Assembly (NCBI GenBank): GCA_905235625.1
Contig: CAJOLX010000004.1
Location: 1 to 62,348 of the forward strand
Direction of reading: 5' to 3'
From: an uncultured Clostridia bacterium
Lineage (GTDB): Bacteria; Bacillota; Clostridia; Oscillospirales; Acutalibacteraceae
Length of the DNA stretch: 62,348 nucleotides
Positions 1-62,348 of this stretch are shown in pieces. Within the stretch, counting starts at the first letter, position 1. Each line of letters starts with the position of its first letter. Position numbers and translations under genes: made by a program. Under the pieces are notes generated by a model. That model was not told the origin of the DNA. It saw nothing but the letters and a program-made list of their open reading frames with translations, and did no database searches.

Positions 1-60
1 GCAGGTCATTTCCTATTATACACTCTTCGGAGGTTCTTTTCATCGGTATAACCTTTTTTG

Positions 61-90
61 AACCACGCGACTATCGCGTGGTTTTCGTTT
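61..90 (+). terminator. Intrinsic terminator of a gene left of the window
   Basis: A 9-bp perfect stem (AACCACGCG at 61-69 and its complement at 75-83) with a 5-nt loop is followed on the plus strand by TTTTCGTTT. The T-rich tail lies only on the plus side, so it would stop a plus-strand transcript entering from outside the window. No coding end could be assigned with confidence in 1-60. Confidence 0.6.
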
Positions 91-93
91 CAC

Positions 94-131
94 AAAAAGC
101 AGAGCGTAGATTTCAAAATCCACGCTCTGCT
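94..131 (-). terminator. trp operon terminator after trpA
   Basis: An inverted repeat (AGCAGAGCGT and complement, extended past one mismatch by GATTT/AAATC) is followed on the minus strand by TTTTT at 94-98. It lies about 35 nt past the trpA stop, separated from it by the conserved repeat at 132-181. Together they form a repeat-plus-terminator unit that recurs elsewhere in the window. Confidence 0.75.
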
Positions 132-181
132 ATGTTTATCCATAACTTTTTCGTTTTGTTCTTCGCTTAATACGGAAGTCC
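132..181 (-). repeat. Short-form 3'-end repeat overlapping the trpA stop
   Basis: Read on the minus strand this stretch starts GGACTTCCGTATTAAG, continues CGAAGAACAAAACG, and then leads through an A-rich segment into a terminator hairpin. The same core occurs at 27771-27813 (minus), partly at 27825-27852 (minus), and at 45908-45954 (plus), each time right after a gene. Here its first 15 bases are the last four trpA codons (Gly-Leu-Pro-Tyr) and the TAA stop, so the repeat has become part of the coding sequence. Confidence 0.7.
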
Positions 182-949
182 AATGATAGCATCTTTCATA
201 GTACGTACAAACTCCCCTATATACGGCGGAGCATCCTTGCCGTATTTTTCAAGCAGCTTGATTATCGCGGAGCCCACTATCGCTCCGTCCGACATTGCCG
301 CCATCTTTTTTGCCTGCTCGGGGTTTGATATGCCGAAGCCTATGGCGCAGGGCGCGTCGCTGTTTTCTCTGATGAGCCTTACGGTGTCGGTAAGGTCGCA
401 GGTTATCTCGCTCCTCGTGCCGGTAACGCCGAGGCTCGAAACGACGTAAATAAATCCTTCCGCCTCTTTCGCTATCATGGCTATTCTGTTGTCGGAGGTG
501 GGAGCTATGAGAGAAATGAGGCTTATGCCGTATTTTTTGCAAATCGGCGCAAACTCATCTTTTTCTTCATAAGGAATATCGGGCAGAATAAGCCCGTTTA
601 TGCCGACGTCGGCGCATCTTGAAATGAAACGCTCGGAGCCGTATGAAAACACAACGTTGGCGTAGGTCATAAACAGCAGAGGAATTTTCACCTCGCGGCG
701 GATTTCCGTAACAAGGTCAAAAACCTTGTCGGTCGTAACTCCGCCCTTGAGCGCTCTTAAATTTGCGCCCTGAATTATCGGGCCCTCGGCTGTCGGGTCG
801 GAAAAAGGTATTCCGAGCTCGATTACGTCCGCTCCGTTTTCGGCGGCGGCTTTAACAGCCTCTTTGGTAGTTTCGAGGTCGGGGTCTCCGCAGGTAATAA
901 AAGCTACGAAAGCTTTGCCGTTTTTGAAAGCTTCGCTTATTTTATTCAT
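167..949 (-). CDS. trpA: Tryptophan synthase alpha chain
   Basis: Cleaves indole-3-glycerol phosphate to indole and glyceraldehyde-3-phosphate and channels the indole to the beta subunit. It is a 260-residue TIM barrel. Family marks are visible: the catalytic Glu in [11 protein letters not shown] (about residues 42-52), the following Asp region with a GPxIQ segment, and the C-terminal phosphate-binding GFGIS and GAIVGSA stretches. It is the last gene of the trp operon and its start overlaps the trpB stop by 8 bp, suggesting coupled translation. The extreme C-terminus (GLPY and stop) is encoded by a dispersed repeat, which is unusual; the fold itself looks intact. Confidence 0.96.
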
Positions 950-2132
950 TTATATCCTCCCCTCTGTAGCGGGCAATGGCGGCGCAGTCTTTGTCGCCTC
1001 TGCCGGAAACGGTGACGACCATTATCTTGTCTTTCTCCATTTCGGGCGCCGCTTTCATGGCGTAAGCGACAGCGTGAGCCGATTCAATGGCGGGAATTAT
1101 GCCCTCGGTTTTTGCGAGATATTCAAAAGCGCAAACCGCTTCTTCGTCGGTTATCGGCACGTATTTTGCTCTGCCTATGTCGTGAAGATGAGCGTGCTCG
1201 GGCCCTACGCCCGGGTAATCAAGGCCTGCTGATATTGAATAAACGGGCGCTATCTGGCCGTATTCGTCCTGGCAGAAATAGGATTTCATGCCGTGGAAAA
1301 TGCCGAGCTTGCCCGTATTTACGGTGGCGGCGGTTTCAAAGGTGTCTATTCCCCTGCCTGCCGCTTCGCAGCCTATGAGAGCAACGCTCTCGTCGCCTAT
1401 GAAATGGTAAAAGCTGCCTATCGCGTTTGAGCCGCCTCCAACGCACGCCACAACGGCGTCCGGCAGCCTGCCCTCTTTTTGGAGCATCTGCTCTTTGATT
1501 TCTTTAGAAATAACGGACTGGAAATCGCGCACTATCGTGGGGAAAGGATGAGGGCCCATAACGGAGCCGAGGCAATAGTGAGTGTCGTCTATTCTCTTGG
1601 TCCACTCGCGCATGGCTTCCGAAACGGCGTCCTTGAGGGTGGCGGTGCCGGTGGTTACGGGAATCACCTCCGAGCCGAGAAGGCGCATGCGGTAAACGTT
1701 CAGAGCCTGCCTCTTGGTGTCTTCCTCACCCATAAAAACGACGCATTCCATGCCCATGAGAGCCGCCGCGGTGGCGGTCGCAACGCCGTGTTGACCCGCT
1801 CCCGTTTCGGCAATGAGCCTCGTTTTGCCCATCTTTTTTGCAAGCAGAGCCTGACCGAGCACGTTGTTTATTTTGTGGGCGCCCGTGTGATTTAAATCCT
1901 CACGCTTTAAATAGATTTTAGCGCCGCCGAGGTCTTTTGTCATTTTTTCGGCATAATAGAGCCTTGAGGGTCTGCCGGCATATTCGTTAAAAAGCTCGGT
2001 GAGTTCCTTGTTAAATTCGGGGTCGGCTTTGTAAAAATTATACGCCTCTTCCAATTCGTTAACGGCGTTCATCAGCGTTTCGGGAATGTACTGACCGCCG
2101 TGTATGCCAAAGCGTCCGTTGGGATTAGTCAT
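942..2132 (-). CDS. trpB: Tryptophan synthase beta chain
   Basis: PLP enzyme joining indole and serine to give tryptophan; partner of TrpA. The 396-residue length is normal. It contains the PLP-lysine segment HTGAHKINN (about residues 82-90), the ETGAGQHG indole-site stretch near 109, and the Gly-rich phosphate loop GGGSNA near 232. The N-terminus starts with [11 protein letters not shown], as in the classic TrpB1 type. It overlaps trpF upstream by 4 bp and trpA downstream by 8 bp. Confidence 0.97.
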
Positions 2133-2737
2133 GTGTCATCTGCCTTTCTGACCGCTTTCATAAACGCAGCCATTTTTTCTTTATCCTTTGAGCCGCCGGT
2201 TTCAATGCCTGAGCTCACGTCAAGCGCGTAAGGGCGCAGAGTGATTATCACCGTCTCCGCGTTTTCGGGGCTTAATCCGCCCGCGAGGAAAAACGGCCTT
2301 TCAATGCCCTTGAGAAGCGAAAAATCAAGCTGTTCGCCCGAGCCTCTGCCCGAGTCGAGAAGCACGTAATCGGCGGAGCAGGCGTTTGCCCGCTTTATAT
2401 CGTCAGCGCTTTTTATTATGAACGCTTTAATTATCGGCTTTTCGCTAAAAGCGCGCAGCTTTTCAATATATATTTCGTCCTCATCGCCGTGAAGCTGAGC
2501 AATATCTATTATTCCGCCGTTCAGCATATCGGCGACCCTGTCCGCGCTTTCGTTAACGAAAACTCCTACGGCGCTTATCCTGCCGTCAAGCGCTTCTTTA
2601 AGGCGTTTCGCTTTCTCGGGGCTCACGTATCTTTTGCTTGCCGGAGCAAAAACGAAACCCGCGTAATCGGGCAAAAACTCGTTTGCGTAAGCAACGTCAT
2701 TTTCGCTTTTAAGCCCGCAAAATTTGACCTTTGTCAT
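2129..2737 (-). CDS. trpF: Phosphoribosylanthranilate isomerase
   Basis: Amadori rearrangement of N-(5'-phosphoribosyl)anthranilate to CdRP, step 3 of the tryptophan branch. It is a 202-residue TIM barrel starting with [14 protein letters not shown], where KxCGL carries the catalytic Cys. The [14 protein letters not shown] stretch supplies the catalytic Asp, and [10 protein letters not shown] and DVSSGIE form the C-terminal phosphate site. The gene overlaps trpC and trpB by 4 bp on each side. It is a separate isomerase, not fused to TrpC as in enterobacteria. Confidence 0.95.
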
Positions 2738-3516
2738 ATCTCTCCCCTGAGCTCTCTGAGCTTTGCCGCCTTGTCGGGCGCTCTCATCAGCGTTTCGCCC
2801 ACGAGCACCGCGTCGGCGCCCGCGTCTTTAAGCGCTTTCACATCTTCGGCGCTTTTAACTCCGCTTTCCGAAACGAAAATCACGCCGTCCGGCACGTATT
2901 TAATGAGATTGCCGCTGTTTGACGGGTCAACCGAAAAATCCTTTAAATTCCTGTTGTTAACGCCGATAATTCTCGCTCCCGCCTCGGCGGCATCGCTTAT
3001 TTCGCCGGCGTCGTGCGTTTCAACGAGAGCCGAAAGCCCGAGATAATCGCAAATGCCGATATATTCCTTTATCTGCTCTTTGCCGAGTATTGAGCAAATG
3101 AGCAGCACAGCGCCCGCCCCGAGCAGCTTCGCCTCGTAAATCATATATTCATTAACCGTGAAATCCTTGCGAAGGCAGGGAACGGAAACGCTCGACGATA
3201 TTTCTTCAAGGTGCTTGTCGCTGCCGAGGAACCACTTGGGCTCGGTCAGCACGGAAATGCAGTCCGCTCCCGCTTTTTCATATTCCAAAGCGGTTTCAAG
3301 GTAAGGATAATCGGGAGAAATGAGCCCTTTTGAGGGCGACGCTTTTTTGCACTCGCATATAAACGACATTCCGGGCTTTGCAAGCGCCTTTTCAAACGCG
3401 AAATCGCCCTTCGGCAAATCCTCGGCAAGCGAACGAACGAGAGAAAGAGGCCTTGCCTTTTCGTTTTCGAGCGTTCTCTCGCGGGCGTGCCGGGCAAGAG
3501 TATCAAGTATCGTCAT
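2734..3516 (-). CDS. trpC: Indole-3-glycerol phosphate synthase
   Basis: Ring closure and decarboxylation of CdRP to indole-3-glycerol phosphate. The protein has 260 residues with the expected IGPS features: FICECKKASPSKG (catalytic Glu/Lys, about 53-65), LRKDFTVNEYMI (catalytic Lys/Asp region, near 115), GVNNRNLKDF, and VSESGVKS plus VLVGETLM at the C-terminal phosphate site. There is a 1-bp gap from trpD and a 4-bp overlap with trpF. Confidence 0.96.
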   Translation of the reverse strand: MTILDTLARHARERTLENEKARPLSLVRSLAEDLPKGDFAFEKALAKPGMSFICECKKASPSKGLISPDYPYLETALEYEKAGADCISVLTEPKWFLGSDKHLEEISSSVSVPCLRKDFTVNEYMIYEAKLLGAGAVLLICSILGKEQIKEYIGICDYLGLSALVETHDAGEISDAAEAGARIIGVNNRNLKDFSVDPSNSGNLIKYVPDGVIFVSESGVKSAEDVKALKDAGADAVLVGETLMRAPDKAAKLRELRGEI

Positions 3517-3517
3517 C

Positions 3518-4543
3518 TCAGTTCTCCGGACGGTTGCTCACTTCAATCATCTTTTCGAGCGTTGCGTAAGCCTTGCCCGAATCGATAAGCTCGGCGGCAA
3601 GGTCAACGCCGTCTTTAAAGCTGCCCGCCTTGCCTGCGATGTAGAGCGACGCGCCCGCGTTCATCAGCACGGCGTTTCTCTTCGCTCCCGCGGCGCCCTT
3701 GAGAATATCAATCGTAATCTGAGCGTTCTCTTCGGGTGAGCCGCCCTTAAGCTCGTCTTTCGAGCATCTTTCAAAGCCGAAATCTTCGGGAGTTACCACG
3801 TAATCCTTAAACCAGCCGTCCTTTATTTCGCAAACGGAGGTGGGCGAGCTCATGGATATTTCGTCAAGCTTGTCCTGCCCGTAAACGACCATGCCTCTCT
3901 TAACGCCGAGGCTTATAAGCACCTTCGCGAGCGGGTCGATTAGATATTCGTCATAAACGCCGAGCAGCTGCATGGACGGAGAGCCGGGGTTTGTGAGAGG
4001 CCCGAGAATGTTGAAAACGGTGCGGAAGCCGAGCTCCTTGCGGATGGCTCCTACGTATTTCATTGAGGTGTGATATTTCTGAGCGAAGAAGAAGCACATG
4101 CCCGCTTCGTCAAGAAGCTCGCGGCATCTCTCCGGGCTCTGCTGAATGTTAACTCCGAGAGCCTCAAGGCAGTCCGCGGTGCCGCTGAGCGAAGAAGCCG
4201 CGCGGTTGCCGTGCTTTGCTACCTTAACTCCGCCCGACGCCGCGACTATGCCGGACGTGGTGGAAATATTGAACGAACCGGCGTTGTCGCCGCCCGTGCC
4301 GACTATTTCAAACAGCTCGTAATCGCTCTCAAATTTAAGAGCGTGGTCTCTCATTGCGGTGGCGCAGCCCGATATTTCGGCGGTGGTTTCGGAGCCTGCG
4401 CTCTTTGTGGAAAGCGCCGAAAGAAAAGCGGCGTTTTGAGTGGGAGAGGTTTCGCCGCTCATAATTTCGTTCATCACGGCATAAGCCTCGTCATAAGTTA
4501 AATCCTGCTTGTTGACTATTTTTACTATTGCTTCCTTAATCAT
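3518..4543 (-). CDS. trpD: Anthranilate phosphoribosyltransferase
   Basis: Transfers phosphoribose from PRPP to anthranilate. The 341-residue length is typical. Recognisable motifs are [15 protein letters not shown] (PRPP-binding Gly-rich loop, about 81-95), [15 protein letters not shown], and GPLTNPGSP near residue 177. It lies 13 bp after trpG and is not fused to the glutaminase. Confidence 0.96.
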
Positions 4544-4556
4544 AATTTTTTTCTCC

Positions 4557-5135
4557 TTATTTATTGAAGTCGCGCGTTAAAAAGTTTTCAAGCATTTTTT
4601 TGCCGCACGGTGTGAGTATTGATTCGGGGTGAAACTGCACGCCGTAAACGGGCAATTTCTTGTGCATGACCGCCATTATTTCGCCGTCATCCGTAACCGC
4701 CGCGCTCTCGAGGCAGTCGGGCAAAGTGGCGGCGTTTACCGCAAGAGAATGATACCTCGCAACGTCGGTGTATTCGGGGCATCCCTCAAAAAGCGGGCAG
4801 GCGTTATTGAGCTTCACTCTTGACTGCTTGCCGTGCATAAGCCTTTTTGCGTAAGTGATTTCGGCGCCGAACGCCGCGCAAATCGCCTGATGACCGAGGC
4901 ACACACCGAGCACGGGCACGCTGTTGCCGAGCGATGCGGCTGCTTCGATTATTATGCCCGCGTCTTCGGGTCTGCCGGGGCCGGGAGAAATAATCACTCT
5001 TTCGGGTGAAAGAGCTTTTATCTCTTCAACGGTCAATTCGTCGTTTCTTATGACCTTAATATCCGGATTCATTTCGCCGACGAGCTGATATAAATTATAC
5101 GAAAAACTGTCGTAATTATCAATAAGTAATATCAT
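4557..5135 (-). CDS. trpG: Anthranilate synthase glutamine amidotransferase subunit
   Basis: Class I glutaminase that supplies ammonia to TrpE. The protein has 192 residues. The N-terminus [14 protein letters not shown] is diagnostic for TrpG/PabA. The nucleophile Cys is in [11 protein letters not shown] (near 79), and the catalytic His/Glu are in [10 protein letters not shown] (near 170). It overlaps trpE by 4 bp. In some clostridia TrpG also serves PabB; no pab genes are seen here. Confidence 0.95.
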
Positions 5136-6595
5136 AAATCCTCCTGCGCGAGCTCAAGCGCCCTGAGGGAAGCCTTGGCTTTATTGAGGCATTCCTTATA
5201 TTCGTTTTCCGGCACGGAATCGGCAACTATGCCCGCTCCGCTTCTTACGAACACCTTGCCGTTTTTCTTGTAAGCTATGCGTATGGCTATGCACGTGTCC
5301 ATATTACCGGTAAAATCAATGTAGCCTATCGCGCCGCCGTAAATTCCGCGCTTGTTGTCTTCAAGCTCGCCTATCAGCTTGCAAGCCATAATTTTCGGCG
5401 CTCCGGAAAGAGTGCCTGCGGGAAGCACCGCCTCAACGGCGTCAAGCGCGTCTTTATCCTCTCTTATCTCCCCTCTTACGGTGGAGCCGATGTGCATAAC
5501 GTGAGAAAATCTCTCAATGCAGCGCAGCTTCTCGACCTTTACGGTGCCGAATTTGCTTATCTTGCCCAAATCGTTTCTGCCGAGGTCCACGAGCATATTG
5601 TGCTCGGCAAGCTCCTTTTCGTCGGCGAGCAGCTCCTTCTCGAGCCGCTCATCCTCCTGCGGAGTTTTGCCTCTCGGCCTTGTGCCGGCGAGCGGAAACG
5701 TGTGGAGCACTCCGTTTTCGAGCTTAACGAGAGTTTCGGGCGAAGCGCCGGCTACCTCAACGTCAGTGCCCGAAAAATAAAACATATAGGGCGAAGGATT
5801 TATCGTTCTGAGCATTCTGTAGGTGTTGAAAAGGCTGCCCTCAAAGGGGGCGCTCAAACGGTTTGAAAGCACTATCTGGAATATATCGCCCTCTCGGATG
5901 TGCGTTTTTGCCTTCTCCACCATTTCGCAATATTCTTTTTCGCTGAAAAGAGGCGTGACCTCGCCGAGCAGCTTTCCGCCGGGCTCGTTAAGCTTTTCTC
6001 CGTGCCTGAGCAGATAAGCGAGCTTTTCGAGCTCCCCGACCGCTTTTTTGTATTCGCTCTCTGGGTCGTCGGTTTTCATATTGACAATGAGCACGATTTT
6101 TTGCTTGAGATTGTCAAAAACTATGACCTTGTCAAAAAGCATTAAGTCAACGTCTTTAAAGCTCTCGGAATCCCGAACGCTGCATTTGACCGTAGGCTCG
6201 CTGTAGGTGAGATAATCATAGGAAAAATAGCCTACGAGGCCTCCCGTAAACGAAGGCAGGTAATCAAAGCGCGGGCTCTTGCGGCGGGAAAGTATCTCCC
6301 TTAATTGCTTCGAGGGATTGTCGGTTTTGAACGTTTCGCCGCCGATTTTCATTTCGCCGTCAATGCAGGTTATCTCAAGCTTCGGGTCAAAACCCAGAAA
6401 CGTGTATCTGCCCCAGGTTTCGTTTGCCTGCGCCGACTCAAGCATATAGCAATGGTCCGACACGTTTTTAAGGATTTTCATAACCTCAATCGGGGTAGTG
6501 AAATCCGAAAGAATTTCGCAGCTCACCGGGAGAACGTCGTACTCCCCCGTTTCCGCGATTTTCAGCGCCTGTTCAAGCTCGGGTAAAACTTTCAT
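5132..6595 (-). CDS. trpE: Anthranilate synthase component I
   Basis: Converts chorismate and ammonia (from TrpG) to anthranilate, the committed step, normally feedback-inhibited by tryptophan. The protein has 487 residues with a Trp-binding-type N-terminal domain (LLESAQ near residue 50) and the chorismate-binding domain with FQIVLSNRL, GASPETLV, TFPLAGTRPRG, HIGSTVRG and TLSGAPKIMA. The reading frame continues 33 codons upstream into the T-box leader. The ATG at 6595 was chosen because the protein family starts there (MKVLPELEQ) and because an upstream start would lie inside the terminator and antiterminator. Confidence 0.95.
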   Translation of the reverse strand: MKVLPELEQALKIAETGEYDVLPVSCEILSDFTTPIEVMKILKNVSDHCYMLESAQANETWGRYTFLGFDPKLEITCIDGEMKIGGETFKTDNPSKQLREILSRRKSPRFDYLPSFTGGLVGYFSYDYLTYSEPTVKCSVRDSESFKDVDLMLFDKVIVFDNLKQKIVLIVNMKTDDPESEYKKAVGELEKLAYLLRHGEKLNEPGGKLLGEVTPLFSEKEYCEMVEKAKTHIREGDIFQIVLSNRLSAPFEGSLFNTYRMLRTINPSPYMFYFSGTDVEVAGASPETLVKLENGVLHTFPLAGTRPRGKTPQEDERLEKELLADEKELAEHNMLVDLGRNDLGKISKFGTVKVEKLRCIERFSHVMHIGSTVRGEIREDKDALDAVEAVLPAGTLSGAPKIMACKLIGELEDNKRGIYGGAIGYIDFTGNMDTCIAIRIAYKKNGKVFVRSGAGIVADSVPENEYKECLNKAKASLRALELAQEDL

Positions 6596-6617
6596 CTCTG
6601 TCGCCTCTCTCTTTGCC

Positions 6618-6658
6618 GAAAACAAAAACGCCCTCGGCAGTAAAATCTGCCAAGGACG
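6618..6658 (-). terminator. T-box attenuator terminator of the trp operon
   Basis: On the minus strand a 12-bp stem (CGTCCTTGGCAG with CTGCCGAGGGCG, including G-U pairs) with a 6-nt loop precedes TTTTTGTTTTC. It ends about 20 nt before the trpE start and follows the antiterminator T-box sequence, as expected for transcription attenuation. Confidence 0.85.
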
Positions 6659-6930
6659 AATAACGCGTTGATTTAATGTTATCCGCGGTGCCACCTTGAT
6701 TCACGGAGTGACCCGTGCGCTTTGCAGGATACTATCATATCCCCGGCATCTCACGCGTGCCTGCAGCGTCGCAGAATACTCTGCGCTGCCTATCGTAAGG
6801 CACGCGCATTTGACTGCGCCCTCAGCGGTCCATTTGACAATCGTTTCTTACCCGGCTCTCAGCTTTAGCAAGGCTCTCTGTGAAGGCTTAATTGCCGTTA
6901 TCTCCGCCTCAACGGTTTGAGATTTGATTT
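6618..6930 (-). promoter_or_regulatory. T-box riboswitch leader (tRNA-Trp)
   Basis: This senses uncharged tRNA-Trp and lets transcription continue into trpE when tryptophan is scarce. The conserved T-box stretch AAGGTGGCACCGCGGAT is at 6681-6697 (minus). Upstream, the stem I hallmarks AGAGAGCC...GCTGAGAGCC are present near 6855-6880, followed by AAATGGACCGCTGAGG near 6820-6835. The codon TGG at 6830-6832, just before ACC, is the natural specifier for tryptophan. The terminator lies at 6618-6658. Family knowledge predicts antitermination; the structural assignment was made by eye. Confidence 0.9.
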
Positions 6931-6936
6931 TTGAAT

Positions 6937-6965
6937 ATTTTAACGCCTGTTTTACGCTTTGTCAA
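6937..6965 (-). promoter_or_regulatory. trp operon promoter
   Basis: On the minus strand, TTGACA (6960-6965) and TAAAAT (6937-6942) are separated by 17 bp. This near-consensus sigma-A promoter would start transcription near 6930, at the 5' end of the T-box leader. It lies directly after the mgtE stop; no clear terminator separates mgtE from it, so some read-through from mgtE is possible. Confidence 0.85.
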
Positions 6966-6995
6966 CAAATTTTTTTCGATTTGCAAATTTTGCCT

Positions 6996-8381
6996 TTAAG
7001 CTATCAGATAGCCTGCCTGAATGAAAAGGGTAGCTATGCCGAAATAGATAAGCAGCGAAACGGCGTCGACTATGGTGGTTATCATGGGGCCTGCCATAAG
7101 GGCGGGGTCAAGGTGCAAAAGCTTTGCGAGTATAGGCAGGGTGCAGCCGATTGTTTTTGCGATTATGACCGTCAGCACCATGGACAGGCAAACGACGAAG
7201 AATACGGGCGTTGCCGTTTCGGAATGGAGAACGGCGCGCATTATCCACATTCGCCCGAAGTTGACCACGGCAAGCGAAAGTCCGCAAAGCACGGCTACTC
7301 TTATTTCTTTCCACAGCACACGGAAGTAATCGCTCGTTTTGATGTTGCCCAGGGCAAGTCCGCGGATTATAAGGGTGGATACCTGGTTGCCCGAGTTTCC
7401 GCCCGTGTCCATAAGCATGGGTATGCATGCGGTGAGCCCCGCGATGAGAGCGAGCTTATCCTCAAAGTTTTCTATTATCATGCCGGTGAACGTGGCGGAA
7501 ATCATGAGTATGAGCAGCCACACTATTCTGTTTCTGTAAAGCCTTAAAACGCCGGTTTTAAGGTAATTTTCTTCGGAGGGGAGCAGCAAGGCCATCTTTT
7601 CAAAGTCCTCGGTGTTCTCTTCCTGAATAACGTCAACGATATCGTCAATGGTGATTATGCCGACAAGCCTGTTTTCATTATCGACAACGGGCACCGAAAG
7701 CAGGTCGTATTTGCGCACTATTTCGGCAACCGTTTCCTGGTCGTCAAGGGTGTTGACCGAAATGAGGCGGTCGTCGTCAAGCATTATGGATTCAAGCACC
7801 GTGCCGCTTTTTGCAACTATCAGCTTGCGCAGGGGCAAAACGCCGACGAGCTTGCGCTGATTGTCTATGCAGTAGCAGGTTTCAATGGATTCTTTATCCT
7901 GCGCGGTGCGTCTTAAATCGGTTATCGCGTCGTCAACCGTCATTTCGCAGTGAAACGCCGCCATTTCAACCGTCATTATGCTGCCTGCGGAATCCTCGGG
8001 ATAACGCAGAAACTTGTTGATTATTTCTCTCGTTTCGCGGCTTGTCTGAGCAAGCACTCTCGTCACCACGTTTGCCGGCACTTCCTCAAGAAAGTCAACC
8101 GCGTCGTCAACGAACATATCCTCAACGAGGTTGCGGATTTCAACGTTTGTTATAGAATTGATAACGGTTTCCTGAGTGTCCGGTTCAAGGTAGGAAAAAA
8201 CCTCTGCCGAGGAATTTTTAGGCAGGAGCCTGAAGATTTTCACCTGGTCTTCCGAGCCTATGTCCGAAATAAGCTGAGCAATGTCGACCGTGTTCATCTC
8301 TCTGAGAATATCCTTTATTGTGGAATATTTATTCTCGGAGAGCATATTGACAATTAAGTTTCTTAACACTTCGTTTTCCAA
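6996..8381 (-). CDS. mgtE: Magnesium transporter MgtE
   Basis: Mg2+ channel/transporter of the inner membrane. The 461-residue protein has the MgtE order: N-terminal helical domain (MNTVDIAQLI through FLEEVPANV), two CBS domains (about 140-260, with AGSIMT and VPVVDNENRLVGIITIDDIV), a connecting helix, and five membrane segments. The segment PMLMDTGGNSGNQVSTL (near residue 335) and the terminal DPALMAGPMITTIVDA are the pore signatures. The TTG at 8381 was chosen: AAAGGGG lies 10 nt upstream and the following protein (ENEVLRNLIVNMLSE) fits the family, whereas longer starts would run through a hairpin. Confidence 0.93.
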   Translation of the reverse strand: MENEVLRNLIVNMLSENKYSTIKDILREMNTVDIAQLISDIGSEDQVKIFRLLPKNSSAEVFSYLEPDTQETVINSITNVEIRNLVEDMFVDDAVDFLEEVPANVVTRVLAQTSRETREIINKFLRYPEDSAGSIMTVEMAAFHCEMTVDDAITDLRRTAQDKESIETCYCIDNQRKLVGVLPLRKLIVAKSGTVLESIMLDDDRLISVNTLDDQETVAEIVRKYDLLSVPVVDNENRLVGIITIDDIVDVIQEENTEDFEKMALLLPSEENYLKTGVLRLYRNRIVWLLILMISATFTGMIIENFEDKLALIAGLTACIPMLMDTGGNSGNQVSTLIIRGLALGNIKTSDYFRVLWKEIRVAVLCGLSLAVVNFGRMWIMRAVLHSETATPVFFVVCLSMVLTVIIAKTIGCTLPILAKLLHLDPALMAGPMITTIVDAVSLLIYFGIATLFIQAGYLIA

Positions 8382-8416
8382 AAAAATAACGCCCCTTTCG
8401 CAAAAATACGGGGCGT
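8382..8416 (-). promoter_or_regulatory. mgtE leader hairpin covering the RBS
   Basis: On the minus strand ACGCCCC (8410-8416) pairs with GGGGCGT (8389-8395), followed by TATTTTTT that runs into the TTG start codon. The 3' arm contains the GGGG of the mgtE ribosome binding site. The hairpin could therefore act as an intrinsic terminator or hide the RBS. Upstream (8420-8560) there is a GC-rich segment with further small stems. No M-box consensus is recognisable, although mgtE genes are often under M-box control. Confidence 0.55.
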
Positions 8417-8678
8417 AATAACGATATGGGCAGCGCGGCGCGACCGCCGGGCGCAAAAGCCAAACTTACCCTCGCCCTATTTGGGCAGGATAAATCAACT
8501 CGCTCGGCAACGCAATAACGCAAACCGACCGTTAACGGAAAACGGTGAAAAATTCCCAAACGGCCGCCGTATTTTCACTTTTTGATTTTCTGAAATTACA
8601 TAATCGAACGTGACTACTGTCGCCGGTCAAGAATTTTCACCACACTTTAAATTGAATTTTGTTTTATGAATCAAGCGC

Positions 8679-9530
8679 TCATTTGCGAGCCGCTTTTTTC
8701 TTTTTTGATTTGTAAGACATCAGCGCCTTTACGGCAGATTCGGGGGTCAGCACGTCGCCGACGGTGAGAGCCGGGTTTGAATACATTCCTCTGAACTCCG
8801 TGCCGCCGACCGTGAGCAGGCCGTTGGCGGAAGCTGTTTTGATAAGCTCTTCCTGCTGAGCCTCGGTGTTGAGAGGGTGCCATACCTCCACGCCGTCAAT
8901 GCCGAGAGGGATGAGCTCTTCGAGCAGGTCAAAGCTGTTTCTCGAGCCGGGGTGAGAAAGCACCGCTATGCCTCCCGCCTCGTGAATTGCCTCGAGCACC
9001 TCTGCGGGCTCGGGATACTTTGCCGTTACCAAAACGTTTTCGCTGCTGTCGGGAGAAAAAAGCTCGGTGTAAAGCTCGCCGTAAATGCTGTCGGTCACTC
9101 CGCATTCCATGAGAGCGTGCATTATGTGCTGCTCAAAAACCGCCGTTGAACCGGAAGCGCATTTTGTGACAAGCTCGGGAGTGATGGGATATTTCTGAGC
9201 GACCTTGAGGGTCATCACCCTGCTCGCTCTTTTGCGGGTTTCTATATTTCTGTGGCAAAGCCCTTCAAGCCTGTCGGGGCTTTCCGCCAAATAGCAAAGA
9301 ATATCGGCATAAGCGTTTCTCTTGGAGTCATAAGCCGAAAGCTCAACGCCGGGAATGACCGTAACTCCTTTTCGTTCCCCGATAATTTTGCCGCGCACGG
9401 TGCCGGCCTGACAATCTCTGTCTGCAATGGAAATAGCCTCAAGGCCTTTTTTCTGGGCAAGTATAATGAGATCGTCAATACCCATGGAACTGTCTGAAAG
9501 CCGTGTGTGGCAATGTAAATCTGCTGTCAT
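8679..9530 (-). CDS. PHP-domain metal-dependent phosphoesterase
   Basis: The 283-residue protein starts with MTADLHCHTRLSDSS, the PHP motif 1 (HxH). It also carries the motif IADRDC where HDR/D is usual, IPGVELSAY (metal-ligand Glu), and AVLSHPGS (His). Relatives include nucleoside 3',5'-bisphosphate phosphatases and trinucleotide-type phosphoesterases acting in the cytoplasm; the exact substrate cannot be read here. In the second motif the usual TDHD is ADRD, a possible metal-ligand change. The C-terminus is Lys-rich. It is transcribed alone from a good promoter. Confidence 0.85.
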   Translation of the reverse strand: MTADLHCHTRLSDSSMGIDDLIILAQKKGLEAISIADRDCQAGTVRGKIIGERKGVTVIPGVELSAYDSKRNAYADILCYLAESPDRLEGLCHRNIETRKRASRVMTLKVAQKYPITPELVTKCASGSTAVFEQHIMHALMECGVTDSIYGELYTELFSPDSSENVLVTAKYPEPAEVLEAIHEAGGIAVLSHPGSRNSFDLLEELIPLGIDGVEVWHPLNTEAQQEELIKTASANGLLTVGGTEFRGMYSNPALTVGDVLTPESAVKALMSYKSKKKKAARK

Positions 9531-9581
9531 AAAGGATAACCTCTTTCAAAAAATCGCATATACCCTCAATATACTACAGTA

Positions 9582-9610
9582 ATTATAATATACGGCGCCG
9601 TCAATTTCAA
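9582..9610 (-). promoter_or_regulatory. Promoter of the PHP gene
   Basis: On the minus strand, TTGAAA (9605-9610), a 17-bp spacer and TATAAT (9582-9587). It lies in the AT-rich divergent region between the PHP gene and the FtsW-like gene. The plus strand has TATACT at 9673-9678 with only a weak -35 for the FtsW-like gene. Confidence 0.75.
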
Positions 9611-9721
9611 GTTATTTTTAAAATTTTTATTAAAAATAATGCGTTTATATGTTATTTTTATTTTTTTTGTGATATACTCTAAAAAATCAGTTTAAAATTC
9701 TATGCGAAAGGAGGCGGAAAA

Positions 9722-10981
9722 ATGGCTAAAGTCAAGCCCGAAAACCGTTTCAGGCAGTCAACCGTTATGCTGCTGATAACGGTGTTTCAGCTTATCTGCG
9801 CTTTGCAGGTTATCTTGTCAAGCGAAGAAATAAGCTACACCATGATTTATATTTTCGGCGGCTACATAGCGGTCGAATGGATTTACATGATATTCGGCGT
9901 GCTGATTACCGGCAGCGATTATTTTGAGCTTGAGGCAATAGCCTTCTTCCTCTCCGGCATAGGTCTTACGATATGCGCGACCATCGGCGAAGATTACGCT
10001 TTAAAGCAGCTTATCGCGATAGGCCTCGGCATTATCGTGTTTCTTACCGTCCTTCTTCTCATAAAAGACGTAAGGGTCGCCTCCGCTCTCAGATACCCCG
10101 CCGCGGTGGGCTCCGTTTTGCTGCTCGGCGTAAATCTCGTTTTGGCGCAGTCCACAAACGGCGCTCTCAACTGGATAACGATAGGCTCGTTTTCGTTTCA
10201 GCCGTCGGAATTTGTCAAAATAGCGTTTGTGCTTGTCGGCGCGGTGTCGCTCGATAAGCTGCTTTCAAACGTAAATCTCGCAAGATACATAGTTTATTCC
10301 GCCGTTTGCATAGGCATGCTCTTTATTATGAGGGATTTCGGCACGGCGCTGATTTTCTTTTTCACCTTTATCCTAACCGCTTATATGCGCTCGGGCGACA
10401 TACGCACAATAGTGATAATCTGCTCCGTTGCGCTCATGGGAGCGATGCTGATAATTTACCTCAAGCCTTACGTTGCCAACCGCTTTGCCGCTTACAGGCA
10501 CGTTTGGGAAAATATGGACACAATAGGCTATCAGCAAACGAGGGTGCTTATTTACTCCGCTTCCGGCGGACTTTTCGGCTTGGGCCTCGGTCAGGGCAAG
10601 CTCAGAGATATTTTTGCCGCGTCAACCGACCTCGTTTTCGGCATGATATGCGAAGAAATGGGGCTCATTACCGGCATTGCGGTAAGCGTTGCTTTCGCAT
10701 TCATCGTCATATACGCCATAAGAGCCGCGAAAGGAGCGAAATCCTCGTTTTACGTTATCGCCTCGGTTTCCGCCGCGGGCATGCTCCTTTTTCAGCTGAC
10801 GCTCAACATTTTCGGCATAACGGACCTTTTGCCGCTCACGGGAGTGACTCTGCCGTTCGTTTCAAGGGGCGGCTCGAGCGTAATCTGCTCGTGGGGTCTT
10901 TTGGCGTTCATAAGAGCGGCGGAGCTGCCGAGTCCCGACGTTGATATGTCCTCGGCGGCGCGCAGGAGGACGAACTCATGA
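9722..10981 (+). CDS. FtsW/RodA/SpoVE-family peptidoglycan glycosyltransferase (SEDS)
   Basis: A polytopic SEDS protein of 419 residues that polymerises lipid II outside the membrane together with a class B PBP. It has about ten hydrophobic segments. Diagnostic stretches are NWITIGSFSFQPSEFVKIAF (near residue 155), MRDFGTALIFF (near 200), a YQQTRVLIYSASGGLFGLGL region, and LPLTGVTLPFVSRGGSS near the end. A strong RBS (AAAGGAGG at 9707-9714) precedes the ATG. It overlaps the PBP gene by 4 bp (ATGA), the typical cognate SEDS-bPBP pair. FtsW, RodA and SpoVE cannot be told apart by eye. Confidence 0.92.
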   Translation: MAKVKPENRFRQSTVMLLITVFQLICALQVILSSEEISYTMIYIFGGYIAVEWIYMIFGVLITGSDYFELEAIAFFLSGIGLTICATIGEDYALKQLIAIGLGIIVFLTVLLLIKDVRVASALRYPAAVGSVLLLGVNLVLAQSTNGALNWITIGSFSFQPSEFVKIAFVLVGAVSLDKLLSNVNLARYIVYSAVCIGMLFIMRDFGTALIFFFTFILTAYMRSGDIRTIVIICSVALMGAMLIIYLKPYVANRFAAYRHVWENMDTIGYQQTRVLIYSASGGLFGLGLGQGKLRDIFAASTDLVFGMICEEMGLITGIAVSVAFAFIVIYAIRAAKGAKSSFYVIASVSAAGMLLFQLTLNIFGITDLLPLTGVTLPFVSRGGSSVICSWGLLAFIRAAELPSPDVDMSSAARRRTNS

Positions 10982-12339
10982 AAAAAACGGTAAAAAGAGC
11001 GGCCGTGCTTTACGCCCTCGTCGCCGCATTTATGGCAGGCATTATTTTTCTTGCTGCCGAGTTTGTGCTGAACGGCTCTCAGTGGGCAAACAGCAAAGCA
11101 AATCTTCACATTTATTCATCCGGCACGGTTGCCAACACGGGCGATATTTACGACCGCAACGGTGTGACTCTCGCGACCTCCGAAAACGGCAAAAGAGTGT
11201 TCGCAACGTCGGCGGCGGTGCGCAAAGCGGTGCTTCATATCGTCGGCGACTCGAGCGGAGTTATCTCAACCGGCACTCACAATCTTTACAGAAGCACTCT
11301 ATCGGGTTATAATATTTTTAACGGAATTTATACTCTTAAATCCACGGGCTCCGGCGGAAACGTAACGCTCAATATCGACTCCGAAGCGTGCAGAGTTGCC
11401 GCAGAAGCGCTCGGCAGCTACAACGGCACGGTGGTAGTGTGCAACTACAAAACGGGCGAACTGCTCGTTTCGGTTTCAAAGCCTGCCTACGACGTAAACA
11501 ACGTGCCGAGAGACTTAAGAACAAGCTCAAAATACGAGGGCGTTTTTCTCGACAAAGCGTGCTCGGGAGTTTACACGCCCGGCTCCATAATGAAAATAGT
11601 GACCGCGGCGTGCGCTATTGAGAATATTCCCGATATTTATTCAAGAACCTTTGAATGCAAAGGCGAATACAAAACCGGCGACGGCACGGTTATCTGCAAC
11701 GGCACTCACGGCAAGGTGAACTTCAGGCAGGCGATGAACGAATCCTGCAACTGCGCTTTCGCTCAGATTTCGATAGAGCTCGGAGCCGACAAGCTGCTCG
11801 CCACGGCAAATTCACTCGGCTTTAACAAGCAGCTTTACGCAAAGGAAGTGCCGCTCGTAAAGAGCAGATTCAATCCGTCAAAAACGAGCAAAACGGAGCT
11901 CGGCTGGGCGGGCATAGGTCAGTCCACGACCTACGTTAATCCGACTCATTTTCTCGCGATAATCAACGCGATAGCAAACGGCGGCACGGGATATTCGCCC
12001 GACAGAATAAAGCAAACCGGCACTCTCACCGAAATAATGGGCAGAATGCCGGAGGTTATGGTAAAGATGCCGCCGACCACCGCTTCTCAGCTCAAGGAGC
12101 TCATGCGCTCAAACGTTAAGGATAAATACGGCGACAGCAGATTTCCCGGGCTTCTTATGTGCGGCAAAACGGGCACGGCGGAGCTTGACGACGCCGCGAG
12201 CCACAGCGTTTTCGCAGGCTTTTCATCGAGGAGCGACCTGCCTCTATCCGTGGTGGTCATAGCGGAAAACGCGGGATGGGGCAGCGGAGTTGCCGCGAGC
12301 GCGGCAAACGCCGTTTTGCAATATTTCGCAGGCAAATAA
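10978..12339 (+). CDS. Class B penicillin-binding protein (transpeptidase), PbpA/FtsI type
   Basis: A 453-residue single-pass membrane protein with an N-terminal anchor at about residues 10-30. It cross-links peptidoglycan strands made by the upstream SEDS protein. The three active-site motifs are present: SxxK as PGSIMKI (near 201), SxN as ESCNCAF (near 256), and KTG as CGKTGTAE (near 395). The N-terminal dimerisation/pedestal region begins GDIYDRNGVTLA, as in PBP2-like proteins. It is short for the family and lacks PASTA domains. Confidence 0.93.
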   Translation: MKKTVKRAAVLYALVAAFMAGIIFLAAEFVLNGSQWANSKANLHIYSSGTVANTGDIYDRNGVTLATSENGKRVFATSAAVRKAVLHIVGDSSGVISTGTHNLYRSTLSGYNIFNGIYTLKSTGSGGNVTLNIDSEACRVAAEALGSYNGTVVVCNYKTGELLVSVSKPAYDVNNVPRDLRTSSKYEGVFLDKACSGVYTPGSIMKIVTAACAIENIPDIYSRTFECKGEYKTGDGTVICNGTHGKVNFRQAMNESCNCAFAQISIELGADKLLATANSLGFNKQLYAKEVPLVKSRFNPSKTSKTELGWAGIGQSTTYVNPTHFLAIINAIANGGTGYSPDRIKQTGTLTEIMGRMPEVMVKMPPTTASQLKELMRSNVKDKYGDSRFPGLLMCGKTGTAELDDAASHSVFAGFSSRSDLPLSVVVIAENAGWGSGVAASAANAVLQYFAGK

Positions 12340-12405
12340 AATCGAGGGGGTAAGAGGCTCTTTCCGAAAAAAAGCGGCGTTCCGCTTCGGGTGAGAGCCG
12401 ATGGC

Positions 12406-13968
12406 ATGAAAAAATTATCGGCATTTATATTGATTTGCGCCGTTCTTTTGTCCTGCGCTTTGCCGGCTTTCGCTCAGGAGCTCGGCTACAAAATAAATTC
12501 GGTAGGCTGCGTCACAAGTCAGACGGAGCTGACGGAAATATATATTTTGGAGGGCGAGGAAGAAGACGTTAAATGCGTTCTTAAATATCTGCCGCCGAAA
12601 TCGAAGGTGACCGTTTCGAGCGAGCTCACCGACCCCGAAGAAATGACGGCGGCGGGCTTTGACACAAAAGACAGATACTACGCATTCGTCAGCTCGGAGC
12701 TCGGCACCGGATACGTTGAGGCGAGGTATCTTACCCCGGAGCAGGACGCTTATTCGGTCTCGAACGCCTACCCTGCCGTGGCGCAATACAACTACAGCGT
12801 CATAGATAAAAGCGGCGCGATAATCCGCAAAGGCCCGTCCGTAGTTTACGACGCCGTCGGCAGAATACCCTACGGCGCGGAATTTGACGTCATCGGATAC
12901 GATACGGACGAACAGCCGTCTTACGGCTACGTAAAATACGGCGACGTTGAGGGCTGGGTCTATCTTTACGACTATGCCGAGAAGCATTCCGTATGCTATA
13001 AAACGGACAGCTCGTCATATCTCGCAGGTCAGCTCGACGTTGTTGCCGAAGGAGTGTATCTTGCGGATATAAACGCGGAGGAAAACGGCAAATACAAGCG
13101 CCTGACCGAAGACATACCCGTCGGCACAAGGCTCAAATTCAACCGCTACTGCTTTACCTCTGCCGAAACGGAGGTTGCCGCTCTGACGACCTACGAGGGC
13201 ACGGAGGGCTGGCTGCTTTTCAGCACCGACACGAACACTGCCGACGTGAGCTACGTTATTCCCTACGTCTTTGACGTTGCCTATATAGGCGCCGATTCGC
13301 CTCTTTATGCCGAAAATAACGACCTTTCGTCCGCAACGGGTGAAAAAATCCCGGCGGGCAGCGTAGTTAACCTTGACGCTTTTTATAAAGCCAAAAGCGG
13401 CGAAGAATTAAAATACTGGCTCTGCGTTGAATACGTCGGCAAAAAGCAGTGGATAACGGCAGGCGCCGATTCGAGCATAGGCATAAGCTCCGGCCACTAC
13501 GCTCTCGCCTACGTTTCGGCAGATTCCATAAAGCTCTACGGCGATTTTGATTTTGAAAAAGAGCCTGCGGACGTTTTGTACTACGGCGAAAGGCTCACCT
13601 TCTTCGCTTCCGTTTACGGCGGAGGGCTTTATTGGTACTGCGCCAACGCAAACGGCAAGGCGGGGCTCATAAGAAAGAGCGAAAACGCGTTTAAGATATT
13701 CGCAACTTCAAGCCTTCACGCTCTGAGAGTTGACGAAGACGGGCAAACCGTGCTCGGCGTTAACGAATATTTTGAAGACCCGGGAGTGCAAACGACCGCC
13801 TCCCCCGACGAAACGGCAGAAGAGCCGGAGGAAAAGAAAGAAATTCCCACAAAGAAAATTCTCATAATATCGGGAATCGTGATTTTCGTTGCCGCTGCCG
13901 CCGCCTTTTCAACCGTCACCACCCTGCGCGGCAATAAGAAAAAAGAAGAAGAAAATCAGCCGGAATAA
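12406..13968 (+). CDS. Secreted, membrane-anchored SH3-domain protein
   Basis: Of 520 residues. A signal peptide (MKKLSAFILICAVLL...AFA) is followed by bacterial SH3-like repeats; the clearest is near residues 125-185 (SGAIIRKGPSVVYDAVGRI ... EGWVYLYDY), with further GWLLF and KKQWIT units. A Glu-rich linker, one C-terminal membrane helix (about 480-500) and a charged KKKEEE tail end the protein. SH3b domains usually bind cell-wall peptides, which fits its place after the FtsW/PBP pair. The ATG at 12406 was preferred over the GTG five codons upstream because the signal peptide begins there. No enzymatic domain is seen. Confidence 0.8.
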   Translation: MKKLSAFILICAVLLSCALPAFAQELGYKINSVGCVTSQTELTEIYILEGEEEDVKCVLKYLPPKSKVTVSSELTDPEEMTAAGFDTKDRYYAFVSSELGTGYVEARYLTPEQDAYSVSNAYPAVAQYNYSVIDKSGAIIRKGPSVVYDAVGRIPYGAEFDVIGYDTDEQPSYGYVKYGDVEGWVYLYDYAEKHSVCYKTDSSSYLAGQLDVVAEGVYLADINAEENGKYKRLTEDIPVGTRLKFNRYCFTSAETEVAALTTYEGTEGWLLFSTDTNTADVSYVIPYVFDVAYIGADSPLYAENNDLSSATGEKIPAGSVVNLDAFYKAKSGEELKYWLCVEYVGKKQWITAGADSSIGISSGHYALAYVSADSIKLYGDFDFEKEPADVLYYGERLTFFASVYGGGLYWYCANANGKAGLIRKSENAFKIFATSSLHALRVDEDGQTVLGVNEYFEDPGVQTTASPDETAEEPEEKKEIPTKKILIISGIVIFVAAAAAFSTVTTLRGNKKKEEENQPE

Positions 13969-14018
13969 TATCACGGCAAAGGCGATTTAAAACCGAAATA
14001 TCACGCAATTTAAGCAGA

Positions 14019-14047
14019 ACAGGGCGCGGAAAAATTCCGCGCCCTGT
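14019..14047. terminator. Shared terminator hairpin between converging genes
   Basis: A perfect 13-bp inverted repeat (ACAGGGCGCGGAA and complement) with an AAA loop lies between the convergent SH3-protein and udp genes. T-runs on either side are weak, so its efficiency as an intrinsic terminator is uncertain, but position and symmetry favour a bidirectional terminator. Confidence 0.7.
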
Positions 14048-14066
14048 CGTTAATTTAGGCTTATTT

Positions 14067-14822
14067 TTACTTTTTGTCTTTTGCGATAAGCAGTCTCAGC
14101 GCCTGCACCGAGGCTTTGACCGCGGCGTCGGTGTCGGTGTTTCTGCTTTGAGGCATTCCGGTGCCCGCAAGCTCCTGGTTCCACACGCAGTGGAAAACGG
14201 CGCCCGCTCTGAGGCCTCTGAGGGAAGCGAGCACGAATATCGCGGCGCTCTCCATTTCCGAGGCAAGGCATCCGCCTCTTATCCAGGCGTTCCACTTGTC
14301 TTTAAGCTCGTAAGAAACTCCCATTGAATCCGGGTCATGCTGGCCGTAAAAGCTGTCTTTTGCCTGCACTATGCCCGTATGCGAGGGATAACCGAGCTCA
14401 TCGCAGGCGTTTTTTAAAGCGTTGGTCACGTCGAGGTCGGGAACAGCGGGAAATTCAATGGGCATAAGCTCTCTTGAAGTGCCCTCCATTCTTATCGCTC
14501 CCGTCGCTATCACAAGGTCGCCGGGGAGCACCTCGGGCTGCATTCCTCCGCAGGTGCCCACTCTTATGAAGGTGTCAACGCCGATGTGGGCAAGCTCTTC
14601 AACGCAAATCGCGGCGGAGGGCCCTCCTATGCCGGTTGATACGGCAAGCACGGGTTCGCCGTCAAGAGCGCCTCTGAACGTGCGAAACTCTCTGTTGAAC
14701 GCTATCTCGCTCGCAGAGTCAAAATAAGCGGCTATCTGCTCGGTTCTCGCAGGGTCGCCGGGCAAAATCGCGTATTTTGCGGCATTTTCTTTTGTTAATG
14801 CTATATGATACTCGGGCTGCAT
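14067..14822 (-). CDS. udp: Nucleoside phosphorylase (uridine phosphorylase type)
   Basis: Phosphorolysis of uridine (or a related nucleoside) to base and ribose-1-phosphate; pyrimidine salvage in the cytoplasm. The 251-residue protein has the PNP/Udp family I motifs: AILPGDPART near the N-terminus, STGIGGPSAAICVEEL (near 67), FIRVGTCGGMQ (near 90) and CLASEMESAAIF (near 185; the nucleoside-binding Glu-Met-Glu). The ATG at 14822 has GGAGG 7 nt upstream; an ATG 21 nt earlier lacks this. It follows tadA closely in the glgP-tadA-udp run. Confidence 0.87.
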   Translation of the reverse strand: MQPEYHIALTKENAAKYAILPGDPARTEQIAAYFDSASEIAFNREFRTFRGALDGEPVLAVSTGIGGPSAAICVEELAHIGVDTFIRVGTCGGMQPEVLPGDLVIATGAIRMEGTSRELMPIEFPAVPDLDVTNALKNACDELGYPSHTGIVQAKDSFYGQHDPDSMGVSYELKDKWNAWIRGGCLASEMESAAIFVLASLRGLRAGAVFHCVWNQELAGTGMPQSRNTDTDAAVKASVQALRLLIAKDKK

Positions 14823-14842
14823 TTCAAAACCTCCAATCGACA

Positions 14843-15304
14843 TCAGTCGCCGCTTTTATTTTTTCTGAGCTTTGAAAAGAATTCTGTAAGCATGGCTGAG
14901 CATTCGCTCTCCATAACGCCCGAAATCACCTCGGGCTTGTGGTTATAGGGCAGGTCAAACAGATTGACCACCGAGCCGCACGAGCCCGCTTTCGGGTCGC
15001 CCGCGCCGTAAACGAGCCGCCTTATTCTCGAATTTATTATGGCGCCGGCGCACATCGGGCAGGGCTCAAGGGTAACGAACAAATCACACTCCCACAGCCT
15101 CCAGCCTCCGAGCGCTTTGCAGGCAAGGTCTATCGCTTCGAGCTCCGCGTGAGCGAGAGCGTTTTTGCCGTTCTCTCTCCTGTTTCTGCCAACGGAAACG
15201 ACTTCGCCGTTTTTTGACACAACGGCTCCTACCGGCACCTCTCCCTCAAGGAAAGACAGCCTCGCCTGCTCAAGGGCAAGCGACATCAGCATTTCGTCCG
15301 TCAT
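14843..15304 (-). CDS. tadA: tRNA-specific adenosine deaminase
   Basis: Deaminates A34 to inosine in tRNA-Arg(ACG), needed to read CGN codons. The 153-residue protein shows the zinc deaminase motifs: ALAHAELEAI (His and catalytic Glu, near 55) and TLEPCPMCAGAI (two zinc Cys, near 85), plus SRIRRLVYGAGDPKAGS typical of TadA. It overlaps the glgP stop by 4 bp. Confidence 0.95.
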   Translation of the reverse strand: MTDEMLMSLALEQARLSFLEGEVPVGAVVSKNGEVVSVGRNRRENGKNALAHAELEAIDLACKALGGWRLWECDLFVTLEPCPMCAGAIINSRIRRLVYGAGDPKAGSCGSVVNLFDLPYNHKPEVISGVMESECSAMLTEFFSKLRKNKSGD

Positions 15305-17700
15305 TTCTTAAGGCCCCAGATGTTTTCGGCGTATTCGTCTATTGACCTGTCGGCGCTGAAAATGCCCGCGCCGGCAATGTTCATAAGCGACATTTTGTTC
15401 CAGCGCCTGCTGTCGAGCCAGGCTTTTTCAACGTCTCTCTGAGCCTGCCTGTAATCGGCAAAATCCGCAAGCACCATATAGGGGTCGTGATGAATTATCG
15501 TGCCGCCTATTTCGCCGAACTGCTTGCCGCAGATGCCCTTGTTTATGAATTCGACCATTTCGTGAATTTCGGGGTTGCTCAGGTAGTAATTATTGGGATT
15601 ATAGCCGTCTCTTTTGAGCTTGTTTACTTCGTCCGTGCTCATGCCGAAAATGAAGATGTTGTCTTTGCCCACGGCGTCGTAAATCTCAACGTTCGCTCCG
15701 TCCATTGTGCCGAGCGTGACGGCTCCGTTTATCATAAGCTTCATATTGCCCGTGCCGCTCGCTTCGGTGCCGGCAAGAGAAATCTGCTCGCTTATTTCGG
15801 CGGCGGGCATGAGCGCCTCCGCCTTTGAAACGCAGTAATTCTCAACAAAGAGCACCTTGAGCTTGTCGTTCACCTGAGGGTCTTCGTCTATCATCTTGCC
15901 GAGGTAGCAGATGAATTCGATTATCTTTTTCGCTACGAAATAGCCCGAGGCGGCTTTCGCGCCGAAAATGTAGGTGTGAGGCACGTAATCGCCGTTGGGA
16001 TTATTTTTGATTTCAAGATATTTCGCGAGGATGTTGAGAGCGTTGAGCTCCTGGCGCTTATATTCGTGAAGTCTCTTTACCTGCACGTCGAAAATCGAAT
16101 TCGGGTCGAGCTTTTCGCCCGTCGATTTTCTTATCATATCGGCAAAATCCTTTTTGTTGGCAGCCTTGATTTTGCCTATTTCGTCAAGCGCGTCGCCGGA
16201 ATCGGCAAGCGCCTTGAGCTTTGAAAGCTCGCCCGCGTCGTGAACGAAGCCCTTGCCTATGGAATCGGAGATAAAGCCCGAAAGGCGGGGATTTGCCTGG
16301 CAGAGCCAGCGGCGGTAAGCGATGCCGTTCGTTACGTTTGTGAATTTATCGGGCTCGAGAGCGTAAAAATCATTGAAGGTGGAGTCTTTAAGAATCTGGC
16401 TGTGAAGAGCCGAAACACCGTTTACCTTGTGGCACACCGCAACGCAGAGATTTGCCATTCTGACGGCTCCGCCCGAAATTATCGCCATTCTCTCCACTCT
16501 CGCGGCGTCGCCCGTTAAATCCCAAATCTTCTTTCTGAAGCGGTTGTCAATCTCTTTGACTATCTGATAAATTCTCGGCAGAAGCCTTGCGAAGAGCTCT
16601 TCGCTCCAGCATTCGAGCGCCTCGGACATAACGGTGTGGTTAGTGTAGGCGCAAACCTTCTGCACGATTTCAAAAGCCTCGTCCCAGCCGTAGCCGCATT
16701 CGTCGAGCAAAATTCTCATAAGCTCGGGGATCGCCATTGTAGGATGAGTGTCGTTTATGTGAATTGCGCATTTTTCGGCAAGATCGTCAAGCGAGCCGTA
16801 GTTGCGAAGGTGCCAGGCGACTATATCCTGAACCGAAGCGCTCACGAGGAAATACTGCTGCCTTAAACGAAGGCTCTTTCCCTCGGGATGATTGTCGGCA
16901 GGGTAAAGCACCTTGCTTATTACCTCCGCCATGGCTTTTTCTTCCATGGCTCTTATGTAATTGCCCTCGTTAAAGGAGGTCATGTCGATGCTGTCCGCCT
17001 TTGCGCTCCAAAGGCGAAGCACGGCGACTCCCTTGCCGTCCTTTGAAGGCACCATCATATCGTAAGGCACCGCCTTAACGGTTTTGCAGTCGGTAAGCTC
17101 AACGTAGTGGAAGCCGTCGCTCCAGCTGTCTTCTACTCTGCCCTCAAATTTAACTTCAACCGTCTTTTCCTCTCTCGGCACAAGCCACACGCTGCCGCCG
17201 GGAAGCCAGAATTCGGGCATTTCGGTCTGCCAGCCGTCAACGAGCTTCTGCTGAAAAATGCCGTATTCGTAAAGTATTGAATAGCCTATGCCGTGATAAC
17301 CTTCGTTTGCTATGGCGTCAAGATAGCAGGCGGCAAGCCTTCCGAGTCCGCCGTTGCCGAGGCCTGCGTCCGGCTCGAGCTCATAGAGCCTGTCAAGCGA
17401 AACGTCAAAGGATTTGAGCGCCTTGCCCACGGTATCCGTAAGGCTGAGGTTGTAAAGAGTGTTCTTAAGGCTTCTGCCCATAAGAAACTCCATGCTCATG
17501 TAGTAAACTCTCTTATCGCCGTTTTTCTTGCCTTCGTTATCGAATTTGCGGCGTATATCTCTGACAAGGTCGCGGGTAAGGCCTGCGGTGACCTCGTAAA
17601 ACTGCTGATCGGTAGCCTGAGCGGGCGTGATGCCGTAAAGGTGCGAAAGGCGGGTGGAGATCATATCTTCCATTTCATGAACCGTAATTTTTTTTGCCAT
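15301..17700 (-). CDS. glgP: Glycogen/maltodextrin phosphorylase
   Basis: PLP-dependent release of glucose-1-phosphate from alpha-1,4-glucans. The 799-residue length fits the bacterial enzyme. Visible marks are GLGNGGLGRLAACYLDA (near 113), the ELMRILLDE region, and the PLP-lysine stretch EASGTGNMKLMINGAVTLGT (near 645). No other glycogen genes are in the window. It is the first gene of a run with tadA and udp (4-bp overlap with tadA), an arrangement with no obvious functional logic. Confidence 0.95.
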   Translation of the reverse strand: MAKKITVHEMEDMISTRLSHLYGITPAQATDQQFYEVTAGLTRDLVRDIRRKFDNEGKKNGDKRVYYMSMEFLMGRSLKNTLYNLSLTDTVGKALKSFDVSLDRLYELEPDAGLGNGGLGRLAACYLDAIANEGYHGIGYSILYEYGIFQQKLVDGWQTEMPEFWLPGGSVWLVPREEKTVEVKFEGRVEDSWSDGFHYVELTDCKTVKAVPYDMMVPSKDGKGVAVLRLWSAKADSIDMTSFNEGNYIRAMEEKAMAEVISKVLYPADNHPEGKSLRLRQQYFLVSASVQDIVAWHLRNYGSLDDLAEKCAIHINDTHPTMAIPELMRILLDECGYGWDEAFEIVQKVCAYTNHTVMSEALECWSEELFARLLPRIYQIVKEIDNRFRKKIWDLTGDAARVERMAIISGGAVRMANLCVAVCHKVNGVSALHSQILKDSTFNDFYALEPDKFTNVTNGIAYRRWLCQANPRLSGFISDSIGKGFVHDAGELSKLKALADSGDALDEIGKIKAANKKDFADMIRKSTGEKLDPNSIFDVQVKRLHEYKRQELNALNILAKYLEIKNNPNGDYVPHTYIFGAKAASGYFVAKKIIEFICYLGKMIDEDPQVNDKLKVLFVENYCVSKAEALMPAAEISEQISLAGTEASGTGNMKLMINGAVTLGTMDGANVEIYDAVGKDNIFIFGMSTDEVNKLKRDGYNPNNYYLSNPEIHEMVEFINKGICGKQFGEIGGTIIHHDPYMVLADFADYRQAQRDVEKAWLDSRRWNKMSLMNIAGAGIFSADRSIDEYAENIWGLKK

Positions 17701-17775
17701 AATTTTCTCCTGATGCGAATAATTTTCTCTTGCTTTGAGAAGCTTTTACTTTAGCTCGTAACTTCTCGATTGTAA

Positions 17776-17804
17776 ATTATATCCCATATTCGGCTTTCAT
17801 ACAA
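17776..17804 (-). promoter_or_regulatory. glgP-tadA-udp promoter
   Basis: On the minus strand, TTGTAT (17799-17804), a 17-bp spacer and TATAAT (17776-17781), about 75 nt before the glgP start. It is back-to-back with the promoter of the plus-strand CPBP gene. Confidence 0.8.
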
Positions 17805-17835
17805 TAAAATTTTACATTTTTGTGACATTATATAC

Positions 17836-17864
17836 TTGTAAGACGGTCGGAATTCCTCTATAAT
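17836..17864 (+). promoter_or_regulatory. Promoter of the CPBP protease-rlmD run
   Basis: TTGTAA (17836-17841), a 17-bp spacer and TATAAT (17859-17864), about 33 nt before the ATG at 17898. The resulting leader is short and has only a weak ribosome binding site (AAAGG about 14 nt from the ATG). Confidence 0.8.
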
Positions 17865-17897
17865 GTTTAAAATTACTAAAAGGCACGGTCTTTTTAT

Positions 17898-18878
17898 ATG
17901 AATAATTTTGATTATTACGGCGCAAATCCCTATTTTGCCGATAAACAGCGTGAAAAGAAAGAGATTAAAGTAATAGGCAGAACAGCCGGATTATGCATAA
18001 TCGCTTTCGTAATACTCGAGCAAATTGTCACTTTGCCGTTTTTCATACCGTCAATTCGTGAGCTTTATACGAACAACGGCGTGTTCGGCAGCTCGGTGGA
18101 CATCATTCTCAGCACCGTCTGCGTGCTCGTTCCCTTCGCTATAGGCGGCGCCTATCTCGGCAAGAGGACCGGGGCGGATATTGCCCCGCTCGAAAAGCCT
18201 TACAGCGTGCCGGCTGCCGTTCTTCTCGTTTTTGCAGGCATGGCAGTGTGCATTGCAGGCGACTACGCCGCAACTTTTACGATAAATATTTTTGACACTT
18301 TCGGCTTTAAGCTCTCTTTGCCCGATACCGAGGCGCCCGACAGCATTTGGGGCAGAGTGGTTTACGTTATCTCCGTTGCGTTTGTCGCTCCGCTTTGCGA
18401 GGAATACGCCATAAGAGGCTGCATTATGCAGCCGCTGAGAAAATACGGCGACATATTCGCCATAGTTTCAAGCTCGGTCGTTTTCGCCGTGCTTCACGGC
18501 AACATAATTCAGCTGCCGTTCGCTTTCATAGCGGGTCTCGGCATGGGCTACGCCGTGTGCGCCACCGGCTCCGTATGGACGAGCGTATTCATTCATTTTC
18601 TCAACAATCTTTTCTCATGCGTCACGTTTTTCGCTCAGGCGGACCTTGCCCCCGAGGACTACGTGAACTTCTATTACGCCGTTCAGGTTTCTCTTGCCGT
18701 TATGGGCGTGCTCTGCGCGATCGGATACTGCTTTATTTCAACAAAGCGCAGGCTCAATAAGCCCGTAACTCTCACTCAAACGGGCGAAAAAGCGGCGGCA
18801 TTCTATCTTAACGTTCCGATGATAATCGCGATTATCACAATGCTTTTAATGTCAACACTTTACATTTCGAGAGCGTAA
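17898..18878 (+). CDS. CPBP-family intramembrane glutamic protease
   Basis: A 326-residue membrane protein with about eight hydrophobic segments. The Abi/CAAX protease motifs are present: EExxxR as CEEYAIRG (near 172), FxxxH as FAVLHGN (near 200) and HxxxN as FIHFLNN (near 235). Known members cleave prenylated or peptide substrates, or confer bacteriocin self-immunity; no bacteriocin precursor is seen nearby. It is followed after 1 bp by the rlmD-type gene. Confidence 0.88.
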   Translation: MNNFDYYGANPYFADKQREKKEIKVIGRTAGLCIIAFVILEQIVTLPFFIPSIRELYTNNGVFGSSVDIILSTVCVLVPFAIGGAYLGKRTGADIAPLEKPYSVPAAVLLVFAGMAVCIAGDYAATFTINIFDTFGFKLSLPDTEAPDSIWGRVVYVISVAFVAPLCEEYAIRGCIMQPLRKYGDIFAIVSSSVVFAVLHGNIIQLPFAFIAGLGMGYAVCATGSVWTSVFIHFLNNLFSCVTFFAQADLAPEDYVNFYYAVQVSLAVMGVLCAIGYCFISTKRRLNKPVTLTQTGEKAAAFYLNVPMIIAIITMLLMSTLYISRA

Positions 18879-18879
18879 A

Positions 18880-20235
18880 ATGGAGCTTAAAAAGAACGAC
18901 ATCGTAACACTTAATATTGAAGGCTGTGACCTCGGCGGCAGCGGAATAGGCAGGCTCGAGGGCATGGCGGTATTCGTGCCGCGCGCCGCTGAGGGCGACC
19001 TCATCGACGCGAGAATACTCAAGGTAAAAAAGACTTACGCTTACGCCAAAACGGAGAAAATCATCACTCCGTCGCCTTACAGAACCGAAAGCCCCTGCCC
19101 CGTTTACGGCAAGTGCGGAGGTTGCGTTTTCGGTCACCTGAAATACGAGCAGGAGCTTAAAATCAAAGAAAATCACGTTAAAGAATGCTTTAAGAGAATC
19201 GCAGGCTGCGAGCCCGAATTTGAGAGCATAATTCCCGGCAAGGCAGAATACGGCTACCGCAACAAGGCGCAGTATCCCGTGAGAAGCGTAAACGGCGAAA
19301 CGGTTACGGGATTTTACGCAAATCACAGCCACAGGGTGACGGAATGCTCCGAATGCCTGCTGCAGCCGCCCGAATTTGCCGGCATTGTCAAAGCCGTCAA
19401 AGCTTATATGGCGGAAAACGGAATTTCCGCATACGACGAGGAGAGTGGCAAAGGGCTTGTAAGACATATTTTCATCAGAAAAGCCGCCGCCACGGGTGAA
19501 ATAATGGTTTGCCCCGTCATTAACGGCAGGTCTTTGCCTAATGAAAGCGGACTCTGCCGGGCGCTTCTGTCTGATTGCCCCGGCATAAAGAGCGTTATGC
19601 TCAGCATAAACGAAAAAGATACCAACGTAGTTATGGGCGGCGAATACCGCCTGCTCTACGGCGACGATTATATCACCGACGTTCTCGCCGGGCTTAAATT
19701 CCGCCTGTCGGCTCAGTCTTTTTATCAGGTAAATCACGACACCGCCGAAATTCTTTATGCGAAAGCGGCGGAATACGCGGGCCTTACGGGCGGCGAAACC
19801 GTGCTTGACCTTTACTGCGGCACCGGCACGATAGGGCTGTCAATGGCGGGCAAAGCCCGGGAAATAATCGGCGTTGAAATTGTGCCTCAAGCTATTGAAG
19901 ACGCGAAAATCAACGCGGAAATAAACGGAATTTCAAACGCGCGTTTCATTTGCGGCGACGCTGAAAAAGCGCTCGAAGAGCTCCGAAAAGAAGGCTTAAA
20001 GCCTCAGGCGGTAATTCTCGACCCGCCGAGAAAAGGCTGCTCCCCGTCCGTTACGGAAACGGTCGCGAAAATCGCGCCTCAAAGAGTGGTTTACGTTTCG
20101 TGCGACCCCGCAACCCTCGCAAGAGACTGCGGAAAATTCGCCGAATACGGCTACAAAGCGTTAAAAGCCGCCCCCGTCGATATGTTTCCTAAAACAGGAA
20201 ACGTAGAGACGGTCGTTCAGTTGGCAAGGCAATGA
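18880..20235 (+). CDS. 23S rRNA (uracil-C5)-methyltransferase, RlmD/RumA family
   Basis: SAM-dependent methylation of a uridine in 23S rRNA, or possibly tRNA; the family has several specificities and Firmicutes often have two or three paralogues. The 451-residue protein has an N-terminal TRAM domain (LNIEGCDLGGSGIGR), the Fe-S cysteine cluster CPVYGKCGGC (near 72), SAM-binding LDLYCGTGTIGLSM (near 308), LDPPRKGC (near 385) and the catalytic Cys in VVYVSCDPATLARD (near 410). Its TGA stop lies inside the first unit of the downstream hairpin-repeat array. Confidence 0.92.
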   Translation: MELKKNDIVTLNIEGCDLGGSGIGRLEGMAVFVPRAAEGDLIDARILKVKKTYAYAKTEKIITPSPYRTESPCPVYGKCGGCVFGHLKYEQELKIKENHVKECFKRIAGCEPEFESIIPGKAEYGYRNKAQYPVRSVNGETVTGFYANHSHRVTECSECLLQPPEFAGIVKAVKAYMAENGISAYDEESGKGLVRHIFIRKAAATGEIMVCPVINGRSLPNESGLCRALLSDCPGIKSVMLSINEKDTNVVMGGEYRLLYGDDYITDVLAGLKFRLSAQSFYQVNHDTAEILYAKAAEYAGLTGGETVLDLYCGTGTIGLSMAGKAREIIGVEIVPQAIEDAKINAEINGISNARFICGDAEKALEELRKEGLKPQAVILDPPRKGCSPSVTETVAKIAPQRVVYVSCDPATLARDCGKFAEYGYKALKAAPVDMFPKTGNVETVVQLARQ

Positions 20236-20334
20236 ATTGCCCTACGGGCATGATTTGCCTTACGGCATGAATTGAACCTTCGGTTCATGAATTGCGCCTT
20301 GCGGCGCATGAATTGTTCCTTCGGAACATAAATT
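20232..20334 (+). repeat. Tandem array of five ATGAATT-plus-hairpin units
   Basis: Five units at 20232, 20250, 20267, 20287 and 20308, and a remnant ATAAATT at 20328. Each has a constant ATGAATT (ATGATTT in unit 2) and then a small hairpin of different sequence: GCCC-TAC-GGGC, GCC-TTAC-GGC, GAACC-TTC-GGTTC, GCGCC-TTGC-GGCGC, GTTCC-TTC-GGAAC. The pairing is conserved while the bases change. The first ATGAATT overlaps the stop codon of the upstream gene. It could act as an mRNA 3'-end stabiliser or as a REP-like spreading element. Confidence 0.8.
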
Positions 20335-20368
20335 TTTCCGCACCCTGCACATTTCCACAGGAGGAAAT

Positions 20369-20905
20369 ATGAAGCTCTACATACTGCTCACAAACTATCC
20401 CAACCGTCTGTCGCTGTTCATAAGGCGCCTCGGCGGCTGGCGGTTTTCTCACGTATCGATAAGCACGAGCAGCTTCAACTGCGAATTTTTCAGCTTTACC
20501 GGCAAAAGAGGATTTATCCTTGAAAAGCCTCTTCTTCACCCCAAATTTAAGGGCAGAGAGATTGAATGCGCTTTTTACGAGATAGAAATCCCCGATGAGA
20601 TAGGAGCCGCGCTTAACGAAAAGCTTAAAAAATACGCCGCCGCGCCCGATTTTTACAAATACAGCTATTTCGGGCTTATGATGATGTATCTCGGCGTGCA
20701 CGCTCACGCCAAAAACGCTCACACCTGCTGCAGCTTCGTTACCGATACGCTCATGGGCGCAAACATATTTTCGGTTAAATTTTGCCGCAAGCTGATAAAT
20801 CCCAACGATTTTTTCATTCAGTTCAGGCAATACAAAAAGTTTCAGGGCCCTCTCGAAAAACTTATCGAAAGGCATTTCAAAGAGCAGGCAAGGCTGCGCG
20901 AATAA
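20369..20905 (+). CDS. Papain-like (YiiX/permuted NlpC-P60-like) protein, uncertain
   Basis: 178 residues, no signal peptide. The only functional clue is the order FSHVSIS (His28) and much later HTCCSFVTDTL (Cys120/Cys121). A His near the N-terminus followed by a Cys is the order found in circularly permuted NlpC/P60 proteins of the YiiX/YebB type, which are cysteine hydrolases. This is inferred from residue pattern only; no sequence identity is claimed. A good RBS (AGGAGG) precedes the ATG. It sits between the hairpin array and a strong terminator. Confidence 0.55.
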   Translation: MKLYILLTNYPNRLSLFIRRLGGWRFSHVSISTSSFNCEFFSFTGKRGFILEKPLLHPKFKGREIECAFYEIEIPDEIGAALNEKLKKYAAAPDFYKYSYFGLMMMYLGVHAHAKNAHTCCSFVTDTLMGANIFSVKFCRKLINPNDFFIQFRQYKKFQGPLEKLIERHFKEQARLRE

Positions 20906-20921
20906 ACGAACCAATCGCTTT

Positions 20922-20957
20922 CCGCTGTTTTCTTTTGTGAAAACGGCGGATTTTTTT
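20922..20957 (+). terminator. Intrinsic terminator
   Basis: An 11-bp stem, CCGCTGTTTTC (20922-20932) with GAAAACGGCGG (20939-20949), followed by ATTTTTTT. It ends the CPBP-rlmD-papain-like run. Confidence 0.9.
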
Positions 20958-21090
20958 GCAAGTTTACAGAAAATTTACCTCTGTCACCTAAAAAAAGAAA
21001 AATAATGCTTTTATTTTAATAAAGAAAGTGATATAATGCATTGAATTATACAGTGCGTCACGTACTATAAATTGAAACGGAGGGCTGATT

Positions 21091-21801
21091 TTGTCCGACA
21101 TTATCACAGTTAAAAACCTCAGCAAGTCTTACGGCAGCCATCAAGTGCTCAAAAACGTATCATTCAGCTTTGAGGAAAATCAAATCATAGGTCTGCTCGG
21201 CCCCAACGGCAGCGGCAAGACCTCGCTCATCAAAATTCTGACGGGCCTTATTCACGACTATCACGGCGAAGTGCTCATCGACGGCATGGCGCCCGGCAAA
21301 AAGACCAAGGAGATAGTTGCGTATCTGCCCGAAAAGACTTACCTTCCCGACTGGATGCGCTGCATCGACGCCATTGACTATATCGCCGATTTTTACGCCG
21401 ACTTTGATAAAGAGAAGGCGCTCAAAATGGCTGAGACCTTCAATCTGCCCCTTAAGCAGAAGATAAAGACCATGTCAAAGGGCATGCAGGAAAAACTGCA
21501 GCTGCTCATCGTTATGTGCAGAAACGCAAAGCTCTACGTGCTTGACGAGCCTCTCGGCGGCGTTGACCCCGCGGCGAGAGATTTCATTCTTAACACCATT
21601 ATGAAAAACATACCCGAGGGCAGCACCGTGCTGCTTTCGACCCACCTTATCTACGACGTTGAAGATATTTTCAACAGCGTGCTCATGATAGGTCAGGGCA
21701 AGGTGCTTGTGAAGGCGCGCACCGAGCAGATCACCGAGTCCGGCAGGACTATAGAACAGCTTTTCAAGGAGGTATTCGGCAATGCTTGGCAAGTTGATTA
21801 A
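21091..21801 (+). CDS. ABC transporter ATP-binding protein
   Basis: ATPase subunit of 236 residues with Walker A GPNGSGKTSL (near 36), an LSGGQ-like SKGMQEKLQLL (near 130), Walker B LYVLDEPLGGVDP (near 148) and the switch His in LLSTHLI. Similar ATPase/permease pairs are the YtrB/GntR-linked and antimicrobial-peptide or Na+ efflux types; the substrate is unknown here. The start is TTG with GGAGGG 6 nt upstream. A TATAAT at 21032-21037 with a weak -35 is the likely promoter. It overlaps the permease by 20 bp. Confidence 0.9.
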   Translation: MSDIITVKNLSKSYGSHQVLKNVSFSFEENQIIGLLGPNGSGKTSLIKILTGLIHDYHGEVLIDGMAPGKKTKEIVAYLPEKTYLPDWMRCIDAIDYIADFYADFDKEKALKMAETFNLPLKQKIKTMSKGMQEKLQLLIVMCRNAKLYVLDEPLGGVDPAARDFILNTIMKNIPEGSTVLLSTHLIYDVEDIFNSVLMIGQGKVLVKARTEQITESGRTIEQLFKEVFGNAWQVD

Positions 21802-22594
21802 AAACGAATTCAAGTGCACTCTGCACACCGTGGGATATATTTATTTAGCTTCGATTATAACGGCTGGCATAATGCTTCTCGCCTACCTCGTGAAAATCAC
21901 GTGGATAAGCGGCGTTGCAACGATGATACTTCTCGCAACCGGCGCCGCCGCAGTGCTTGTCACGTTCTTTATGACGATAGTCCACTTCAACAAATCGCTT
22001 TACGGCAACCAGGGCTACCTGAGCTTCACTCTGCCCGTTACCAGCAACCAGCTTCTTGCCGCGAAGACCATCGTTTCCTTCTGCTGGATGCTCGTTTCAT
22101 ACGCCGTGGCAATAGCGATTTTCATAGGCGTTTATCTTTACGCTACCGCAATGGTAGGCGACGACGTTAAAGCCGCAGCAAAGCTGATGCTTGATCTCTT
22201 CGCGGGCCTGCCCAACAAATCGACCATCATAAAGGTCGTTATCATTGCGGGAGTCATCATATTCCTCAAGATAGTGAAGCTCATAGCGGAGCTCTATTTC
22301 TCCGTAACTCTTTCAAACACGAGAGTTATGCAGAAGCTCGGCGGTTTCGCGATAGTCGTGGTTTTCTTTGTAACGTTCATTCTGCTCGTTGTAGCAAGCA
22401 CCTGGCTTACAAACAACATTCCTTTCTCTATCGTGGTAACCTCTTCGGGCATTTTCTACAGCACGACGCAGTCCATGAGTGAGAGCACGCTCATGACCTT
22501 CGGCATTGCCGGCATACTGTTTGACGTTATCGCCTCGATAGCGCTTTTCACCGGCACTTCCCTGCTTATGGACTCAAAGGTAAACATCAAATAA
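21782..22594 (+). CDS. ABC transporter permease
   Basis: 270 residues with six predicted membrane segments and a short cytoplasmic N-terminus (MLGKLIKNEFKCTLHTVGY). It is the membrane partner of the overlapping ATPase gene. The LIKNEFK start is common in ABC-2-type permeases of Firmicutes. No substrate can be deduced. It is followed by nadD after only 3 bp, so transport and NAD genes share a transcript. Confidence 0.85.
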   Translation: MLGKLIKNEFKCTLHTVGYIYLASIITAGIMLLAYLVKITWISGVATMILLATGAAAVLVTFFMTIVHFNKSLYGNQGYLSFTLPVTSNQLLAAKTIVSFCWMLVSYAVAIAIFIGVYLYATAMVGDDVKAAAKLMLDLFAGLPNKSTIIKVVIIAGVIIFLKIVKLIAELYFSVTLSNTRVMQKLGGFAIVVVFFVTFILLVVASTWLTNNIPFSIVVTSSGIFYSTTQSMSESTLMTFGIAGILFDVIASIALFTGTSLLMDSKVNIK

Positions 22595-22597
22595 ATT

Positions 22598-23737
22598 ATG
22601 AAAACAGGTATTTTCGGCGGCACCTTCAACCCGCCGCACAAAGGGCATAAGCACATTGCCCTTGAAGCTGTCAGGCTTCTTGACCTTGACAGAGTGATAA
22701 TAATGCCCTCCTGCATTCCTCCCCACAAAGCGGCGGCTTCGCTCGCCGACCCGCAGGACAGAATGGAAATGTGCCGCCTCGCGTTCCCCGAGCCGGTATT
22801 TGAAGTGTCCGACCTTGAGATCAACAGGGGCGACAGGAGCTACACGGTTGAAACTCTGCAGAGTCTTCGAGATATTTACCCCAAAGACGATTTTTATTTC
22901 ATCATCGGCTCCGATATGCTCGACACTTTCCGTCAGTGGTACAGGTGGGAGGAAATACTTTCTCTCTGCACCGTCTGCGCGGCGTCGAGAAAATACGATT
23001 ACATCCCCGACCTTTCGGATTTTTCGCAGGAGCAGCGTTCAAAAATAATCTTCATGGCGTCGGAGCCTCTTGAAATAAGCTCCACGCAGGTCAGAAATAT
23101 GCTCAAAAGCAACGTCGGCACGGAAGAAGTGGTTGACGAAAACGTGCTCGGCTACATCAAAGCTCACGGGCTTTATGACGATGAATTTGACGGTTACCGC
23201 GCTCTGCTCGCTTCAATGCTCGACGAAAAAAGGCTGCTTCACTGCGAGGGCGTGAGCGAAAGCGCGGGCATTCTCGCCGAGAGATACGGCGCGGACCCCG
23301 AAAAAGCCAAGCTCGCAGGCCTGCTGCACGACGTGACGAAACGCCTGCACGCCGATGAGCAAACGGATCTCATAGGCAAAATGACTCCCCTTGAGAAATC
23401 GAACCCCAAGGTGTGGCATCAGATGTCGGCTCCCGTCTTTCTCGAAAGCAGAGGGATAGTGACCGACGAGGAAATACTGACCGCCATAAGGTGGCACACG
23501 ACCGGCAGAGCCGGAATGTCGCTTATGGAAAAGATAATCTACGTTGCGGATTTCATCTCTGCCGAAAGAGATTATCCCGACGTTGAAACGGTCAGAAAGC
23601 TCGCCTCGATAAGCCTCGAGCATGCGATACTTTACACGAGCCGCCACACGATAAAGGAGCTTACCGCCGCGGACAGACCCGTTCACCCCTGCACTCTTGA
23701 CTGTTATAACGATATGCTCAAACATTTCGGATTTTAA
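22598..23737 (+). CDS. nadD: Nicotinate-nucleotide adenylyltransferase fused to YqeK-type HD hydrolase
   Basis: Two domains in 379 residues. Residues 1-190 are NadD: GIFGGTFNPPHKGH (nucleotidyltransferase HxGH), FIIGSDML and SSTQVRNML; it makes nicotinic acid adenine dinucleotide. Residues about 200-379 are a YqeK-like HD domain (GLLHDVTKRL, IRWHTTG, YVADF), a family known to split diadenosine tetraphosphate symmetrically. In many Firmicutes these are adjacent separate genes; here no stop lies between them. The rsfS gene follows, as in Bacillus. Confidence 0.93.
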   Translation: MKTGIFGGTFNPPHKGHKHIALEAVRLLDLDRVIIMPSCIPPHKAAASLADPQDRMEMCRLAFPEPVFEVSDLEINRGDRSYTVETLQSLRDIYPKDDFYFIIGSDMLDTFRQWYRWEEILSLCTVCAASRKYDYIPDLSDFSQEQRSKIIFMASEPLEISSTQVRNMLKSNVGTEEVVDENVLGYIKAHGLYDDEFDGYRALLASMLDEKRLLHCEGVSESAGILAERYGADPEKAKLAGLLHDVTKRLHADEQTDLIGKMTPLEKSNPKVWHQMSAPVFLESRGIVTDEEILTAIRWHTTGRAGMSLMEKIIYVADFISAERDYPDVETVRKLASISLEHAILYTSRHTIKELTAADRPVHPCTLDCYNDMLKHFGF

Positions 23738-23752
23738 GGAGAAGAGAAATCA

Positions 23753-24118
23753 ATGATCAATTCCGAAAAACTTACAAAAGAAATCGCCAAGGTGCTTGAC
23801 GAGAAAAAAGCGCTCGACATAGTGGCTATTCAGACCGAAGAGGTAACTATCGTAACCGATTACTTCGTCATAGCCACCGGCACCTCGAGCACTCACACAA
23901 AAGCGCTTGCGGACGAGGTTGAATATGAAATCAAGGAGCGCCTCGGCGTTCAGCCCGACCACATCGAGGGCAGAGCCACGGGCTGGATCTTGCTCGACTA
24001 TGACACGGTGCTCGTGCACATTTTTGACTCCGAGAGCAGAGAGTATTACAACCTTGAACGTCTTTGGACCGACGCGAGCAGGCTCGACCTTTCGGGCATA
24101 ATTTCCCCGGCGCAGTAA
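23753..24118 (+). CDS. rsfS: Ribosome silencing factor
   Basis: 121 residues. Binds ribosomal protein uL14 and blocks subunit joining under starvation. Typical stretches are IVTDYFVIATGTSSTH (near 35), a WILLDYDTVLVHIFD segment (near 79) and the C-terminal EYYNLERLWTDA. RBS AAGGAGA is upstream. It lies between nadD-yqeK and leuS, the conserved clostridial order. Confidence 0.95.
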   Translation: MINSEKLTKEIAKVLDEKKALDIVAIQTEEVTIVTDYFVIATGTSSTHTKALADEVEYEIKERLGVQPDHIEGRATGWILLDYDTVLVHIFDSESREYYNLERLWTDASRLDLSGIISPAQ

Positions 24119-24149
24119 AACGGACACTTGAAAAAGGAGTTTTGCATAA

Positions 24150-26564
24150 ATGGCACAGTATGATTTCAAAGCCACTGAGAAAAAATGGCAGCAGATTTGG
24201 GACGAAAAGAAAACGTTTGAGGCTCAGGATAATTCCGACAAGCCGAAGTTTTACGCCCTCGTTGAGTTCCCCTATCCGAGCGGAGCGGGAATGCACGTGG
24301 GCCATATCAAGGCTTATTCGGGCCTTGAGGTAGTTGCGAGGAAAAGAAGGCTCCAGGGCTACAACGTGCTTTTCCCCATCGGATTTGACGCCTTCGGCCT
24401 TCCCACCGAAAATTACGCCATAAAGACAGGCATTCATCCCCGTCAGGTGACGGATATGAACATAGAGAAATTCACCTCTCAGCTTCGCAGAGTGGGCTTT
24501 TCCTTTGACTGGTCAAGAGTAGTAGACACAACGGACGAGGGCTACTACAAGTGGACTCAGTGGATTTTTCTCAAAATGTTTGAAAACGGGCTCGTTTTCA
24601 GAGATAAAACTCTCGTAAACTACTGCCCGAGCTGCAAGGTCGTGCTGAGCAACGAGGATTCTCAGGGCGGCAAGTGCGATATATGCCACAGCGAAATAGT
24701 TCAGAAGAGCAAAGACGTTTGGTATCTCAGAATAACCGAATATGCCGACAAGCTGCTCGAAGGCCTCAAGGAAGTTGACTACCTGCCCAACATAAAGCTT
24801 CAGCAGGAAAACTGGATAGGCAAATCAACGGGCGCCTTCGTTAACTTCACTCTTTCGGGCACGGACGAAAAGCTCAAAATCTACACCACAAGGCCCGACA
24901 CGCTTTTCGGAGTCACCTTCATGGTAATGGCTCCCGAGCATCCTCTCATTGACAAATACGCAGACCGCCTCAAAAATATGGACGAGGTCGAAAAATACAG
25001 AGAATTCTGCTCCAAAAAGTCCGCTTTTGAGAGAACCCAGCTCGTTAAAGACAAAACCGGCGTTAAGCTCGACGGCATAAGCGCTGTTAACCCCGTAAAC
25101 GGCAAGGAAATACCCGTTTATATTTCCGACTACGTTATGATGGGCTACGGCACGGGCGCCATAATGGCAGTGCCGGCGCACGACCAGAGAGACTATGAAT
25201 TCGCTCAGAAATTCGGCATTGACATAATTGAGGTCATTAAGGGCGGCGACATGAGCAAAGAAGCCTACACGGGCGACGGCGAAATGGTCAACAGCTCCTT
25301 CCTCAACGGTTACACCAACAAAAAAGACTCCATCGAAAAGATGGCTGAATATCTGCAGGAAAAAGGCATCGGCGAAAAGGGCGTTCAATATAAGATGAAT
25401 GACTGGGCTTTCAACCGCCAGAGATATTGGGGCGAGCCCATCCCCATAGTTCACTGCCCGAATTGCGGCATGGTCGCCGTGCCCTACGACGAGCTTCCCC
25501 TTCGCCTGCCCGAGGTCAAAAACTTTGAGCCCGGCACAGACGGCGAAAGCCCGCTCGCGAAAATAGATTCTTTCGTAAACTGCAAATGCCCGAAATGCGG
25601 CGGCGACGCCAAGAGAGAAACGGACACCATGCCCCAGTGGGCAGGCTCGTCATGGTATTTTCTCAGATATATCGACCCGCATAACGGCAAGACTTTTGCG
25701 GATAAGGACAAGCTTAAATACTGGATGCCCGTCGATTGGTACAACGGCGGCATGGAGCACGTGACAAGGCACCTTATCTACTCAAGATTCTGGTATAAGT
25801 TCCTCTACGATATCGGCGAAGTGCCCGTTCCCGAGCCGTATGCCAAGAGAACCGCTCAGGGCCTTATTCTCGGCCCCGACGGCGATAAGATGAGCAAATC
25901 CAAGGGCAACGTTGTTGACCCCAACGAGGTCGTTGACCAATACGGCGCGGACGTGCTCAGAGCCTACGTGCTGTTTATGGGCGACTATGAAAAGGCGGCT
26001 CCGTGGAGCGAGAGCGCCGTTAAGGGCTGCAAGAGGTTCGTTGAAAGAGTGTGGGGCCTCGGCGATATACTCGTTGACGGCGATCAATACTCCCCCGAGC
26101 TTGAAAGCCTGATGCACAAAACCATTAAGAAGGTTTCGAGCGACACTGAAAATCTCAAATACAACACCGCCATCGCTTCAATGATGACCCTGCTCAACGA
26201 GTTTTACAATAAGGGCAGCATAACGAAGGCTGAGCTGAGAGATTTCCTCATAATCTTAAACCCCTTCGTGCCTCACGTTACCGAAGAGCTTTGGCAGACT
26301 GCCGGCTTTGAAGGAATGCTCAACGAGGCTTTCTGGCCCGGCTACGACGAAGCAAAATGCGTTGACGACGAGATAGAAATTGCCGTTCAGGTTAACGGCA
26401 AGGTCAAGGAAAAGCTCATGGTGCCTGCCGATATATCCGAGAAGGACGCCATTGACGCCGCGTTTGCAAGCGAAAAAGTGAAGGCGGCCATCGGCTCGAT
26501 GACCCCCGTGAAATCGCTTTACGTAAAGGGCAGGCTCGTCAACATTGTTGCCAAAAACGTATAA
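24150..26564 (+). CDS. leuS: Leucine--tRNA ligase
   Basis: Class I aminoacyl-tRNA synthetase of 804 residues, bacterial type. It has HIGH as PSGAGMHVGHIKAY (near 43), the CP1 editing domain (TTRPDTLFGVTFMV near 248), the WAFNRQRYWGEPIP stretch, and KMSKS as GDKMSKSKGNVVDP (near 580). A zinc-ribbon-like CPSCK...CDIC is present near 160-180. RBS AAAAAGGAG precedes the ATG. No T-box is seen upstream. Confidence 0.97.
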   Translation: MAQYDFKATEKKWQQIWDEKKTFEAQDNSDKPKFYALVEFPYPSGAGMHVGHIKAYSGLEVVARKRRLQGYNVLFPIGFDAFGLPTENYAIKTGIHPRQVTDMNIEKFTSQLRRVGFSFDWSRVVDTTDEGYYKWTQWIFLKMFENGLVFRDKTLVNYCPSCKVVLSNEDSQGGKCDICHSEIVQKSKDVWYLRITEYADKLLEGLKEVDYLPNIKLQQENWIGKSTGAFVNFTLSGTDEKLKIYTTRPDTLFGVTFMVMAPEHPLIDKYADRLKNMDEVEKYREFCSKKSAFERTQLVKDKTGVKLDGISAVNPVNGKEIPVYISDYVMMGYGTGAIMAVPAHDQRDYEFAQKFGIDIIEVIKGGDMSKEAYTGDGEMVNSSFLNGYTNKKDSIEKMAEYLQEKGIGEKGVQYKMNDWAFNRQRYWGEPIPIVHCPNCGMVAVPYDELPLRLPEVKNFEPGTDGESPLAKIDSFVNCKCPKCGGDAKRETDTMPQWAGSSWYFLRYIDPHNGKTFADKDKLKYWMPVDWYNGGMEHVTRHLIYSRFWYKFLYDIGEVPVPEPYAKRTAQGLILGPDGDKMSKSKGNVVDPNEVVDQYGADVLRAYVLFMGDYEKAAPWSESAVKGCKRFVERVWGLGDILVDGDQYSPELESLMHKTIKKVSSDTENLKYNTAIASMMTLLNEFYNKGSITKAELRDFLIILNPFVPHVTEELWQTAGFEGMLNEAFWPGYDEAKCVDDEIEIAVQVNGKVKEKLMVPADISEKDAIDAAFASEKVKAAIGSMTPVKSLYVKGRLVNIVAKNV

Positions 26565-26580
26565 AGGCTGTTTAAAATGC

Positions 26581-26609
26581 TTGACAATTAAGGTATTCTT
26601 TAGTATAAT
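26581..26609 (+). promoter_or_regulatory. rpsU promoter
   Basis: TTGACA (26581-26586), a 17-bp spacer and TATAAT (26604-26609), an exact sigma-A consensus. It starts about 17 bp after the leuS stop, and no terminator is seen between the two. Confidence 0.9.
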
Positions 26610-26665
26610 TAGATGAAATATCAGGAAATTATGTCCCTGTGATTATCAGAAGGGAGTGAAATATA

Positions 26666-26842
26666 GTGAGCACCGTAAAGGTTAAGGAAGGCGAATCCCT
26701 TGAGAGCGCGCTCAGAAGATTTAAAAGACAGACTTCGAGAGACGGCGTTATTCAGGAAGTTCGTAAAAGAGAACATTACGAAAAGCCCTCTGTAAAGAAG
26801 AAATTAAAGTCAGAGGCAGCCCGCAAAAGAAAGTATAAATAA
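26666..26842 (+). CDS. rpsU: 30S ribosomal protein bS21
   Basis: A 58-codon gene. The protein begins [19 protein letters not shown] and ends with the basic EAARKRKYK tail, matching bS21. It belongs to the 30S platform near the anti-Shine-Dalgarno region. The start is GTG at 26666 with AGGGAG about 9 nt upstream. It has its own consensus promoter and terminator, so it is a single-gene unit. Confidence 0.95.
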
Positions 26843-26860
26843 TTGCGGAACAGAAAAATT

Positions 26861-26895
26861 TATCGGCGCAGTGATTTAACTGCGCCGATATTTTT
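26861..26895 (+). terminator. rpsU terminator
   Basis: A 12-bp perfect stem, TATCGGCGCAGT (26861-26872) with its complement at 26879-26890, followed by TTTTT. Confidence 0.92.
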
Positions 26896-26911
26896 ATGTG
26901 CTTTGGATTGC

Positions 26912-26995
26912 TTATTTGGCGCTGAACAGCGTCTTACCTTTCAAGTAATCCATTTCATCAAGGATAGATATTATTTCTCCCTTATACTCTCGCAT
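26912..26995 (-). pseudogene. Possible 27-codon coding remnant
   Basis: On the minus strand an ATG at 26995 opens 27 codons (MREYKGEIISILDEMDYL, then KGKTLFSAK) ending in TAA. The composition is protein-like (amphipathic, charged), unlike the repeat-derived frames around it. An in-frame TAG lies three codons upstream, at the border of the inverted repeat. This could be the C-terminal stump of a gene interrupted by the repeat; the family is not recognised. Confidence 0.3.
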
Positions 26996-27001
26996 AAGAG
27001 T

Positions 27002-27551
27002 CTATCGCCTATGGCGGTTTAGTGGGCTGTCGCCGATTTTGTTTATTGTTTTTTATTGGGGCTTACGCCGAATATATAGTCATAAGGGTCTTCGACGAGT
27101 CTATCGCCACACCCGGCACTGCGTGCCACCCTCTCCGTTCTTGGAGAGGGCCATTTCTACCTCTCAGCCTCTGTTTACCAACAGCCTCTTAACTCAGATA
27201 AGAGCAAACTGTAAGTAAGAAAATTTTAAAATGATAAAAATCGTTTTTTTAATTAAAACTGCACCAAACTCTCAAGCAAAATAAAAAGGTTGCTTTACTA
27301 TCCACCGAGCTTTAATTCTGCCGCAGTAGCTTTCGGAACCACCGCACCTTCTTGGCCCTCTCCAAGCACGGGGGCGAACCGCCGAAGCGCCGCCGGTGGC
27401 GGATGAAGCGAGGCGGTGAGGTGAAGAAACAAGGAGTATCACGAAGCGAACCAGCGAGTGAGACGACTATGTTTCTGAGGGGCAGGTGGCACGCAGTGCC
27501 GGGTGTGGCGATACATTCGGCTTGCCCATTAGACCGCCGCAGGCGATATAA
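27002..27551. repeat. Large imperfect inverted repeat region without a credible gene
   Basis: The left arm, from TATCGCCTATGGCGG at 27003, is mirrored by the right arm ending CCGCAGGCGATA at 27550. The best part is a perfect 29-bp pair: 27103-27131 (TATCGCCACACCCGGCACTG and so on) with 27485-27513. The left arm carries an extra 65 bp or so. Inside is CCCTCTCC-GTTCTT-GGAGAGGG (27131-27152), a perfect hairpin, whose half recurs at 27354-27386 and 46210-46243. The region holds an open frame at 27352-27612, Arg-rich and repeat-derived, which is not called as a gene. The rest (27156-27352) is AT-rich with no feature seen. Confidence 0.65.
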
Positions 27552-27584
27552 ATATTTTGCGATAGCAATCCTTATTAAATTGGT

Positions 27585-27852
27585 TTACCGCTTGCAAGGG
27601 CTGCCGTATTAAGATGAAGACGCCATTTTCTCCGCTCGCAGACAGTATCGCCGATACGGCAAGAGCGGAAAAATGGTGAAAAGCAAAAAATATATTTCAT
27701 TGAGTTGAAATGTTTCAGAGATTAAAGAAGCGTGGCACAAACTGACTGTTTGCACCACGCTGTTTTTATTCCTATTCTTTTTTGCTTTGTTCTTCGCTTA
27801 ATACGGAAGTCCCAATCAGAGGCACTTTGTTCTTCGCTTAAGACGGAAGTCC
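27585..27852 (-). repeat. Composite 3'-end element, copy B
   Basis: Read on the minus strand from the downstream end of the 27855 gene: a partial short form (27825-27852), a full short form (27771-27813), a terminator hairpin (27729-27761), then the inverse of the long form (27585-27694). The long form starts TTACCGCTTGCAAGGGCTGC on the plus strand, contains a 58-nt hairpin (27621-27678) and ends AAAAGCAAAAAA. The same order is found in opposite orientation at 45908-46136. Confidence 0.75.
27729..27767. terminator. Bidirectional terminator hairpin in composite copy B
   Basis: AGCGTGG (27729-27735) pairs with CCACGCT (27755-27761), with an inner CAAAC/GTTTG stem. The plus side continues TGTTTTTATT; the minus side TCTTTAATC. 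It would end the minus-strand membrane-protein operon and could also stop plus-strand transcripts. Confidence 0.7.
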
Positions 27853-27854
27853 TT

Positions 27855-28421
27855 TTAAAAAATTGCTATACACTGCCATACTATAAACGCAACCCAGAGA
27901 ATAAATATAATGCAGTTTTTCTCAAGGAACGCGCCGAGTCTTGTAACGGCGGCAAAGGGGAAGCCCAAAACTTTGCCCACGCTGTCCGCGGCTTTTCCGC
28001 CGACGGTCTTTTTGGCGCTCTTGCTGTAAGCAATATCCCAAAAATTCAATATATCCTCCGTAAGCGGGAAGAGACAGCAGAGCATCGAAACGCCTATATA
28101 CATTGATATAATATATATTATGAACATAACGACGTTTTCATAGGGAGTGATGCCGAGCTGAAACACGTTTATGTAGCCGAAGAAGAAGAATACAAGGCCC
28201 ATATTGAAATTCATAAAACCCGGGCCCGTTGCGATGAGATAAGCCGCAAACTGGCTCTTGGCGAGCGAATGCTCAACGTGGCCGCACGCTTCGTCAAGCC
28301 TCATATAGCCTGCGGGCTCAACCATGAGCTTGAGAATTCTGCAGGTGATATGCTCCCAGACGCATCTCATATAAGATCCCGGGAAGGTCAGATACTTTGT
28401 GATTATATAGAGAAGCCTCAT
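27855..28421 (-). CDS. Membrane protein of unknown function
   Basis: 188 residues, not assigned to a family. It has an amphipathic N-terminal part (LLYIITKYLTFPGSYMRCVWEHITCRI), a central CGHVEHSLAKS segment with two His, three hydrophobic segments (about 75-95, 105-130 and 170-188), and ends directly after the last one. The ATG at 28421 overlaps the upstream stop as ATGA; another in-frame ATG lies four codons earlier. The coupled zinc-ribbon protein upstream suggests a joint membrane function. Confidence 0.6.
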   Translation of the reverse strand: MRLLYIITKYLTFPGSYMRCVWEHITCRILKLMVEPAGYMRLDEACGHVEHSLAKSQFAAYLIATGPGFMNFNMGLVFFFFGYINVFQLGITPYENVVMFIIYIISMYIGVSMLCCLFPLTEDILNFWDIAYSKSAKKTVGGKAADSVGKVLGFPFAAVTRLGAFLEKNCIIFILWVAFIVWQCIAIF

Positions 28422-29977
28422 ATAAAGTCGCACGCTCCCTTCGTAAGAATATCTGCAAGCTCAATCTCGCCCGCTGCCCACTCTCTGACCACTTTCGGCA
28501 GCGCTGCGTCTTTGTAATCCTCGAGCACTTCGTCAATATATTGAGCGTTTGTGGTGTTCTTTTCGCCGAATTCTTTGCAGGCGCTGGTGCTCACGTAAAC
28601 GGTCGCCATAAGGATATCCGACGTGTAATATTCCGTTTCGCCGTAATAAGCGGCAAGATAATACGCGTTTTGCTCAGCGTTGTAAGCCGCCTCATACGCT
28701 TCGTCATATTTGCCCTGAGCAAGATAAACAAGAGCGCTCTGACGGTAGTATTCGGGGTTTGACTGGTTGGCTTCCATGGCCTCGGCGATTAAATTGAGAG
28801 CTCCCTCATAGTCGCCGTTTACTCTCATCATGTTAATTCTCAGGCTGTAGTTTGAGTCTGAGTCTCCGCCGTCTTCGAGAGTGTTCTTTTTGCAATATTC
28901 GTCAACCACTGCCTGCGCCTTGTCTTTTTCGCCTGTCTGAAGATAAACTCGCATGAGCATGGCGGTTGAATCGTAGTCGCTCGAATCCTCGCTTATCAGC
29001 TTCTCAATGTAAGGCACGGAGTCTTCGTATTTTTTGAGCGAAATAAGGTCGGCGGCAACGTCTTTATAATAAAGCCAGTAGAAATCTTCGCCCGATTTTT
29101 CCGCGTCGCCGTTGAGCTCGTCAATGTATTTATCAAGCTCTTCTTCGCTCAAATCGTAATATTTGGCGGCGCTGTAAATGAAATAGTCAAGTATAACGTT
29201 GTCAACGTCTTTCTCGCCCCTGTAATCCTCGAGCATTGAGATTATCGTTTCGCCGTTTTCGGGCGTGATCTCCTGCAATTCATCCATAAGGTTCACGGTG
29301 TCAAGAATGACGGTGTAGGTTTTTTCAAATCTTTCATACTCCGCCTTGCAGCGCTGATAAACCTCGTCCTTCGCGAGATATTTTTCGCTGACGCCTTCGC
29401 CGTAAGCGAACGTTGCGCTCTGATACGCCTTTATGGGGTCATAAACGTGCACAAGGGTGTTGAAAATTCTGGTTTTAAGGCCGTAGCCCGACGAAATGAA
29501 ATAATTGAGCTTTGAGCCGTCGCCCAAAATCCCCTTTATTTCGCTCTGCACGGACGCCACCCCGTTGTAGGAGGTGTATGCCGAAAACCAGTTCTTTTCA
29601 GCCGAATATTTGTCGCCCTTGAGCACCTGCACGCCCGACGCCGCCTGAAGGCAGACTATCAGCAGGCAAAAAAGGCACGCCGCGAGAGATAGTATTGCAA
29701 ATATTTTGCCGAGAAACGGCAACTTGGTCTTGCTGAGAGCTTCCTCGCATCTGTAGCAGTATTCGTGACCCTTTGAAACGGTCTTTTCGCCGCACCTCGG
29801 GCAAACGGGTCTGCCGCCGGCGGTCTGCTCCTCTTCTTTTAACTCTTCGGTTTCTTCAATATTTTCCGCAGCTTCTGCTGCCGATTCATCCGCCGTTTTC
29901 GCCTCTTCTTCGGTTACTTCCGGCTCTGTATCCGGGGTTGCGGACGGCTCAATATCTTCATTTAAGATTTTCGCCAA
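28418..29977 (-). CDS. Zinc-ribbon, single-pass membrane protein with TPR-like repeats
   Basis: 519 residues. An acidic low-complexity N-terminus (about 1-55, Glu/Ala-rich) is followed by a zinc ribbon CPRCGEKTVSKGHEYCYRC (near 60-78), one membrane helix (about 90-115) and a long helical outside part. The latter has TPR-like units such as YYRQSALVYLAQGKYDEAYE near 430. Function unknown; such proteins may sense or scaffold at the envelope. TTG at 29977 was preferred because AAAGGGTGA lies 5 nt upstream; a GTG three codons earlier overlaps that site. Confidence 0.7.
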   Translation of the reverse strand: MAKILNEDIEPSATPDTEPEVTEEEAKTADESAAEAAENIEETEELKEEEQTAGGRPVCPRCGEKTVSKGHEYCYRCEEALSKTKLPFLGKIFAILSLAACLFCLLIVCLQAASGVQVLKGDKYSAEKNWFSAYTSYNGVASVQSEIKGILGDGSKLNYFISSGYGLKTRIFNTLVHVYDPIKAYQSATFAYGEGVSEKYLAKDEVYQRCKAEYERFEKTYTVILDTVNLMDELQEITPENGETIISMLEDYRGEKDVDNVILDYFIYSAAKYYDLSEEELDKYIDELNGDAEKSGEDFYWLYYKDVAADLISLKKYEDSVPYIEKLISEDSSDYDSTAMLMRVYLQTGEKDKAQAVVDEYCKKNTLEDGGDSDSNYSLRINMMRVNGDYEGALNLIAEAMEANQSNPEYYRQSALVYLAQGKYDEAYEAAYNAEQNAYYLAAYYGETEYYTSDILMATVYVSTSACKEFGEKNTTNAQYIDEVLEDYKDAALPKVVREWAAGEIELADILTKGACDFI

Positions 29978-30010
29978 GCTAATCACCCTTTCTTGTTTGT
30001 AGCTTGATTG

Positions 30011-30039
30011 ATTTTATCATTATCGGGCGCTTAATACAA
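30011..30039 (-). promoter_or_regulatory. Promoter of the zinc-ribbon/membrane protein pair
   Basis: On the minus strand, TTGTAT (30034-30039), a 17-bp spacer and TAAAAT (30011-30016), about 30 nt before the start. Confidence 0.75.
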
Positions 30040-30067
30040 TACGGCCCGAAAATATTTTACATTTTCT

Positions 30068-31597
30068 TTACGAGCGCCACAACTTTCTGTCAAGGCTTCT
30101 GAATCTCACCGCCTGAGCGATGTGCTCCGCCTTGATCTCTTCGCTGCCCTCAAGATCCGCTATGGTGCGCGCCACCTTGAGCACCTTGTCGTAGGCTCTC
30201 GCCGAAAAATCGAGCTTTTCAAACACCTGCTCGAGCATTACCATCGCCTTCGGCGACGGGTTGCAGTAGGTTTTTGTCATTGAGGAATCCATTTTCGCGT
30301 TGCAGGTTATTCCCGTGCCGGCAAGCCTTTCCTGCTGGATTTTGCGCGCGGCGTTCACTCTCTTTTTTATCTCCGCGGAGCTCTCGCTCTTTACCTTTGA
30401 CGAGAGCTTTTCAAAATCTACGGGAGGCACCTCGATGTGAATGTCTATTCTGTCGAGCATGGGCCCCGAAATTTTTGCGAGATACCTTTGAGCGGCGCCC
30501 GGAGGGCAGGTGCATTTTCTCTTGGGATGCCCGTAATATCCGCACGGGCAGGGATTCATCGCGCAAACTATCATCGCCGAGCAGGGGTAGGTTATGGACG
30601 CGTTAGCCCTCGATATGGTGATGGTGTTATCCTCTATCGGCTGGCGCAGCACTTCCATTGACTGCCGCGAAAATTCGGGGAACTCGTCAAGGAACAGCAC
30701 GCCGTTATGCGCAAGTGAAATTTCGCCCGGCCTCGGTATCGCTCCGCCGCCCGAAAGACCTGCGGGCGACACGGTGTGATGAGGCGACCTGAACGGCCTT
30801 TGCCTTATCAGCGAAACGTTTGAAGGCAGAGCGCCCGCAACGGAATAAAGCTCGGTCGTGCGAAGCGACTCTTCAAAGGTCATGTCGGGCAGAATTGAAG
30901 GCAGCCTTTTTGCGAGCATGCTCTTGCCCGAGCCCGGAGGGCCCACCATAAGAATATTGTGGCCGCCCGCCGCCGCTATTTCGAGGGCGTATCTTGCCTC
31001 CTGCTGACCCATAACGTCGCTGAAATCGGGCAAAGGAGCCGTGGCGGCTATCTCCGCTGCGGGGTCGTAAACCGCCTTTTCGAGCATTTTGTCGCCTCTT
31101 AAATGGTCGACCACCTGCTGCACGTTATCAACGGCGTAAACCTCTATGCCGTCAACCACCGAGCTTTCGCAGGCGTTGTCGGCAGGCACAAACACTTTCT
31201 TTATGCCGCTGTTTCTCGCCTTTATGACCATTGACAGGGCGCCCTTAACGCGGCGCACGTAGCCGTCAAGCGAAAGCTCGCCGATAAAGGCGCAGTCGTC
31301 ATAATCGCCCTCGAGCTGATGCCCCGCTTTAAGCAGAGCTATGAATATGGGAAGGTCGTAAAGCGAGCCTTCTTTTTTGACGTCGCCGGGAGAAAGATTT
31401 ATCGTCACTCTGCCCGCGGGAAAAGCGTAACCGCTGTTTTTCATCGCGGAGCGCACCCTGTTGCGGCTCTCATTTACCGCCGTATCGGGCAAGCCGACAA
31501 CGTCCACTCTCGAAAGGCCGTTGCCGTAGTCAACTTCAACGCCGACCATATAGCTTTCAAGGCCGAAAAGCCCCATGCTGTTTATTCGGGCAAACAT
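30068..31597 (-). CDS. comM: YifB/ComM-family Mg-chelatase-like AAA+ ATPase
   Basis: 509 residues. An N-terminal Lon-like/ChlI domain (LFGLESYMVGVEVD through LSPGDVKKEGSLYDLPI) is followed by an AAA+ module with Walker A GPPGSGKSMLAKRLP (near 218) and Walker B GVLFLDEFPEF (near 300), and a Cys-rich CNPCPCGYYGH...CTCPP stretch. ComM homologues in gamma-proteobacteria are branch-migration helicases in natural transformation; in Clostridia the role is less clear. The symbol is assigned by family. Confidence 0.9.
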   Translation of the reverse strand: MFARINSMGLFGLESYMVGVEVDYGNGLSRVDVVGLPDTAVNESRNRVRSAMKNSGYAFPAGRVTINLSPGDVKKEGSLYDLPIFIALLKAGHQLEGDYDDCAFIGELSLDGYVRRVKGALSMVIKARNSGIKKVFVPADNACESSVVDGIEVYAVDNVQQVVDHLRGDKMLEKAVYDPAAEIAATAPLPDFSDVMGQQEARYALEIAAAGGHNILMVGPPGSGKSMLAKRLPSILPDMTFEESLRTTELYSVAGALPSNVSLIRQRPFRSPHHTVSPAGLSGGGAIPRPGEISLAHNGVLFLDEFPEFSRQSMEVLRQPIEDNTITISRANASITYPCSAMIVCAMNPCPCGYYGHPKRKCTCPPGAAQRYLAKISGPMLDRIDIHIEVPPVDFEKLSSKVKSESSAEIKKRVNAARKIQQERLAGTGITCNAKMDSSMTKTYCNPSPKAMVMLEQVFEKLDFSARAYDKVLKVARTIADLEGSEEIKAEHIAQAVRFRSLDRKLWRS

Positions 31598-31629
31598 TAT
31601 ATCACGTCCGATTTTATTCTGATTTGCTA

Positions 31630-31983
31630 TTATTTGCCGATTGCCTCGGCGTACTCTTTTTCTTTGTAGCCCACGAGCACTTTTTCGCCGTCAATGAGCA
31701 GAGGGCGTTTCACGAGCATACCGTCGCTCGAGAGCAAAGCTATCTGCTCCTCCTCGGTCATTTCGGGCAATCTGTCTTTAAGCTCAAGCTCTTTGTATTT
31801 GAGCCCGCTCGTGTTGAAAAAGCGTTTGAGAGGCAGGCCGCTGTTTTTATACCACCGCGTTATTTCCTCGGCGGTAGGGTTGTTTTCTTTAATATCTCTC
31901 AGCTCGTATTCGGCGCCCGAATCGTCAAGCTGCTTTTTGGCTTTCATGCAGGTAGTGCATTTGGGGTAACAAACAAACAGCAT
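31630..31983 (-). CDS. ArsC/Spx-family protein
   Basis: 117 residues with thioredoxin-like fold motifs: CYPKCTTCMKAKKQL (CxxC at residues 9-12), the RDIKENNP loop, and KRPLLIDGEKVLVGYKE near the end. The family includes arsenate reductases and Spx regulators. Short genes of this type in Clostridia are usually annotated arsenate reductase family; there are no ars genes here, so arsenate activity is not implied. It follows the lipoprotein gene by about 10 bp. Confidence 0.82.
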   Translation of the reverse strand: MLFVCYPKCTTCMKAKKQLDDSGAEYELRDIKENNPTAEEITRWYKNSGLPLKRFFNTSGLKYKELELKDRLPEMTEEEQIALLSSDGMLVKRPLLIDGEKVLVGYKEKEYAEAIGK

Positions 31984-31992
31984 CGTTTTGCC

Positions 31993-33141
31993 TCACTTTA
32001 TTATTTCAATCGCCGGCACGTAGCAGAGCACCACGCCGAAATAGCCGTCAAGCGTTTGAGCGGTGAACTCTTTACTGTCGGCGGCGTCAAGCGCTCTCTC
32101 AACCGCGTTGTCCATATACTTGTAGTAATCATCCCGAAGCTCGGGTGAATTTATCATATCAAAAGCGGTATAAATCGCCGCCTTCAAAACGGAAGAAGCA
32201 TAGGGGAAATTGATAACTGAATATCTGCCGCCGCTCTCCGCCGACGCCTGCTTAAGGCTCTCGACGTATTCGTCGACGTTTGCGATGTCGTCGGGGTAAT
32301 CGACCGCGAAATACTCGCAAATCCCGTTATAAGCGGTCGGATAAGGGGGCGCAACGTAAATGAGCCCTCTCTTGTCGGTCTGCTCAACGAGAGTGCGCTG
32401 AACGGAGCTGTCGGTTGAAAACAGCGCCACGTTTTCGCCCGAAATCTCGCCCGTTTGGTAAAGCTCTGCAACGGCGTTTTCGGCGCTCGTTCTCGCAAAC
32501 GCAACTCCGCCCGAGCTTGACGGGTCCTGAGTTTCTTTATAGACGAACTTTATGCCCTGCTCCTCGCAGTATTTCTCAATATTCATTTTAGCGGGCAGAT
32601 ACAGCCCCTTTTCGGAGTGAGCCGGGAAAGAGAGGAACACGAAGTATTCTGCGCCCTGCTCTTTTGCGGTGTCAACTATATCCTGCGAATACAGAGGCCA
32701 GTTCGTCACAAACTCCACGTCGGCAATTCCGTCTATCTCATACTGCTCCCTTTCGGGCTCAATGGTGATGGTAATGAGGTCCGGGTTTATTTCTTTTGCC
32801 GCCGCAATCGCAAGGTCGGTAAACTGCGTGGCTCTGTCGTAAATTATCGCCGCGACGTCTTCGTTTTGAGCCGCCTTCACGGAATTCAAGACGATATCGG
32901 GGTCGCCCGCCTTTATCTCGCGGGAATCTCCGCACTGAAAAATCAGCAGGTTGTCTTTATATTCTTTTATCAGGTCATACGCCGCTATGCCGTCTTCGGG
33001 ATACTGATTTTCGTCCGTCAGTATAATCGCGGCCTTTTTGCCCTCGGGCAAAGTCACGTCGTAATCCCTGCTCTTTTCTCCGCACGCGGCGAGAGAAAAC
33101 ATCAAAATCAAAGTCAAAAGCAGGCATACCGCTTTTTTCAT
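31993..33141 (-). CDS. Lipoprotein of the DUF3798 type, periplasmic-binding-like
   Basis: 382 residues with a lipoprotein signal (MKKAVCLLLTLILMFSLAACG, lipobox LAAC). The mature part resembles a two-lobe ligand-binding protein: AAIILTDENQYPED, a QNEDVAAIIYDRATQF stretch, and GENVALFSTDSSVQRTLVEQ. I recall DUF3798 as the matching uncharacterised family, but this was not searched. The ATG at 33141 has GAGGTG 6 nt upstream; a GTG three codons earlier overlaps that site. It is the last lipoprotein gene of the GH5/GH2 operon. Confidence 0.65.
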   Translation of the reverse strand: MKKAVCLLLTLILMFSLAACGEKSRDYDVTLPEGKKAAIILTDENQYPEDGIAAYDLIKEYKDNLLIFQCGDSREIKAGDPDIVLNSVKAAQNEDVAAIIYDRATQFTDLAIAAAKEINPDLITITIEPEREQYEIDGIADVEFVTNWPLYSQDIVDTAKEQGAEYFVFLSFPAHSEKGLYLPAKMNIEKYCEEQGIKFVYKETQDPSSSGGVAFARTSAENAVAELYQTGEISGENVALFSTDSSVQRTLVEQTDKRGLIYVAPPYPTAYNGICEYFAVDYPDDIANVDEYVESLKQASAESGGRYSVINFPYASSVLKAAIYTAFDMINSPELRDDYYKYMDNAVERALDAADSKEFTAQTLDGYFGVVLCYVPAIEIIK

Positions 33142-33151
33142 TTCATTCACC

Positions 33152-34918
33152 TCACAGAGTCAGCATTTCATTCACTCGCTTGAGCGTGTCTTCCTTTATC
33201 TTGAGCTCCTTGCGGTCATAGGTAAATATGCCGTTGAGCTCGCACTCGACGTCGCTCACCTGAGTGTAAACCGTTGCGCTGAGTCCTTTTGCGATAAAAG
33301 GCTTTATTTGATTTGCGTGCAGGCTTTCATAATGCTCGGAAAGGGACTCCTTGTCGGGATATTTGAGATAGAGCCCGAAGGTTTTTCCCTCGCGCCAGAG
33401 ATGGCCCTGAACGCTGTTTTGATAGCCGCCGAACTCGCTGAGCACTATCGGCCTGCCCTTCACGCGGCGTTTTGTGGGCGGATTTACGCGGAAAACGTAT
33501 TTGTGAATGCTCTTGAAATCGGGGCCGCCCTGGTCGTGCCAGCCGCTGGCGTGGTCAACAAGCCTTGAGGGGTCGTACGCCTTTATGCTTTCGCCGATTT
33601 CTTTCGCGTCAAACTGCCCCCAGCCCTCGTTGAACGGCACCCAAACGCAAATTGAAACGCTGTTATAAAGATTGTCTATCATCTCAAACAGCTGCTCGCG
33701 GTATTCCTCGCGCCATTCGGGCTTGCCTCTGTTGAACGCTTTATAGTGGCTGTCCTTAACGTGAACGTTGATGTTCGGAAGGCCGCCCGCCAGAATGGGA
33801 TTGAGCGCTTTGCCGCCGCTTATCATATCCTGCCAAACGAGCATACCCAATCTGTCGCAGTGATAATACCACCTTGCCGGCTCCTCTTTGATGTGCTTTC
33901 TGAGCATATTGAAGCCGAGACGCTTCATTTCGGATATATCGAATATCATCGCTTCGTCAGTGGGAGCGGTCAAGCCGCTTTCGGGCCAATAACCCTGGTC
34001 GAGAAGCCCTCTCTGGAAATAGGGTTTGTTGTTAAGACCGAGGCGAAGAATTCCCTTGTCGTCCTTGACTATGGAGAATTTGCGCATGCCGAAATAGCTG
34101 CTCACCTCGTCCTTTTTGCCGCCGCATTCGAGGGTGAGCCTGAGCGTGTAGAGGAAAGGCTCCTCGGGGCTCCAAAGGCGAGCGTTTTCTATCTTTATAT
34201 CGTCCTTTTCGGCGATTTTTCCGCTGAAAACGGTTTTGCCGTCTTCAAGCACCTCGGCGGTTATCTCGGCGTTTTCTTTGCCGGAGCCGACGGTGTTCAC
34301 TTCAACGTGAAGAAGGGACGAGTCAATATCGGGAGTCAGCTTAACGCTGCCGATATGAACGGGCTCTACGGGCTCCGCCCAGACGGTCTGCCATATTCCC
34401 GACGTCGCGGTGTACCAGAAGCCCATAGGTCTGAGAGTCTGCTTGCCTCTTTGCTGAGGGCCCTTGTCGGTGGGGTCGGTGACCTTCACCGTAAGCTCGT
34501 TTTCGCCGATTTCAACAAGGTCGGTAACGTCAAATGAAAACGGATTGTAGCCGCCAATGTGGCTCCCTGCGCTCTTGCCGTTTACCAACACGTCGCACTT
34601 ATAGTCAACCGAGGTGAAGTGAAGCAGCGCGCGCTTGCCTTCGTATTCTTCGCCCAGGGTGAATTTTCTGCGGTACCAGAGCGCTTCGTCGGGCTTAAGA
34701 GCTCTCTGCACTCCGCTCAGCTCGCTCTCTATCGCAAAGGGAACGAGTATTTCGCCTTCATATTTTTCGGGCGCGCCGTCGGCGTCTTTCGTAACGGCGT
34801 AATCGTATTTGCCGTTAAGGCAGGTCCAGTTTTTCCTCTCAAGCTGCGGGCGCGGATATTCGCTCAAGGGGCATTCTCTGCTGACTTTATCGTACCATTC
34901 GGTTCTGATTTTTTCCAT
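33152..34918 (-). CDS. Glycoside hydrolase family 2 (beta-galactosidase/glucuronidase-like)
   Basis: 588 residues, no signal peptide, so probably cytoplasmic. The GH2 order is visible: N-terminal sugar-binding jelly roll (RKNWTCLNGKYDYAV, then FDVTDLV and GIWQTVWAEPV), an Ig-like domain, and a TIM barrel with acid/base Glu in VPFNEGWGQFD (near 430) and a candidate nucleophile in IVLSEFGGYQ (near 495). Substrate is not determined. The ATG at 34918 is preceded by GGAGGG at 7 nt; the frame extends 19 codons upstream without an RBS. Confidence 0.9.
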   Translation of the reverse strand: MEKIRTEWYDKVSRECPLSEYPRPQLERKNWTCLNGKYDYAVTKDADGAPEKYEGEILVPFAIESELSGVQRALKPDEALWYRRKFTLGEEYEGKRALLHFTSVDYKCDVLVNGKSAGSHIGGYNPFSFDVTDLVEIGENELTVKVTDPTDKGPQQRGKQTLRPMGFWYTATSGIWQTVWAEPVEPVHIGSVKLTPDIDSSLLHVEVNTVGSGKENAEITAEVLEDGKTVFSGKIAEKDDIKIENARLWSPEEPFLYTLRLTLECGGKKDEVSSYFGMRKFSIVKDDKGILRLGLNNKPYFQRGLLDQGYWPESGLTAPTDEAMIFDISEMKRLGFNMLRKHIKEEPARWYYHCDRLGMLVWQDMISGGKALNPILAGGLPNINVHVKDSHYKAFNRGKPEWREEYREQLFEMIDNLYNSVSICVWVPFNEGWGQFDAKEIGESIKAYDPSRLVDHASGWHDQGGPDFKSIHKYVFRVNPPTKRRVKGRPIVLSEFGGYQNSVQGHLWREGKTFGLYLKYPDKESLSEHYESLHANQIKPFIAKGLSATVYTQVSDVECELNGIFTYDRKELKIKEDTLKRVNEMLTL

Positions 34919-34931
34919 ATCGTTCCCTCCG

Positions 34932-35492
34932 TCAAGTGACGTATTGCAGCTTTGCGAGCCTGTATCCGCCTTCAACTCTCACAAACGTGAATTCGTCAAG
35001 CTCGTCCTTTTTGCCGCAGTCGAATTTGTATTCGATAGTGTAGGAATTTTCGGTTTTGCCCTCAAGCTCGGGCGTTTTCTCGGTGTTTCTTATCCACTTG
35101 TAGCCGCCGCGGGTGTTTTCATCGTTTGAAAGATCGTAATAAAGAGCGCCGTCTATGTCGATATAGAAATCATAATTTTCGAGTATTGACTTAACGCACT
35201 CCTCGGTGTAAACGGAAAGAAGCCTGTCGGTGAGCTCCTCGTAAGAGCCGATTTTTTCGTCCTTTACGCGAGCGTAGGTTTTGCCGTCAACCTGCTTCGT
35301 TACTTTTTCATCGGTTTCAAGGTGACCCAAAACGAAAACCTCGTTGTAAAAATACTGATTTTCGTCAACGATTATTCCGAACGCCGTGAGAAGCCCTTCT
35401 CCGACGTATTCGTCCGGGTCGAATTCATTGTAACCGCAAGCCGAAAATGCAAGCAAAATGCAAAGCAGCAGCGGTAATATCGCTTTTTTCAA
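34932..35492 (-). CDS. Small lipoprotein of unknown function
   Basis: 186 residues. MKKAILPLLLCILLAFSACG is a type II signal peptide with lipobox FSAC. The rest is a soluble alpha/beta domain with many acidic and Tyr residues (YNEVFVLGHLETDEKV; YDFYIDIDGALYYDLS). No family recognised. It lies between the phosphoesterase and GH2 genes with small gaps, so it is probably co-transcribed and located outside the membrane. Confidence 0.65.
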   Translation of the reverse strand: MKKAILPLLLCILLAFSACGYNEFDPDEYVGEGLLTAFGIIVDENQYFYNEVFVLGHLETDEKVTKQVDGKTYARVKDEKIGSYEELTDRLLSVYTEECVKSILENYDFYIDIDGALYYDLSNDENTRGGYKWIRNTEKTPELEGKTENSYTIEYKFDCGKKDELDEFTFVRVEGGYRLAKLQYVT

Positions 35493-35508
35493 TCCCTTTG
35501 CCTCCGTT

Positions 35509-36498
35509 TCAGATAAGCTCTATCGTAACGTCAAAATCCTTTTGCCAATTTGAGAGGAAGAAGTTTCTGCCGCAAAGCTCTATTCTGTCGGCAAAAACGT
35601 ACATCACTATGCCCTGCCCGAAAAGGCCCTGACCGCCGGTAAAGCAGGTGCCGTATTCGTAAGACGGGAGGTTAATGAGGGTGACGCCTTCGGCAAGAGT
35701 TTCAACCGTTTTGAAGTTTTCAACCTCGCCCGTTCCGTCCGCGTCAAGATTATAATGCTGGTGGCCGCTTATGTAGACCACGTTTTTGTATTCGCAAAGC
35801 AGGCTCTTTATCCTGTCGCTCGTTTCGTTGGAATAAAAACCGTTGCTGTGCTCGTTGTCGCCCACGGCGTGAGTGAAATTGAGCGGCTGATGGTTTATGA
35901 CGAATATCGGCTTGCCCTCCGATTTTTCGGCGGCGGCAGCGAGAGCGTCTTCAAACCACAGAAGCTGTTCCTCGCTTATCGTGGAGCCCGTTCTCGGCTC
36001 TTCCTGACCGAGCACAATGAACGAATATCCGTTTACCTCGGTCGTGAAATAAACGTTGTCTATCTCTTCGCCCATAATTTCGCCTGCGTATTTTATGAAG
36101 TTTGCCTTCGCGGGCTCGAAATCGTGCGGGGTGTCGTAAGAAACCCAGGTGTCGTGATTGCCGATGGAGAGTATCTTTCTGTCAACGCTCAGATATTTAT
36201 CAAACATATTGCCGAGTGCCTGCCAGTTTTGCTCATTGCCGCAGTCAACGTTATCGCCCGCGCTTATGAAAAGGTCGGGCTTAACGTGCTTTGAAATATC
36301 GTCAAGGCCGGGTTTAAGCAAAATCCTGCTGTAAAGCATCGTCCTTATGTGAGTGTCCGAAATGAGCGCCGCCGTGAGCTCTACGTCATCGGGCTTCTTT
36401 ATGTTGAAATTGTTGCCCACGCTCAGGGAAGTGAGCGCGGTAAACACTGCCATAAAAACAGAAAACGGTATTTTGAGAATTTTTAAAACATTTTCCAT
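35509..36498 (-). CDS. Calcineurin-like metallophosphoesterase, exported
   Basis: 329 residues. An N-terminal hydrophobic segment (ILKIPFSVFMAVFTALTSL) suggests export or anchoring. All dinuclear-metal motifs are present: ISDTHI, SAGDNVD, GNHDTW, INHQPLN and SGHQHYN. It hydrolyses phosphoesters outside the cell; the substrate is unknown. The ATG at 36498 has GAGGTG at 6 nt. Its place directly after the secreted GH5 gene suggests processing of a phosphorylated glycan or of released nucleotides. Confidence 0.85.
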   Translation of the reverse strand: MENVLKILKIPFSVFMAVFTALTSLSVGNNFNIKKPDDVELTAALISDTHIRTMLYSRILLKPGLDDISKHVKPDLFISAGDNVDCGNEQNWQALGNMFDKYLSVDRKILSIGNHDTWVSYDTPHDFEPAKANFIKYAGEIMGEEIDNVYFTTEVNGYSFIVLGQEEPRTGSTISEEQLLWFEDALAAAAEKSEGKPIFVINHQPLNFTHAVGDNEHSNGFYSNETSDRIKSLLCEYKNVVYISGHQHYNLDADGTGEVENFKTVETLAEGVTLINLPSYEYGTCFTGGQGLFGQGIVMYVFADRIELCGRNFFLSNWQKDFDVTIELI

Positions 36499-36508
36499 TT
36501 GTTTCACC

Positions 36509-37891
36509 TCATAAGAGCTCTCCCGCCATGAATTTTCTTACCCAGTCGATAACCGTCGTTTTCATGGCGCCGAGTTTTTGATTAAGCATCGCAATGCGCT
36601 GAGGCACCGTGCCGGCGGTGTCGATAAGCCCGAAGGTGGCAACGCACGCTTTGCTGTAATATCCCGACGTGAAATTCGCCGCGTAATCGGCAAAATCGTT
36701 TCTTTTGAATTTGCCCGAATCCGTGCGAAGGCACTCTCCGAATTTTTCGCAGAGCGTTTCGTAGCTGTCGTTTTCATAATCTATCTTTTCAATCTCGGAC
36801 GAGCCGTAAATGAACCATGGGGAAGAGTCAGCGTCGGGCCCCGCTCCCTTGTAAGTCCAAGTGGTCCAGTTAAGCTCAAGGCTGTTGAAAAGAGAGAACA
36901 TATAGCCGAACGTTGTGAGCACTCTCGGGTAAAATTCGCCTATGTAGAAGGGCGCTCCGTAATTCGCTCTCTTTATTTCGAGCATCTTGCCGAGAACGGA
37001 GGGATTTGAAATATCGTAAATATGCTCCTGATAAACTATGTTTTCCCAGCCGTAAACCTCCGGCGAAGGTATGGCGGTGGGGTCCCATATAGCCTCCATG
37101 CAGATCATGCGCTCCGGGTCGATGGCTCTGACGGCTCTGTAAAGCTCGTCGCTGAAATCCCAGAAGGTTTGCTGCATGCTTTTGTCTATCGTTATGCTCG
37201 TGCCTAAAGGCTCGTTCATAAGGTCAAACATGGCTATCGTGCTTTCGCCCTCATAGTGAGCGGCGAGCTGAGACCAGAAATCGACTACCACGCGCCTGAA
37301 TTCCCTGCCGCTGTCGGTGTCGTCAAAGAGCGACATGGACTTTGACTTGCCGCAATGGTCATAATCGTTTTGATAACCGGGCAGGCCGTGAAGGTCGAGA
37401 ATGAGATAAAGGCCGTATTTTTTGCACATCGCCACAACATTGTCAAGCTCGTCAAAATCAATTGAGCCGTCTTCCTTTGTGTACCACGTGCCCTTGTCGT
37501 CACTTTGAAAATTGCGATACCAAAGAGGCAGGCGCACGACGTTCATGCCGAGCTCGCTTACGTTTGCATAGTCGGTTTCGGTTATCCAGTTGCTTCTGTA
37601 AAGCCTGAATAATTCATCCGTTTTTTCCTGCCCGAATCTTGACACGAGGGTCGTGTAAACCTCTTCCTCGCCGGATGGGCTTGTGTAAGGGCAAAACCAG
37701 TCTTCCATTATTCCCCAGCCGCCGAAATTGGTGCCTCTGAAGATTATTTCGTCGCCGTCGGAGGTCACTATTTTCTCCCCCTCGGTGTGAAGAGCCGGAA
37801 GGCTTTCGGGCTCGTCTGCGGCAAACGCAAGCCCCGTAAAGGAAAATGCGATCAACGCCGCCGTAAAAATGCTTATGAGCTTTTTCGCCAT
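36509..37891 (-). CDS. Secreted glycoside hydrolase family 5 (cellulase-like)
   Basis: 460 residues. Signal peptide MAKKLISIFTAALIAFSFTG...AFA, then a (beta/alpha)8 barrel. GH5 marks: FRGTNFGGWGIMEDW, VVRLPLWYRNF, LDLHGLPG, the acid/base Glu in FDLMNEPLG (near 225) and the nucleophile in FYIGEFYP (near 312). It resembles exo-1,3-glucanase/endoglucanase subfamilies more than dockerin cellulases; no CBM or dockerin is seen. Two in-frame ATGs exist; 37891 was chosen for RBS spacing (AGAGG 9 nt), 37897 is possible. Confidence 0.9.
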   Translation of the reverse strand: MAKKLISIFTAALIAFSFTGLAFAADEPESLPALHTEGEKIVTSDGDEIIFRGTNFGGWGIMEDWFCPYTSPSGEEEVYTTLVSRFGQEKTDELFRLYRSNWITETDYANVSELGMNVVRLPLWYRNFQSDDKGTWYTKEDGSIDFDELDNVVAMCKKYGLYLILDLHGLPGYQNDYDHCGKSKSMSLFDDTDSGREFRRVVVDFWSQLAAHYEGESTIAMFDLMNEPLGTSITIDKSMQQTFWDFSDELYRAVRAIDPERMICMEAIWDPTAIPSPEVYGWENIVYQEHIYDISNPSVLGKMLEIKRANYGAPFYIGEFYPRVLTTFGYMFSLFNSLELNWTTWTYKGAGPDADSSPWFIYGSSEIEKIDYENDSYETLCEKFGECLRTDSGKFKRNDFADYAANFTSGYYSKACVATFGLIDTAGTVPQRIAMLNQKLGAMKTTVIDWVRKFMAGELL

Positions 37892-37921
37892 TTTCATCTT
37901 CCTCTCTCGTTATTATATTTT

Positions 37922-37950
37922 ATTATATAATCATTGCGATGAAATGTCCA
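37922..37950 (-). promoter_or_regulatory. Promoter of the GH5-phosphoesterase-GH2 operon
   Basis: On the minus strand, TGGACA (37945-37950), a 17-bp spacer and TATAAT (37922-37927). Five genes with gaps of about 1-16 bp follow; the ArsC-like gene may be a sixth. Confidence 0.8.
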
Positions 37951-38031
37951 CATATTTTTAAAAAGAACGCGCCCGGACTTTTTGCGGCGGCAATTTTAAA
38001 TTTCCGTATCGGATTGCTTTCAATTCCTTAT

Positions 38032-38069
38032 AAAAAAAAGCGGAGCGCAGCCATACAGCCTGCGCCCCG
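38032..38069 (-). terminator. Terminator of the TetR gene
   Basis: A GC-rich hairpin (38041-38069; GCGCAG/CTGCGC core with flanking CGG/CCG) is followed on the minus strand by CTTTTTTTT, about 25 nt past the TetR stop. Confidence 0.8.
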
Positions 38070-38091
38070 TTAAAACGGCGTTATGATTTTT

Positions 38092-38673
38092 TTATTGAAG
38101 CCCGGCTTCTTTTTCGTTCATTATAACGGCGTTTTCCAAAAGCAGCTGCCTCATGCCGGCTATGAGCCCGTCAATCTGCTTTATGGTTTGAGCAACGTCT
38201 TGCTCCATTCCGTTGTCTATCCACGTAATTATAAAGCCCGCGAAAATATAGGTGAGCATGCGGCAAATCATATCGGTCTGCTCTTCGGTCACGCCCTTTT
38301 TCTTCGCGTCGTCTTCCAAATCCTTCTTAATGAGCACAAAAACGTTTGTGCGGATATACTCCACCAAATGCTCGCAGCCCTGAGAATTGTAAACGTGATA
38401 AATGATTTCTTTATTATCGTTTATCAGGTTAAAAAATCCCACGAGCGCGTCGTTTATGGAAGTTCCCCTCGGCACGGATTCAAAATAATTGGTGATTTCC
38501 CAGTCAAACGCTTTTATGAGCAGGTCGTCCATGCCGGTGAAATAGTAATAGAAAGTCTTTCTGTTGAGAGAACAGATCTCCGTCACGTCTCTAACCGTTA
38601 TCTTCTCGTACTTGCGCGTTGCAAGGAGGTGCTCGAACGCTTTGATAATTTCCACCCTTGTTTTCTTTGCCAT
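38092..38673 (-). CDS. TetR/AcrR-family transcriptional regulator
   Basis: 193 residues. The N-terminal helix-turn-helix is clear: AFEHLLATRKYEKITVRDV, then CSLNRKTFYYYFTGMDDLL (recognition helix and the YYYF turn). The C-terminal ligand domain is of the TetR_C_7/DhaS-like short type. GGAGG lies 8 nt before the ATG at 38673; an ATG five codons upstream overlaps that RBS. It is divergent from the MraY-like gene, a likely target, but no operator palindrome was found between them. Confidence 0.88.
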   Translation of the reverse strand: MAKKTRVEIIKAFEHLLATRKYEKITVRDVTEICSLNRKTFYYYFTGMDDLLIKAFDWEITNYFESVPRGTSINDALVGFFNLINDNKEIIYHVYNSQGCEHLVEYIRTNVFVLIKKDLEDDAKKKGVTEEQTDMICRMLTYIFAGFIITWIDNGMEQDVAQTIKQIDGLIAGMRQLLLENAVIMNEKEAGLQ

Positions 38674-38708
38674 AATTATTTCCTCCAAGCTTGATTTTGG
38701 TTTTTCTC

Positions 38709-38737
38709 TTGAAAAAAACGCAATTATATGGTATTCT
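38709..38737 (+). promoter_or_regulatory. Candidate promoter of the MraY-like gene
   Basis: TTGAAA (38709-38714), a 17-bp spacer and TATTCT (38732-38737), 37 nt before the ATG. The -10 is imperfect. Confidence 0.5.
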
Positions 38738-38773
38738 TATCTCCGACAATAAAGACTGTTCGGAGGCTTGTTT

Positions 38774-39727
38774 ATGCTGTCCCTTTTTATAGACGCAAAA
38801 TATGTTTTCATCATTGCCGTTGTTTGCGCTCCCCTGCTCTGCGCCGCGCTTCTTAAAGCGTTTTCAAAATTTCTGCCTAAAGACCACGGCAGGGCTTTTG
38901 CCGTTGACGGTGAAAAATCCGCGGGCAAAATAAGAGGAGCCGGCATTATTCTGACTTGCTCGTTTATTATTTCAGCGCTTCTTTTCGCGAGCTGTAAGCC
39001 AGAATACGCGATTTATTACGTTCTCATTTTCCTGAGCATGCTTTCGGGCTATCTCGACGACCGCTCCGAAGAGCCCTGGGGCGGATTAAAAAAGGGAATT
39101 ATAGATTTGTTTATCTCCGCTGCGGTCGCTTTCACCTTCGTTTATTTCAACAAAGAGCTTCTGCTCGTCAGCTTTTTCGGCCATGCCGTTAACGTGCACC
39201 CCGTGGTTTACGTTATCCTCGGCACAGTGCTCGTCTGGACTCTCATTAACGCCGTTAACTGCACCGACGGCATAGACGGCTTTTGCGCAACGCTCTCTTC
39301 CGTGTCGTTCATCTCGTTTGCGGCTGTTATCGCTTTAAACAAGACCGACAGCTCCATGCTTTATCTCACGCTCGTTATGCTGCTCACCCTTATGCCCTAT
39401 CTCTGGAAAAACGCTCAGCCGAGCTCAATGCTCATGGGCGACGCGGGCTCAAGGGCTCTCGGCGTGTTTATGGCTATAGCCGCCATGAAGAGCGGCAACG
39501 CCCTGCTAGCAATTCCTCTCTGCTTCGTCATTTTCGTTGACGGCCTCATAGGCATCACGAAGATAGTGCTCATAAAAGTTTTCCACAGCAAAATTCTCAA
39601 TAAAATCCGCACTCCGCTTCACGACCACAGCAGAAAGAACAAGGGCTGGAGCGACACCCAGGTAATTTACAGATATTGCATCATTCAGGCTCTTATTTCG
39701 CTCTTCACCGTAGGCACTATGCTTTGA
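38774..39727 (+). CDS. MraY/WecA-family phospho-sugar polyprenyl transferase
   Basis: 317 residues with about ten membrane segments. Motifs: LSGYLDDRSEE (Mg-binding DD, near 95), NAVNCTDGIDG (near 160), LMGDAGSRALG (near 222), and TPLHDHSRKNKGWSDTQVIY (near 280). The last is close to the MraY TPxHHHxExxGWxE loop, with HDH instead of HHH. It should transfer phospho-MurNAc-pentapeptide or another phospho-sugar to undecaprenyl phosphate. No murein genes adjoin it, and it faces a TetR gene, so it may be a specialised paralogue. ATG chosen with GGAGG at 7 nt. Its 3' end overlaps the opposite P-type ATPase gene by 43 bp. Confidence 0.82.
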   Translation: MLSLFIDAKYVFIIAVVCAPLLCAALLKAFSKFLPKDHGRAFAVDGEKSAGKIRGAGIILTCSFIISALLFASCKPEYAIYYVLIFLSMLSGYLDDRSEEPWGGLKKGIIDLFISAAVAFTFVYFNKELLLVSFFGHAVNVHPVVYVILGTVLVWTLINAVNCTDGIDGFCATLSSVSFISFAAVIALNKTDSSMLYLTLVMLLTLMPYLWKNAQPSSMLMGDAGSRALGVFMAIAAMKSGNALLAIPLCFVIFVDGLIGITKIVLIKVFHSKILNKIRTPLHDHSRKNKGWSDTQVIYRYCIIQALISLFTVGTML

Positions 39728-41610
39728 ATTTTAAGCAGCTGAGCCGAGCGGATAACGCACACGAGCATTGTGCCGACGTCCGCGACTACCGCAAGCCACA
39801 GCGGAGCTATGCCAATTATGCCGAGCGCTATTACGGCAAGCTTAAAGACGAGTGAAAAAGCTATGTTGCTTTTTAAAACCTTCATCGTCCTTTTGCTTTG
39901 GCTCACCGCGTCATAAAGCTTCGCTATCTGCGAATCAGCCAAAATCACGTCCGCCGCTTCGCTCGCCGCCTGCGTGCCGAGACCCATCGCCACGCCCGTG
40001 TCTGCGAGAGTTATGACGGGCGCGTCGTTTATTCCGTCGCCCACGTAAATAATGCCTGTTTTACTATCCTTCCTGATTTTCTCCGTTTCGCTGAGCTTGT
40101 CGGCGGGAGAAAGCGAGGAGCGGCAATCTTCTATGCCGAGCTTCTCGCAAACGGGAAGGGCATTTTTTTCGCTGTCGCCGGTGAGCATAACCGTGTTTTT
40201 AATGCCGATTTTTTTAAGCTCGTTTACGGTAAGCACGGCGTTTTCTTTAAGCTCGCTTATGCATTCTATGCCGCCTATCGCCTTGCCGTCAAGTGAAATA
40301 TATATCTGAGCGTTCGGCAAAGCGGAAACGTCAACGCCTTCCCGCTTCATGAGCATTTCTCCGCCGGCGCAAATCCTGCCCATCGGAGTGCTCACGGCTG
40401 TGCCGCCGCCCGCCGCTTCTTCGTAAATATATTCCGAGCTTTCGGGCGCTTCTCCGTAAGCCGCCATAACCGCTTTCGCGAGCGGATGAGAGGAATGACT
40501 CTCGCTTATCGCCGCGTAATAAAGCACCTGCTGCTCGTCGTAGCCGGGCAGGGCGTATATTTTGCCAACTGCGGGCACGTCCGACGTGACGGTGCCCGTT
40601 TTGTCAAACACGGCAGTATCGGCAGCCGCGAGCGACTCTATGAAAGAGCTGCCCTTAATGATAATTCCGTTTTTTGCCGCCGCGCCCATAGACGATATGA
40701 ACGCGAGCGGAACGCTGAGCACTATCGCGCAGGGGCAGGATGCGACAACAAGCACGAGAGCCCTGTGAAGGCTCAAAGAAATATCCTTTGTGATTATCGC
40801 GCAGACAATGCCGTAAACGACCGCGGCGCCGACAACTATGGGAGTGTAGTATTTTGCAAACCTGTCGGTAAAGCGCTGGGTTTCGCTCTTTTGCTCGGAA
40901 GCGTCTTTAACGAGCGCCACAATGCGCGCCGCCGCGCTTTCGCTCTTTGCCGCCGTCACTTCATAGTAAATCGTCGTGTCGCCGTTTATGCTGCCGCTCA
41001 TTATTGACGAGCCCTCGCAAACCTCAACGGGAATGCTCTCGCCCGTTATCGCGGAAACGTCCATCGTGCCGGAGCCGCGCGTTATAACGCCGTCCGCAGG
41101 CACTTTTTCGTGAGGGAACACCGCGAGAAGCATGCCGACTTTTATGTCGTCGCCGCCGATTTCTTCAAATCCGCCGTCTTCAAGCACGAGCCTGCCTTTA
41201 TCCGGCACTATGGAAAAAATCTCTTCAAGCGAGCGCTTGCTTCTTTCACGGGCGTAATCCTCAAGAGCTTCGCCCACCCTGAAAAGCAGAGCGACGGCTG
41301 CCGCCTCAAAATATTCTTCGATAACTATGGCGGCGATGACTGCGACGGTCATTAAGAATGCCTCGTTCATCCGCTTGTTTTTGAGCCCTTTAAAAGCCGT
41401 TATCGCGGTGGGATAACCGCACAAAACCGCGCAAAGAATGCGGCAGGCGTCTCTTACGAATGAGCCCAGAAACGGCAGGAACGACAGAATAAGAAGAACG
41501 GCGCCGACAATTATGAGAACCTTGCCGAGCTTTTCGTTTTCTTCCTCTTCTTCGTCGTCTTCGCAGCCTTCGCACAGCGCCGAAGGCCTGTCATAATCTT
41601 TGTCGTTCAT
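39685..41610 (-). CDS. Heavy-metal P1B-type ATPase (Zn/Cd/Pb efflux class)
   Basis: 641 residues. Contains TGES (SAITGESIPV near 185), the CPC ion motif in VVASCPCAIVLSVP (near 290), the phosphorylated Asp in FDKTGTVTSD (near 340), GDSEKN and GDGINDAP. CPC with this context fits the IB-2 group exporting Zn2+, Cd2+ or Pb2+. There is no N-terminal HMA domain; instead the N-terminus has CEGCEDDEEEEEN, a possible soft-metal site. It follows the ArsR-type gene by 2 bp, so expression is probably metal-induced. Confidence 0.92.
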   Translation of the reverse strand: MNDKDYDRPSALCEGCEDDEEEEENEKLGKVLIIVGAVLLILSFLPFLGSFVRDACRILCAVLCGYPTAITAFKGLKNKRMNEAFLMTVAVIAAIVIEEYFEAAAVALLFRVGEALEDYARERSKRSLEEIFSIVPDKGRLVLEDGGFEEIGGDDIKVGMLLAVFPHEKVPADGVITRGSGTMDVSAITGESIPVEVCEGSSIMSGSINGDTTIYYEVTAAKSESAAARIVALVKDASEQKSETQRFTDRFAKYYTPIVVGAAVVYGIVCAIITKDISLSLHRALVLVVASCPCAIVLSVPLAFISSMGAAAKNGIIIKGSSFIESLAAADTAVFDKTGTVTSDVPAVGKIYALPGYDEQQVLYYAAISESHSSHPLAKAVMAAYGEAPESSEYIYEEAAGGGTAVSTPMGRICAGGEMLMKREGVDVSALPNAQIYISLDGKAIGGIECISELKENAVLTVNELKKIGIKNTVMLTGDSEKNALPVCEKLGIEDCRSSLSPADKLSETEKIRKDSKTGIIYVGDGINDAPVITLADTGVAMGLGTQAASEAADVILADSQIAKLYDAVSQSKRTMKVLKSNIAFSLVFKLAVIALGIIGIAPLWLAVVADVGTMLVCVIRSAQLLKIQSIVPTVKSEIRA

Positions 41611-41612
41611 AT

Positions 41613-41963
41613 TTATCCCTCCGATTTCTTGTGAATTATGTGCTCAAGCCCCGCTTCAAGTATCACGTTTACGTGCTCGTCATCGAGAGAATAATAAACG
41701 GTCTTGCCCTCGCGCCTGGGCCTTACCAGCCCCGCGGAACGCAAAATCCTGAGCTGATGAGAAACGGCGCTTTGCCCCATTTCGAGATATTCCGCAAGGT
41801 GCAAAACGCACATTTCGCCGCCGGTTAACGCAGTGAGAATGCGCACACGGCTGAAATCTCCAAACACCTTGAAGAGCTCCGAAAGGCTGTAAAGATCACG
41901 CAAATCCTTTTGATCGGATTGGTTGACAGCCTCGCAAATGTGACCCTTGGATATGTCTTCCAT
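41613..41963 (-). CDS. ArsR/SmtB-family metal-responsive repressor
   Basis: 116 residues with a winged helix (FGDFSRVRILTALTGGEMCV, then GQSAVSHQLRILRSAGLVRP). The C-terminal helix DDEHVNVILEAGLEHIIHKK carries the Asp-x-His ... Glu/His ligand set of the alpha-5 zinc site as in CzrA/SmtB, while EMCV resembles the CadC alpha-3 Cys site with only one Cys. It is predicted to release the operator at 42181-42202 when Zn or Cd binds. Operon with the P-type ATPase. Confidence 0.92.
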   Translation of the reverse strand: MEDISKGHICEAVNQSDQKDLRDLYSLSELFKVFGDFSRVRILTALTGGEMCVLHLAEYLEMGQSAVSHQLRILRSAGLVRPRREGKTVYYSLDDEHVNVILEAGLEHIIHKKSEG

Positions 41964-42108
41964 ATCGACGCCCCCCGATAATTTAAAATCAAATTGCGGT
42001 ACATTGCAGCAAAGTATTTGTGAATTTACTTTGGGCTTGCTTTCGGAATTGACTCGCGCGCGGAATTGACTCTCAGCCGAAATTGCCGCGCAGTCTGAAT
42101 CCCCTCAC

Positions 42109-42151
42109 AATCGGAATCGCAGAGCATTCAAAGCTGCCGCGCATTCCGATT
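42109..42151 (-). promoter_or_regulatory. Strong hairpin in the arsR leader
   Basis: AATCGGAAT (42109-42117) and its exact complement (42143-42151) enclose a GCAG/CTGC inner stem. It lies in a leader of about 240 nt between the arsR promoter and the arsR start. It has no T-tail. Further downstream in the leader, GGAATTGACTC occurs twice (42052-42072). Function unknown. Confidence 0.5.
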
Positions 42152-42180
42152 TTAAAAGCAAGCGCATACTTTTTCGCAAA

Positions 42181-42202
42181 CATATGAACACCTGTTCATA
42201 TG
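42181..42202. promoter_or_regulatory. Predicted ArsR/SmtB operator
   Basis: A perfect 10-2-10 palindrome (CATATGAACA, CC, then the reverse complement). TGAACA...TGTTCA half-sites are the known SmtB/CzrA-type pattern. It sits 8 bp downstream of the -10 of the arsR promoter, at the expected transcription start, so bound repressor would block initiation. Confidence 0.88.
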
Positions 42203-42210
42203 TTGATGTA

Positions 42211-42239
42211 ATTGTATCACCGTTTTACGCTCTTGTCAA
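42211..42239 (-). promoter_or_regulatory. arsR-P-type ATPase promoter
   Basis: On the minus strand, TTGACA (42234-42239), a 17-bp spacer and TACAAT (42211-42216). Its -35 overlaps that of the divergent promoter at 42233. Confidence 0.87.
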
Positions 42240-42262
42240 GGTAATATTCGTTGTGATAAAAT
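42233..42262 (+). promoter_or_regulatory. Divergent promoter for the 42296 gene
   Basis: TTGTCA (42233-42238), an 18-bp spacer and TAAAAT (42257-42262). It shares its -35 bases with the arsR promoter, so the two cannot be occupied at once. Confidence 0.6.
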
Positions 42263-42295
42263 AATTGTGTTAATTCTTTAAAGGAGCTGAAGAAA

Positions 42296-43639
42296 ATGGA
42301 ATTTGCCAGGAGAGTGTTTTCCGCGTTTCTTGCGGCGATAACGGCGGCGGTAATGTATCCGTTAAGCTTTTGGGGCGTTTTTTGCGACGATGAATTTTCC
42401 TTTGAAAATTCGGCTTATTCTCTTACGAAATCGGGTGAAAACGCTTTTGAAATTGCGGGCAAAAGCAAAATTTTCAACTACTTCGGCATTAAATATTCCT
42501 GCTCCGGTTATGTGAAAGGCTCATTTTCCTATCGCCTTGCGGGCGGCAAAGAAGCCGAAGAAGAATTTTTCCTCGAGCCGGGCAGCGGCAAAGAATTTTT
42601 CAGCTTTATCGACGGCTGCCTTGAGCGCAAAAAGGGAATTTCTCCTCTTTCGCTTTCCTTCACTCCCCTTTCGGGCGACTGCGGCGATTTTGAAGCCATT
42701 GCTTTTTCGGCATTCAACAGAAAAATCCCGGGCAAGGAAGTGTTTATTAAAAACGAAAAGCTCAAAGCGGGCGTTAACCTTGAATGGGGCGGCGCTTTGA
42801 GCTATCTTGAAGACCTTGATTCGGGCGTTGAGGCGTTTGTAAAAGACGGCAAATCCGTTATCGCCACCGGCGAAGGCGAAAGGAGCGGAGCGAAGGGAAT
42901 TAACCGAAACGTCAATCTTATAAACAGTCACGACACCGGCAGGCTCGTTCAGCAATCCTACTACGGAGCAACGGATATTGACGGCTATGAAAACGGATTT
43001 TATAACGGCACCCGCTGGCCTTATAATCCCGTTCAGGGCGGCAATCAGTTTAACGGCAAGAGCAAAATCGTGGATTTAAGGGAAAGCGAAGACGAAATTT
43101 ACGTAAAGGCAAGACCCATGGACTGGGCGCTTGACGATGAAAGCATAACGCCCTCGTATATGGAAGCGGTTTATTCTCTCAGCGGCGGTGCGCTCAAGGC
43201 GCAGTGCAGATTTGTTGATTTCTCGGGCTATAACAGCGCCGTAAACAGTCAGGAGCTGCCGGCGTTTTACTGCGCGGAGCCGATGAACACTTACGTTTAT
43301 CCCGATGAAGGCGGAAATATCGTTTATCGCCCCGACCTGATTTTTTGGCCCGACGCGGGTTATCCTAACTTTAAAACGAGCGAAAACTGGTCGGCGTTTA
43401 CTTGCGGAGAAAACGGCTTCGGCATAGGGCTTTACACTCCCCACAACAGCACTTTTCTTGCGGGAGTTTTTGAAAAAGGCAAGAGCGCAACGAACGACCC
43501 CGCCCGCGAAATTCCGACCTCTTATATCGCCTGCGTATCTCAATTTGAATTTAAGAGCTTCAGCCCGTTTGAATATGAATTTTACATCGCAACGGGCACT
43601 GCGGGCGAAATAAGAAATACGTTTTTAAGCCTGCAATAA
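42296..43639 (+). CDS. Exported or anchored protein of unknown function
   Basis: 447 residues. The N-terminus (RRVFSAFLAAITAAVMYPLSF) is a signal anchor. The remainder is a soluble, aromatic- and Gly-rich domain with a striking NLINSHDTGRLVQQSYYG segment (near 210), NGTRWPYNPVQGGNQ (near 238) and late HNSTFLAGVF. The NxHDxGR...QQS pattern recalls beta-sandwich carbohydrate-active proteins, but I cannot name a family. AAAGGAG precedes the ATG. It is divergent from arsR and monocistronic, ending at the terminator at 43673. Confidence 0.65.
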   Translation: MEFARRVFSAFLAAITAAVMYPLSFWGVFCDDEFSFENSAYSLTKSGENAFEIAGKSKIFNYFGIKYSCSGYVKGSFSYRLAGGKEAEEEFFLEPGSGKEFFSFIDGCLERKKGISPLSLSFTPLSGDCGDFEAIAFSAFNRKIPGKEVFIKNEKLKAGVNLEWGGALSYLEDLDSGVEAFVKDGKSVIATGEGERSGAKGINRNVNLINSHDTGRLVQQSYYGATDIDGYENGFYNGTRWPYNPVQGGNQFNGKSKIVDLRESEDEIYVKARPMDWALDDESITPSYMEAVYSLSGGALKAQCRFVDFSGYNSAVNSQELPAFYCAEPMNTYVYPDEGGNIVYRPDLIFWPDAGYPNFKTSENWSAFTCGENGFGIGLYTPHNSTFLAGVFEKGKSATNDPAREIPTSYIACVSQFEFKSFSPFEYEFYIATGTAGEIRNTFLSLQ

Positions 43640-43672
43640 CTAAAACAGCCGGCTGCTCTCACAAGAAAAAAT

Positions 43673-43697
43673 GCCCTGTCAAATGACAGGGCGTTTT
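43673..43697. terminator. Bidirectional terminator
   Basis: GCCCTGTC (43673-43680) pairs with GACAGGGC (43685-43692), 4-nt loop. The plus side continues GTTTTTG and the minus side ATTTTTTC. It separates the convergent 42296 and 43766 genes. Confidence 0.88.
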
Positions 43698-43698
43698 T

Positions 43699-43731
43699 GC
43701 TATCAGCTTTGCTTAAATGATAACACCTCTT
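43699..43731 (+). repeat. Left inverted repeat flanking the zinc-finger gene
   Basis: This 33-bp stretch, with core GCTTAAATGATAACAC, matches the reverse complement of 44663-44695 at 29 of 33 positions. Together they frame a segment of about 930 bp that contains only the 43766 gene. Confidence 0.7.
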
Positions 43732-43765
43732 GCGTGATCACGCTAAGGCGTAATAACTTTTTTAA

Positions 43766-44524
43766 TTATTCGGCCTTTTTCTTGGTGCAGACAAAGGCTG
43801 CCGCAGCCGCAACTGAAATAGCCGCGAAAACAGCTACTCCGATATTTGCGGAACCGGTTTCTGCAGGAGCTTCTGCGTTGGTTTCTTCAACGATTGTGGT
43901 TTCAATGTTGCCGGCATAAAGATCTTTAACCTTCTGCTTAAGAGCGTTTACTATATCGGTAACGCCATCATACTGAGGCAGAGTAAGGTCTACGCCCGCA
44001 AGAACCGAGTCAAGATCCGCCATTGCGCCTTCTACGCCTTCAAGCTCTTCGGTGCCGAGCCTGCCTGCTACGAACGCGTCAACGAACATATAGAAATAGT
44101 CAAGGAACTTGTAAAGAACATCGAAGATGAGATTCTGCGTCTGGCTCCCGACAAAGTAATTCCTGAGATTGTCAACAAGCTCGGGAATAGTTTTACCGAT
44201 ATAGGACCAATAGTGAGTGTCAATGCCATAGTTATGGCTTGCAAGGCACTCATTGTAGCTCTCTATATCATAGTAAATTTTGCCGCAGCCGGGGCAAATA
44301 TACTCTTTTACCGTTACTGTGGGATTTGTAACCGGATGATAAATGTCAATATGGGCATTGTAATCAGTGATATTGTCATATGACCTGTCACAGTCTGTAC
44401 AATGATACCATGTAGATCCATCCGTTTCAGTAACAGTTTCCATTTTTGCAAAAGCTATTGCAGAGCAAGAAAAGGCTAATACAAGTGCTAAAACTACTGC
44501 AATGAGTTTTTTCGTGTGTATCAT
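43766..44524 (-). CDS. Exported protein with two C2H2-type zinc-finger motifs
   Basis: 252 residues. Signal peptide to AFA (residue 26). Residues 42-63 have Cys-x2-Cys-x12-His-x4-His (HCTDCDRSYDNITDYNAH...), and residues 77-97 have Cys-x2-Cys-x12-Cys-x3-His, spacing typical of eukaryotic-type zinc fingers. A helical middle part follows, then an Ala/Glu linker with PAETGS, a membrane helix and CTKKKAE, resembling a degenerate sortase-type or anchored tail. ATG 44524 begins the signal peptide; the frame runs 37 codons further without reason. Function unknown. Confidence 0.72.
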   Translation of the reverse strand: MIHTKKLIAVVLALVLAFSCSAIAFAKMETVTETDGSTWYHCTDCDRSYDNITDYNAHIDIYHPVTNPTVTVKEYICPGCGKIYYDIESYNECLASHNYGIDTHYWSYIGKTIPELVDNLRNYFVGSQTQNLIFDVLYKFLDYFYMFVDAFVAGRLGTEELEGVEGAMADLDSVLAGVDLTLPQYDGVTDIVNALKQKVKDLYAGNIETTIVEETNAEAPAETGSANIGVAVFAAISVAAAAAFVCTKKKAE

Positions 44525-44662
44525 TCCCTTCAAATATCCGTATAGCGAATATTTTTTCAGATATCGATATCGGAAAAATGTTTCGGGCAGCTTTCCACGA
44601 CCGCCCGATGTTGTGAGCAAAATAAATTCAGTCAATTAAGGCTGATAATATGGTAAATGTTG

Positions 44663-44695
44663 AAGAAGTGTTATCATTTAAGCGAAACCGATAGC
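44663..44695 (-). repeat. Right inverted repeat flanking the zinc-finger gene
   Basis: Inverse copy of 43699-43731 (29 of 33 identical). It lies in the leader of about 310 nt between the promoter at 44840 and the gene start, that is, upstream of the gene and downstream of its promoter. Confidence 0.7.
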
Positions 44696-44839
44696 CATTT
44701 TGCCGATTCGAACACGGGAATGTGTTTTAAAAGATATTAAATTGTGCAGCGACAGAGCCAAAATACTATATATCAGACCTCCTTACCACAAATTGTGATT
44801 TCAGGGTGCAATGAGCACGATATATTGTTTATCCATTGT

Positions 44840-44868
44840 ATTCTAATATGAAACATAAAAAAAATCAA
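44840..44868 (-). promoter_or_regulatory. Candidate promoter of the zinc-finger gene
   Basis: On the minus strand, TTGATT (44863-44868), a 17-bp spacer and TAGAAT (44840-44845). The leader to the ATG at 44524 is about 310 nt and contains TAAGGAGG near 44780 without a following long frame. The rest of 44636-44970 is AT-rich with no gene seen. Confidence 0.55.
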
Positions 44869-44974
44869 GACTTTTTTGAAAAAAATGACGAAAAATCACA
44901 AAATATGGGGTTTATTTTTCTGATTTAGATTTATATTTGCTATTTGTTGTGTCCGTCAGACGCTTTAAATCCTC

Positions 44975-45004
44975 TTGACGGATAATTCCTCAATATGATA
45001 AAAT
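44975..45004 (+). promoter_or_regulatory. Promoter of the hydrolase gene
   Basis: TTGACG (44975-44980), an 18-bp spacer and TAAAAT (44999-45004). GGAGG precedes the ATG at 45029. Confidence 0.75.
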
Positions 45005-45028
45005 AACGGCGATAACGGAGGTAAATTT

Positions 45029-45895
45029 ATGAAATCATTCACTTTGGAAACCGCCGACGGCCTCGTTTTAAGCGGCTCCGTTTTTGAGGCGGAAAACGCT
45101 TCGGCGGTCGTTCAAATCGTTCACGCCTTTAAAGGGCACAAGGAGCGTTATTACCGTTTGGCTGAGTTTCTGCTCTCAAAGGGATATACAACTGTTATAA
45201 CAGACCTTCGCGGTCACGGCGAAAGCGTAAACGCCAAATATTTTGCGGGCCACGTCGGCTCTGCGCAGGAGCTTTTGAACGACCAGGTTCTCGTGACCGG
45301 TTATATAAATGAAAACTACCCCGGCAAAGACGTTTATTTGCTCGGCGATTCTCAGGGCTCAATGATTGCAAGGCTCTACCTCAAAGACCACGACAAGCTG
45401 ATTAAAAAAGCCGTGCTCACGGGCGCGTGGGCTCCGTCGCGCCTCAGCCGCATAAGGCGCAGCTATTGCGCTTTTTCCGCAAGCCTTCACAAGGATATCA
45501 CTGCAAACGGGCATTTGGCTGCAAGGGCAAACAGACCGAGCGAAAATTATCTTTTTACAAACTACACTGCCGTGTCGGAATACGTTAACGACCCGCTCGT
45601 TCAAAACTGCATGCTGACTAACGGCACGATTTATGCCGCCGCGGACGCTTCTTTTCTCGCAACCCAGGCGCCGATCCACACCTGTGAAAATCCCGACCTC
45701 AGAATTCTCATCGCCTGCGGAGCGCTTGACAAATGCGGCGCGCCGAAACAGATGCAGAGGACTGTGAATTACCTAAAGCGTGACGGCTACAGGCACGTTT
45801 TTTCGGTATCTTACCCCGAAATGAAGCACTGCGTGCTGGAAGAAATGTATGCGGAAGAGGTATATGAAGATATAGCTGCTTTCCTCTCCGATTGA
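45029..45895 (+). CDS. Alpha/beta-hydrolase (lysophospholipase/monoacylglycerol lipase-like)
   Basis: 288 residues, no signal peptide. The Serine hydrolase motifs are VVQIVHAFKGHKERYYRLAE (oxyanion region), TDLRGHGES, the nucleophile elbow LLGDSQGSMIA (Ser near 113), a candidate Asp in CGALDKCG and His in EMKHCVLEE. It hydrolyses an ester, probably of a lipid or small acyl compound. It is a single gene, and the composite repeat with its terminator starts 12 bp after the stop. Confidence 0.88.
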   Translation: MKSFTLETADGLVLSGSVFEAENASAVVQIVHAFKGHKERYYRLAEFLLSKGYTTVITDLRGHGESVNAKYFAGHVGSAQELLNDQVLVTGYINENYPGKDVYLLGDSQGSMIARLYLKDHDKLIKKAVLTGAWAPSRLSRIRRSYCAFSASLHKDITANGHLAARANRPSENYLFTNYTAVSEYVNDPLVQNCMLTNGTIYAAADASFLATQAPIHTCENPDLRILIACGALDKCGAPKQMQRTVNYLKRDGYRHVFSVSYPEMKHCVLEEMYAEEVYEDIAAFLSD

Positions 45896-45907
45896 TGCAC
45901 GACTTTG

Positions 45908-46136
45908 GGCTTCCGTATTAAGCGAAGAACAAAGCAAAAAAAGAATATGAATAAGAATAGCAAGGTGCGAAAATTATACCTCGCGCCTTGCTTTTCTTTT
46001 CTCCGAAATCTATATGCTCGTTAATTTATATTTTTTTGCTTTTCGCCATTTTTCCGTCCTTGCCGTGCAACAGCACTGTCTACGGACGGAGAAAACGGCG
46101 TCTTCATCTTAATACGGCAGCCCTTGCAAGCGGTAA
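45908..46136 (+). repeat. Composite 3'-end element, copy A
   Basis: Short form (45908-45954), terminator hairpin (45959-45992), then the inverse of the long form (46027-46136). The long form matches 27585-27694 almost base for base outside the paired arms. Its hairpin (46044-46100) has different but still complementary stems. The stretch 46137-46260 has no gene; it holds only the CCCTCTCC repeat near 46210. Confidence 0.75.
45959..46000 (+). terminator. Terminator of the hydrolase gene
   Basis: An 11-bp stem (AGCAAGGTGCG with CGCGCCTTGCT, one G-U pair) with a 12-nt loop, followed by TTTTCTTTT. It is part of composite element copy A. Confidence 0.82.
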
Positions 46137-46209
46137 CAAGAAGAGAAGATTACAGTTAGCGCTTACTATATTTAAAGGCGGTTTTCTTAAAGCAACGGAG
46201 TAGTATGGT

Positions 46210-46243
46210 TGGCCCTCTCCAAGACGGGGGCGAACCGCCGCAC
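46210..46243 (+). repeat. CCCTCTCC repeat, third copy
   Basis: GGCCCTCTCCAAGACGGGGG, then CGAACCGCCG. It matches 27354-27386 and the inverse of 27135-27154. Its dispersal next to both composite elements suggests that these repeats accumulate in the same gaps. Confidence 0.6.
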
Positions 46244-46260
46244 CCTCGTCCCGATTATAC

Positions 46261-46286
46261 AAAAGAGGCAGCCTTGCGGCTGCCTC
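46261..46286 (-). terminator. tuf terminator
   Basis: GAGGCAGCC and complement (9 bp, loop of 4) at 46265-46286, followed on the minus strand by TTTTGTATAATC. It ends the rpoB-to-tuf block. Confidence 0.88.
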
Positions 46287-46308
46287 AAAGTGCTTTGGAA
46301 AAATTTAA

Positions 46309-47508
46309 TTATTCGTCGATCTCGATAACAACGCCTGAACCAACGGTTCTGCCGCCTTCACGAATAGCGAAACGAAGACCCTTTTCAATAGCGATGGGGG
46401 TGATAAGCTCAACCTTCATATCAACGTTATCACCGGGCATGCACATCTCGGTGCCTTCGGGAAGAGAGATAACGCCGGTAACGTCGGTGGTTCTGAAATA
46501 GAACTGAGGACGATAGTTGTTGAAGAAGGGAGTATGACGGCCGCCCTCTTCCTTGGTCAGAACGTAAACCTGGCCAACGAACTTGGTGTGGGGGTTGATT
46601 GAACCGGGCTTAGCAAGAACCTGGCCGCGCTCGATCTCGTTTCTCTGGATGCCGCGAAGAAGAGTGCCGATGTTGTCGCCTGCCTCGGCATAGTCGAGGA
46701 TCTTTCTGAACATTTCGATACCGGTAACAACGGTCTTTCTCTTCTCATCGGTAAGGCCAACGATTTCAACTTCTTCGCCGGTCTTAAGCTGTCCACGCTC
46801 AACTCTGCCGGTGGCAACGGTGCCGCGGCCGGTGATGGTGAATACGTCCTCAACAGGCATAAGGAAGGGAAGGTCAGCTTTACGGTCGGGAGTGGGAATG
46901 TAGGTGTCAACAGCTTCCATGAGCTCCCAGATGGAAGCAAGCTCGGGAGCGTTAACGTCGCCGCCGTTGTAGTTGAGAGCCTGAAGAGCAGAGCCCTTAA
47001 TGATGGGAGCGTCCTCATCGAATTCGTACTCGGCGAGGGTCTCTCTGATTTCCATCTCAACAAGCTCAAGGAGCTCGGGATCGTCAACCTGGTCAACCTT
47101 GTTCATGTAAACGATAATCTTGGGCACGCCAACCTGGCGGGCAAGAAGAAGGTGCTCTTTGGTCTGAGCCATGGGGCCGTCGGTGGCGGCGATAACAAGG
47201 ATAGCGCCATCCATCTGAGCAGCGCCGGTGATCATGTTTTTGATGTAGTCGGCGTGGCCCGGGCAGTCAACGTGAGCATAGTGACGAGCATCGGTCTCAT
47301 ATTCAACGTGAGCGGTGTTAATGGTGATGCCGCGCTCTCTCTCTTCGGGAGCCTTATCGATATTAGCATAGTCTACAAACTGAGCGCCGCCCTTCATAGC
47401 AAGGGTCTTGGTGATAGCGGCAGTGAGGGTGGTCTTACCATGGTCAACGTGACCGATGGTACCGATATTTACGTGGGGTTTGTTACGGTTAAATTTTTCT
47501 TTTGCCAT
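46309..47508 (-). CDS. tuf: Elongation factor Tu
   Basis: 399 residues. Delivers aminoacyl-tRNA to the ribosome. G motifs: GHVDHGKTT (near 19), the DxPGH of VDCPGHADY (near 81), and NKVD (near 136). RBS GGGAGG precedes the ATG. It has its own promoter at 47564-47592 although it follows fusA in the str arrangement. Confidence 0.98.
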
Positions 47509-47563
47509 TGAAGTTATCCTCCCTTTTTACTTAAAGCAATATTGTATGCACACGCATACGTTT

Positions 47564-47592
47564 ATTTTAGCAAGAATTGCTTGAAATTTCAA
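47564..47592 (-). promoter_or_regulatory. tuf promoter with palindromic -35 region
   Basis: On the minus strand, TTGAAA (47587-47592), a 17-bp spacer and TAAAAT (47564-47569). The -35 is inside the exact palindrome TGCTTGAAATTTCAAGCA (47578-47595), which might be a fusA terminator stem (preceded by A-rich, no T-tail) or a regulator site. Confidence 0.7.
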
Positions 47593-47613
47593 GCATTTTT
47601 TCACAATGGGGTA

Positions 47614-49680
47614 TTATTTGTCGCTTACTATCTTGTCGGCGATGGATTTGGGCACCTGCGTGTAGTGGCTGGGCTCCATAACGTATTGGCCTCTACCCTG
47701 AGTTTTTGACCTGAGGGCGGTTGCGTAGCCGAACATGTTGGAAAGCGGAATGTTGGCGTCTATCTGAGTGGCGCCGGTCCTGGACTCCTGGCCCTGAATC
47801 ATGCCGCGGCGTGAGTTTACGTCGCCGATAACGTCGCCGATATACTCATCCGGCACGATGATGGAAGTCTTCATAATGGGCTCCATGAGTACGGGAGCAG
47901 CCTTCTTCATCGCGTCTTTGAATGCCATTGAAGCGGCAATCTTAAACGCCATTTCGGAAGAGTCGACCTCGTGATAAGAGCCGTCGTAAAGAGTTACCTT
48001 AACGTCCACAACGTTGTAGCCCGCAAGGGTACCGGAGAGCATTGCGCCCTTAATGCCCGCTTCGATAGCGTTGAAATAATCTTTGGGTATCGCGCCGCCG
48101 ACGATCTCATTGACAAACTCATAACCCTTTTCGGGGTTGGGCTCAATTCTGATTTTAACGTGGCCGTACTGACCCTTACCGCCTGACTGACGGGCATATT
48201 TGGTATCCGATTCGGCTGCCTGAGTGATAGTTTCGCGATAAGCGACCTGCGGCTTGCCGACGTTGGCCTCTACGTGGAATTCACGCAGCATTCTGTCCAC
48301 AATAATCTCCAGATGGAGCTCGCCCATACCCGCTATAATGGTCTGACCCGTTTCTTCATCGGTGTAGCACTTGAAGGTGGGGTCTTCCTCGGCAAGCTTA
48401 GCGAGAGCGATGCTCATCTTTTCCTGGCCTGCCTTGGTTTTGGGCTCTATGGCAACTCTTATAACCGGCTCGGGGAATTCCATGGATTCAAGAATTATCG
48501 GGTGCCTCTGGTCACAAAGAGTGTCGCCTGTGGTGGTTTGCTTAACGCCGACGCACGCGGCAATGTCGCCTGCATAGCAGCACGTGATGTCTTCACGGTG
48601 ATTGGCGTGCATCTGAAGGATGCGTCCCATCCTCTCGTTTACGCCCTTGGTGGAGTTATAAACGGTGCTACCGGTTTCGACCGTGCCGGAGTAAACTCTG
48701 AAGAAGCAGAGCTTGCCCACGAACTGGTCGGTTGTGATTTTGAAAGCGAGAGCCGAAAACGGCTCTGAATCCGACGAATGCCTTACCTCTTCCTCATCGG
48801 TCTTGGGGTTAACGCCTGTGATGGCGGGCACGTCGGTGGGGGCGGGCATATAATCGACCACTGCGTCAAGCAGCAGCTGAACGCCCTTGTTGCGGTAAGA
48901 TGTGCCGCAGGTAACGGGCACCATGTGGTTTGCGATAGTCGCCTTTCTTATGCAGCCCTTAATCTCTTCAATCGTAAGCTCCTGACCTTCAAGATACTTC
49001 TCGAGAAGAGCGTCGTCCTGCTCGGCAACGTGCTCCACCATTTCGGTGCGATACTGCTCAGCCAATTCCCTCATATCCTCGGGAATATCCGTTACCTCTA
49101 TATCGACTCCGAGGTCATCCCTGTAATAATAAGCCTTCATCGTTACAAGGTCGATAATTCCTTCAAAATCGGACTCCTTGCCGATAGGAAGCTGAATGGG
49201 CACGGCGTTGCACTTGAGCCTGTCTTTCATCATGTCAACAACGTGATAAAAGTCCGCTCCCATGATGTCCATCTTGTTTATATAAACCATTCTGGGCACC
49301 TTGTATTTGTCGGCCTGTCTCCAAACGGTTTCGCTCTGAGGCTCAACTCCGCCCTTCGCGCAAAGCACGGTTACGGAGCCGTCAAGCACTCTCAGGGAGC
49401 GCTCAACCTCAACGGTGAAATCCACGTGACCCGGGGTGTCGATAATGTTGATACGGTGTTCCTTCCAAAAGCAGGTGGTAGCGGCGGAGGTGATGGTGAT
49501 GCCTCTCTCCTGCTCCTGCTCCATAAAGTCCATCGTGGCGGCGCCGTCGTGCGTTTCACCGATTTTATGAGTCTTTCCCGTGTAGAAAAGAATTCTCTCG
49601 GTGGTGGTAGTCTTACCCGCGTCGATGTGTGCCATGATGCCTATATTTCTTGTTTTTTCAAGTGAAACCTGCCTTGGCAT
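47614..49680 (-). CDS. fusA: Elongation factor G
   Basis: 688 residues. GTPase that drives translocation. [18 protein letters not shown] (P loop), [12 protein letters not shown], and the domain IV/V stretches ([25 protein letters not shown]) are present. GGAGG precedes the ATG. It is 54 bp after rpsG and 105 bp before tuf. Confidence 0.98.
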
Positions 49681-49734
49681 ATTTTCCTCCGTATCTTTGT
49701 TAAATGAGCAATAAATAAAATTAAGCCGAAAAAA

Positions 49735-50286
<552 letters not shown>

Positions 50287-50361
50287 TTAGGTAATATATA
50301 TACACTGCATTGGTTGAAATAAATCAGCCTGCAAGAAGATTTGTCTTGAAAATAATGCGGC

Positions 50362-50781
50362 TTACTTCTTTGCCTTCGGACGCTTTGCGCCGTACTTGGA
50401 ACGAGCCTGCATTCTGCCGGTAACGCCCTGAGTGTCAAGGGTGCCGCGGATGATGTGGTAACGCACACCGGGAAGGTCTCTTACACGGCCGCCGCGGATA
50501 AGCACTACGGAGTGCTCCTGAAGGTTGTGGCCTACGCCGGGGATGTAAGTGGTGACCTCAATGCCGTTTGTTAAACGAACTCTGGCAATCTTACGAAGAG
50601 CGGAATTCGGCTTCTTGGGGGTAGTCGTTTTAACTGCCGTGCAAACGCCGCGCTTCTGAGGCGAATTCTGGATAGTCTGAATGTTCTTTTTGGAGTTGAG
50701 TCCTTTTGAAAGAGCGGGAGCCTTGGGCTTCTTTTCCAGAGTCTGCCTTCCGTTACGAACGAGCTGATTAAAGGTAGGCAA
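50362..50781 (-). CDS. rpsL: 30S ribosomal protein uS12
   Basis: 139 residues. Decoding-site protein. [12 protein letters not shown] start; the streptomycin-related Lys are wild type in [13 protein letters not shown] and [20 protein letters not shown]. The start codon is TTG at 50781, with AAAGGAG about 8 nt upstream. It has its own promoter (50863-50892) downstream of rpoC. Confidence 0.97.
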
Positions 50782-50817
50782 TGTTTTCTCTCCTTTCTTG
50801 AAAAATTTTTATGTGCA

Positions 50818-50844
50818 GGGGCTCGGCTCAAAAGAGGGAGCCCC
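50818..50844 (-). promoter_or_regulatory. Hairpin between rpoC and rpsL
   Basis: GGGGCTC (50818-50824) and GAGCCCC (50838-50844), with a 13-nt loop. It would be in the 5' end of an rpsL mRNA started at 50863 and in the rpoC-rpsL read-through mRNA. No T-tail is adjacent, so it is more likely a leader or processing structure than a terminator. Confidence 0.5.
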
Positions 50845-50862
50845 GTGACACTGCGGAAAAAT

Positions 50863-50892
50863 ATTTTAGCACAAAGAATGCTTGTTTGTCAA
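50863..50892 (-). promoter_or_regulatory. rpsL-rpsG-fusA promoter
   Basis: On the minus strand, TTGACA (50887-50892), an 18-bp spacer and TAAAAT (50863-50868), immediately after the rpoC stop. Confidence 0.8.
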
Positions 50893-50907
50893 CAGTTTCA
50901 ACAAAAA

Positions 50908-54615
<3,708 letters not shown>

Positions 54616-54656
54616 TAAACGATGCCCCTTCCGTTAAATATTCAGCGGTGCCGTTA

Positions 54657-57600
54657 TCAATAATCTTCTTCGGATTCCGATCCGAAATCGATGCCGTAGT
54701 CTCCGTCGTCGTCTTCGTCGGTCAGCATGCCTTGAACGGCGGAGTAAAGCTCGGAGCTGTCATCATCGGATTCGTCGGAGTCTCTGCCTTCCCAGATGTC
54801 GTTATCAAGGCTTTCCTCGTCAATGTCAAATCCGTCGTTTCCTTCAACGTCGTTGACGGTCTGCATGGCGTCTTTGGCGTCTTCCGAAGTTTGAGTGTAT
54901 TCACCGTCGAAAGAGGTTCTCAGGTCAATCTCCTCGCCCTCGAAGTCGAGCACTTTGATGTCGAGCGCAAGCGACTGCAGCTCTTTAACGAGCACCTTGA
55001 ACGCCTCGGGAGTGCCGGGAGTCGGGATGTTGTTGCCCTTGACTATCGCTTCGTAAGTGTCAACTCTGCCCACGGTGTCGTCGGACTTAACGGTGAGTAT
55101 CTCCTGCAGCGTGTAAGCCGCGCCGTAAGCCTCGAGAGCCCAAACTTCCATTTCGCCGAAACGCTGGCCGCCGAACTGGGCTTTACCGCCGAGAGGCTGC
55201 TGGGTAACGAGCGAATACGGGCCGGTCGAACGGGCGTGTATCTTATCGTCAACAAGGTGGTGCAGCTTGAGGTAATACATTACGCCGACCGTTACGGGGT
55301 TGTCGAATTTTCTGCCCGTTCTGCCGTCGTAAAGCACCGTCTTGCCGGTCTGGTCGATCTTGTAAACCTTGCTTTCGTCAAATTCCTCGCCTTTTGCCTC
55401 TGCTTCGGCTTTGGCGTCCGCAACGAGCTTATTGTTCGCCTCTTCGAAAGCGTCGAGAATGTCGCTCTCATGCGCGCCGTCGAAAACGGGGGTCATAACC
55501 TTTATGCCGAGCTGCTTCGCGGCAAGGCCGAGGTGAACCTCGAGCACCTGACCGATATTCATTCGGGAGGGAACGCCGAGGGGGTTAAGCACTATGTCAA
55601 GCGGGGTGCCGTCGGGAAGGAAGGGCATATCCTCCTGAGGAAGAATTCTCGAAACAACGCCCTTGTTGCCGTGACGGCCCGCCATCTTGTCGCCCACGGA
55701 AAGCTTACGCTTCTGAGCGATGTAGCAGCGAACTACTTTGTTGACGCCGGGGGAAAGCTCGTCGCTGTTTTCCTTCGTGAACACCTCAACGTTAACGACA
55801 ACGCCGTATTCGCCGTGAGGCACTCTGAGGGAGGTGTCTCTGACTTCCTTCGCTTTTTCGCCGAATATGGCGTGAAGGAGCCTTTCCTCGGGAGTCATTT
55901 CGGTTTCGCCCTTGGGCGTAACCTTACCTACGAGTATGTCGCCGGAGCGAACCTCCGCGCCGATGCGGATGATGCCGTTTTCGTCAAGGTTTGCGAGAGC
56001 GTCTTCACCGGTGTTGGGAATATCTCTCGTGATGTCTTCAGGGCCGAGCTTAGTGTCTCTTGCCTCGGTGTCATACTCTTCAATATGTATTGAGGTGTAA
56101 ACGTCGTCGCGAACGATTTTTTCGTTGATGAGAACGGCGTCTTCGTAGTTGTAGCCTTCCCAGGTCATGAAGCCTATGAGAGCGTTTTTGCCCAGAGCGA
56201 CTTCGCCGTTTTCGGTTGCGGGGCCGTCTGCGATAACTTCGCCCTCTTCAACTCTCTGACCGACCGAAACGATGGGTCTCTGGTTGTTGCAGGTCGCCTG
56301 GTTGGAGCGCATGAATTTGATGACCTCGTAGGTGTGCTTTTCGCCGCCGTCCTCGAGTATCTCAATGCTGTCTGCGCTGACCTTGGTCACAACGCCGCCC
56401 TTGCGCGCGAGAACGCAAACGCCCGAGTCAACGGCTGCTTTGTATTCCATGCCGGTGCCCACGAGAGGAGCTTCTGTTTTGAGAAGAGGCACTGCCTGCT
56501 TCTGCATGTTGGAGCCCATCAGAGCGCGGTTCGCGTCGTCGTTTTCAAGGAACGGAATCATAGCGGTCGCAACGGAAACAACCATCTTGGGCGAAATGTC
56601 CATGTAGTCCGCGTTGGAGGGGTCGGTTTCGAGGAAGCCGTCTCTGTATCTCGCGGCGATCTTGGTGTTTACAAACCTGCTGTTTTCGTCAAGAGGCTCG
56701 TTGGCCTGAGCTACGATGTAATCGTCTTCGGTGTCGGCGGTCATGTACTCAACCTCGTCAAGCACGACGCCGGTTTCCTTGTCTATCTTTCTGTAAGGAG
56801 CCTCAATGAAGCCGTAGCTGTTGATTCTCGCGAAAGAAGCAAGGTATGAGATAAGGCCGATGTTGGGACCTTCGGGGGTCTCTATGGGGCACATTCTGCC
56901 GTAATGCGTGTAGTGAACGTCACGCACCTCGAATCCGGCTCTGTCTCTTGAAAGACCGCCGGGGCCGAGAGCGGAAATACGGCGCTTGTGAGTGAGCTCC
57001 GCAAGCGGGTTCGCCTGGTCCATGAACTGTGAAAGAGGCGAAGAGCCGAAGAACTCGCGAATGGCGGTGGTCACGGGGCGGATGTTGATGAGGGTCTGAG
57101 GAGTGATTTTCTCGTCATCCTCCTGAGCCTGGATGTTCATCCTCTCCTTAACGACCTTTTCCATTCTCGAAAGACCGATTTTAAACTGATTCTGGAGCAG
57201 CTCGCCGACGGAACGGATACGTCTGTTGCCCAGATGGTCTATATCGTCTATATTGCCTATGCGCTTGGTAAGACAGTTTACGTAGTTAACGGAGGCGTAA
57301 ATGTCATCTCTTATGATGTGCTTAGGGATAAGCTCGTCGCAGTTTTCTCTGAGAGCGGCGATGAGAGCGTCCTTATCTTCGCCGACCTGCTCAATAAGGT
57401 CGACAAGCACGCTGTATCTCACCTTTTCGCCTATTGCTATCTCTTCAAGCTCCTCGCGGGTGAAGCCCTCGGGAAGAAGAACGAGAGGATCTACCATGCG
57501 GTTGGAAACCACGCTGATTACGGAGCCGTCGTCGCACTGAACGTTTACCTTCCACACGCCGTGGTTCTCAAATAAATCGGCCATAGCTCTGTCGGCGGTT

Positions 57601-58526
57601 TCGCCCGCTTCGGCAAGCAGCTCGCCGGTTTTTTCGCTCACGACGGGCTCGGCAAGCACGCAGCCGGGCAAACGGTTTCTGAGAGCGAGCTTCTTGTTGT
57701 ACTTATAGCGGCCGACTCTCGAAATATCGTATCTGTGCTCGTCAAAGAACAGGCCGTCGAGATTTTGCCTTGCAACGTCGAGAGTGACGGGCTCGCCGGG
57801 ACGCATCTTCTTGAATACTTCCATAAGGGCTTCTTCGGTATTCTTGGTTTCGTCCTTTTCGAGGGTCGCTTCCATCTTTTCGTCGTTGCCGAAGAACTCT
57901 CTGATGTCTGCGTTGGAGCTGAGACCGAGAGCCCGAACGAAGGTGGATATTAAAATTTTCTTGTTTTTATCTATTTTGACGTAAAAAACGTCGTTTACGT
58001 CGGTTTCATACTCGAGCCAGGCGCCTCTGTTGGGGTTGATGGTGCTGGTAAACAGCTCCTTACCGGTCTTGTCATGGGCCATGTCGAAATAGACGCCGGG
58101 GGAACGAACGAGCTGAGAAACTATGACTCTTTCCGCGCCGTTTATAACGAACGTGCCGCTTTCTGTCATGATCGGGAAATCGCCCATGTAAATCTCCGAC
58201 TCCTTGATGGTGCCGGTGGCTTTATTCTGAAGACGGGCGGTTACACGCAAAGGAGCGGCGTAGGTCGTGTCTCTTTCCTTGCACTCGCGCACGCTGTATT
58301 TGGGCTTATCGTCGAAACGATAATCGACAAAAGTCAAAACGAGGTTTCCGGAGAAATCCGTGATATCCTCCATGTCGCGGAACGCCTCTTTAAGGCCTTT
58401 TTCAATGAACCAACGATAGGAAGACTTCTGAATCTCTATCAGGTTGGGCATATCCATGACCTCGTTGATCTTGCCGAAGCTCATGCGTGTGCAGCTTCCT
58501 CTTGTAACGGGCTTCACTTTGAGCAT
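54657..58526 (-). CDS. rpoB: DNA-directed RNA polymerase beta subunit
   Basis: 1289 residues, about 100 longer than the B. subtilis protein. Start [20 protein letters not shown]. The rifampicin region is wild type in type: [20 protein letters not shown], then [14 protein letters not shown], so no classical resistance change is evident. Part of the extra length is a C-terminal acidic tail of about 60 residues ([34 protein letters not shown]) after the normal end. rplL is not upstream within this window; the gene before it is tmcAL. Confidence 0.98.
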
Positions 58527-58617
58527 CTGATAATCCTCCGTTCAATAATTTCCGTTCGGAACACCGCTTCTATATATAAAAAAATAGGGCGGTAAATTCC
58601 ACATTAAACAGGCTGAA

Positions 58618-58646
58618 ATTATAACCGCTCTATATATAAAAGTCAA
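58618..58646 (-). promoter_or_regulatory. rpoBC promoter
   Basis: On the minus strand, TTGACT (58641-58646), a 17-bp spacer and TATAAT (58618-58623), about 85 nt before the rpoB start. The rest of 58527-58734 is AT-rich, with CTATATATAAAA repeated twice, and holds no gene. Confidence 0.85.
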
Positions 58647-58734
58647 GAAAAATATATTTGAGAAAATTTGATTTCTATATTTTTATTAAATTTGCACAGC
58701 TTTTCGCCGAAAAATTTTAAAACTTTGTAGAAAA

Positions 58735-59904
58735 TCACAAAGCTTTTTTTACCGTAAAGCGCCTTTCTTCGCCGCACGGAAGGGGCTCCGTCAAGAGCAG
58801 AGAATAGATATCGGACGCCCTGCATTCGAGCTCAAACGCCTTCTTTGCCCTCTCGGAAAAGTCTTTTATGTCGGCTGTTTTTGACATTACGGGCAGGCTC
58901 GCGCTCTTTTTTATCGCCTTCACTGCCTGCGCTCCCGTCTCGTTAAAGCCGAGAATGCGTATGTAAGACGGCTCCTCGCGCGCATCCCCCGCCGTGATGC
59001 CGAGCAGAGCGCAAAGCGCCGCTCTTCTTATTCTCGCGTGGGTGTACCTCTTCGTTTTTACGAGCGAATAAAATTCTTCAAGCGAAACCGCGTTTTGAGC
59101 GGCGGAGAGCATTCTGTTTTCAAGCCCCTCCGAAACGTCGGGCAGAGAGCGAAGCTCTTCGGCAGAAGCTGTTCGCAGCTTATACAAAACGGCTGTTTCG
59201 TATTTGTGCATATCAACTAAATTCAAAGAGCCGTAACCGTTGTCATCGGGCGTGAATTTTTCCCACTCTTCACCCGAAATAATGCACCTGCGTATCTCGG
59301 AAGCGCTCGCGAAACTGCCCTCTGCGGTGCCGTCGCCGTGACCCGGACCGAGCCTTTTAACAGCGCGCGGCTCAACGGCGGAACCGATGCGGTTTAAGGC
59401 GCGTATATATTCAACGCCGAGAATGTTATTAGGCTCTTTGAGCGCGTCGGCGCATCGGGGGCTTATGCTTCTGACGGCGCTCTCTCTCGCCGCCGCGTAA
59501 GTCACTCCCTTTTCAAGCTCCGTTTTAATCAATGCGTCGGTTTCCGGGGAATCTATAATCGAAGCCGCTTTTTTGAGAAGCTCCGTGTCGGCGCATTCGG
59601 AGGCAAAAAACAGGCTGTCAACGCAGCCGAGAGAATCGGCAAGATACACTCCGGCGCGCGCAAAGCCCTCGGCTCCCGACACGCTGCCGCTTACCGGAAG
59701 CCGTATGATAACGTCGTATCCGTTTTTGAGAGCGGTGGTTATTCTCGGAGTCACCGGCATTATCGCAGGCTCCCCTCTCTGAACGTAATTTCCGCTCATT
59801 ATTCCCACAACGCAGTCAAAGCCCTCCTCCCTCGCCATTGCGGCAAGAGCGGCGTGGCCGTTGTGAAAGGGATTGAATTCGCATATTACGGCGGCAATTT
59901 TCAT
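58735..59904 (-). CDS. tmcAL: tRNA(Met) cytidine acetate ligase
   Basis: 389 residues. Uses acetate and ATP to make N4-acetylcytidine at the wobble base of elongator tRNA-Met. Starts MKIAAVICEFNPFHNGH with the nucleotidyltransferase HxGH motif, followed by VGIMSGNYVQRGEPAIM and ASEIRRCI. The family begins at the ATG (59904); a GTG one codon earlier is possible. It is divergent from ackA, the arrangement known from other Firmicutes, and consumes acetate that the AckA pathway handles. Confidence 0.94.
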   Translation of the reverse strand: MKIAAVICEFNPFHNGHAALAAMAREEGFDCVVGIMSGNYVQRGEPAIMPVTPRITTALKNGYDVIIRLPVSGSVSGAEGFARAGVYLADSLGCVDSLFFASECADTELLKKAASIIDSPETDALIKTELEKGVTYAAARESAVRSISPRCADALKEPNNILGVEYIRALNRIGSAVEPRAVKRLGPGHGDGTAEGSFASASEIRRCIISGEEWEKFTPDDNGYGSLNLVDMHKYETAVLYKLRTASAEELRSLPDVSEGLENRMLSAAQNAVSLEEFYSLVKTKRYTHARIRRAALCALLGITAGDAREEPSYIRILGFNETGAQAVKAIKKSASLPVMSKTADIKDFSERAKKAFELECRASDIYSLLLTEPLPCGEERRFTVKKAL

Positions 59905-59926
59905 CACTTTATCATCCTCATAATAC

Positions 59927-59955
59927 TTGCAAATTTCTTCACACAGGTATATAAT
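59927..59955 (+). promoter_or_regulatory. ackA promoter
   Basis: TTGCAA (59927-59932), a 17-bp spacer and TATAAT (59950-59955), 53 nt before the ackA start. Confidence 0.82.
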
Positions 59956-60008
59956 AGTACGGTCAGACAGCTACTTCAAGCAAAATTTGAAATCCGGAGT
60001 GACAATCT

Positions 60009-61214
60009 ATGAAAATTCTCGTTATCAACTGCGGCTCCTCATCGCTCAAATATCAGCTCATCGATATGGAGGGCGAGAAGCTCCTCGCCAAAGGTATCTG
60101 CGAGCAGATAGGCGACTCCAACGCCGCCTTCACGCACAAGGTTCCCGCAGACGAAAGCAAAAATATCAAAGACAAGCCCTGCGAAATGGCAGACCACGGC
60201 GCAGCGATACAGATAGTGCTCGACACCCTCGTGAGCAAAGAAAACGGCGTTATAGAGTCAATGGACGAAATAGGCGCGGTAGGCCACAGAGTGCTCCACG
60301 GCGCGGAGGAATTCTCCTCCTCGGTGCTCGTTTCTCCCGAAGTAAAAGCGGCTATCAAAAAGTGCTTTAAATTCGGCCCTCTCCACAATCCCGCAAACCT
60401 CAAGGGCATAGAGGCGTGCGAAAAGATAATGAACGTGCCTCAGGTCGCGGTTTTTGACACCGGATTTCATCAGACAATGCCGGATTACGCTTATATGTAC
60501 GCTCTTCCTTATGAATTCTATGAGAAAGACGGCGTTCGCAAATACGGCTTCCACGGCACGAGCCACAGATACGTTTCGGGCAGATGCATAGAGCTGCTCG
60601 GCGGCAAGGCGGAAGGCACCAAAATAGTTACCTGCCACCTCGGCAACGGCTCCTCCATCTCAGCGGTTCAGGACGGCAAGTGCCTTGACACCTCAATGGG
60701 TCTTACTCCTCTTGAGGGCATCATAATGGGCACGAGATGCGGCACGGTTGACCCCGCTATCGTGACCACCGTGATGAAATCGCGCAATCTTTCACCCGAC
60801 GAAATGGATTCGCTCATGAATAAAAAGAGCGGTATGCTCGGCATAGCCGGCACTTCGGATAACAGAACCATAGAAAACAGAGCAAAGCAGGGCGACGAAA
60901 GAGCGATGCTCGTTGAGAGCATGCTGTGCCATCAGCTCGTTAAATATATCGGCGGATACGCAGCCGCGATGGGCGGCCTTGACGCCGTTGTATTCACGGG
61001 CGGCATAGGCGAAAACAACCCGCAATACAGAACGAGAGTTGCTGAAAAAATCAAATTCCTCGGCACCGATATTGATGAGGAAAAGAACCACATCAGAGGC
61101 GAAGAGGTTGAAATCTCCGTGCCGGGCTCAAAGGTGAAAATGTTTGTAATTCCCACAAACGAAGAGCTCGTTATCGCAAGAGATACTCAGGAAATAGTAA
61201 ACTCGCTCAAATAA
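60009..61214 (+). CDS. ackA: Acetate kinase
   Basis: 401 residues. Acetyl-phosphate plus ADP to acetate plus ATP, the main fermentation ATP step. ASKHA motifs: LVINCGSSSLKYQLID at the start, GHRVLHGAEEFSSS (near 97), VAVFDTGFHQTMP (near 145), YGFHGTSHRYVSG (near 180), CHLGNGSSI and VFTGGIGENNP. The start has CGGAGTGA upstream. No pta gene is in the window. Confidence 0.98.
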   Translation: MKILVINCGSSSLKYQLIDMEGEKLLAKGICEQIGDSNAAFTHKVPADESKNIKDKPCEMADHGAAIQIVLDTLVSKENGVIESMDEIGAVGHRVLHGAEEFSSSVLVSPEVKAAIKKCFKFGPLHNPANLKGIEACEKIMNVPQVAVFDTGFHQTMPDYAYMYALPYEFYEKDGVRKYGFHGTSHRYVSGRCIELLGGKAEGTKIVTCHLGNGSSISAVQDGKCLDTSMGLTPLEGIIMGTRCGTVDPAIVTTVMKSRNLSPDEMDSLMNKKSGMLGIAGTSDNRTIENRAKQGDERAMLVESMLCHQLVKYIGGYAAAMGGLDAVVFTGGIGENNPQYRTRVAEKIKFLGTDIDEEKNHIRGEEVEISVPGSKVKMFVIPTNEELVIARDTQEIVNSLK

Positions 61215-61236
61215 GCGAACGCTCACATAAAAATCA

Positions 61237-61270
61237 ACAGGGTGCGGAAAAAGCCGGACCCTGTTTTTTT
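61237..61270 (+). terminator. ackA terminator
   Basis: ACAGGGT (61237-61243) pairs with ACCCTGT (61258-61264), with an inner CGG/CCG stem, followed by TTTTTTT. Confidence 0.9.
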
Positions 61271-61296
61271 ATTGAGAACTTGCCTTATATTAAATC

Positions 61297-61887
61297 TTAC
61301 TTTTCATTTATATAGCCCTTCAAAAGCCTCGGCAAAGTGTTTTCGCTCTCTCTGACGAGGGAGTATTCGCCGTTTGAAAGGCACCAGTCGCTTATCATCG
61401 CTCTCTCCATCATGGCGTAAGCCTTGACCACTTCGTTTACCGAAAGGGACGCGTCAAACTCTCCGTCTTCCATTCCCTTTGCCACTATGCGGCGAAGGAG
61501 CTTGAAATAAATTCTGTTTCTGTCAAGCAGATTTCTGCCGGAGCCCGACACGAGCTGAGCGGAATACATGCGCGCGAGCAAATCCATCGGCACGGAGTTT
61601 TCTATCATGAAGAAAAGCTCGTGGTTGAGAAACAGCAGCCTGTCGTAGGCGCCGCCCGCTTTTTCAAGCTCGTCTTCAAGCTCGGAATACTTGTTGTCAA
61701 AGAGCTCGGCAAGCGTGTTGAGCAGCTCGTCCTTGCCTTTGAAATAATGATAAAACGAGCCTCTCGACGTGCCGGATTCCTCCACTATTTCGTCAATCGT
61801 GGTGCTTTCGTAGCCCTTTGTGTAAAACAGCTTCCACGCGGCGTTGACTATTTTTGCCTGAGTGTTTCTTGAGTCCTTAGAAGGCAT
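61297..61887 (-). CDS. TetR/AcrR-family transcriptional regulator
   Basis: 196 residues. HTH: IVNAAWKLFYTKGYESTTID, then SGTSRGSFYHYFKGKDELL. The C-terminal domain is helical with no recognised ligand class. AAGGAGAG precedes the ATG. It follows the UPF0210 gene by 26 bp and may share its transcript; it converges with ackA. Confidence 0.9.
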   Translation of the reverse strand: MPSKDSRNTQAKIVNAAWKLFYTKGYESTTIDEIVEESGTSRGSFYHYFKGKDELLNTLAELFDNKYSELEDELEKAGGAYDRLLFLNHELFFMIENSVPMDLLARMYSAQLVSGSGRNLLDRNRIYFKLLRRIVAKGMEDGEFDASLSVNEVVKAYAMMERAMISDWCLSNGEYSLVRESENTLPRLLKGYINEK

Positions 61888-61913
61888 AGGCGCTCTCCTT
61901 CCGGTGAATAAAA

Positions 61914-62348
61914 TCAGTTTTTGAGCGACTGCATGGGAGCGGGTATTCTTCCGCCCCTCGCTATGAATTTTGCCGGAGAATATTCGGAAACGGGCATAAC
62001 GGGGCCTCCTCCGAGAAGTCCGCCGAAGCTGAGCTCCTCGCCCACCTTTTTGCCTATGGCGGGTATCACTCTCACGGCGGTCGTTTTGGAATTGACCATA
62101 CCTATCGCCGCCTCGTCAGCTATTATCGCGGAAATGATTTCGGGCGGAGTGTCTCCGGGAATGTTTATCATATCGAGGCCTACGGAGCATACAGCCGTCA
62201 TCGCCTCGAGCTTGGTTATTGTCAGCGCTCCCTCTCTTGCGGCGTCTATCATGCCCGCGTCTTCCGTGACGGGTATGAACGCTCCGGAGAGGCCGCCGAC
62301 GTTGCCGGAAGCCATCACGCCGCCTTTCTTGACAGCATCGTTCAGCAT
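61914..62348 (-). CDS. UPF0210 (PFL-like, DUF711) family protein, C-terminal part
   Basis: Only the last 144 codons are inside the window; the family is about 450 residues long. Visible features are [32 protein letters not shown] and [17 protein letters not shown]. Members are distantly related to pyruvate-formate-lyase-like folds and often sit with an ACT-domain protein gene; that partner would be outside. The ATG at the window edge is internal, not the true start. Confidence 0.85.

Follow-up and report, generated by a model that had tools for sequence, protein, structure and literature searches.

Two hairpins kept on opposite strands in a dispersed repeat of about 216 nt that borders convergent stop codons in uncultured gut Clostridia

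REP and BIME sequences with their RAYT transposases are bulged hairpins that occur in many copies at gene 3' ends. Small dispersed repeats of another kind, the BOX, RUP and SPRITE repeats of S. pneumoniae, are described in parts of PMC3049150 as enriched between convergent genes. According to the same parts, BOX is modular, BOX and RUP fold via paired terminal repeats, and SPRITE is similar to a Rho-independent terminator near gene 3' ends, for which co-option as a terminator was suggested. Bacterial MITEs such as ERIC, NEMIS/Correia and RPE are non-autonomous, carry terminal inverted repeats, can be folded and are dispersed (sections of PMC2229807), and group IIC introns are structured elements which settle just after transcription terminators (sections of PMC8919778). 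The element described here is, when compared by description only, nearest in kind to the pneumococcal BOX, RUP and SPRITE repeats. No description of it was found in the portions covered of the literature on structured RNAs, MITEs in Ruminococcaceae, convergent-gene or bidirectional terminators, repeats and retrotransposition, and terminators together with mobile elements.

The window is the whole analysed stretch of 62,348 nucleotides from an uncultured Clostridia bacterium (its genome is G000; other G numbers are comparison genomes). The initial annotation had drawn two long-form hairpins in it, at 27621-27678 on the plus strand and at 46044-46100 on the minus strand, as a candidate structured RNA. 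Both hairpins are present at these positions and fold as drawn. The selected fold on the drawn strand stands. Rather than an RNA gene in its own right, however, the hairpin forms a module within a dispersed repeat of about 216-220 nt, the two ends of which pair. The parts are named P1 (closing arms), P2 (the bulged hairpin, near the 5' side), P3 (long-range stem) and P4 (second hairpin), and plus and minus are also used below for the strand of P2 and its opposite. The features are as follows.

27597-27812, plus: copy 1, a full long-form element; the outer arms AGGGCTGCCGTATTAAG and CTTAATACGGAAGTCC pair, and there are matches in its own genome
27597-27613, plus: P1 5' arm of copy 1, 14/17 ungapped matches to the 3' arm
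27621-27678, plus: P2 of copy 1, from the fold and a match of covariance model R1 (27607-27689, 93.9 bits)
27679-27690, plus: P3 5' strand of copy 1, pairing with about 27778-27789 in the fold; within-copy complementarity is seen across copies
27729-27761, minus: P4 of copy 1, a terminator-like hairpin read for the gene 27855-28433 (minus), from the P4 wobble asymmetry
27778-27789, plus: P3 3' strand of copy 1, from the fold
27790-27812, plus: P1 3' arm of copy 1, from repeat and arm matches
27825-27852, plus: leftover of an additional 3' arm, seen as direct repeat D1 and inverted repeat I6; it separates copy 1 from the stop codon of 27855-28433 (minus)
45905-46124, minus: copy 2, a full long-form element (R1 match 46033-46114, 100.6 bits)
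46044-46100, minus: P2 of copy 2, from the fold
45959-45992, plus: P4 of copy 2, putative terminator of gene 45029-45895 (plus), from sequence and the P4 wobble asymmetry
94-181, plus: 5'-truncated copy reduced to P4 (98-131) and the 3' arm; it matches positions 125-212 of a full copy at 93%

Copy 1 together with the extra arm remnant ends at gene 27855-28433 (minus), and the 3' end of copy 2 and the stop of an alpha/beta-hydrolase ORF (45029-45895, plus) are 10 nt apart. The final codons of trpA (167-949, minus; Pfam Trp_syntA), stop included, come from the arm of the truncated copy, and the trpA product ends in ...GLPY*. Just upstream of copy 1, at 27096-27519, a 35-nt inverted repeat (94%) encloses about 354 nt, and parts of this region resemble repeats beside elements in G009. 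The motif TCARAGGCAC occurs at 27813-27824 and in many copies in G000, G009 and G060; it lies between the element and the older arm remnant in G000 and just 5' of the element in G009 and G060. The 5' side of G009 elements (e.g. L171, L174, L176) carries a pile-up of several other repeats, and no other repeat was noticed between element 3' end and gene stop in the G009 copies. A second repeat with its own inverted ends lies inside P2 of five copies of the window genome, where it replaces the 3' strand of the P2 middle stem.

G000 C8:41630-41801, C7:107262-107433, C23:22758-22929, C41:36051-36222 and C69:16-187: 172-nt inner repeat

P2 of copy 1 has a minimum free energy of -25.9 kcal/mol (z -4.4) and P2 of copy 2 of -30.0 (z -5.5), and in both cases 0/200 dinucleotide shuffles were as stable. 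The reverse strand of the copy 1 hairpin folds fairly well too (-24.5, z -3.6; 1/200 shuffles as stable), so the strand is not readable from a single P2 sequence. The entire elements adopt closed multi-branched folds at -88.4 kcal/mol (z -8.9) for copy 1 and -95.9 kcal/mol (z -10.4) for copy 2, with 0/200 shuffles as good. The sequence bears out the differences between the two hairpins on which the initial annotation relied: the middle stem is CCGCTC/GAGCGG in one and CCGTCC/GGACGG in the other, the apical stem GTATC/GATAC versus GTGC/GCAC, G-U exchanges are found in the outer stem, and AGACA and GGCAA are identical. The selected structure deduced from them is supported far beyond two copies by covariation. 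When 34 P2 copies from seven genomes were aligned with MAFFT without structure, double changes appeared in 14/20 pairs; 94.8% of cells were paired versus 82.3% in shuffles, and the covariation of 0.422 (0.194 shuffled) was reached by 0/500 shuffles. Further pair types in this alignment (25) were not above shuffles (27.0). The covariance model R1 was built from these 34 copies, and with 88 distinct copies aligned to it double changes extend to 19/20 pairs, the covariation is 0.549 vs 0.184 shuffled, and further pair types number 53 vs 42.8. P2 is characterized by a bulged C and a GNA/RA internal loop, and in copies outside the genus the loops are kept and the stems changed. Such covariation would be compatible with a fold of single-stranded DNA as well as of RNA.

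The arms of P1, which contain an ATG/CG internal loop, show 14-17/17 matches in full copies, the best downstream partner of the 5' arm, typically with 14-16/17 matches, being found at about 210-220 nt; copies lacking a clear P1 partner show 10-12/17. In short forms of about 102 nt, which consist of P1 and P2 only, occur in other genera and are in part tandem, the best downstream match of the 5' arm is about 102 nt away. The fraction of paired P1 positions is 0.870 with the own arms, 0.733 with other copies of the same genome and 0.522 with other genomes; this is an upper estimate, because the 3' arm was chosen as the best match to its 5' arm and the arm-swap test thus favours own arms. For P3, the better-placed windows give 8/8 Watson-Crick pairs in 57% of 125 copies, versus 5% when the partner strand is taken from another genome; the effect is present in two of three windows and absent in window (-12,-4) (0.717 vs 0.702), and a badly placed window gave almost nothing (0.666 own vs 0.612 other genome). 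Tandem arrays of the hairpin unit with a spacing of about 104-144 nt were seen in L104/L116 and L127 (G253) and in L110/L122 (G103).

The folding strand of each hairpin can be recognized by its wobble pairs. On the folding strand a G-U pair is tolerated; the complementary strand then shows an A-C mismatch. In 178 distinct P2 sequences aligned to the model there are 121 GT and 23 AC cells, whereas in 75 P4 hairpins, located by Watson-Crick pairs alone, there are 17 GT and 62 AC cells; the copies are related, so that these cells are not independent. Counted genome by genome, GT exceeds AC for P2 in 28, AC exceeds GT in 3 and the two are equal in 12, versus 4, 17 and 7, respectively, for P4. A manual count in the alignment of 34 copies made without structure yields 20 GU vs 6 AC cells for P2, and P1 leans modestly to the plus strand (GT 105, AC 56). 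Because the GT/AC bias is opposite, P2 is kept as a plus strand fold, as it was originally drawn, and P4 as a fold of the opposite strand. The data show that two hairpins of one element are kept on opposite strands, a split that is a new observation. This bears on the idea that the repeat is an ordinary DNA MITE, with terminal inverted repeats moved by a DDE transposase and the inner hairpins as by-products of palindromes. The terminal inverted repeats, the size of about 216 nt and the dispersed, tandem and nested copies agree with it, as does the outer sequence GGGGCTGTC..., which may resemble IS ends of the IS1182 family. Double-stranded palindromes, however, should lack the GT/AC asymmetry, which P2 and P4 show in opposite senses, and the internal-loop bases are conserved while the stems covary; an ordinary MITE is therefore rather improbable.

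P4, with a GC-rich stem followed by a T-tract on the strand of the neighbouring gene, corresponds to a predicted intrinsic terminator. After the stem of the 75 hairpins T accounts for 5.04 of 8 positions on the minus strand vs 4.11 on the plus strand; T-richness is higher on the minus strand in 43/75 and lower in 16. The T-tract is weak in the window genome. Around copy 1 (27500-27900), P4 at 27729-27761 (minus) was the 1 terminator-like site found vs 0.5 expected. One promoter-like site was found in the same interval, on the minus strand and at chance level, with nothing pointing to a discrete P2 transcript.

The position of the element agrees with this prediction. The fetched loci contain 190 model matches, of which 178 were used and 12 dropped (P1 score under 12 of 16), and any open frame of 100 aa or more was counted as a gene. 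The 3' end of the element lies within -20..+40 nt of a convergent stop codon in 131/178 cases vs 355/4891 (7.3%) random positions, a control in which the positions were not restricted to intergenic DNA. A plus strand stop is close to the 5' end in 34 of the 178, and both ends are near stops in 27. This stop-codon rule is weaker in G020 (17/25) and G067 (5/9) and fails in G407 (0/7) and G253 (0/4). Since the 3' ends cluster at convergent stops, P4 sits at the point where a terminator is required by the convergent gene. Of 123 neighbours on the 5' side, 86 are convergent, vs 96 of 265 control pairs (169 not); transcription of P2 is doubtful at the other 37.

Two gene families illustrate the position. 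At tuf, 2/30 loci carry an element: in G030 it directly follows the stop and the usual hairpin terminator of other tuf loci is gone (by eye), and in G000 it lies about 180 nt behind an intact tuf terminator (by eye), at the end of the opposite gene. At a phosphoesterase gene the model matches in 5/30 loci. The element is right behind the stop in G063, G031 and G000, and by coordinates in G060 too; the match in G009 is about 270 nt off on the other strand and that in G061 is distant and weak. As judged by eye, G013 seemingly keeps a P4-like hairpin and a 3' arm remnant only, and G006 has an unrelated terminator. Elements are also shared at orthologous genes, with 78-88% identity, by three gene pairs between G000 and G009 and two between G000 and G060, which we judge commoner than expected from a chance rate obtained by rough arithmetic. 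Elements at the same orthologous gene in several species mean that part of the copies are old and inherited rather than new insertions.

An alternative is a cis-element of the host, with P2 acting as a functional RNA within the 3' UTR of the plus strand gene while P4 terminates the other gene; the unit would then be a shared terminator of convergent pairs spread by recombination only. The recurrence at orthologous genes and behind the phosphoesterase stop fits this explanation, and in several genomes with few copies the element takes up the space between two convergent genes, as in the 27 copies with both ends near stops. It is nevertheless unlikely in view of the copy number, which varies from 0 to 48 between congeners, of near-identical copies in unrelated flanks, of the copies without a convergent gene on the 5' side (37/123) and of the loss of P2 from 13 copies of the window genome which keep P4, similar to the remnant seen by eye in G013.

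Dispersal is evident from full-length pairs which are 92-97% identical although their flanks are unrelated. Among the best 14 pairs listed, one joins G001 and G014 (95.2% over 210 nt) and the rest are pairs within a genome (e.g. 96.7% over 213 nt). Most of the truncated copies noticed in the window genome retain P4. Its 13 5'-truncated copies start at positions 68-132 of about 216 and all keep P4 and the 3' arm; 11/13 end within -15..+21 nt of a convergent stop, and one (L373) is a head-to-head pair of 3' arms. Three copies damaged on the 3' side were noticed by eye, which is not an exhaustive count. Variable 5' truncation with a fixed 3' junction would be typical of a SINE-like retroelement whose plus strand RNA is reverse transcribed into the target, and the keeping of P2 on the plus strand points the same way. 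In no copy, however, does the truncation reach past the first bases of P4, so that selection for P4 accounts for it equally well, and no RVT_1 was found in G020, G060, G067 or G006. We consider a SINE-like origin highly improbable.

Searched with 237 nt of DNA, the window genome yielded 54 full and partial matches at E<=0.01, and the P2 model gave 25 matches at E<=0.01 and 27 at E<=1. With strict filters the model matches in 36/45 genomes of the genus (the window genome included), with 1 to 48 matches each. Among 394 sampled genomes of the order it matches in 14 at E<=0.001 (the window genome and 13 others), belonging to 7/169 genera and five families; in 398 genomes of the phylum it matches the window genome alone at E<=1e-4. 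The compared genomes are mostly incomplete MAGs. Rfam 15 gave 0 gathering-score matches in the window, with weak matches (E<=10) alone for 27500-27860. Over two sets of 15 element loci its only gathering-score matches were to Gut-1, outside the element. Gut-1 RNA (RF01706) was rejected as an identity: above gathering score it lies 84-112 nt 5' of two G103 elements (L122:1686-1773, minus; L128:1663-1744, minus), does not overlap them and differs in place and structure. Gut-1 is reported from human gut sequences only, according to parts of PMC2864571. The plasmid search gave no match to the element, and carriage by phage was discarded on the basis of viral contigs, where the sole pattern match lies in coding sequence and is without a model match.

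A candidate for the mobilising enzyme was sought among Y1 transposases and reverse transcriptases. The Y1 transposase PF01797 is present in 26/45 genomes of the genus and was not found in copy-bearing G000, G009, G060 and G015 (MAGs, incomplete), and the absence of a link between PF01797 and copy number led us to reject a RAYT partner. The reverse transcriptase PF00078 occurs in 19/45 genomes; G020, which is 96% complete and has 32 element copies, is among those lacking it, and a reverse transcriptase partner was likewise rejected, there being no link between PF00078 and copy number. No recurrent gene family was found beside the copies, the largest group of flanking proteins numbering four.

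Taken together, the covarying fold, the opposite strand bias of P2 and P4, the location of the elements at convergent stops, their dispersal and the survival of the P4 half in the window genome make it probable, though with modest confidence, that these repeats are a family of short non-autonomous mobile elements, in which P1/P2 is the structure for mobility and P4 a terminator that makes insertions tolerable. On the plus strand the P1 arms, the bulged P2 and the long-range P3 would fold into a fixed structure, of RNA or single-stranded DNA, which a protein supplied in trans may recognise for mobility. On the opposite strand P4, just after the stop of the convergent gene, would end the transcript of that gene. 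Termination at P4 would let the insertion be tolerated, and the P4 half would be kept after the P2 half has decayed. P2 is kept on one strand though copies without P2 serve equally at gene ends, and the simplest account is that the element requires P1/P2 in order to spread and P4 in order to be tolerated by its host. A role of P1/P2 in spread requires an enzyme acting in trans that reads a folded single strand. We infer recognition of P1/P2 by such a protein, actual termination at P4 and continuing mobility from this pattern.

More tentatively, one may think of a new class of mobile element, with a folded single-strand intermediate (RNA or DNA) recognised via covarying stems and fixed loops (GNA/RA, ATG/CG) and a terminator on the opposite strand that replaces the 3' end of the host gene; we regard this as possible but speculative. 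If the reading as non-autonomous mobile elements is right, they are an example of a selfish repeat that earns its keep through the transcription terminators it brings, and of selection on opposite strands for two hairpins of the same element, visible via wobble pairs alone; the P1/P2 structure could also serve to fish for the mobilising protein. In these uncultured gut Clostridia the ends of genes seem to be reshaped by repeats of this kind.

Compared with REP/BIME sequences, the present element is a much larger structure, and no Y1 transposase was found in four copy-bearing genomes including that of the window. To integron attC sites the element bears only a loose likeness, in that the folded strand is antisense to a gene and lies at its stop. 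Group IIC introns differ, as far as the sections of their description reach: the present element is only about 216 nt long, has no Rfam group II intron match in the window, is found without reverse transcriptase in several high-copy genomes and replaces the terminator, whereas the introns follow it. With MITEs, as described in the sections cited, it shares the non-autonomous nature, the terminal inverted repeats, the foldability and the dispersal; it is distinguished by the strand-asymmetric selection of its two inner hairpins and by its fixed orientation to the neighbouring stop. Judged from the partial descriptions of BOX, RUP and SPRITE, what sets the present element apart from these repeats is that it unites a covarying bulged hairpin on one strand with a predicted terminator on the other, set against stop codons.
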